Shown here: positions 1-28,934 of the stretch, in pieces
Layout of the letters: each line of letters starts with the position of its first letter
Numbering within the stretch: the first letter of the stretch is position 1
Origin: a virus
Virus record (IMG/VR): IMGVR_UViG_3300032820_000078
Location: 1 to 28,934 of that record
DNA: 28,934 nucleotides
Strand: one strand, 5' to 3'
Notes under the pieces: model-generated
Databases searched by the model: none
What the model saw: only the letters and a program-made list of their open reading frames with translations
What the model was told of the DNA's origin: nothing
Position numbers and translations under genes: made by a program

Positions 1-461
1 AAAGAACTAGTGAAGCAGAGCCAGGAAGAATTGGAGTAAGGTGGAGTGGTAATCCAAAATTTGAACATGAACAACATAGATTATTTCCACCCGAACTTAT
101 GTTTGATGCTGTAAAAGGATTTAATTGTGTATCATTACAAAGGGATAAGGATGAGGAATTAAGACCAGAATGGATGGCAACAACTGGTTTAGGAAGTTGG
201 AAAAACACAAGATTTTCAATTAGTAAATGTGAACTTGTTATTACTTCTTGTACCAGTGTTGCACATTTGGCAGCCGCAATGGGAATAGAAACATGGATTG
301 TAGTTCCAATATTATCATATTATCTATGGTCACTGCCGGGAAATAAATCCCCATTTTATGATAGCGTAACTTTATACAGACAAAAGGAATATGGAGATTG
401 GACTTATCCATTTGAACAGATTAGAAAAGATTTAGAAAAAAGAAAATGGTTAAAAAAATAG
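1..461 (+). CDS. Glycosyltransferase-like protein, C-terminal part (5' end outside window)
   Basis: The reading frame is open from the first bases of the window to the stop at 459-461, so this is the 3' end of a longer gene and the ATG at 99 is probably internal. The visible ~153 residues contain an IGVRWSGNP strand near the left edge, then VSLQRD, and later CELVITSCTSVAHLAAAMG followed by ETWIVVP. This is the layout of the C-terminal nucleotide-sugar-binding half of GT9/heptosyltransferase-like proteins, often fused to TPR repeats in marine phages. The likely role is transfer of sugar to a virion or host surface component. It is followed after 9 nt by the next gene. Family level is fairly secure; substrate is unknown. 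Confidence 0.6.
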   Translation, partial: RTSEAEPGRIGVRWSGNPKFEHEQHRLFPPELMFDAVKGFNCVSLQRDKDEELRPEWMATTGLGSWKNTRFSISKCELVITSCTSVAHLAAAMGIETWIVVPILSYYLWSLPGNKSPFYDSVTLYRQKEYGDWTYPFEQIRKDLEKRKWLKK

Positions 462-470
462 GAGCATGAT

Positions 471-1022
471 ATGTGGGCATTAGTTAAGGATGGTAAAATA
501 GATACAATTTATAGTGGCACAAGAGCTGTCATACTTAATGGTATACAATATCCACATAATATGTTTACATTGTATACTACTAATGAAAAGAAACTTATTG
601 GAATTTATGATATAGTTCGGAAGGATGCTCCTGATCCGAATTTTTATGATATTGGAACTTCTAGTTATACTTATAATTCTGATACAGATACGGTTAATGA
701 AGATTTTGATGTAACAGAAAAAGACTTAGCAACTATGAAATCTACTGCTGATGATGCTGCAAAACGAAAATCACATACAGAGATTCAACCTTTGAGTTGG
801 TTAGCACAACGAAAGACTTTTGATAATTCAAAAACAATTCCTAGTGCAGTAAAAACATATGCCGCAGCTGTTCGTAGTCATTGTGCGACAATTTGTACAG
901 CTGTTGATGGTTGTTCTGACCTAGATGCTTTTAAAACTGTACATGCTAAAATATATGATGAAGATGGTGAGTATTATACATGGCCTGATGATTCAAGTGT
1001 AGAGGAATATAAAAGATACTAA
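471..1022 (+). CDS. Small tail-fibre-associated protein, DUF4376-like
   Basis: An ORF of 183 codons starts at an ATG preceded by AGGAG 5 nt upstream. The N-terminus (MWALVKDGKIDTIYSG, then a GIQYPHNMFTLYT stretch) resembles small proteins encoded beside tail fibres in marine phages, where a short N-terminal beta domain precedes a DUF4376-type helical region. The C-terminal half (about residues 80-160) is helical, with AAKRKSHTE and AAAVRSHCATI segments, and the protein ends in an acidic, tyrosine-rich tail. It lies in the accessory region upstream of the fibre cassettes, so a fibre-assembly or chaperone role is an inference from family and location. No catalytic motif is visible. Confidence 0.4.
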   Translation: MWALVKDGKIDTIYSGTRAVILNGIQYPHNMFTLYTTNEKKLIGIYDIVRKDAPDPNFYDIGTSSYTYNSDTDTVNEDFDVTEKDLATMKSTADDAAKRKSHTEIQPLSWLAQRKTFDNSKTIPSAVKTYAAAVRSHCATICTAVDGCSDLDAFKTVHAKIYDEDGEYYTWPDDSSVEEYKRY

Positions 1023-1081
1023 TTTGTACTGCTAATTTTTGTAAGGTAGTGGTTTAATATGAAATAATAGTGAGAATAGTG

Positions 1082-1207
1082 ATGTTTTTTAAAAAGAAAA
1101 TAAATAATGATATAATTTTTTCAAGTATCTATAAAGGATTACCAGAAATTGTTCCCATCAGGGAATCAAAATATTTTCATTTAGAGATTGCGGAAACTAA
1201 TGTCTAA
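1082..1207 (+). CDS. 41-residue ORF, possible remnant of a longer phage protein
   Basis: A 41-codon ORF starts at an ATG at 1082 and begins MFFKKK. Its stop codon overlaps the next gene's ATG by 8 nt (ATGTCTAA, 1200-1207). The same 8-nt overlap occurs at 1882-1889 and 3888-3895, which argues that the ORF is translated. The sequence reads as an FSSIYKGLPEIVPI strand-turn-strand and then stops, so it may be the N-terminal stub of a longer protein. The Shine-Dalgarno sequence is weak (GAGAATAGTG). Function is unknown. Confidence 0.35.
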   Translation: MFFKKKINNDIIFSSIYKGLPEIVPIRESKYFHLEIAETNV

Positions 1208-1889
1208 AATGGATTATATTTTTAATAACCCCCCCCATGTTAATAATTTATTTTCAAGTCAAGTATGGAAACATCAGACAGATAAAATAGATAACAGAAA
1301 ACTTGAAAATATTATATTAGAAAAAGAACAAAAAGATAAAGGTGTTACATTTACTAATGTCGGAGGATGGCAAAGTTCTCCTATAAATTTAAAAGAAGAA
1401 GAAGGATTTGAATGTATCTATAATTATATAAATGAATGTATGGAAGTTATTTTGATGAGAAATAACTATAAACAACACTTGGCCCTTCAGTCTAGTCATG
1501 GATGGATGAATATAAATCGAAAAGGAGATTTTAATAGGGAACATGTTCATCCCGATTGTCATTGGTCAGGTGTGTATTATGTAAAGGTTCGAGCTAATTG
1601 TGGTGAACTTATATTTCATAATCCTATAGCTGCTAGTTCAATGGTAGATTCTAGTCATCTTTTAAATATAAAATCCAAGAAAACCGATTATGATATTATT
1701 GGAGAACAACAAAATAATTTTGTAGATTCTTCTTTTCTTGGTGGAGTGACACTAGACCCCCATGAAGGAACACTTTTAATATTTCCTTCTTGGCTTTTTC
1801 ATTCAGTTTATCCCAATAGGTCAGATTATGATAGAATAAGTATTAGCTTTAATATTAAGATTATGGTTCCAGAGGAAACAAATGAATAA
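1200..1889 (+). CDS. 2OG-Fe(II) oxygenase family protein (2OG-FeII_Oxy_5 / TIGR02466-like)
   Basis: A 229-residue protein counted from the ATG at 1200; a TTG at 1188 would add four residues, but the ATG has GCGGA upstream and fits the local 8-nt overlap pattern. It shows the family signatures in order: an EKEQKDKG stretch, GGWQSS, WMNINRKGD, then REHVHPDCHWSGVYYV (His115 and His117), PHEGTLLIFPSWLFHSV (distal His201) and DRISISFNI (Arg212, the expected 2-oxoglutarate contact). Such proteins use Fe(II), O2 and 2-oxoglutarate to hydroxylate a substrate; phage members have unknown targets. The gene overlaps the next by 8 nt. An eight-C tract lies near its 5' end. It is paralogous to the gene at 18956-19549. 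Confidence 0.75.
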   Translation: MSKMDYIFNNPPHVNNLFSSQVWKHQTDKIDNRKLENIILEKEQKDKGVTFTNVGGWQSSPINLKEEEGFECIYNYINECMEVILMRNNYKQHLALQSSHGWMNINRKGDFNREHVHPDCHWSGVYYVKVRANCGELIFHNPIAASSMVDSSHLLNIKSKKTDYDIIGEQQNNFVDSSFLGGVTLDPHEGTLLIFPSWLFHSVYPNRSDYDRISISFNIKIMVPEETNE

Positions 1890-2400
1890 TTCTCTTTATA
1901 ATATTCAAGATAATGTATTAGATGAACGAGACTTGAATGATATATTGAATAATTTTCTGTTTAATATGGATCAGAAAGAAGGGATACATAATTTTGTGAA
2001 TGCTAAATCAGTTCCTTGGCATGTAGTTAAACATAATTCAAATTCAATTCATTTTTCTCATCTTGCATATGATCAACAAACTATAGCAAGCAAATGGTTT
2101 AATATTTTGGGCCCAGTGTTGTGTGTATTGAATCCTAAATCATTAGTAAGAATTAAAGCTAATTTATTCCCCAAAACAACAAATATTGAAGAGCATGGGT
2201 ATCATGTTGATTTTCCTTTTGAATGTTCAACATCTATCTTTTATTTAAATACAAACAATGGTTACACCAAATTTGAGGATGGAACTGTTGTTGAAAGTAT
2301 TTCTAATAGATTACTTACTTTCTCTACTTTATGTAAACACACCAGTTCAAGTTGCACTGATGTAGAAGCTAGAGTCAACATTAACTTTAATTATTTTTAA
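1882..2400 (+). CDS. Second 2OG-Fe(II) oxygenase-like protein
   Basis: A 172-residue protein whose ATG lies inside the end of the preceding oxygenase gene (8-nt overlap), implying translational coupling. The C-terminal half has a canonical-looking double-stranded beta-helix pattern: EEHGYHVDFPFECSTSIFYL supplies the HxD pair (His108, Asp110), CKHTSSS gives a distal His153, and EARVNINFNYF supplies Arg164 on the final strand. The family is different from its neighbour, closer to prolyl-hydroxylase-like phage oxygenases. The N-terminal 80 residues are less recognisable. Substrate is unknown; adjacency suggests that the two enzymes act on the same target or in sequence, which is inference. It ends just before the double late promoter of the fibre genes. 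Confidence 0.55.
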   Translation: MNNSLYNIQDNVLDERDLNDILNNFLFNMDQKEGIHNFVNAKSVPWHVVKHNSNSIHFSHLAYDQQTIASKWFNILGPVLCVLNPKSLVRIKANLFPKTTNIEEHGYHVDFPFECSTSIFYLNTNNGYTKFEDGTVVESISNRLLTFSTLCKHTSSSCTDVEARVNINFNYF

Positions 2401-2418
2401 TGAATCATGTGGATATTA

Positions 2419-2426
2419 TATAAATA
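2419..2426 (+). promoter_or_regulatory. T4-type late promoter box (TATAAATA), first of two
   Basis: An exact TATAAATA lies in the 79-nt gap before the first fibre gene, 54 nt upstream of its ATG. It matches the T4 late -10 consensus recognised by the gp55/gp33 sigma system. A second copy lies 25 bp downstream. Confidence 0.5.
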
Positions 2427-2443
2427 TATGATATAATAAGTCT

Positions 2444-2451
2444 TATAAATA
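2444..2451 (+). promoter_or_regulatory. T4-type late promoter box (TATAAATA), second of two
   Basis: An exact TATAAATA lies 28 nt upstream of the ATG at 2480, with AAAGGA as Shine-Dalgarno sequence between them. Spacing matches the boxes before gp13, gp18 and gp22 in this window, so this is the better candidate for driving the fibre cassettes. Confidence 0.65.
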
Positions 2452-2479
2452 AAAGAAACATTCTTTAAAGGAAAATCAT

Positions 2480-3895
2480 ATGGCAGTAACAAAAATCACT
2501 GGAGCTGGTTTAGGTTTACCAAATGCTGATGGTAATGCATTAGGTGGCACTTCTAATGAATGGTCTGACTTGTATTTGGCAGATGGTGGAATACTTTATC
2601 TTGGTAACGATCAAGATGTTACCTTAACTCATGTCGCTGATACGGGCGTTCTTTTAAACAGTTCAAGAAAAATACAATTTGGTGACAGTGCTACTTTTAT
2701 TCATCAAAGTTCAGACGGTGTTATGACAGTTGACGGTGAAGCAACAATTGATTTAAATGCTTCTACTGCTGTTTTAGTAAGTAATGACCTTAAATTAAAT
2801 AGTGATTCTGCTGTACTAGGATTTGGCGCAGATAATGATGTTACTTTAACTCATGCAGCTGATACAAGTTTAACTTGTAATCTTATGGTGGCTGCTACAA
2901 CCTTTGAACCATCTGCTGATACTTCTTCTGGAGATAATGCTGCTATTGGGTATACCTCAGCTGAAGGCCTGATACTCACTGGTCAAGGCTCAACTGACGA
3001 TGTAACCATTAAGAATGATGCTGATGCTGCTGTTATTGCTGTTCCAACTGGTACAACCAATGTAGATGTTGTTGGAGATGTAGCTGCGGATTCATTTAAT
3101 CTCCCCATAACTCTAAACGGTACTGATGGTTCTTCTACTCATGCTGGAGATAATATTATTCTTGATGCCAGTGCGTCAGGAGTAGATGCTGGTGAAAAAT
3201 TATTGTATGAAGGTATTCCGCCTGATGAAGTAAGTGTTTCCGATTTGGCAGCCGGAACTGATGGCCATATTATCACTTATAATGCTAGTGGCTATCCGAC
3301 TACTGTGGGCCCAGGCACAGATGGCCAAGTTTTAACCTCAACTGGTGCTGGAAGTCCACCAGCGTTTGAAACTGCTGCTGCTGGTGGTGCTTGGACTTTA
3401 ATTGGTTCAGCCACAGCCGATAATTCAGCGTCATTAACCATTACAGGTATGGATACGACATATAGAAGCTTCGCTGTGCGTATGACGAATTTCCAACCAG
3501 CTAGTGACAACGCCGAGGCTAAACTACACGTAGGTGACTCTGGCGGACTGCAAACAGAGAGTGCCTATTATGTCCATGCCGGTAAAATAACGAGCAACAC
3601 ATATACGTATGATGGTTTTGCTGGTAATCCAATCACCTCAATGGTGTTGACCTCTTATATCGGAAACAATACTGGAGAAATTGGTGGTGGCACTATTTTT
3701 ATCGGTAGAACTGGAAATACTGTATCTTTTGACGGAACTATAGCGTTTGGACATACGTCTGGTGGTTCCGTTGGAGGTTGGGTATGTGCATTATATAAAG
3801 GCGGTACTTTTGCAATGACTCAAGTTCGATTTACTTACGGTTCAGGTAATATAACTACAGGTACAATGGACTTATGGGGGTTATCTCATGCCTAG
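2480..3895 (+). CDS. Tail fibre protein 1
   Basis: A 471-residue low-complexity beta-rich protein. Near the N-terminus (residues 27-51) is a unit with EWSDLYLADGG and GNDQDVTLTH; a degenerate second unit (GADNDVTLTH) follows near residue 115. Such units form trimeric fibre shafts in marine phages. Residues about 205-250 (PITLNGTDGSST onward) are nearly identical to a stretch of the second fibre. A GTDGQVLTSTGAG linker then leads to a distinct C-terminal domain from about residue 305 (WTLIGSATADNSASLTITG, ending GTMDLWGLSHA), a beta-sandwich-type tip likely to contact the host. It is the first gene of a fibre-chaperone cassette: the chaperone ATG overlaps its stop by 8 nt. A two-box late promoter precedes it. 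Confidence 0.75.
   Translation: MAVTKITGAGLGLPNADGNALGGTSNEWSDLYLADGGILYLGNDQDVTLTHVADTGVLLNSSRKIQFGDSATFIHQSSDGVMTVDGEATIDLNASTAVLVSNDLKLNSDSAVLGFGADNDVTLTHAADTSLTCNLMVAATTFEPSADTSSGDNAAIGYTSAEGLILTGQGSTDDVTIKNDADAAVIAVPTGTTNVDVVGDVAADSFNLPITLNGTDGSSTHAGDNIILDASASGVDAGEKLLYEGIPPDEVSVSDLAAGTDGHIITYNASGYPTTVGPGTDGQVLTSTGAGSPPAFETAAAGGAWTLIGSATADNSASLTITGMDTTYRSFAVRMTNFQPASDNAEAKLHVGDSGGLQTESAYYVHAGKITSNTYTYDGFAGNPITSMVLTSYIGNNTGEIGGGTIFIGRTGNTVSFDGTIAFGHTSGGSVGGWVCALYKGGTFAMTQVRFTYGSGNITTGTMDLWGLSHA
2558..2632 (+). repeat. Fibre shaft repeat unit, copy in fibre 1
   Basis: A 25-codon unit beginning EWSDLYLADGG and ending DVTLTH. Equivalent units occur at 4729-4803 and 4951-5025 in the second fibre. 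Confidence 0.7.
3106..3219 (+). repeat. 114-bp inter-fibre repeat, copy A
   Basis: This stretch aligns without gaps and with few mismatches to 5361-5474 in the second fibre gene. It encodes ITLNGTDGSST followed by GDNI and DASASGVDAGE. It marks duplication or recombination between the two fibre genes. Confidence 0.75.
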
Positions 3896-4187
3896 ACATC
3901 ATACGATTTGGGATTCGGTCCAGAAAAAACAGATAGACGTTCTCTTCACAGCTGAAGAAGAAACTGCTCGTGATGCAGAAGAGAAGGCTTGGGCAGATGG
4001 AGCTAATGCTAGGGCTTTCGCAGAATTGAGAAACGAACGGAATGCATTGTTAGCAGAAACCGATTTTTATGCTTTAAGCGATGTTACTATGTCATCAGAT
4101 ATGGGAACTTATCGTCAAGAATTGCGCGATTTGCCAGCAGATACTTCAGACCCTACTGACGTAACTTGGCCGGCCAAACCTAGTTAA
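3888..4187 (+). CDS. Tail fibre assembly chaperone-like protein (Phage_tail_APC type) 1
   Basis: A 99-residue protein that overlaps the fibre-1 stop by 8 nt (ATGCCTAG), so it is translationally coupled to it. The second half carries the tail-assembly-chaperone signature: LRNERNALLAETDF, then GTYRQELRDLPAD and VTWPAKPS at the end (pattern R-RN-LL--TD ... YRQ-LRD-P ... WP--P). The N-terminal half is an acidic helix rich in Ala and Glu. Family members help fold or attach the fibre encoded just upstream, and the gene arrangement supports this. The partner gene after fibre 2 has the same C-terminal signature but a different N-terminus. Confidence 0.65.
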   Translation: MPRHHTIWDSVQKKQIDVLFTAEEETARDAEEKAWADGANARAFAELRNERNALLAETDFYALSDVTMSSDMGTYRQELRDLPADTSDPTDVTWPAKPS

Positions 4188-4192
4188 TGTGA

Positions 4193-4200
4193 ACTAAATA
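4193..4200 (+). promoter_or_regulatory. Possible variant late promoter (ACTAAATA)
   Basis: ACTAAATA lies 18 nt upstream of the fibre-2 ATG in a short 31-nt gap. The same octamer is found at 24168-24175 before gp20. It differs from TATAAATA at the first two bases. Promoter activity is conjectural. Confidence 0.3.
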
Positions 4201-4218
4201 GAACTAAAGGATTAAAAT

Positions 4219-6156
4219 ATGCCGTATATAGGAAAATCGCCGGAACATGGAAATTTCTCTGAATTAACTGATGTTTCTGGTAGTTTTAATGCGTCTACTA
4301 CGCAATTTGCTTTGACAACTAGGATAGGCGGTATTGCGATTACTCCTGTTGTTGAGTCAGCGTTACTTATTAGTTTGGATGGTGTTATTCAAGAACCAAC
4401 TACTGATTATACGGTTTCTGGTACAAATATTACATTCACTACTGCTCCTGCTTCTACAGTTTCATTTTTTGGTGTTGTTATGGGAAGACAATTAGATGTT
4501 GGTACTCCTAGTGATGGGACAATAACCCAAGCAAAATTAGCTAGTACTTTTATGACAGGAGCCACAGATATTGGTGCAGATATTGTTGATGCAGATTTAA
4601 TTTTTCTTGATGATGGTGCTGGTGGTAATCTTAGAAAAGCAACATTCTCGCGTTTTAAAACTTATGTTGCGTCCGCGGCATCTAGTCCAGCATCAGCTGA
4701 TGGTACTGCACTTGGTTCTGCTTCATTAGAATGGTCTGACTTATATCTTGCTGATGGTAGTGTAATTTATTTTGGTAATGATCAGGATATTACAATAACT
4801 CATTCACCAGATGCAGGACTTACCCTTGCTGGAACATTGGGCGTTGGTGCAATCACAGGCACATCAACTATACAAGGAACAACAATAACTGCAACAACTG
4901 CTGTAGTACCAGATGCAAGTGATGGTGCCACTCTTGGTTCTGCTTCATTAGAGTGGTCTGATTTATACATTGCTGATGGTGGTGTTATTTACTTTGGTGA
5001 TGACCAAGAAATTACTTTAACTCATAATGCCGATGATGGACTTATACTAAAACACGTTGGAACTGGTGATGGAAAGGAACCTTCATTAACATTTCAAGCA
5101 GGCGATATTGATATTGCAGTAGATGATGTACTTGGTTCTATTTTCTTCCAAGCACCAGACGAAGGTGCTGGTACAGATGCTATTCTAGTTGCGGCTGGTA
5201 TTGAAGCTGTATCAGAAGGTGATTTTAGTTCATCTAGTAATGCTACTAAATTAAGTTTTAAAACTGCATCAAGTGCTGCAGCAGCTGAAACCATGTTTTT
5301 AGGTTCTACCGGCAATCTTCAAATTTCTTCAGAGGTATCTGCGGAGTCATTTAGTATTCCCATAACTCTGAATGGTACTGATGGTTCTTCTACTGATGCT
5401 GGAGATAATATTGTTCTTGACGCAAGTGCATCAGGAGTAGATGCTGGTGAACGATTATTGTTTGAAGGTATACCTATCACAATTCCAGATAATTCTATAA
5501 CTCTTGCCATGTTGCAACAGGGCGGCACTGATGGTCAAATTTTGACCAGTACAGGAGGGACTACTGCGCCAGCGTTTGAAGATGCCAGCGGCGGCGGATT
5601 TAATAGTTGGCAAATATTTGACTCTAATGGAACATGGACTAAACCATCAGGAATCAAGACGATTAGAGTTATCGTTGTTGGTGCTGGTGGCGGTGGTGGT
5701 GATGACACAAATGGCAGTGGCGGTGGAGCAGGAGGTACGGGTATCAAAGTTATAGATGTTAGTTCTATCGCTTCTGAAACGGTTACGATTGGCACTGGCG
5801 GTGGAGATGCCGCCAACGCAGCTGCTGGTGGAACGAGCAGTTTTGGCTCCCATGTTTCATGCACTGGTGGTGGCGGCGGAACATCAAGTTACGGTTATGC
5901 AGGAGCAGGCGGTGTAGGATCAAGTGGGGATTTCAACGCAAAGGGTGGGCGTGGAAATGTAGCTTACGGACAGAATTATGGTGGTGGACAAGGTGGAACG
6001 CCTGCTCTATATGGAGTGCATGGCGGTGGTTGCGGATATGGTCAGTGGCTTGCTGATACAGATGCTCAGTTCGGCGGTGGAGGCGGTGGTAACGGATACG
6101 GAACTTCTGGTTTGCATGGCGGTGACGGTCTGTGTATCGTAGAGGAGTACAAATAA
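4219..6156 (+). CDS. Tail fibre protein 2 with glycine-rich tip (putative adhesin)
   Basis: A 645-residue protein preceded by AAAGGA. Residues 1-105 (MPYIGKSP, then LISLDGVIQEPTTDYTVSG) form the N-terminal anchoring domain common in marine phage fibres. Two shaft units with EWSDLY follow at residues 171-195 and 245-269. Residues about 375-425 match the 114-bp repeat shared with fibre 1. From about residue 460 the tip begins (NSWQIFDSNGTWTKPSG, then IRVIVVGAGGGGG) and continues as runs of Gly with Ser, Tyr and Asn to the end. This is a glycine-rich domain as found on phage receptor-binding tips, where polyglycine strands pack as a sandwich. It probably recognises the host surface. The stop overlaps the next ATG (TAATG). 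Confidence 0.78.
   Translation: MPYIGKSPEHGNFSELTDVSGSFNASTTQFALTTRIGGIAITPVVESALLISLDGVIQEPTTDYTVSGTNITFTTAPASTVSFFGVVMGRQLDVGTPSDGTITQAKLASTFMTGATDIGADIVDADLIFLDDGAGGNLRKATFSRFKTYVASAASSPASADGTALGSASLEWSDLYLADGSVIYFGNDQDITITHSPDAGLTLAGTLGVGAITGTSTIQGTTITATTAVVPDASDGATLGSASLEWSDLYIADGGVIYFGDDQEITLTHNADDGLILKHVGTGDGKEPSLTFQAGDIDIAVDDVLGSIFFQAPDEGAGTDAILVAAGIEAVSEGDFSSSSNATKLSFKTASSAAAAETMFLGSTGNLQISSEVSAESFSIPITLNGTDGSSTDAGDNIVLDASASGVDAGERLLFEGIPITIPDNSITLAMLQQGGTDGQILTSTGGTTAPAFEDASGGGFNSWQIFDSNGTWTKPSGIKTIRVIVVGAGGGGGDDTNGSGGGAGGTGIKVIDVSSIASETVTIGTGGGDAANAAAGGTSSFGSHVSCTGGGGGTSSYGYAGAGGVGSSGDFNAKGGRGNVAYGQNYGGGQGGTPALYGVHGGGCGYGQWLADTDAQFGGGGGGNGYGTSGLHGGDGLCIVEEYK
4729..4803 (+). repeat. 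Fibre shaft repeat unit, first copy in fibre 2
   Basis: A 25-codon unit with EWSDLYLADGS, VIYFGNDQD and ITH, homologous to 2558-2632. It is preceded by ADGTALGSASL, which also precedes the next copy in similar form. Confidence 0.7.
4951..5025 (+). repeat. Fibre shaft repeat unit, second copy in fibre 2
   Basis: A 25-codon unit with EWSDLYIADGG, VIYFGDDQE and LTH. The DNA just before it (CTTGGTTCTGCTTCATTAGA) is identical to that before the first copy, so this is a relatively recent internal duplication. Confidence 0.7.
5361..5474 (+). repeat. 114-bp inter-fibre repeat, copy B
   Basis: Gap-free near-copy of 3106-3219, in the same reading frame and at the same relative position: between shaft and tip. 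Confidence 0.75.
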
Positions 6157-6515
6157 TGCTTTATGCTAGAATAGTTGATAATAAGGTAGCTGAAGTTATT
6201 GATGCTGGAGATAAAGACATTAATACGATGTTTACAGCAGAACTGGTTGCAACAATGGTGCAAGACCCAGACGGGGAAGCGGTTCAACAATCAGGATGGG
6301 ATGGATCAAAATTTAGCGCTCCCGTTTCTAATGTACCTGATATTAACGAAGTACGATTAATTAGAAACCGGCGTTTGGAGAACTCTGATTGGTCACAAGT
6401 GAACGATAGTCAACTTTCTGAAAGTAAAAATACAGAGTGGAAGGTCTATCGTCAAGCTCTTCGTGATGTACCAGCTTCTCATCCAGATCATACTTGGCCG
6501 ACGGAACCCAGTTAA
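6156..6515 (+). CDS. Tail fibre assembly chaperone-like protein (Phage_tail_APC type) 2
   Basis: A 119-residue protein starting at the ATG in TAATG with AGAGGAG 8 nt upstream; an in-frame GTG at 6132 lies inside the fibre gene and is less likely. The N-terminus (MLYARIVDNKVAEVID) is a short beta domain typical of chaperones paired with fibres. The C-terminus carries VRLIRNRRLENSDW, then VYRQALRDVPA and HTWPTEPS, the same signature as the gene at 3888-4187. Its task is probably to fold or attach the glycine-rich fibre encoded upstream. It closes the second fibre cassette; the baseplate genes follow after 13 nt. Confidence 0.65.
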   Translation: MLYARIVDNKVAEVIDAGDKDINTMFTAELVATMVQDPDGEAVQQSGWDGSKFSAPVSNVPDINEVRLIRNRRLENSDWSQVNDSQLSESKNTEWKVYRQALRDVPASHPDHTWPTEPS

Positions 6516-6528
6516 ATAGGACATAAAA

Positions 6529-8028
6529 ATGGCAGCAATTATAACAGAAAAATTTAGACGACACAATTCTACTCAATTCTACGAGTCATTTAGTGAAGCG
6601 TCAAAGAATGTTTATTATCTAATGATTGGAAAATCTGCTCCATTTTCATCAGGAACTTCTGGTGGATCAGACGATTCACCACCTACCCCTGCTGATGATG
6701 TTGGTACGGAATTCTATACATGGGATCAAACAATTGCAGTAAAAAATATTGCTTCTACTGAAGTAAATTATGCGATTCCTCGTAGAGATTGGGCAAACAG
6801 TACGACATATGACATGTATGAACATAATGTCAGTTCTTCTAATACTACAACATCAGGTGCGTCAAATATTTATGATTCTACATTTTATTTTAGAACTTCT
6901 GATAACAGGATTTATAAAGTCATAGACAATAATGCTGGAACAGCATATTCTGGTTCAGAGCCTACTTCTACATCAACTTCAACATTTGTCTTGGGTGGAT
7001 ATACACTCAAATACATGTACACAATTAGTGCATCTAATTCAAATAAGTTTCTTACGGCAGACTTCATGCCTGTTGCAACAGACAGCACTGTAAGTGCAGC
7101 GGCAACGGATGGTGCAATAGAAAGTTTGGTCGTTACTGCTGGTTCTGGTTATACAAATGGAACATATTATGCAGCAGTATATGGAGATGGAACTAGTCAA
7201 GGTACATCATCTGGTGCAGTTATAAGAATTACTGTAAGTGGTGGTGCAATTGCTTCTTTTGGTCTGACTGCTGGTACGGATACTACCATTAATTCTGCTG
7301 GTGCTGCATATACATACGGAACTGTTAATCTTGGTTCAAGTTATACCTTCTCAGATTCAGACCTTTCATCTGCTTCTTCTATGGGAAGTGGTACGGGTGG
7401 AGCAGTAGCTGTTGTAATTAGTCCTAAAGAGGGACATGGAAATGATGCAGTTAATGAGTTAGGTGGACATTATGTTATGATGAGAGCCACACTTACTGGT
7501 GCAGAGGCTGATGACGTTCTTGCTGGAAACGATTTTAGAAACATTGCTATTATTACTGACCCAACAACCTATGGTACTTCAACAGTTGCATCGTCAACAA
7601 CGTATCGTCAGACTTATGCATTAAAACTAACTTCTGTATCTGGAACATTTACTGCTGATGAAAAGATATCTCAAGCATCTACTGGTGCGATAGGTAAAGT
7701 AATAGAGTGGGACAGTACGCTTTCAATTCTTTATTATCATCAGGAAAGATATGGTGATTATGGAACCAATAGTACAACTGGTGCTTATGTTGCCTTCTCT
7801 GGTGCTAATGCAGTAACAGGAGCAAGTTCATCTGCAGCTGGAACACCTGATGCAACAGCGGATACCGCTGTAACTCTTGCGAATTCCAATACTATCACGT
7901 TTTCTGATGGGTACGCAAATCCAGAACTGCAACCCGATAGTGGTAATATAGTTTATCAGGAAAATAGAAAACCAATTAGTCGGGCTACAGACCAGACTGA
8001 AGATATCAAAATCATTGTGGAGTTCTAA
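6529..8028 (+). CDS. 8: Baseplate wedge protein, gp8-like
   Basis: A 499-residue protein. The N-terminus (ITEKFRRHNSTQFYESF, then YYLMIGKSAPF, PADDVGTEFYTWDQTIAVKN and NYAIPRRDWANSTTYDMY) matches the opening of proteins annotated as baseplate wedge gp8 in marine T4-like phages. The middle (about residues 195-300) is Gly/Ser/Thr-rich with repeated VTAGSGYTNGTY-like turns. A second region from about residue 355 resembles the TADEKISQASTGAIGKV modules also seen in the giant protein downstream. It ends NRKPISRATDQTEDIKIIVEF, a C-terminus typical of this family. Position immediately before the large baseplate protein fits. Symbol by family resemblance and location, not by direct T4 similarity. Confidence 0.6.
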   Translation: MAAIITEKFRRHNSTQFYESFSEASKNVYYLMIGKSAPFSSGTSGGSDDSPPTPADDVGTEFYTWDQTIAVKNIASTEVNYAIPRRDWANSTTYDMYEHNVSSSNTTTSGASNIYDSTFYFRTSDNRIYKVIDNNAGTAYSGSEPTSTSTSTFVLGGYTLKYMYTISASNSNKFLTADFMPVATDSTVSAAATDGAIESLVVTAGSGYTNGTYYAAVYGDGTSQGTSSGAVIRITVSGGAIASFGLTAGTDTTINSAGAAYTYGTVNLGSSYTFSDSDLSSASSMGSGTGGAVAVVISPKEGHGNDAVNELGGHYVMMRATLTGAEADDVLAGNDFRNIAIITDPTTYGTSTVASSTTYRQTYALKLTSVSGTFTADEKISQASTGAIGKVIEWDSTLSILYYHQERYGDYGTNSTTGAYVAFSGANAVTGASSSAAGTPDATADTAVTLANSNTITFSDGYANPELQPDSGNIVYQENRKPISRATDQTEDIKIIVEF

Positions 8029-8031
8029 AGT

Positions 8032-11000
8032 ATGGCTCAAAAGACAGACCTTAATGTAGCACCATATTATGACGACTTTGATTCATCTAAGAATTATGTA
8101 AAATCTCTTTTCCGGCCAGGATTTGCAATTCAGGCAAGAGAACTTACACAACTACAATCTACACTTCAAAATCAAGTCGCAAGATTTGGTGAACATATAT
8201 TTAAAGAAGGTGGTATGGTTATACCTGGCCAGGTCAGTGTTTTTCCCAATTATCATTCTCTGAAACTTGCTTCGACATTTGCTACTGAAACAGTTGATCC
8301 AGAACAGTATTATAGTGCTACAACTCCTGTTATTATTACAGGTGTTACAACTGGTGTTACTGCTCAAGTAGTTGGATATAATGTTGCGTCAACCACAGAT
8401 CAACCAACTTTATTTTTAAAATATATTAAAACTGGTACTGATGCAATAGAAAAAGTTTTTGAAGATGGAGAAAATATTACTGCAAATGCTGGAATAACAC
8501 ATACCACATCATATTCTAGTGGTATTGCATCTGCAACAACGTATACTTCTTCATTTAGTGTTACAGATAGTACCGTAACTACAGCACAATTTAGGGGTTC
8601 TACTGGGCCCGCCGCTGCTTCAGGTGTTGCTGTTGATATTCAAGCTGGTGTTTATTTTATTCGTGGTCATTTTGTAGAATGTGCTGAAGAAAGATTAGTT
8701 ATTAGCAAATATGATCCAGAGGTAAGTTTTCGTTGTGGATTTGCGATTACTGAAACTTTGGTTACACCCGAAGATCAATCAAGTCTTTTGGATAATGCTA
8801 CAGGTTCGTCAAATTATGCTGCCAAAGGTGCTCATCGTTTACAATTTTCTTTGGCATTGAAAAAACTAGACTATGATGCTACAGCAGATAGTAATTTTAT
8901 TGAATTAACCTCATATAATCGTGGTACTATACAAAGTATAACTCGTAATACTGAATATAATATTCTGGAAGAAACTATTGCTAGAAGGACTTATGACGAG
9001 TCTGGGGATTATACTGTTCGACCATTTCAACTTGTAATGAAGGAAAATACAACACTGAACAAAAATATTGGTGTATATACTTCTGGTGACACGACAGATG
9101 ATGGAAATGTTTCTAGTAATGCATTGTTAGCATGTCAGGTATCAACTGGTAAAGCATATGTTAAGGGTTATGAGATTGAAAAAATTGCTGCAACATTTAA
9201 AGACATTAATAAGGCAAGAGATGTAGAAAATGTTAATGCTGGTATTACAACATTTGACTTAGGAAATTACACAGTCATTAATAATGTTTATGGTACACCT
9301 GATATAACTGCAATTTCTGGAGAGTCAACCGCATATAAAACTATAAGTTTGTATGATCATTTTATAAGTACTGATGGAGCGGTTCCTACTAGTGGTGGAC
9401 TTTCGCCCGAACCCATTGGCCAATGTAGAGCTAGAGCTATAGAGTATGACTCTGGTACTATAGGTACTGATGATGCAAGATATAAGATTTATCTTTTTGA
9501 TATCAAAATGTTTACTTTCCTTACTCTTAGTGGTACGCCAAGTCCAACTTTGATTGCTAATTATGCAACTGGTGGTATAAAAATAACTGGTGTTGATTCT
9601 GGTGCTACAGGTTATGTTGTAAATAATATTGCTACTACATCTGGAACAAAAATAACTGTAATTAAAACTTCTGGTAGATTTTCTAACGGAGAAAAATTTA
9701 CAGCTTCTGATTCTGCTGAAACTAGTTCAATTGTAGAAGATTCAGGCAATACTGATTTGACTTTGGCTTCTGTTGGTGGTTCTAATGCTGATGATACAAG
9801 GACTTTTGAACAAGTTCGTTCTATGGTTATGGTAGATGCTTCTGCCGCTGCACAAAATTTCACGGCAGATTTGATTCAAGAAACCCCACAGCGAAGAGCA
9901 AATATTATTAATAATTTGACATTAGACGGAACAGATGCTGGTGGTGCTAATGCAAATAATACTTTTACTCAGGATGTAGGTGACGATGATCCTTCTGGTG
10001 GAATTATTATGGAAAATCCATTAATTCCAAGACTTGTTAGTCCTGAGAAAAATAATGCATTAGAAAAACTTCCAAAGCAAGTTATTAAGACTCTTTTAAC
10101 CACTAATAATTCTGGAGCATCTGATACACAATATACTGTTCGTAGACAGTTTATCGGAACAACTAATGCTTCTGGTATTGTTACATTTAATGCGAGTACA
10201 AATGAAACTTTTGTATCACATGTTGAAAAAGATTATGTAATGTCAATCCTTACTGCCGGTGGTGGTAGTGGAATTGTTGGCCAACTTGTTAGTATTGCTG
10301 ATACAGAAAGTGGGACAGGAACAGCTTCTCTTACGATTACTGATTCAACTGTTTTGGGTAGTGCTGCAAAAGTTAAACTTAGTGCAACTATTCTCAAAAC
10401 AAGTGTAACACAGAAAAATAAAACAACTAAACTTATGAAACAGATGAAGGTTGTGTCTGGTACAACTGATGCATATGGTACTCGTCCAACGGACAGAGAT
10501 ATTTCTTTAGGTCGTGCTGATGCATTTAAGCTGGTAGGTGTTTTTGACTCACAAGATGCCTCTACTGATGCTGTTGCACCTACTCTGACTTTGACTACAA
10601 TAACAGGGACATTTACCAGAGGGGAAAAGATTACAGGTGGTACAAGTGCTGCTACTGCTAGGATTATAAGCACATCTAGTCCTATGAGTTTTGTTTCAAC
10701 AAATAGTTTTTCTTTTACTGCTGAGACAATAACAGGAGACAGTTCTGGCGCAACAGCGACAGTTACAGCAACAACTGACGGTGATATCGTCATTACATCA
10801 AAATATTTACTTGATACGGGCCAGCGTGATAATTATTATGATATTGCAAGGATTGTAAGAAAGAGGAATCAAGCAGCACCTATAGGAAGACTTCTTGTTG
10901 TTTATGATTATCTTGAACATGGTGCTGGAGATATGTTTACGGTTGACTCTTACAGTGATATTGCAAAACAAATGGAATATGATGACATTCCAATATATAC

Positions 11001-14000
11001 TGCATCAAAGATTGATGTAGATGAAGCAGAACCATCAGGTAAATTTCCGTTATATGATTGTTATGATTTTCGTCCAAGAGTGGATGATGTTACAGGAGCA
11101 TCTGCAACGCTGTCAACGGTTGACGAAATAACAGGACAATCCTTTAATTTTTATAGTAGAACATTTGGAGGAATCGGCGGTACGACTGTAGATATTCCAA
11201 AACCCGGCTCTTTCATTCAAGCAGATTTTGAATATTATCTTCCTAAATTTGCATCTTTGATTTTAACTAATCAGGGAGATTTTAGAATAATTGAAGGTCG
11301 AAGTGCTGAAAATCCACTATTACCGAAAGTTCCAGACAATTGTATGTTAATTGCTACTATGTTTATTCCGGCATATACTTTCCTACCAAGAAATGTGTCA
11401 ATAAGAAAAGTAAAGCATCAAAGATATACTATGAAGGATATTGGTAAGATTGCTAAAAGATTAGATCATGTTGAGTATTATACAGCTTTAAGTTTATTGG
11501 AAAGAGATGCTGAAAGTTTTGAAGTCACTGATGCTAACGGATTGAACCGATTTAAATCTGGGTTTATTGTTGATAATTTTAAAGGTCATCGTATTGGTGA
11601 TACTGTACATAGAGATTATAAAAATTCTATGGATTTTGAACTTGGTCAATTACGGCCAAAACATAAAGCAAAAGCTATTGATTTAATAGAATCAACTTCA
11701 ACTGATGCGGTAAGAACTGCAGCTGGTTATCAAAAAACTGGTGATCTAATTACTCTTCCGTATACAGAAATAACATTAACAGAACAACCTTATGCTACGA
11801 GAACAGAAAAACTTAATCCTGTTATATCCTCTCAATGGCTGGGAAATATAACATTATCGCCAGAATCTGATACATGGTTTGAAACTGAAATTATACCAGA
11901 ACTAGTAATTAATGAAGAAGGTGATTATGACGCAGTTTTAGCTCAAGAAGCAAACAATCTTGGTTCTATTTGGAATTCTTGGCAAACTCAATGGTCAGGT
12001 GTTGTTGAAACACGAACTGATAATTGGACAGAAGGTGGAACACAATTTTCGCCTGACAGATTTGACGTAACAAGAACTACGGAAACGGTGAGAACAGATC
12101 AAACGAGAACTGGTGTTGATACTCAAGTTGCACTTAGAGTTGACAGAGAATCACAGGGTTTTAGAGTTGTCTCAACAACAGCCATTCCAGTTGTTCGCTC
12201 AAGAAGTGTAACTTTTACAGGTGAAGGATTTAAACCTAACACCAGATTGTATGCGTTCTTTAATAAAACTGATGTTAATGCTCATGTTACGCCTGCAAGT
12301 ACAGATTATACTACTGACTCAACTCCTGTAGCTGAAAGTCCTCTGGTTACAACTGCAACAGGTAAAGTGGAAGGGACATTTCTAATACCTGATCCAACAG
12401 TTGATGGTAATCCTCAATTTAATACAGGAGATATTGAGTTTAGACTTACTTCAAGTGACTATAATGGTATAGTTAGTACAGAACAGCGCCCTGGCACAGC
12501 AGGAGCCACAATATACTCTGCAATTGGAATGTTGGAAACAGAACAAGAAACGATTATTGCAACAAGAAATGCTACTGTTACGAGAACTGATTTATCACAA
12601 GAAACTTCTTTCAACACCACTCAAACAAATGATGTTCGTGCATTAACAGGTAATTGGAATGATGAACAAGCAGCAATTGCTGCAGCACAAGCGGCCGCCG
12701 CAGCTGCAGCACGACCAACACCCAATAATCAATCTTTCGCGGTGCCATGGCAACCGCCACAAAGTTTCCCAAACACCTCTACGATGGGCGGTTGTTTCAC
12801 AGTTGGAACACCGATTATTATGGATGATCATACATTGAAAAATATTGAAGATGTGAAAGTTGGAGATAGAGTTCATAGATTAGATGGTGAGTCGAATGAA
12901 GTTCTTGCACTTCAGCCTAATATATTTACTGGTGGACGTAAATTAGGTTCTATCAATGGTGGTGAACACTTCTTTACTGAAGACCATCCTCTTAAAACAC
13001 CCGATGGTTGGAAATCAATTAATGCTAAAATGTCAAACCTAAAATACAATATCGTCGGGGAAATTGGAGAATTGCGTATAGGTGATACTATTATTGGTCA
13101 TGCTGGAGATGATACTGTTATAACTTCAATAGAAACAAAAGAAGTCCCTGATGATACACCTATTTACAATTTTGAATTAGATGGTGATCACGAATATTTT
13201 GCTAACGGTTTCTTGGTTCATAATAAGAGCTCCAGCTGTTTCTTACCTGGCACCTCAATGACAATGGAAGACCATACAACTAAAAATGTTGAGGATATAG
13301 AAGTTGGAGATAGAGTTCATGGTGAAGGTGCAAATATTAATACTGTTCAAGAATTGCTTTATCCCTTTACAGATGGACGTAGAGTAGTATCTATAAATGG
13401 TGGTAATTATTTTACTACTGAAGACCATCCATTATTGACTACTGATGAATGGAAATCATGTAACAGTGAAATGTCACAAGAAAGATATCCAGAACTTAAT
13501 GTTGGCCAATTAGAGGTCGGTGATGAAATAAAAAGCCATCTTGATAAAGTCATTAAAGTAGAAAGTATTGATTTAAAAGAAGTTCCTTATGATACGCCAC
13601 TACATAACTTTACACTTGATGGTGATCATACTTATATTGCAGATGACTATGTAATGCATAATAAAGACCCATTAGCTCAAACATTTACGATGGAAGGTGA
13701 TGCGTCAGGCACAGGATTATTTATCACTTCCGTTGATATGTACCATCAAGCAAAAGATGATGTTCTTCCTGTAACGATGGAGTTAAGAAATGTTGTAAAT
13801 GGATTTCCCGGCCCCAAAGTTTTACCCTTTGGTCGAATAGTAAAAAATCCAGCAGATATTAATATTTCTGATACTGCTGCTACAGCAACTACATATACAT
13901 TTCCTTCACCAGTTTATGTAGAATCGGAGACTGAATATTGTATTGTTGCAAGTTGCAATACGGAAGCACATAAGGTTTGGATTGCCCGAGTGGGCGAAAC

Positions 14001-15507
14001 TGATATTAATGGTATACGAACTATATCTGAACAACCTCATGTTGGTATTCTGTTTAAGTCACATAATAATACTGGATGGTCAATGAGTCCGATGGAAGAT
14101 ATGAAGTTCACTGTGAAATGTGCTAATTTTTCTACTACTGCTGGTGTTTTAACACTAACGAATGATGATGTTCCAACACAGACTTTAGCTAAAGACCCAC
14201 TTATTATTACTGATGCTAGTACTACGATGAAAATTAATCATCTCAACCATCATATGCATGCTACAAATAATAATGTGACAATTTCTGGAGTCAAGTCTCC
14301 AGCGACTACAACTTTGAATGGCGCAATTAATTCCACAGCAACTACTTTGACATTAACTAGTGGAACTAATTTTGATGATACTTCTGGAATATATTCAAAA
14401 CTAGCCAATGGTCTTTGGTATATTAAAATTGATGATGAGATTTTAACATATACCACCATTAGTACTAATGCTGTATCGGGCCTTTCAAGAGCCGTGGATA
14501 GTACAACTGCTGCGGAACATGCTTCTGGTGCAACAGTAGAACTTTATCAAGTACATAAAGTACCATTTACAGAAATTAATAAGACGCATACTTCAATTGC
14601 AAATTCAGAAATTGATAGTTATACTTTGACTTTATCTACAACTCCTGTAGTTGATGGGTCAGGTAGTCTCTCTTCAATTGGTGGTTCAGTTGTAGTTGCA
14701 ACAGAAAATGCAATAATGGATGTGTTTTCAACACTTATTGGTATAATGGAATTGCCGGGCACTTCTCTTGCTGCTGAGGCCTTGGTGGTTAGAGCGACAA
14801 GTCCATCAGGTAGTCAGACTTCGTTTGAAAATACCCGTGATGATGAACTTGTACCGACAATTAAATATCCATTGAATGATAATTATAAGTTTGAAGTTCC
14901 TTATATGGTATGTTCAGCGATTAATGAGACAAATGAATTATCTTCACTAAGGTCATTTGAAACTCAAATTACAATGAAAACAGATACAGCGAGAATTTCT
15001 CCTGTTATTGATCTTGGTAGAACATCTATGATTGCAGTTGCAAATAGAATTAATAATATAGATTCGTCATCTGATGTATATCCCACATCTGGACATGTTG
15101 GTTCTCTTGCTGCAGAGGGTGATGAAAACGCTGCAATTTATATCACAAAACAAGTCACATTGGATAACTTAGCAACAGGAATAAAACTTTTATTTGCTGC
15201 TCACCGCCCATCTACAAATGATATTAAAGTGATGTATAAAATTTTGCCGGTTGATGAATCTGAAGATTTTGATAATTTGGGTTATACTTACTTTAATAGT
15301 GATGGTTCTCCTGATGCTACTGTATCAGCATCTGCTTCTATTAATGATTTTCATGAATACGAGTATACCGCTGGTGTAACTGATGAAGGTGTTGGTAATT
15401 CTTTGCAAGAGTTTATATCTTTTCAGATTAAAATCATTATGCAGGGAACTAACTGTGCAGAACCACCTAGAATTAAAGCAATGAGAGCTATAGCATTAGG
15501 AACATAA
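8032..15507 (+). CDS. Giant DUF4815-type baseplate/tail structural protein with two embedded Hint domains
   Basis: At 2491 residues this is the largest gene in the window. Residues 1-60 (TDLNVAPYYDDFD, then LFRPGFAIQARELTQLQ) are the DUF4815 hallmark of large structural proteins of marine T4-like phages. Residues about 100-1010 alternate beta domains with repeated G-AT-G-V and F--GE-IT modules. Residues about 1060-1260 hold a conserved block (YDCYDFRPRVDD, PVIPAYTFLPRN-like and DIGKIAKRLDHVEYY). An Ala-rich stretch (1547-1560) and a Pro/Gln-rich linker lead to two Hint domains (1588-1731 and 1736-1877). DPLAQTFTM (1879-1887) opens the C-terminal 614 residues, a second conserved structural region ending in PPRIKAMRAIALGT. 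It sits where T4 has genes 9 to 12 and wac, between gp8-like and gp13, so it is probably a baseplate or fibre-attachment component. The Hint domains suggest self-cleavage. Confidence 0.8.
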   Translation: MAQKTDLNVAPYYDDFDSSKNYVKSLFRPGFAIQARELTQLQSTLQNQVARFGEHIFKEGGMVIPGQVSVFPNYHSLKLASTFATETVDPEQYYSATTPVIITGVTTGVTAQVVGYNVASTTDQPTLFLKYIKTGTDAIEKVFEDGENITANAGITHTTSYSSGIASATTYTSSFSVTDSTVTTAQFRGSTGPAAASGVAVDIQAGVYFIRGHFVECAEERLVISKYDPEVSFRCGFAITETLVTPEDQSSLLDNATGSSNYAAKGAHRLQFSLALKKLDYDATADSNFIELTSYNRGTIQSITRNTEYNILEETIARRTYDESGDYTVRPFQLVMKENTTLNKNIGVYTSGDTTDDGNVSSNALLACQVSTGKAYVKGYEIEKIAATFKDINKARDVENVNAGITTFDLGNYTVINNVYGTPDITAISGESTAYKTISLYDHFISTDGAVPTSGGLSPEPIGQCRARAIEYDSGTIGTDDARYKIYLFDIKMFTFLTLSGTPSPTLIANYATGGIKITGVDSGATGYVVNNIATTSGTKITVIKTSGRFSNGEKFTASDSAETSSIVEDSGNTDLTLASVGGSNADDTRTFEQVRSMVMVDASAAAQNFTADLIQETPQRRANIINNLTLDGTDAGGANANNTFTQDVGDDDPSGGIIMENPLIPRLVSPEKNNALEKLPKQVIKTLLTTNNSGASDTQYTVRRQFIGTTNASGIVTFNASTNETFVSHVEKDYVMSILTAGGGSGIVGQLVSIADTESGTGTASLTITDSTVLGSAAKVKLSATILKTSVTQKNKTTKLMKQMKVVSGTTDAYGTRPTDRDISLGRADAFKLVGVFDSQDASTDAVAPTLTLTTITGTFTRGEKITGGTSAATARIISTSSPMSFVSTNSFSFTAETITGDSSGATATVTATTDGDIVITSKYLLDTGQRDNYYDIARIVRKRNQAAPIGRLLVVYDYLEHGAGDMFTVDSYSDIAKQMEYDDIPIYTASKIDVDEAEPSGKFPLYDCYDFRPRVDDVTGASATLSTVDEITGQSFNFYSRTFGGIGGTTVDIPKPGSFIQADFEYYLPKFASLILTNQGDFRIIEGRSAENPLLPKVPDNCMLIATMFIPAYTFLPRNVSIRKVKHQRYTMKDIGKIAKRLDHVEYYTALSLLERDAESFEVTDANGLNRFKSGFIVDNFKGHRIGDTVHRDYKNSMDFELGQLRPKHKAKAIDLIESTSTDAVRTAAGYQKTGDLITLPYTEITLTEQPYATRTEKLNPVISSQWLGNITLSPESDTWFETEIIPELVINEEGDYDAVLAQEANNLGSIWNSWQTQWSGVVETRTDNWTEGGTQFSPDRFDVTRTTETVRTDQTRTGVDTQVALRVDRESQGFRVVSTTAIPVVRSRSVTFTGEGFKPNTRLYAFFNKTDVNAHVTPASTDYTTDSTPVAESPLVTTATGKVEGTFLIPDPTVDGNPQFNTGDIEFRLTSSDYNGIVSTEQRPGTAGATIYSAIGMLETEQETIIATRNATVTRTDLSQETSFNTTQTNDVRALTGNWNDEQAAIAAAQAAAAAAARPTPNNQSFAVPWQPPQSFPNTSTMGGCFTVGTPIIMDDHTLKNIEDVKVGDRVHRLDGESNEVLALQPNIFTGGRKLGSINGGEHFFTEDHPLKTPDGWKSINAKMSNLKYNIVGEIGELRIGDTIIGHAGDDTVITSIETKEVPDDTPIYNFELDGDHEYFANGFLVHNKSSSCFLPGTSMTMEDHTTKNVEDIEVGDRVHGEGANINTVQELLYPFTDGRRVVSINGGNYFTTEDHPLLTTDEWKSCNSEMSQERYPELNVGQLEVGDEIKSHLDKVIKVESIDLKEVPYDTPLHNFTLDGDHTYIADDYVMHNKDPLAQTFTMEGDASGTGLFITSVDMYHQAKDDVLPVTMELRNVVNGFPGPKVLPFGRIVKNPADINISDTAATATTYTFPSPVYVESETEYCIVASCNTEAHKVWIARVGETDINGIRTISEQPHVGILFKSHNNTGWSMSPMEDMKFTVKCANFSTTAGVLTLTNDDVPTQTLAKDPLIITDASTTMKINHLNHHMHATNNNVTISGVKSPATTTLNGAINSTATTLTLTSGTNFDDTSGIYSKLANGLWYIKIDDEILTYTTISTNAVSGLSRAVDSTTAAEHASGATVELYQVHKVPFTEINKTHTSIANSEIDSYTLTLSTTPVVDGSGSLSSIGGSVVVATENAIMDVFSTLIGIMELPGTSLAAEALVVRATSPSGSQTSFENTRDDELVPTIKYPLNDNYKFEVPYMVCSAINETNELSSLRSFETQITMKTDTARISPVIDLGRTSMIAVANRINNIDSSSDVYPTSGHVGSLAAEGDENAAIYITKQVTLDNLATGIKLLFAAHRPSTNDIKVMYKILPVDESEDFDNLGYTYFNSDGSPDATVSASASINDFHEYEYTAGVTDEGVGNSLQEFISFQIKIIMQGTNCAEPPRIKAMRAIALGT
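12793..13224 (+). other. Hint domain 1 (intein/BIL-like autoprocessing domain) inside the giant protein
   Basis: Residues 1588-1731 (144 aa). Block A starts at Cys1588: CFTVGTPIIMDDHTLKNIED, then VKVGDRV. Block B is FFTEDHPL, giving the TxxH motif. Blocks F and G are IYNFELDGDHEYFANGFLVHN, with the penultimate His and terminal Asn of inteins at 1730-1731. The next residue is Lys, not Cys/Ser/Thr, so standard protein splicing is not expected; bacterial-intein-like domains of this kind usually cleave at one or both ends. There is no homing endonuclease insert. Confidence 0.8.
13237..13662 (+). other. Hint domain 2 (intein/BIL-like autoprocessing domain) inside the giant protein
   Basis: Residues 1736-1877 (142 aa), only four residues (KSSS) after Hint 1. 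Block A starts at Cys1736: CFLPGTSMTMEDHTTKNVED, then IEVGDRVHG. Block B is YFTTEDHPLLT. Blocks F and G are LHNFTLDGDHTYIADDYVMHN, ending His-Asn at 1876-1877, again followed by Lys. It is clearly a duplicate of Hint 1 (shared TEDHPL, WKS, GDHxY and HNK), but the middles have diverged. DPLAQTF of the structural protein begins two residues later. Confidence 0.8.
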
Positions 15508-15508
15508 A

Positions 15509-15742
15509 ATGGAAAGATTATATAAGCAGGTTGAGGGTCATGCTGATTTAGTGAGAGATTCCAAATCTCACGCTATTATTAATCGTAATGCTGATGCATA
15601 TGAACAAGCAAAGAAACGAGCTGCAGCTGCACAAAGACAAAGAGATGAAATACGAGATACAACCAGAGAAATAAATCATCTCAAATCAGAAATGCATGAG
15701 ATTAAACACCTTCTAAAAGAACTATTGGTTAGTCATTCTTAA
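15509..15742 (+). CDS. Small coiled-coil protein of unknown function
   Basis: A 77-residue, highly charged protein starting 1 nt after the stop of the giant structural gene, so it probably shares its mRNA and translation. Residues about 30-72 (EQAKKRAAAAQRQRDEIRDT, then EINHLKSEMHEIKHLLKELL) form a long heptad-patterned helix. The N-terminus has VSEG-like VEGHADLVRDSKSHAIINRN, which recurs in small proteins of marine T4-like phages near the neck genes. No catalytic motif is visible. A virion or assembly role is inferred from position between baseplate and neck genes. Confidence 0.6.
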   Translation: MERLYKQVEGHADLVRDSKSHAIINRNADAYEQAKKRAAAAQRQRDEIRDTTREINHLKSEMHEIKHLLKELLVSHS

Positions 15743-15773
15743 CTTGGAGGGAGATTGCTGAGGTTAGTTTACA

Positions 15774-15781
15774 TATAAATA
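15774..15781 (+). promoter_or_regulatory. T4-type late promoter box (TATAAATA) before gp13
   Basis: Exact TATAAATA 19 nt upstream of the gp13 ATG, with AAAAGGAAG Shine-Dalgarno between them. It probably starts the neck-terminase transcript. Confidence 0.65.
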
Positions 15782-15800
15782 TGTAGAAAAGGAAGATAGT

Positions 15801-16622
15801 ATGGCAACGCCTTCAACAAAAGCTACATTAAAAAGTTACTGTCTCAGAGCCCTAGGGTTTGGAGTTATTGATATTAACGTATCCGATGATCAGGCTGATG
15901 ATCGTCTAGATGAGGCACTCCAATATTTTGCTCAATATCACTACGATGGTATTGAGAAAATGTATTTAAAACATCTTGTAACTTCTGATGAAGTAACACG
16001 AGCTCGTTCTAACGCATCGACTACTGCAACTGATACTGCCGACAGTTCAATCACTGCCACTTGGAAAGAAGGAAAGAACTTTATTCCAATTCCAAGTTCT
16101 GTTGTGTCTGTTGTGCAAGTATTTCCATTCACCGATACTGGTGCCGGAAGTAATATGTTCGATATTCGTTATCAGTTGCGATTGAATGATTTATTCGATT
16201 TTTCCTCGACATCTGTTATTCAATATCAAATGACAATGGACAATATTGATTTATTGGAACACATACTTGTCGGTGAAACTCCTATTCGTTTTAATCAACA
16301 CCAAAATCGTCTTTATGTTGATATGGATTGGGAAAATGATGTTACAGCTGATGTTGATTATATTATTATTGAATGTTATCGTAAACTTGACCCTACCACA
16401 TACACAGATGTTTATGATGACATTTATCTAAAAAGATACGCAACCACTCTTCTCAAAAAACAATGGGGAGCAAACCTCAGCAAGTTTAATGGTGTAACCA
16501 TGCTTGGTGGTGTTACCATGAATGGTGAACAGTTATATACTCAAGCATTGGAAGAACAAAATAAATTAGAAGAAGAAATTCAACTTGCATTTGAACTGCC
16601 AATAAATTATATGATAGGATAA
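15801..16622 (+). CDS. 13: Neck protein gp13
   Basis: A 273-residue protein. The N-terminus (STKATLKSYCLRALGFGV, then INVSDDQADDRLDEALQYF and YHYDGIEKMYLKHLV) is the well conserved opening of gp13-like neck proteins in marine T4-like phages. The middle (FIPIPSSVVSVVQVFPF) and the C-terminal half (RKLDPTTYTDVYDDIYLKRY, then LLKKQWGANLSKF) continue the match, ending in an acidic amphipathic helix. In T4, gp13 caps the portal after packaging and joins gp14 to form the neck where the tail docks. It is led by its own TATAAATA box and is followed after 3 nt by gp14, as in T4. Confidence 0.85.
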   Translation: MATPSTKATLKSYCLRALGFGVIDINVSDDQADDRLDEALQYFAQYHYDGIEKMYLKHLVTSDEVTRARSNASTTATDTADSSITATWKEGKNFIPIPSSVVSVVQVFPFTDTGAGSNMFDIRYQLRLNDLFDFSSTSVIQYQMTMDNIDLLEHILVGETPIRFNQHQNRLYVDMDWENDVTADVDYIIIECYRKLDPTTYTDVYDDIYLKRYATTLLKKQWGANLSKFNGVTMLGGVTMNGEQLYTQALEEQNKLEEEIQLAFELPINYMIG

Positions 16623-16625
16623 CTC

Positions 16626-17732
16626 ATGGCAGTTAATACAGCATTCCATACAAGCAATCTTCATTCCATTGCAACAGAAAGAAATTTATATAGTGACCTC
16701 ATAAAGGAGGCCATACAGATTTATGGCCATGATGTTTATTATATGGATCGTGATCTTGTAGCAGAAGATACAGTATGGGGAGAAGATTCTCTTTCTAAGT
16801 TTAGAACACAACATCCCATAGAAATGTATATGGAAGATGCTGACGGTGGATTTGCTGGTGAAAAAGAATTGATGAATCAATTTGGTCTGCAAAATTTAAG
16901 TGAAGCAACCTTTGTTGTTAATAAAGAAAGGTTTCAAGAATTAGATAGACAAATACAAATTCAAGATGCAACAGATACTAGTTCTAGTGGTTCAATACAA
17001 TTAGAAGCTGGAAGCACAGATCAATCATCATTATCATCAACATTAAGTACAGCTACACAAAGTTTTATTTTTGACGAAAGTGGAGAGAAGGTAGTTTTAG
17101 AAGATGATAATACAGGAAGAATATTATCTGAAGAAAGTGGTAATGAGTTTTATATTGTTTTAGATACAGCTGCAACGGACTCTGATCGACCACAAGAGGG
17201 TGATGTAATTTATCATCCAGTTCTGGATAAGATGTTCCAGATAAACTTTGTGGATCACGATGAACCATTTTATCAGTTAGATAATAATCCTGTCTACAAG
17301 ATGAGATGCCGTCTGTACGATTACAGTTCTGAAATTATTGATACTGGTATTTCAGATATTGATGCGATTGAAAGTGAACAATCACAGGACGCACTTATAT
17401 ATCAATTTACTATGGAACAGTCTTCAGCAGTTACAGAAGATATTCGATTGGAAGTTGGCACTGATGATGATGTTGCTTCTGGATTACTACTTGAAGAAAC
17501 AGATGGTGATAATATACTTGGTGAAAGTGATAGCACTTCTGTTGGTGAAAGTATTCTACTTGAAAATCCTGCTGATAGTGGTGATGATGCATATCTGATA
17601 CAGGAAGACTATATAGTAGGAGACTTTGATCAAGACAAGACATCTCAAAATGAAATGTTTGAAATTAAGAGTAGAACAGTTTTGGACTTCAGTGAATCAA
17701 ATCCATTTGGAGATGTAGGGAGCAGTTCATAA
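16626..17732 (+). CDS. 14: Neck protein gp14, with acidic repeat insertions
   Basis: A 368-residue protein. The N-terminus (NLYSDLIKEAIQIYGHDVYYM, split here as NLYSDLIKEAIQIYG and HDVYYMDRDLV, then EDTVWGEDSLSKF) is the conserved gp14 start. The central FYIVLD and GDVIYHPVLDKMFQINFVDHDEPFY (read as GDVIYHPVLDKMFQINFV and DHDEPFYQLDNNPVYKM) and a C-terminal DFSESNPFGD are also typical. T4 gp14 is 256 residues; the excess lies in two acidic, Ser/Glu-rich stretches at about residues 115-165 and 270-325, with LLLEETDGDN and SILLENP motifs. gp14 works with gp13 in the neck. The stop overlaps the gp15 ATG region by one base (TAATG). Confidence 0.85.
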   Translation: MAVNTAFHTSNLHSIATERNLYSDLIKEAIQIYGHDVYYMDRDLVAEDTVWGEDSLSKFRTQHPIEMYMEDADGGFAGEKELMNQFGLQNLSEATFVVNKERFQELDRQIQIQDATDTSSSGSIQLEAGSTDQSSLSSTLSTATQSFIFDESGEKVVLEDDNTGRILSEESGNEFYIVLDTAATDSDRPQEGDVIYHPVLDKMFQINFVDHDEPFYQLDNNPVYKMRCRLYDYSSEIIDTGISDIDAIESEQSQDALIYQFTMEQSSAVTEDIRLEVGTDDDVASGLLLEETDGDNILGESDSTSVGESILLENPADSGDDAYLIQEDYIVGDFDQDKTSQNEMFEIKSRTVLDFSESNPFGDVGSSS

Positions 17733-18541
17733 TGTTAGGACAACAATTTTATCACGAAACAATACGAAACATTGTTATTGCTTTCGGTACGATGTTTAAT
17801 GATATTCAGCTTGTTCGTAAAGACAATTCTGGAACAATAACACAAACCATGAAGGTTCCTCTTGCGTATGGTCCAAGAGAAAAGTTTCTTGTGCGGTTGC
17901 GTGAAGATGCAGATTTGACAAAACAGGTTGCAATTACTCTTCCTAGAATTGGTTTTGAAATTCAAAATCTTTCATATGATTCTGCCCGAAAAATGAGTAG
18001 AGTTCAACGATTTAAGAAAGTAAAGGGAGCAAACACAAAACAATTAGACACACAGTATATGCCTGTTCCATATAATCTTGAATTTGAATTATATGTTATG
18101 GCAAAACAATCTGATGATGCTCTGCAAATTGTAGAGCAGATACTTCCTTATTTTCAACCAGATTATGCATTAACTATTAATGATATGGCTGATATGGGTA
18201 TCACTAGAGATATTCCTATTGTTTTGGGCAATATTGGATATGAAGATAGTTATGACGGTGAATTTACTACTCGTAGAGCATTAGTATATACGTTATCATT
18301 TACTACTAAATTCTATCTATACGGACCAGTAACTTCTGCTAAAGTTATCAAAACTGTGCAAGTTGATCAGTATACAGACTTGCCAGATAAATCACCAAAA
18401 CGTGAACAAAGATATAAAGTTACTCCAAGTCCTTCAACTGCTGATGCTGATGATGATTTTGGATTTAATGAAACAGTTTCTTTCTATCAAGACGCACAAG
18501 GTTATAATCCAGAGACAGGTGAAGATGATAATAAATCATGA
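17732..18541 (+). CDS. 15: Tail completion / proximal sheath stabiliser protein gp15
   Basis: A 269-residue protein with the conserved gp15 opening (GQQFYHETIRNIVIAFG, then MFNDIQLVR) and a VPLAYGPREKFLVRL strand-loop, IGFEIQNLSYDSARKM and MPVPYNLEFELYVMAK. Length is close to T4 gp15 (272). In T4 it forms the hexameric terminator of the tail tube and sheath and connects to the neck. The start is fused to the gp14 stop (TAATG) and the end overlaps gp16 (ATGA), so translation of 14-15-16 is coupled. The last 40 residues are acidic and variable. Confidence 0.9.
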   Translation: MLGQQFYHETIRNIVIAFGTMFNDIQLVRKDNSGTITQTMKVPLAYGPREKFLVRLREDADLTKQVAITLPRIGFEIQNLSYDSARKMSRVQRFKKVKGANTKQLDTQYMPVPYNLEFELYVMAKQSDDALQIVEQILPYFQPDYALTINDMADMGITRDIPIVLGNIGYEDSYDGEFTTRRALVYTLSFTTKFYLYGPVTSAKVIKTVQVDQYTDLPDKSPKREQRYKVTPSPSTADADDDFGFNETVSFYQDAQGYNPETGEDDNKS

Positions 18542-18969
18542 TGACGAAAGATTCTAGATTAAGAATTGATAAAGAGCTCGGTGTTATAGATAAAATTGTT
18601 CCTAAGATTATACCCGATAATTCTGAGGTTGTACCCTATCAGGCTGAGGGTGGGGATGATATAGAAAAAGACTATGAATACCAAAGGGAAAACTTTTACA
18701 ATTTGGTTGAAAAAGGTTCATCTGCAATAGATGGAATACTTGAACTTGCAAAAGAAAGTGAGCACCCCAGAACGTATGAGGTGGCTGGAAATCTTATCAA
18801 ACAGGTCGCAGAAGTAACTGAAAAACTAGGCGATTTGCAAGAGAAGATGCGTAGATTAAAAGAGGTGCCAAGTAATGCACCTAAGAGTGTTACTAACGCA
18901 CTATTCATTGGTTCTACTAAAGAACTTCAAACTATGTTAAAGGATAAATTAAAGGATGAAAGTAATTGA
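18538..18969 (+). CDS. 16: Small terminase subunit gp16
   Basis: A 143-residue protein starting at the ATG of the ATGATG that overlaps the gp15 stop; a start at 18541 is equally possible. The core is a helical region (YEYQRENFYNLVEKGSSAID, then GILELAKESEHPRTYEVAG and NLIKQVAEVTEKLGDLQEKM), the conserved centre of T4-type gp16, with a C-terminal FIGSTKELQTMLKD motif. T4 gp16 (164 aa) forms a ring that recognises DNA and stimulates the gp17 motor. Unusually, gp17 does not follow directly: an oxygenase gene overlaps the last 14 nt of this ORF. Confidence 0.85.
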   Translation: MMTKDSRLRIDKELGVIDKIVPKIIPDNSEVVPYQAEGGDDIEKDYEYQRENFYNLVEKGSSAIDGILELAKESEHPRTYEVAGNLIKQVAEVTEKLGDLQEKMRRLKEVPSNAPKSVTNALFIGSTKELQTMLKDKLKDESN

Positions 18970-19549
18970 TAATGTAAAAAGTAAAGACATGTGGCCTACA
19001 ACCACATATACTTTTACAGTTAATAATATTGATAATGAATATGTAAAAAATAAAGTTTTAGAAAGAGAACAAAAAGGTTTAGGATTTCGTTTTGACCCAA
19101 TACAGGGTGGTGGTTGGCAAAGCAATAAAGACTTTCTTGACTACGAATTTTCTTTTTTGAAACAATCTCTTCTTGTTGGCGTAAATGAAATTTTGAGTCA
19201 GATTTATGTTGATGATGCCTCTATTAAAATGATTAATAGTTGGGCAAACATAAGTCGTAAAGGTGAATGTACTATGCCTCATATTCATGAGGAATCTAAT
19301 TGGTCTTGCGTTTATTATGTTACACCGACAGAGGATGCAAATCTTTATCTTAAAGACCCCAGACTATTAGAATATATGGATAAGTCTCATCATTATTTGA
19401 AACAGCCATACGCAAATATAATTAGAAAAAGACCATTTGATGCAGGCGAAGCAATACTTATTCCAAGTTGGTTAGAACATGGTGTTGGTGTTGGAACTAA
19501 AGATGCGATAAGAATAAGTATAGCAAGTAACTTCTTAATAGAGGGTTAG
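18956..19549 (+). CDS. 2OG-Fe(II) oxygenase family protein inserted between terminase genes
   Basis: A 197-residue protein of the same family as 1200-1889 (2OG-FeII_Oxy_5 / TIGR02466-like). Signatures in order: EREQKGLG, GGGWQSN, SWANISRKGECTMPHIHEES with NWSCVYYV (His109, His111), LYLKDPR, AGEAILIPSWLEHGV (distal His175) and AIRISIASNF (Arg186). All expected metal and 2-oxoglutarate positions are present, so it should be active. The ATG lies inside the end of gp16 (14-nt overlap), with AAAGG 12 nt upstream, and the stop is 2 nt before gp17. It is therefore in the packaging operon and expressed late with the terminase. The target could be a virion or host protein or a small molecule; nothing here decides it. 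Confidence 0.78.
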   Translation: MKVIDNVKSKDMWPTTTYTFTVNNIDNEYVKNKVLEREQKGLGFRFDPIQGGGWQSNKDFLDYEFSFLKQSLLVGVNEILSQIYVDDASIKMINSWANISRKGECTMPHIHEESNWSCVYYVTPTEDANLYLKDPRLLEYMDKSHHYLKQPYANIIRKRPFDAGEAILIPSWLEHGVGVGTKDAIRISIASNFLIEG

Positions 19550-19551
19550 AA

Positions 19552-21189
19552 ATGGAAACATATCTAGGTAATCCTAATCTAAAGAAAGCCAATGTCGCTC
19601 AAGAGTGGACAAAGGAAGAGGTTGAGGAATATGCTAAGTGCATGAATGATCCTCTGTATTTCATACAGGAATATATTAGAATTATTTCTCTAGACCTAGG
19701 CCTTATTCCATTTAAGCTTTACGATTTTCAGAAGGAAATGGTAGGGACATTCCATAATAATCGGTTTACTATCTGCAAACTTCCTAGACAATCTGGAAAA
19801 TCTACTACTATCATTGCATATTTGTTACATTATGTTTTATTCAATCCATCAGTGAACGTAGCAATTCTTGCAAACAAGGCTGCAACTGCGCGAGATTTAC
19901 TAGGGAGGCTACAACTCGCATACGAGAATTTACCCAAGTGGTTACAACAGGGAGTAATGACATGGAATAAGGGGAGTCTAGAACTTGAAAATGGGTCTAA
20001 AATTTTAGCATCATCCACCTCTGCCAGTGCTGTTCGTGGCGGATCATACAATATTATATTCTTGGATGAGTTTGCTTATGTGCCAGCAAATGTTGCCGAA
20101 CAGTTCTTTTCTTCAGTTTATCCTACAATAAGTTCTGGTACGACAACTAAAGTGATGATTGTTTCTACCCCACATGGTATGAATATGTTCTATAAGTTGT
20201 GGACCGATGCAGAGAACGAAAGAAACTCATATATTCCTATTGAGGTGCATTGGAGTGAAATACCTGGCAGGGATGAGAAGTGGAAAGAAGAAACAATCAA
20301 GAATACTTCAGCATCACAATTCAATACAGAGTTTGAGTGTGAGTTTCTTGGGTCTATTGATACATTAATTACACCACAAAAGTTAAGAACAATGACATAT
20401 AAAAATCCCAGGCAATCAAATGCTGGATTGGATTTATATGATAAACCACAAGAGGGACATACTTATGTGTTGACAGCTGATGTTTCTCGTGGCACATCAA
20501 ATGATTATTCTGCATTTTTGGTGTTTGATGTATCAGAAATGCCTTATAGAATTGTTGCAAAATATCGAGACAATGAAATTAAACCGCTAATATTTCCTTC
20601 TAAAATATATGATATTGCTCGAGCATACAATCAAGCATTTGTACTTATAGAAATAAATGACATTGGTGAACAGGTTGCAACTACTATGCAGTTTGACTTG
20701 GAGTACGACAACCTTATTATGGCTTCTATGCGTGGACGGGCGGGACAAGTCCTTGGAGGGGGGTTCTCAGGTGGCCGAGCTCAATTAGGAGTAAGAACTA
20801 CCAAAGCAGTAAAAAAAGTTGGTTGTTCTAATCTTAAACAATTAATAGAAGATAACAAATTAATAATAGAAGATTTGGATATTATTAGTGAATTATCTAC
20901 ATATATTGTGAAGGGACACTCCTTTGAAGCTGATGATGGTTGTACAGATGATTTAGTTGCATGTTTATTTTTATTTGCATGGACTAGTGATCAGACATAT
21001 TTTAAAGAATTAACTGATATGGATGTACGACAAACCATGATGAGAGAACAACAAGATGCTCTAGAACAGGATATGGCCCCATTTGGATTTGTTGTTACAG
21101 GACTAGAAGATGAAAATATTGGAGAAGTTATAGATGAATATGGTACTAGATGGAATCCTGTAGTGCGAGATTATGGTTCAAACTGGTAA
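19552..21189 (+). CDS. 17: Large terminase subunit gp17 (ATPase-nuclease packaging motor)
   Basis: A 545-residue protein. The ATPase domain has Walker A LPRQSGKST (residues 77-85), Walker B IIFLDEF with Asp172-Glu173, and the coupling motif VSTPHG shortly after residue 200. The C-terminal RNase H-fold nuclease has its acidic triad in TADVSRGTSNDYSAF (Asp310), LIEINDIGEQV (Glu367) and ADDGCTDDLV (Asp466 or Asp467). T4 gp17 is 610 residues; this form lacks part of the N- and C-terminal extensions but both enzymes look intact. It cuts concatemeric DNA and drives it through the gp20 portal. GAGGG precedes the ATG. It closes the neck-terminase operon; a minus-strand gene converges on it. Confidence 0.95.
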   Translation: METYLGNPNLKKANVAQEWTKEEVEEYAKCMNDPLYFIQEYIRIISLDLGLIPFKLYDFQKEMVGTFHNNRFTICKLPRQSGKSTTIIAYLLHYVLFNPSVNVAILANKAATARDLLGRLQLAYENLPKWLQQGVMTWNKGSLELENGSKILASSTSASAVRGGSYNIIFLDEFAYVPANVAEQFFSSVYPTISSGTTTKVMIVSTPHGMNMFYKLWTDAENERNSYIPIEVHWSEIPGRDEKWKEETIKNTSASQFNTEFECEFLGSIDTLITPQKLRTMTYKNPRQSNAGLDLYDKPQEGHTYVLTADVSRGTSNDYSAFLVFDVSEMPYRIVAKYRDNEIKPLIFPSKIYDIARAYNQAFVLIEINDIGEQVATTMQFDLEYDNLIMASMRGRAGQVLGGGFSGGRAQLGVRTTKAVKKVGCSNLKQLIEDNKLIIEDLDIISELSTYIVKGHSFEADDGCTDDLVACLFLFAWTSDQTYFKELTDMDVRQTMMREQQDALEQDMAPFGFVVTGLEDENIGEVIDEYGTRWNPVVRDYGSNW

Positions 21190-21192
21190 AAA

Positions 21193-21495
21193 CTAAATAA
21201 ATTCAATTAAATCGTTATCTGCTTTAATCCAACAATTTGAACATAATATGGTGGAGTTACCTACCAGATGAAATATTTCTTTACGACTTTTATTATTAGT
21301 ACCAACTCGCTTTGTTAATTTTCGTATTTCTGAATCATGAGGATAGAATTTGAGACATATAGTTTCACTCTCTCCACAATGGTTACATGACTTATCTGAT
21401 AAGAATTCGTTAAGTAGAATGATTCTTTTTCGATAATTTCTACGAGCTACCTTCTTTATGGTATCTTTATACTTCTCATAATGTGCGTTTGTCAT
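21193..21495 (-). CDS. Degenerate HNH-like zinc protein (opposite strand)
   Basis: A 100-residue protein, the only convincing minus-strand gene. A basic helical N-terminus (residues 6-25) is followed by CNHC (Cys37, Cys40), an LKFYPHD stretch (residues 48-54), a Lys-rich middle and LCSNCW (Cys85, Cys88). This spacing is that of small phage HNH endonucleases with two CxxC zinc knuckles, where the centre usually reads L-FHH and the end C-NCH. Here the first His position is Tyr-Pro-His and the final His is Trp89, so catalytic residues look lost or altered. It may be a decayed homing endonuclease or a DNA-binding derivative. It converges on gp17 with a 3-nt gap and is divergent from gp18. Confidence 0.6.
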   Translation of the reverse strand: MTNAHYEKYKDTIKKVARRNYRKRIILLNEFLSDKSCNHCGESETICLKFYPHDSEIRKLTKRVGTNNKSRKEIFHLVGNSTILCSNCWIKADNDLIEFI

Positions 21496-21500
21496 GGGAT

Positions 21501-21508
21501 TATTTATA
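21501..21508 (-). promoter_or_regulatory. T4-type late promoter box on the minus strand, very close to the HNH-like ATG
   Basis: On the minus strand the sequence reads TATAAATA-ATCCC-ATG. With usual late-promoter spacing, transcription would start at or just inside the ATG, giving a leaderless mRNA. Confidence 0.45.
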
Positions 21509-21551
21509 TGTTATAACACTTATAAAAGAGGATTTTTGGAAACTCATTTTT

Positions 21552-21559
21552 TATAAATA
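21552..21559 (+). promoter_or_regulatory. T4-type late promoter box (TATAAATA) before gp18
   Basis: Exact TATAAATA 44 nt upstream of the gp18 ATG, with AAAGGAG as a strong Shine-Dalgarno just before the start. It probably drives the sheath and tube genes. Confidence 0.65.
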
Positions 21560-21603
21560 TTAATGAAATACAAAAAACACTCTTAATATAAAGGAGTAAT
21601 GAT

Positions 21604-23622
21604 ATGAGCTTTTTAGTTTCACCTGGCGTACATGTTAGAGAAATTGACCTTACAAATGTAATTCCTTCAGTTCAAACCACTATTGGTGCGATTGCTGGTG
21701 CGTTTGAAAAAGGTCCAATATCCTCTGTAACATCAGTCAGTTCAGAAGAAGAATTGATTGCTATTTTTGGTAAACCCAAGACAACTAGTAATCAGTTTGA
21801 AAATTGGTTTGCAGCTGCAAATTTCTTGCAATACTCAGATCATCTTAAAGTAGTTCGTTGTGAATCTGCAACGGTTAATGCTGGTGCGAATAGTGGTATT
21901 CTTATTCGTGACGATGACCATTATGAAGCATCTTTCAGTACAGGACAGGGTTCGCATGGTGAGTGGGCTGCCCGTACTGCTGGTACTTGGGGTAATTCAA
22001 TCGGTGTTCAGATTTGTTCTACTGCAACAGGATACGAGCAAGTGACTGATACGTCAAATCAGTTAACCAACGGCGCTGCCTCGGCTGGCGCTAATTCAAT
22101 TACGGTTGATAACGCAGATGAGTCAGGACATGCATTTAACGTAGGAGATTTAATCTCTTTCTTTTCAGATACTTCTGCTACAGTGCCAATTGATGAATTT
22201 AATGAATATGAGGTAACAGTTGTTAATACAACATCTAATGCATTAACAATTCGTCTAAAAGATGACCCAAATGGTGGCGGTTTGCAAAATGCTATTGCAG
22301 ATAATTCGTATATAAGGCGGAAATGGAAATATCACGACTTGTTTGCAGGCGCGCCTGGACAATCTCAATGGTCAAAAGACAACGGCCGCGGTATTGGTGA
22401 TGAAATGCACATTGTTGTTTATGATACAACAGGTGATATCACTGGATACGATGCTGATGTTGTTGGACAGAGAACTTCTAGTGTTATAGAAACCTATGCA
22501 AATGTGTCAAAAAGTTCAGTGGCAAGGACTGCTCAAGGTAGTAGCAATTACTATGCAGACGTAATTTTCAGAGAATCAAATTACATTTACTGGACTGATC
22601 ATATTTCTGCTGGTTCAAATTGGGGTACAGATACAACGACTACTTATACAGTTGTGCATCCAATCACAATTGATTCACTTACAGGTGGAACAGATGATCT
22701 TGCTCCGTCTGCTGGTGAACTGACACTTGCCTATGATAAGTTTGCAGACACAGAGTTGCATGATATTAATCTTGTAATTGGTGGTAAAGGTGGTGGTGCT
22801 GGTGATACAGCTGCTACTCAAGACACTCATGTAACAATGATTACAGACCTTGTTGAAATTCGTAAGGATTGTGTGGGATTTGTTTCTCCATATCGTTCTG
22901 CGACTGTTGGTGTTGCAACCTCTTCAGCAACTGCGGCCAGAGCAATCAATAATGTAAAGACGGCGTTTGATCTTAACCCATCATCGTCTTACATGGTTTA
23001 CGATAGTGGATACAAATACATGTATGACAAGTATAATGATGTATATCGGCATGTTCCATTATGCGGTGATACTGCTGGACTTTGTGCATACACAGATGGT
23101 GTTGCTGATCCTTGGTTCTCTCCCGCTGGTTATAATCGGGGTAATGTGAGGGGTGCAATTAAATTGTCCTTCAATCCAGATAAGGCAGCAAGAGATATTC
23201 TTTATCAGGCTAGGATTAATCCTGTTGTCAACTTCCCAGGCCAAGGCGTAACACTCTTTGGTGATAAGACTGCTCTTGCGAAACCAAGTGCTTTTGATAG
23301 GATTAACGTAAGACGTTTGTTCTTGGTTCTTGAGAAAGCAATTGCAACTGCTGCTAAATACATGCTCTTTGAGTTCAACGATGAGTTTACACGGGCACAG
23401 TTCCGTAACATGGTTGAACCTTTCTTGCGAGATGTACAGGGCCGTCGAGGTATCTTCGATTTCAAGGTTGTATGCGATAGTACAAACAACACAGGTGAGG
23501 TTATTGATCGAAACGAGTTTATTGGAGATATCTACATTAAACCTGCCAGATCAATCAACTTCATTACACTAAACTTTATTGCAGTAAGAACTGGTGTATC
23601 GTTTAGTGAGGTAGGAGGTTAA
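21604..23622 (+). CDS. 18: Tail sheath protein gp18
   Basis: A 672-residue protein (T4 gp18: 659). The N-terminus MSFLVSPGVHVREIDLTN, followed by PSVQTTIGAIAGAFEKGP, is the classical contractile-sheath opening, and VRCES closes the first domain. The central half (about residues 90-420) is the variable protruding region. The C-terminal core has FNPDKAARDILYQARINPVV, FGDKTALAKPSAFDRINVRR, then EFNDEFTRAQFRNMVEPFL and GEVIDRNEFIGDIYIKPARS, conserved in myovirus sheaths. It forms stacked rings around the gp19 tube and contracts on infection. It is led by a late promoter and strong ribosome-binding site and is followed after 2 nt by gp19, as in T4. Confidence 0.95.
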   Translation: MSFLVSPGVHVREIDLTNVIPSVQTTIGAIAGAFEKGPISSVTSVSSEEELIAIFGKPKTTSNQFENWFAAANFLQYSDHLKVVRCESATVNAGANSGILIRDDDHYEASFSTGQGSHGEWAARTAGTWGNSIGVQICSTATGYEQVTDTSNQLTNGAASAGANSITVDNADESGHAFNVGDLISFFSDTSATVPIDEFNEYEVTVVNTTSNALTIRLKDDPNGGGLQNAIADNSYIRRKWKYHDLFAGAPGQSQWSKDNGRGIGDEMHIVVYDTTGDITGYDADVVGQRTSSVIETYANVSKSSVARTAQGSSNYYADVIFRESNYIYWTDHISAGSNWGTDTTTTYTVVHPITIDSLTGGTDDLAPSAGELTLAYDKFADTELHDINLVIGGKGGGAGDTAATQDTHVTMITDLVEIRKDCVGFVSPYRSATVGVATSSATAARAINNVKTAFDLNPSSSYMVYDSGYKYMYDKYNDVYRHVPLCGDTAGLCAYTDGVADPWFSPAGYNRGNVRGAIKLSFNPDKAARDILYQARINPVVNFPGQGVTLFGDKTALAKPSAFDRINVRRLFLVLEKAIATAAKYMLFEFNDEFTRAQFRNMVEPFLRDVQGRRGIFDFKVVCDSTNNTGEVIDRNEFIGDIYIKPARSINFITLNFIAVRTGVSFSEVGG

Positions 23623-23624
23623 TC

Positions 23625-24158
23625 ATGGCTGCTATAGACAATTTTAAAGCTAGTTTAATTGGTGGTGGCGCTCGTGCTAATCAATTTAAGGTAACGATTA
23701 CTCCCCCGACAGGAATTAATATTGGACTTGATGTTGCTAGAACTTCTTTTCTGGTAAGAGGATCAAGTCTTCCTGCCTCAACGCTGGGTGAAATTCCAGT
23801 ACCATTTAGAGGAAGAGAAATATATATTGCTGGAGATAGAACAACTGCTGAAACTTGGAACACAACTTTCTTGAATGATACGGACTTTATGATTCGTAAT
23901 GCGATGGAAAGGTGGATTAACGGTATTAATGATGCTGCCGATGCCACTGGTGTTGTTTCTCCAGCTGCCTATCAAACTGATATGCAAGTAGAACATTTAG
24001 ATCGAGATAACACAATTCTAAAAACTTATATATTCAGAAGTGCTTGGCCAACAACTGTTTCTACTATAGAGTTGACTTCAGAAGCAGCTGCAGCCATTGA
24101 AACATTCGATGTAACTTGGAGATATCAACACTTTGAGGCTTCCGGCGTAAACTTTTAA
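23625..24158 (+). CDS. 19: Tail tube protein gp19
   Basis: A 177-residue protein (T4 gp19: 163). It opens IDNFKASLIGGGARANQFKV and continues with FLVRGSSLPASTLGEIPVPF (a strand-turn characteristic of the tube fold), GREIYIAGDRTTAETWNTTF, and VEHLDRDNTILKTYIFRSAW before the C-terminal FDVTWRYQHFEA. This is the standard T4-type tube fold, whose hexameric rings line the DNA channel inside the sheath. It starts 2 nt after gp18 with AGGAGG just upstream, so it is co-translated at high level. Confidence 0.95.
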   Translation: MAAIDNFKASLIGGGARANQFKVTITPPTGINIGLDVARTSFLVRGSSLPASTLGEIPVPFRGREIYIAGDRTTAETWNTTFLNDTDFMIRNAMERWINGINDAADATGVVSPAAYQTDMQVEHLDRDNTILKTYIFRSAWPTTVSTIELTSEAAAAIETFDVTWRYQHFEASGVNF

Positions 24159-24167
24159 TTTGAACCT

Positions 24168-24175
24168 ACTAAATA
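24168..24175 (+). promoter_or_regulatory. Possible variant late promoter (ACTAAATA) before gp20
   Basis: ACTAAATA lies 22 nt upstream of the gp20 ATG in the 39-nt gp19-gp20 gap, at late-promoter-like spacing. The same octamer precedes fibre 2 at 4193-4200. Confidence 0.35.
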
Positions 24176-24197
24176 GTGTAATACAGTAGGAGATATT

Positions 24198-25886
24198 ATG
24201 GCAGAACTTTTTGGGTTTACAATACAAAGGGCGATTAAGGATACGGGTGGGGAAAAAACATTTTCCACCCCAACTCCTGATGACGGCACCATTGATGTTG
24301 CTGGTGGTGGTTTCTTTGGCCAAATTCTAGACACAGATGGTAGAGAACGATCCGATTTAGATTTAATTCGGCGGTATCGTGATATTGCTCAGCAAGCTGA
24401 GTGTGATACTGCTGTTGAAGATATCGTAAATGAGGGTATTGTTTCTAATCAAAATGATCAATCAGTAGAAGTTTCTTTAGATCGTTTACGTTATCCAGAT
24501 AAAATTAAAAGAAAAATTCGTGCAGAATTTGATGAAGTTTTACGACTTTTACATTTTGAACAAAAAGGACATGATGTTTTTCGTCGGTGGTATGTAGACG
24601 GTCGTGTATTTTATCATAAGATCATTGATACCAAAAATCCAAGAAGGGGTATCACAGAGTTAAGATATATTGATCCAACCAAAATTAGAAAAGTCAGAGA
24701 AGTCAAAAAAGAGCTTGATGCCAAAACCGGCGTTGAAATGACGGAAAAGATTGCTGAATATTTTATATACAACGAAAAGGGATTGACTCCTGCTGGTATC
24801 GGGTCTGCTGGTCAAGGAATAAGGATAGCAGCGGATTCAATTACTTATATTCCCTCTGGTTTGATAGATGGTAATAGTGGAAGAGTTCTTTCTTATCTAC
24901 ACAAAGCAATTAAACCAGTAAATCAATTGAGAATGATTGAAGATGCGTTGGTCATTTATCGTATTTCAAGAGCACCAGAACGTAGGATTTTCTACATTGA
25001 TGTTGGTAATCTACCTAAGATAAAAGCAGAACAATATCTCAAAGATGTAATGAATCGTTATCGCAATAAGTTGGTGTATGATGCAACAACTGGTGAGATA
25101 CGAGATGATAGAAATCACATGAGTATGTTGGAAGATTTTTGGCTCCCACGCCGTGAGGGTGGTCGAGGCACAGAAATTTCAACATTGCCAGGTGGTTCTA
25201 ATTTAGGAGAAATTGATGACATCACTTACTTCCAGCGCAAACTATACCGTTCACTTAACGTGCCAATATCACGATTGGAATCCGAAAGTGGATTCAGTCT
25301 GGGTCGAAGCACAGAAATTACCAGAGATGAACTTAAATTTACTAAGTTCGTACAACGAATACGAAAGAAGTTCTCCCCCCTATTCACAGACATCCTTAAA
25401 ACTCAGTTACTACTTAAAGGAATAATTGCACCTGAAGATTGGCCTAATATACAAGAACATATTCAATATGATTTTCTTGCAGATGGTCATTTTGCAGAAT
25501 TGAAAGATGCAGAACTTTTGGAAAATAGACTTAATCAATTACAGACAGTTGAAGCTTATATTGGTACATTCTTCAGTAAGGAATATGTATTGAAGAAAGT
25601 ATTGCGTATGAATGATTCAGAGATTCAAGAAATGCGTGATCAGATTAAGAAAGAGATGGATACTGATCCAATAGATGGTGGAATTGTTGTACCTGATGGC
25701 GGAGATGGTATACAACGTATACCTGTTGATCCAATGGGTATGCCCATTGATCCAGAAATGCCAGCAGATGATAGAGCAAAAATGGCATTAGGTATACCAC
25801 CCGAAGGTGAAGGTGAAGAACCACCCGAAGAAGAACCAGTAGAAGATGATAAAGAATTTTTTGTGAAGAAAGGAAGAAAAAAATGA
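24198..25886 (+). CDS. 20: Portal protein gp20
   Basis: A 562-residue protein (T4 gp20: 524) preceded by AGGAG. Diagnostic stretches: LIRRYRDIAQQAECDTAVED, then IVNEGIV; RRWYVDGRVFYHKIID; GITELRYIDPTKIRKVREVK; then YRISRAPERRIFYIDVGNLP and KAEQYLKDVMNRYRNKLVYD; and the wing/stem region MLEDFWLPRREGGRGTEIST, then LPGGSNLGEIDD. These are the conserved blocks of T4-like portals, used widely as cyanophage marker sequence. It forms the dodecameric vertex for head assembly, packaging and neck docking. The C-terminal 60 residues are Pro/Glu/Asp-rich with PPEGEGEEPPEEEP, then a basic end. The stop overlaps the next ATG. Confidence 0.95.
   Translation: MAELFGFTIQRAIKDTGGEKTFSTPTPDDGTIDVAGGGFFGQILDTDGRERSDLDLIRRYRDIAQQAECDTAVEDIVNEGIVSNQNDQSVEVSLDRLRYPDKIKRKIRAEFDEVLRLLHFEQKGHDVFRRWYVDGRVFYHKIIDTKNPRRGITELRYIDPTKIRKVREVKKELDAKTGVEMTEKIAEYFIYNEKGLTPAGIGSAGQGIRIAADSITYIPSGLIDGNSGRVLSYLHKAIKPVNQLRMIEDALVIYRISRAPERRIFYIDVGNLPKIKAEQYLKDVMNRYRNKLVYDATTGEIRDDRNHMSMLEDFWLPRREGGRGTEISTLPGGSNLGEIDDITYFQRKLYRSLNVPISRLESESGFSLGRSTEITRDELKFTKFVQRIRKKFSPLFTDILKTQLLLKGIIAPEDWPNIQEHIQYDFLADGHFAELKDAELLENRLNQLQTVEAYIGTFFSKEYVLKKVLRMNDSEIQEMRDQIKKEMDTDPIDGGIVVPDGGDGIQRIPVDPMGMPIDPEMPADDRAKMALGIPPEGEGEEPPEEEPVEDDKEFFVKKGRKK
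24245..24270 (+). other. Hairpin-capable inverted repeat at the 5' end of gp20
   Basis: GGGTGG (24245-24250) and CCACCC (24265-24270) are exact complements, with AAAA/TTTT pairing inside and a GG bulge, around an AACA loop. It lies about 48 nt into the portal coding sequence. It could slow translation or be chance. Confidence 0.3.
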
Positions 25887-26083
25887 GTAGAGAATTTGTA
25901 GATTCAATTCAAGGTGGAAATAATTTAGGAGCAGAAAAGGCTTTTAAAGATTCAATTGCTAACAAGGTCGGCGATGCATTGGAAGTAAAAAGAAAAGAAA
26001 TATCTAAAACTTTTGTAGCTGGTGCTACAGGACATGCTATACATGTTACTACAGACCAAGAAGTTGAGGAAAACGAGGAGTAA
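25883..26083 (+). CDS. 67: Small prohead core protein, gp67-like
   Basis: A 66-residue protein starting inside the gp20 stop (ATGA overlap). It opens MSREFVDSIQGGNNLGAEKA and continues KVGDALEVKRKEISKTFV, with an acidic end. This pattern, short and charged with a GDALE-K+-E helix, belongs to small prohead core proteins directly behind the portal gene in marine T4-like phages; T4 has pip, 67 and 68 here. The role would be in the internal scaffold core, removed by gp21. Assignment to gp67 is mostly by position. Confidence 0.5.
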   Translation: MSREFVDSIQGGNNLGAEKAFKDSIANKVGDALEVKRKEISKTFVAGATGHAIHVTTDQEVEENEE

Positions 26084-26085
26084 AA

Positions 26086-26229
26086 ATGTCAAAATCAAAA
26101 ATTTCTATGTTATTAATTTTATTACTAATTATTGCCGCCGCCCTTGGTGCTTATTTTTATTATGATCAATCCGAACCTGTGATTGAGCAAATAATAGAAC
26201 CTGATGTAAACGAGGAAATCAGAGGCTGA
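26086..26229 (+). CDS. 47-residue single-pass membrane peptide
   Basis: A 47-codon ORF starting 2 nt after the preceding stop. The sequence is a short basic start (MSKSKIS), a hydrophobic span (MLLILLLIIAAALGAYFYY, residues 8-26) and an acidic tail (DQSEPVIEQIIEPDVNEE). This predicts an inner-membrane anchor with a short polar tail. GAGGAG precedes the ATG and the next ORF starts 4 nt after its stop, so it sits in the head operon. No relative is recognised. It could help anchor prohead initiation at the membrane, as the T4 prohead starts there; this is inference. Confidence 0.55.
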   Translation: MSKSKISMLLILLLIIAAALGAYFYYDQSEPVIEQIIEPDVNEEIRG

Positions 26230-26233
26230 TGGA

Positions 26234-26482
26234 ATGAGTCAGACGTTTGAAGGTGTATACAAATCCGTAATAGAAAAGGATGAACATAAAAAATCTCGGC
26301 AGTATAAGAAATTGTCTCCGAAGATGAAGGGTGCTGTTGATCAAATTTTCGGAATTATGGATTCTAAACCTTCAGATTTCCTAAATACTTTTGAGAAAAC
26401 TATGCGTGAAGTCGCAAAAAAGTTTAAAGTTCCTGAGAAAGAACTTATGAATTATTTTGAGAAAGAAATGTTATCAATATAG
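26234..26482 (+). CDS. 68: Prohead core protein, gp68-like
   Basis: An 82-residue highly charged helical protein: QTFEGVYKSVIEKDEHKKS, KLSPKMKGAVDQIFGIMDSK and VAKKFKVPEKELMNYFEKEM. It lies between the portal and the protease gene, where T4 has gene 68, and its KVPEKEL-NYFEKE end recurs in small proteins at this site in marine T4-like phages. The inferred role is as an internal prohead core component. T4 gp68 is 141 residues, so this one is short; the name rests on position. Its upstream spacing is tight (4 nt). Confidence 0.45.
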   Translation: MSQTFEGVYKSVIEKDEHKKSRQYKKLSPKMKGAVDQIFGIMDSKPSDFLNTFEKTMREVAKKFKVPEKELMNYFEKEMLSI

Positions 26483-26492
26483 GAGTTAGAAA

Positions 26493-26915
26493 ATGTCTTT
26501 TGCAACAAGAACATTGAGAGATACTGCAATGGGAACGGCCGGAGCTCAAGGTGGCCACGTCACTATCTTAGTTAATATTGATAATGATACAACTGCAACA
26601 AATGCTATCCTAGATGCAAGTGCTTTAGATGGTCATGCAAATGGAGCTAAATTACACATCAAAAGACTTTGGTGGGGTTTAGTACAAGGAACTGCTAATG
26701 ATGATACAGGCCATGCTGCAATTATTGAACAGGGTGATTCAGATGTAACATTAATTGACCTTGCTGGAAGTGGACATTATGATGGAACTGCTGGGCTGAT
26801 TAAATCTAATGCAACAAATACTGGCGCAACCTCTGGTGACATGGAACTATCTTGTCAAGGTACATCAGGTTTTATATTGATTGAGTTCATTAAAGATGAA
26901 AATTATACTGCATAA
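26493..26915 (+). CDS. Unrecognised 140-residue beta-rich protein in the head operon
   Basis: Starts at an ATG with AGGAG 8 nt upstream. Short beta strands are separated by Gly/Asn/Asp/Thr turns: TAGAQGGHVTILVNI, NAILDASALDGHANGAKLHI, KRLWWGLVQGTANDDTGHAA, then SDVTLIDLAGSGHYDGTAGL and SGFILIEFIKD. This resembles small single-domain beta-sandwich virion proteins such as decoration or neck-associated proteins. T4 has no gene here between 68 and 21. Two features fit a structural role: late operon position and a good ribosome-binding site. I do not recognise the family. Confidence 0.6.
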   Translation: MSFATRTLRDTAMGTAGAQGGHVTILVNIDNDTTATNAILDASALDGHANGAKLHIKRLWWGLVQGTANDDTGHAAIIEQGDSDVTLIDLAGSGHYDGTAGLIKSNATNTGATSGDMELSCQGTSGFILIEFIKDENYTA

Positions 26916-26931
26916 TAAGGAATAATATCAT

Positions 26932-27588
26932 ATGAACACCGTAAAATTATTTACAGAAGCTGTAGATGAAGTACAATACATCACTGAAGCAAAAGAAGGT
27001 GGTGGTAAAAATTATAAAATTAAAGGTATTTTTCTACAAGCTGATATTAAAAACCGTAATGGTCGGGTATATCCTATGGAAATTCTTCAAAAGGAAGTTG
27101 CCCGATATAATAAGAAATTCATCAATGAAAGTCGTGCTTATGGAGAGTTAGGACATCCCGATGGTCCAACTGTTAACCTAGAGCGTGTATCTCATATGGT
27201 TACTGAATTGTATCCAGATGGTAAGAATTTTGTTGGTGAAGCAAAGATTATGGAAACCCCAATGGGTAAGATTGTAAAAAATATTATGAATGAGGGTGGT
27301 AAGTTGGGTGTTTCTTCTAGAGGCATGGGAAGCTTGAATCAAAAAAATGGTGCAAATTATGTACGAGATGATTTTTATCTTGCAACTGCTGCTGATATTG
27401 TTGCAGACCCTTCCGCACCGAATGCTTTTGTAGAAGGTATTATGGAGGGAAAAGAGTGGGTCTGGAATAATGGGGCCCTTATTGAGTCAGAACTTGTTGA
27501 ATTAAAGCGGAAATTTGACGTTAAAAAGCGTAAAAGAGATGCAAAAGTGGAAGCTTTGGAGTTTGCAAAGTTCCTCAAAAAATTATAA
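26932..27588 (+). CDS. 21: Prohead core protease gp21
   Basis: A 218-residue protein (T4 gp21: 212), family S77/U9-like prohead protease. Catalytic residues are visible: YGELGHPDGPTVNLERVSH holds the nucleophile-activating His75, and GKLGVSSRGMGSL holds the Ser (128 or 129). KGIFLQADIKNRNGRVYPME is the conserved N-terminal block, and FVEGIMEGKEWVWNNG lies near the end. It is made as an inactive zymogen in the prohead core, then cleaves the scaffold and head proteins before packaging. AAGGA lies upstream of the ATG. The basic C-terminal tail (KKRKRDAK) is probably for core interaction. Confidence 0.92.
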   Translation: MNTVKLFTEAVDEVQYITEAKEGGGKNYKIKGIFLQADIKNRNGRVYPMEILQKEVARYNKKFINESRAYGELGHPDGPTVNLERVSHMVTELYPDGKNFVGEAKIMETPMGKIVKNIMNEGGKLGVSSRGMGSLNQKNGANYVRDDFYLATAADIVADPSAPNAFVEGIMEGKEWVWNNGALIESELVELKRKFDVKKRKRDAKVEALEFAKFLKKL

Positions 27589-27590
27589 TT

Positions 27591-27598
27591 TATAAATA
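27591..27598 (+). promoter_or_regulatory. T4-type late promoter box (TATAAATA) before gp22
   Basis: Exact TATAAATA 30 nt upstream of the gp22 ATG, immediately after the gp21 stop, with GGTAAGGAG between. It probably boosts scaffold and, beyond the window, major capsid (gp23) expression. Confidence 0.65.
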
Positions 27599-27628
27599 TA
27601 GTATACACAAAGGTAAGGAGACAAACCT

Positions 27629-28934
27629 ATGTCCGAAATAGATAAAACAATTGAAGAACTCGAAGCGGAAGTTCTTGCTGAACTTGAAGAAGCTTCTGAG
27701 AAGCCTTTAGGTAAGGCGAAAGACCTCGGCTTAGGTTCCAACAATGCCGATGAGGGTGTTTCTAAAGCGAAAGACCCTGCTCCTAATGTCGCTGGTGCTG
27801 ATAAGAAAGAAGCCGTAAAGGGTGAGAAAGCAAAAGACTTGGGTGGTCTGGATGGTCAAGACGAAAAAGTTGATAAGGCAAAGGATAAGAAGGCCGACGC
27901 CGTTGATCAATCAGAGCATGAAGTTGGTAAGAAAGCAACTGCTGCAGCTAAAGCAGTAAGTGGCGATGCTCAACAGAAAGGTTCAAAATCAGCTGAGGGT
28001 CCGAAGAAATTGGCCGCCGGTGATGAAGTTGAACATAACGGCGAAGAGCTGGAGGAGAATAAAAAGATGACTAAAGCTCAGGCTCTAGAACAGATTGGTA
28101 AAATGAAGAAGGCAGACATCGAAGAGATGTTGGCTGCTCGTTCTGCTAAACTTGCTGAAACCGATAAGGCTGAAACAGAAGAAGAGTTGAAGAAGCTTGA
28201 AGACCAGAAGGCAGAGATTGACGAAAGAATTAAGAGTATTTCTGTCAAAGAGGATATGGAAGCGCTCATGGGTGCTGACGATAATCTCAGTGAGGAGTTC
28301 AAGGTTAAGGCCGCAACAATTTTTGAGGCCGCAGTAAAAACTAAGATTCGTTCAGAGATTGAGCGAATTGACGAACAAGTAAGGTCTGAGAAAGATTCTG
28401 AATTGGATACTTTCAAGGAAGAGCTTACTGAAAAGGTAGACACATACCTCAACTACGTTGTAGAGGAATGGACGAAGGAAAATGAGTTAGCAATCGAGCG
28501 TGGTTTGAAAGGCGAAATTGCAGAAGACTTTATTTCTGGATTGAAACAGTTGTTTGTAGATCATTATATTGACGTTCCAGACGAGAAGTATGACGTTCTG
28601 GAAGCTCAATCTGAGAAGATTTCCGAACTAGAAGGAAAGTTGAATGAGGCAATTCAGAAGAGTGTTGACCTCAATTCTTCCAATGAAAAACTAGTTCGTG
28701 AACAGGTCGTTTCCGAAATTTCTGAGGATTTGGCCGATACCGAAATTGAAAAGTTTAAATCACTTACACAAGATGTTGACTTTGGGAGTGAAGAGTCTTT
28801 CCGTGAAAAACTTGATACACTGAAAGAAAGTTATTTTCCGAAAACTCAACCATCAAGTACAAGTGAGGAAACATTTGGTGATGAAGATGGTAGCACCGCA
28901 AAGGACGTTGATACGACAGATGCCATGAAAACGT
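27629..28934 (+). CDS. 22: Prohead scaffold protein gp22 (3' end outside window)
   Basis: Frame open from the ATG at 27629 to the window end: 435 codons without a stop. AAGGAG lies 10 nt upstream. Residues 1-150 are a charged, low-complexity leader with KAKD at residues 29, 46, 67 and 83. From about residue 146 (MTKAQALEQIGKMKK) on it is long coiled-coil helix. LSEEFKVKAATIFEAAVKTK, then DTYLNYVVEEWTKENELAIE and RGLKGEIAEDFISGLKQLFV, are the conserved core of gp22 scaffolds in marine T4-like phages. T4 gp22 is only 269 residues; the excess here is the N-terminal leader and C-terminal tail. It fills the prohead core and is destroyed by gp21. Confidence 0.88.
   Translation, partial: MSEIDKTIEELEAEVLAELEEASEKPLGKAKDLGLGSNNADEGVSKAKDPAPNVAGADKKEAVKGEKAKDLGGLDGQDEKVDKAKDKKADAVDQSEHEVGKKATAAAKAVSGDAQQKGSKSAEGPKKLAAGDEVEHNGEELEENKKMTKAQALEQIGKMKKADIEEMLAARSAKLAETDKAETEEELKKLEDQKAEIDERIKSISVKEDMEALMGADDNLSEEFKVKAATIFEAAVKTKIRSEIERIDEQVRSEKDSELDTFKEELTEKVDTYLNYVVEEWTKENELAIERGLKGEIAEDFISGLKQLFVDHYIDVPDEKYDVLEAQSEKISELEGKLNEAIQKSVDLNSSNEKLVREQVVSEISEDLADTEIEKFKSLTQDVDFGSEESFREKLDTLKESYFPKTQPSSTSEETFGDEDGSTAKDVDTTDAMKT

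Follow-up and report, generated by a model that had tools for sequence, protein, structure and literature searches.

Does a predicted oxygenase gene that lies between the two terminase subunit genes of a T4-like phage owe its place to a function in DNA packaging, or is this interval a slot for cargo that happens to be expressed late? The question was raised by a virus record of IMG/VR with a length of 28,934 bases (referred to here in its entirety as the window), in which genes follow the T4-like order gp13-14-15-16-oxygenase-17-18-19-20. The gp17 of the window was found to be closest to that of Methylophilales phage Melnitz (72%), followed by Pelagibacter phage HTVC008M (68%) and then cyanophages (approximately 66%), and by this gene product the phage appears to be a relative of Melnitz and HTVC008M and not a cyanophage. 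A first-pass annotation had described an intact oxygenase gene between the terminase subunits, overlapping gp16 by 14 nt and with its stop codon 2 nt before the ATG of gp17, and these coordinates were confirmed. The features concerned are listed below.

1188..1889, + strand: second PF13759-type oxygenase, a distant paralogue (approximately 30-35% identity), adjoining a DenV-like endonuclease gene
15774..15781, + strand: predicted T4-type late promoter TATAAATA before gp13, start of the gp13-14-15-16-oxygenase-17 unit (from position and conservation)
17732..18541, + strand: gp15, tail sheath stabiliser, part of the predicted gp13-gp17 late unit (domain/PHROG match)
18538..18969, + strand: gp16, terminase small subunit, left border of the slot (PF11053, phrog_445)
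18939..18944, + strand: AAAGGA inside gp16, possible Shine-Dalgarno sequence for the oxygenase (from sequence)
18956..19549, + strand: oxygenase (PF13759 / TIGR02466 / phrog_81), cargo of the slot, 197 aa, ATG to TAG
19540..19545, + strand: AGAGGG at the end of the oxygenase, within its final codons, possible Shine-Dalgarno sequence for gp17 (from sequence)
19552..21189, + strand: gp17, terminase large subunit, right border of the slot (PF03237/PF17289, phrog_2)
21193..21495, - strand: HNH-endonuclease-like gene, apparently degenerate, directly behind gp17 (weak HNH match; residues read by eye)
21552..21559, + strand: predicted T4-type late promoter TATAAATA before gp18, start of the next late unit (from position and conservation)

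On profile matches, the assignment of the oxygenase to its family is firm, with 59.5 bits against PF13759 (E=4.6e-16, cut-off 27), 76.6 bits against TIGR02466 (2.3e-21, cut-off 62.5) and a match to phrog_81 at 2.1e-28. Scanning IMG/VR identified 21 close relatives with 85-91% amino acid identity. As the full 594-nt frame is kept in all 21 of these, with dN/dS of 0.09-0.16 relative to the window gene, this is not a chance ORF, and the gene is under purifying selection. Residues His109, His111, His175 and Arg186 were present in all 22 sequences (window and close relatives). Loss of the His/His/Arg set in close relatives and restriction of the gene to one assembly were the two outcomes that the first-pass annotation had held to speak against it; the set was kept throughout, and 62 relatives of at least 57% identity were found on dozens of marine contigs. 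The possibility of an assembly artefact or chance ORF, for which no support was found, is negligible, and was ruled out by intact frames and identical junctions in independent contigs from dozens of metagenomes. A BFVD model (A0A1B1ITZ6, 84% identity, unnamed in the tables used) indicates that a member of the subfamily has already been deposited in UniProt. The scan of the genome collection gave no bacterial relatives of the subfamily, and for this reason no donor host is named.

A wider profile scan identified 64 oxygenase loci, on contigs that are mostly short; 62 of them reach 57% identity or more, leaving two distant matches (30%) elsewhere. The order gp16-oxygenase-gp17 was found at 59 of 59 loci of at least 57% identity for which both flanks are visible (with two oxygenases in the slot at seven of these), and the remaining three of the 62 end at a contig edge, with the single visible flank in agreement. 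The slot subfamily is thus strictly positional, lying between gp16 and gp17 in all readable loci at this identity, and no member at this level was seen outside this interval among loci with readable flanks.

The state of the slot was also determined in 80 contigs chosen by gp17 similarity alone, of which 12 do not have both flanks visible, leaving 68 readable. The slot was empty in 33 of these and held the oxygenase in nine, a nuclease in ten and other cargo in 16; for the spread of the 16-oxygenase-17 order, which the first-pass annotation had proposed to check, the counts are 59/59 two-flank loci and 9/68 readable contigs sampled by gp17. The nuclease is an SNase-type endonuclease (phrog_452, PF00565), with further genes beside it in some contigs, and other cargo includes an SSF transporter, an asparagine-synthase domain, a fatty-acid hydroxylase, DUF924 and a PF13640 oxygenase. 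The cargo of four contigs (L095, L097, L099, L103) is approximately 142-143 aa in length and without family, with a weak mechanosensitive-channel match, below cut-off, for L095 and L103. One contig, L029, is a sister of the window (gp15 97%, gp16 96% and gp17 97% identical) without the oxygenase, and at its empty site gp16 ends 2 nt before gp17 in a clean junction. The ATG of the oxygenase (GGATGAAAGT) is also found in this empty allele, out of frame. On a gp17 tree, eight changes of oxygenase state are needed, seven of them forced by well-supported branches (quick method). The oxygenase is dispensable: it lacks the universal presence of the T4-like core packaging module (33/68 empty; L029), and it has the gp16-gp17 location and the variable presence and content among close relatives that mark cargo of a hyperplastic region.

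Such a region is known from cyanophages. The gp16-gp17 interval was earlier identified as a cyanophage hot spot by Millard et al., 2009 (Sullivan 2010, PMC3037559), a g15-g18 hyperplastic region has been described (PMC2984593), and it is shown in Syn9 (PMC4928673). Counterparts of the SNase-type endonuclease of the slot (T4-GC228) and of the endonuclease remnant behind gp17 (T4-GC282) are described in these papers. The first-pass annotation had implied that the split of gp16 and gp17 is unique, which did not hold, with many marine T4-like phages found to carry cargo between the two: Melnitz an F5/8-type C protein, HTVC008M a PF13759 oxygenase and a tryptophan halogenase (prnA), Mosig a short gene, and cyanophages P-HM1, S-PM2, P-SSM2, S-CAM7, ACG-2014i and MED4-213 various genes, with zwf, gnd, PTOX and an SNase-type endonuclease directly upstream of gp17 in Syn19. 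Like the cyanomyovirus region, the slot described here lies in this interval of the late structural block, its content varies and includes host-like metabolic genes and an SNase-type endonuclease (T4-GC228), and remnants of endonucleases follow gp17. It differs in that it usually holds just one or two genes, tightly overlapping, in that the phage is a Melnitz/HTVC008M-like relative and by gp17 not a cyanophage, and in that a single subfamily of oxygenases is fixed there.

A parallel in gene order is HTVC008M, in which a PF13759 oxygenase likewise lies directly behind gp16; the order is thus already visible in an annotated record, for a related oxygenase. However, the HTVC008M slot oxygenase is only approximately 28% identical to that of the window, falls outside the slot subfamily in the family tree and is followed by the halogenase, and it probably represents an independent entry. 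In the same tree, which has many long branches and whose deeper joins are unsure, a single clade (100/99) unites the slot oxygenases, the tandem copy among them, with L113, which comes from an unrelated phage. Both the HTVC008M gene and an extra copy in contig L132 fall outside this clade, and therefore PF13759 genes have entered the slot on more than one occasion. The open-access literature yielded no paper on an oxygenase situated between gp16 and gp17; the strict positional fidelity of one subfamily, together with two recent gains or losses with short shared junction sequence (described below), are small points that are new.

Expression was examined from predicted signals. An exact TATAAATA is situated 27 nt before gp13 and another 52 nt before gp18, with none on the + strand between these two. 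As the six exact copies in the window (3.1 expected) are by themselves not above chance, the promoter assignment is based on position and on conservation in relatives, where the late promoter was found 46-69 nt before gp18 in 38/40 and before gp13 in 19/22, and inside gp15-gp17 only in five contigs of one close group. Predicted late promoters before gp13 and gp18, and none between, place the oxygenase most likely in the gp13-gp17 late unit. The last oxygenase codons (ATAGAGGGT) give AGAGGG at a normal distance from the start of gp17, so that the cassette carries the predicted ribosome site of its downstream neighbour.

The canonical metal triad of 2-His-1-carboxylate 2OG oxygenases is HxD/E...H. 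The claim of the first-pass annotation that all predicted metal residues are present was found to be accurate for the HxH...H motif of this family and inaccurate for the canonical triad, the acidic residue being absent and His111 standing in its place. Across 46 aligned family members, His109 and His175 are invariant, His111 is present in 45 including the window (the exception has Asp) and Arg186 in 42; an alternative H111-x-E113 is conserved only within the slot subfamily. The AlphaFold2 model of the oxygenase (pLDDT 87.3) has a double-stranded beta-helix (DSBH) fold, with best matches to 3bvc and 2rg4 (Z about 21), two uncharacterised members of the family. These solved bacterial proteins share the domain, fold and HxH...H motif with Arg of the window oxygenase, whose subfamily is set off from other PF13759 members by the motifs HIHEE and PIQGGGWQSNK. 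Next came the prolyl-4-hydroxylases (P. putida P4H, solved with EF-Tu, PHD2 and PBCV-1 vCPH; Z 16-18 over 150-165 residues), alongside small-molecule enzymes. With 9-15% identity to these hydroxylases, and HxD in them in place of HxH, the resemblance in the model would be one of fold and no further.

Replacement of the canonical acidic ligand by His111 might suggest that an altered metal centre has cost the protein its 2OG oxygenase activity and that it performs another role. This is very unlikely, given that HxH...H with Arg is kept across nearly the whole family, 2rg4 and 3bvc included, and that the oxygenase is under strong purifying selection; the motif looks like a family trait and not decay. 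Iron and 2OG chemistry would be expected of the enzyme, the use of 2OG being suggested by the family name. To our knowledge, no member of the PF13759/TIGR02466/phrog_81 family has been characterised, and no characterised PF13759 enzyme was found in the open-access literature.

It is probable that the gene is an active, optional PF13759 cargo gene of the gp16-gp17 slot, expressed late with gp13-gp17, with overlaps that keep its flanks translationally coupled. It would be a moron or auxiliary gene in this slot of marine T4-like phages, transcribed as part of the late unit; its overlapping start and stop signals would maintain coupling of the flanking genes, and its product may have an effect on host or virion chemistry that is unrelated to the motor. 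This corresponds to the hot expression slot that the first-pass annotation had offered as an alternative, which is the best reading and is supported by promoters found only before gp13 and gp18 and by the published cargo hot spot. What counts against it is the positional fidelity of the subfamily (59/59), which a role linked to packaging would also produce. If the place of the gene reflected its function, the enzyme might be a protein hydroxylase that acts late on a component of the packaging machinery or virion (gp16, gp17, portal or neck). This would fit the positional fidelity, the location in the late unit and the presence of protein prolyl hydroxylases among the nearest folds beyond its own family (e.g. 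P. putida 4iw3 with EF-Tu), yet it is improbable. The L029 sister, with gp17 97% and gp16 96% identical, lacks the gene, the slot is empty in 33 of 68 readable relatives, and the fold class also spans the small-molecule oxygenases SnoN, HygX and KanJ. Furthermore, the few gp15-gp17 residues that separate carriers from L029 include no obvious substrate, and comparison of gp15, gp16 and gp17 between carriers and non-carriers gave no clear candidate, with relatedness as a confounder. Hydroxylation of a virion or packaging component, as put forward by the first-pass annotation, gained no support beyond a fold like that of protein hydroxylases, position and fold being what the idea draws on. Such a substrate is doubted because near-identical sisters lack the gene, unrelated genes occupy the slot and relatives lie in other core operons (phoH-oxygenase-exonuclease-gp33-gp59, uvsY-oxygenase-uvsW and the psbA region). 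Embedding in core operons is thus a habit of the family and says little about substrate. A bolder version, in which the slot-bound three-histidine oxygenases are a dedicated late packaging or virion protein hydroxylase whose cassettes are swapped via short shared leader and trailer sequences, is slightly less probable still.

There is close to an even chance, falling a little short of it, that the enzyme is a metabolic AMG whose substrate during infection is a small molecule or glycan, for instance in 2OG/nitrogen metabolism or DNA repair, roles that have been proposed for cyanophage 2OG oxygenases (PMC3037559). In favour of this is the multiplication of the family (about 13 copies in HTVC008M and eight in AG-345-F15) in varied core operons, together with a relative of the tandem copy that lies beside methyltransferase and MptE-like genes in an unrelated phage. 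However, for an enzyme that reprogrammes metabolism, co-expression with the late genes would come late in infection. This possibility refines the cargo explanation more than it competes with it.

The oxygenase enters and leaves the slot as a one-gene cassette, and the subfamily may be retained there by vertical inheritance together with recombination, either through the conserved flanks or through short leader and trailer sequences that are shared. Two pairs of near-twins bear on this. L132 and L133 (gp17 99.8%) differ in that L132 has an extra, distant oxygenase, flanked by a perfect 21-nt direct repeat ACAATTAGGATTATATTATGA that covers the ribosome site and ATG, and L133 has a single copy of this sequence. 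L008 and L010 (gp17 99.3%) also differ by an extra oxygenase, the last 39 nt of which match the end of the resident gene at 38 positions. Gain or loss via recombination between short stretches of shared leader or trailer sequence is a possible explanation of both pairs, from two events of which the direction is not established and with family homology contributing in L008/L010. Shared junction sequence was found only at these two recent events and not at older cassettes; when established cassettes were searched more generally for flanking direct repeats, the longest was 9 nt, which is not above the null of up to 10.

With these results, the cyanophage hot spot for cargo at the terminase genes extends to relatives that are not cyanophages, in the present case with a single subfamily of oxygenases. 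According to a 2016 review, it is not known by what mechanism auxiliary genes become localised to such regions (PMC4928673), and near-identical allele pairs (empty or filled, one or two genes) provide concrete junctions, two of them with short shared sequences, at which this can be tested. The unusual HxH...H metal motif also deserves the attention of enzymologists, the phage oxygenase family that carries it being large and uncharacterised.

Further observations were made on the genes around the slot and on its relatives. The HNH-like gene behind gp17 has apparently lost its catalytic histidines (NCW for NCH, by eye); it is kept at 81-98% in slot relatives, has 58% to a Melnitz gene in the same place, and its site is comparable to that of the T4-GC282 endonucleases of cyanophages. 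Five contigs (L003, L009, L011, L013, L017) have a gp17 of just 76% relative to the window, with oxygenases at 86-91% and HNH genes at 85-93%, which points to a diverged or exchanged gp17 allele. For the second oxygenase of the window, a single close relative was found (73%, L108). The relative of the tandem slot oxygenase (74%; L114, 1121-5576), which adjoins MptE-like and methyltransferase genes, belongs to a phage whose packaging gene is of another type (Terminase_2), and the oxygenase gene thus crosses phage types. The approximately 13 PF13759 oxygenases of HTVC008M (NC_020484, L183-L191) lie in a genome of 147 kb, with three clustered on the minus strand at 58-59 kb. Positions 8032-15507 of the window encode a protein of 2491 aa, the best PHROG of which is phrog_358, with no assigned function.
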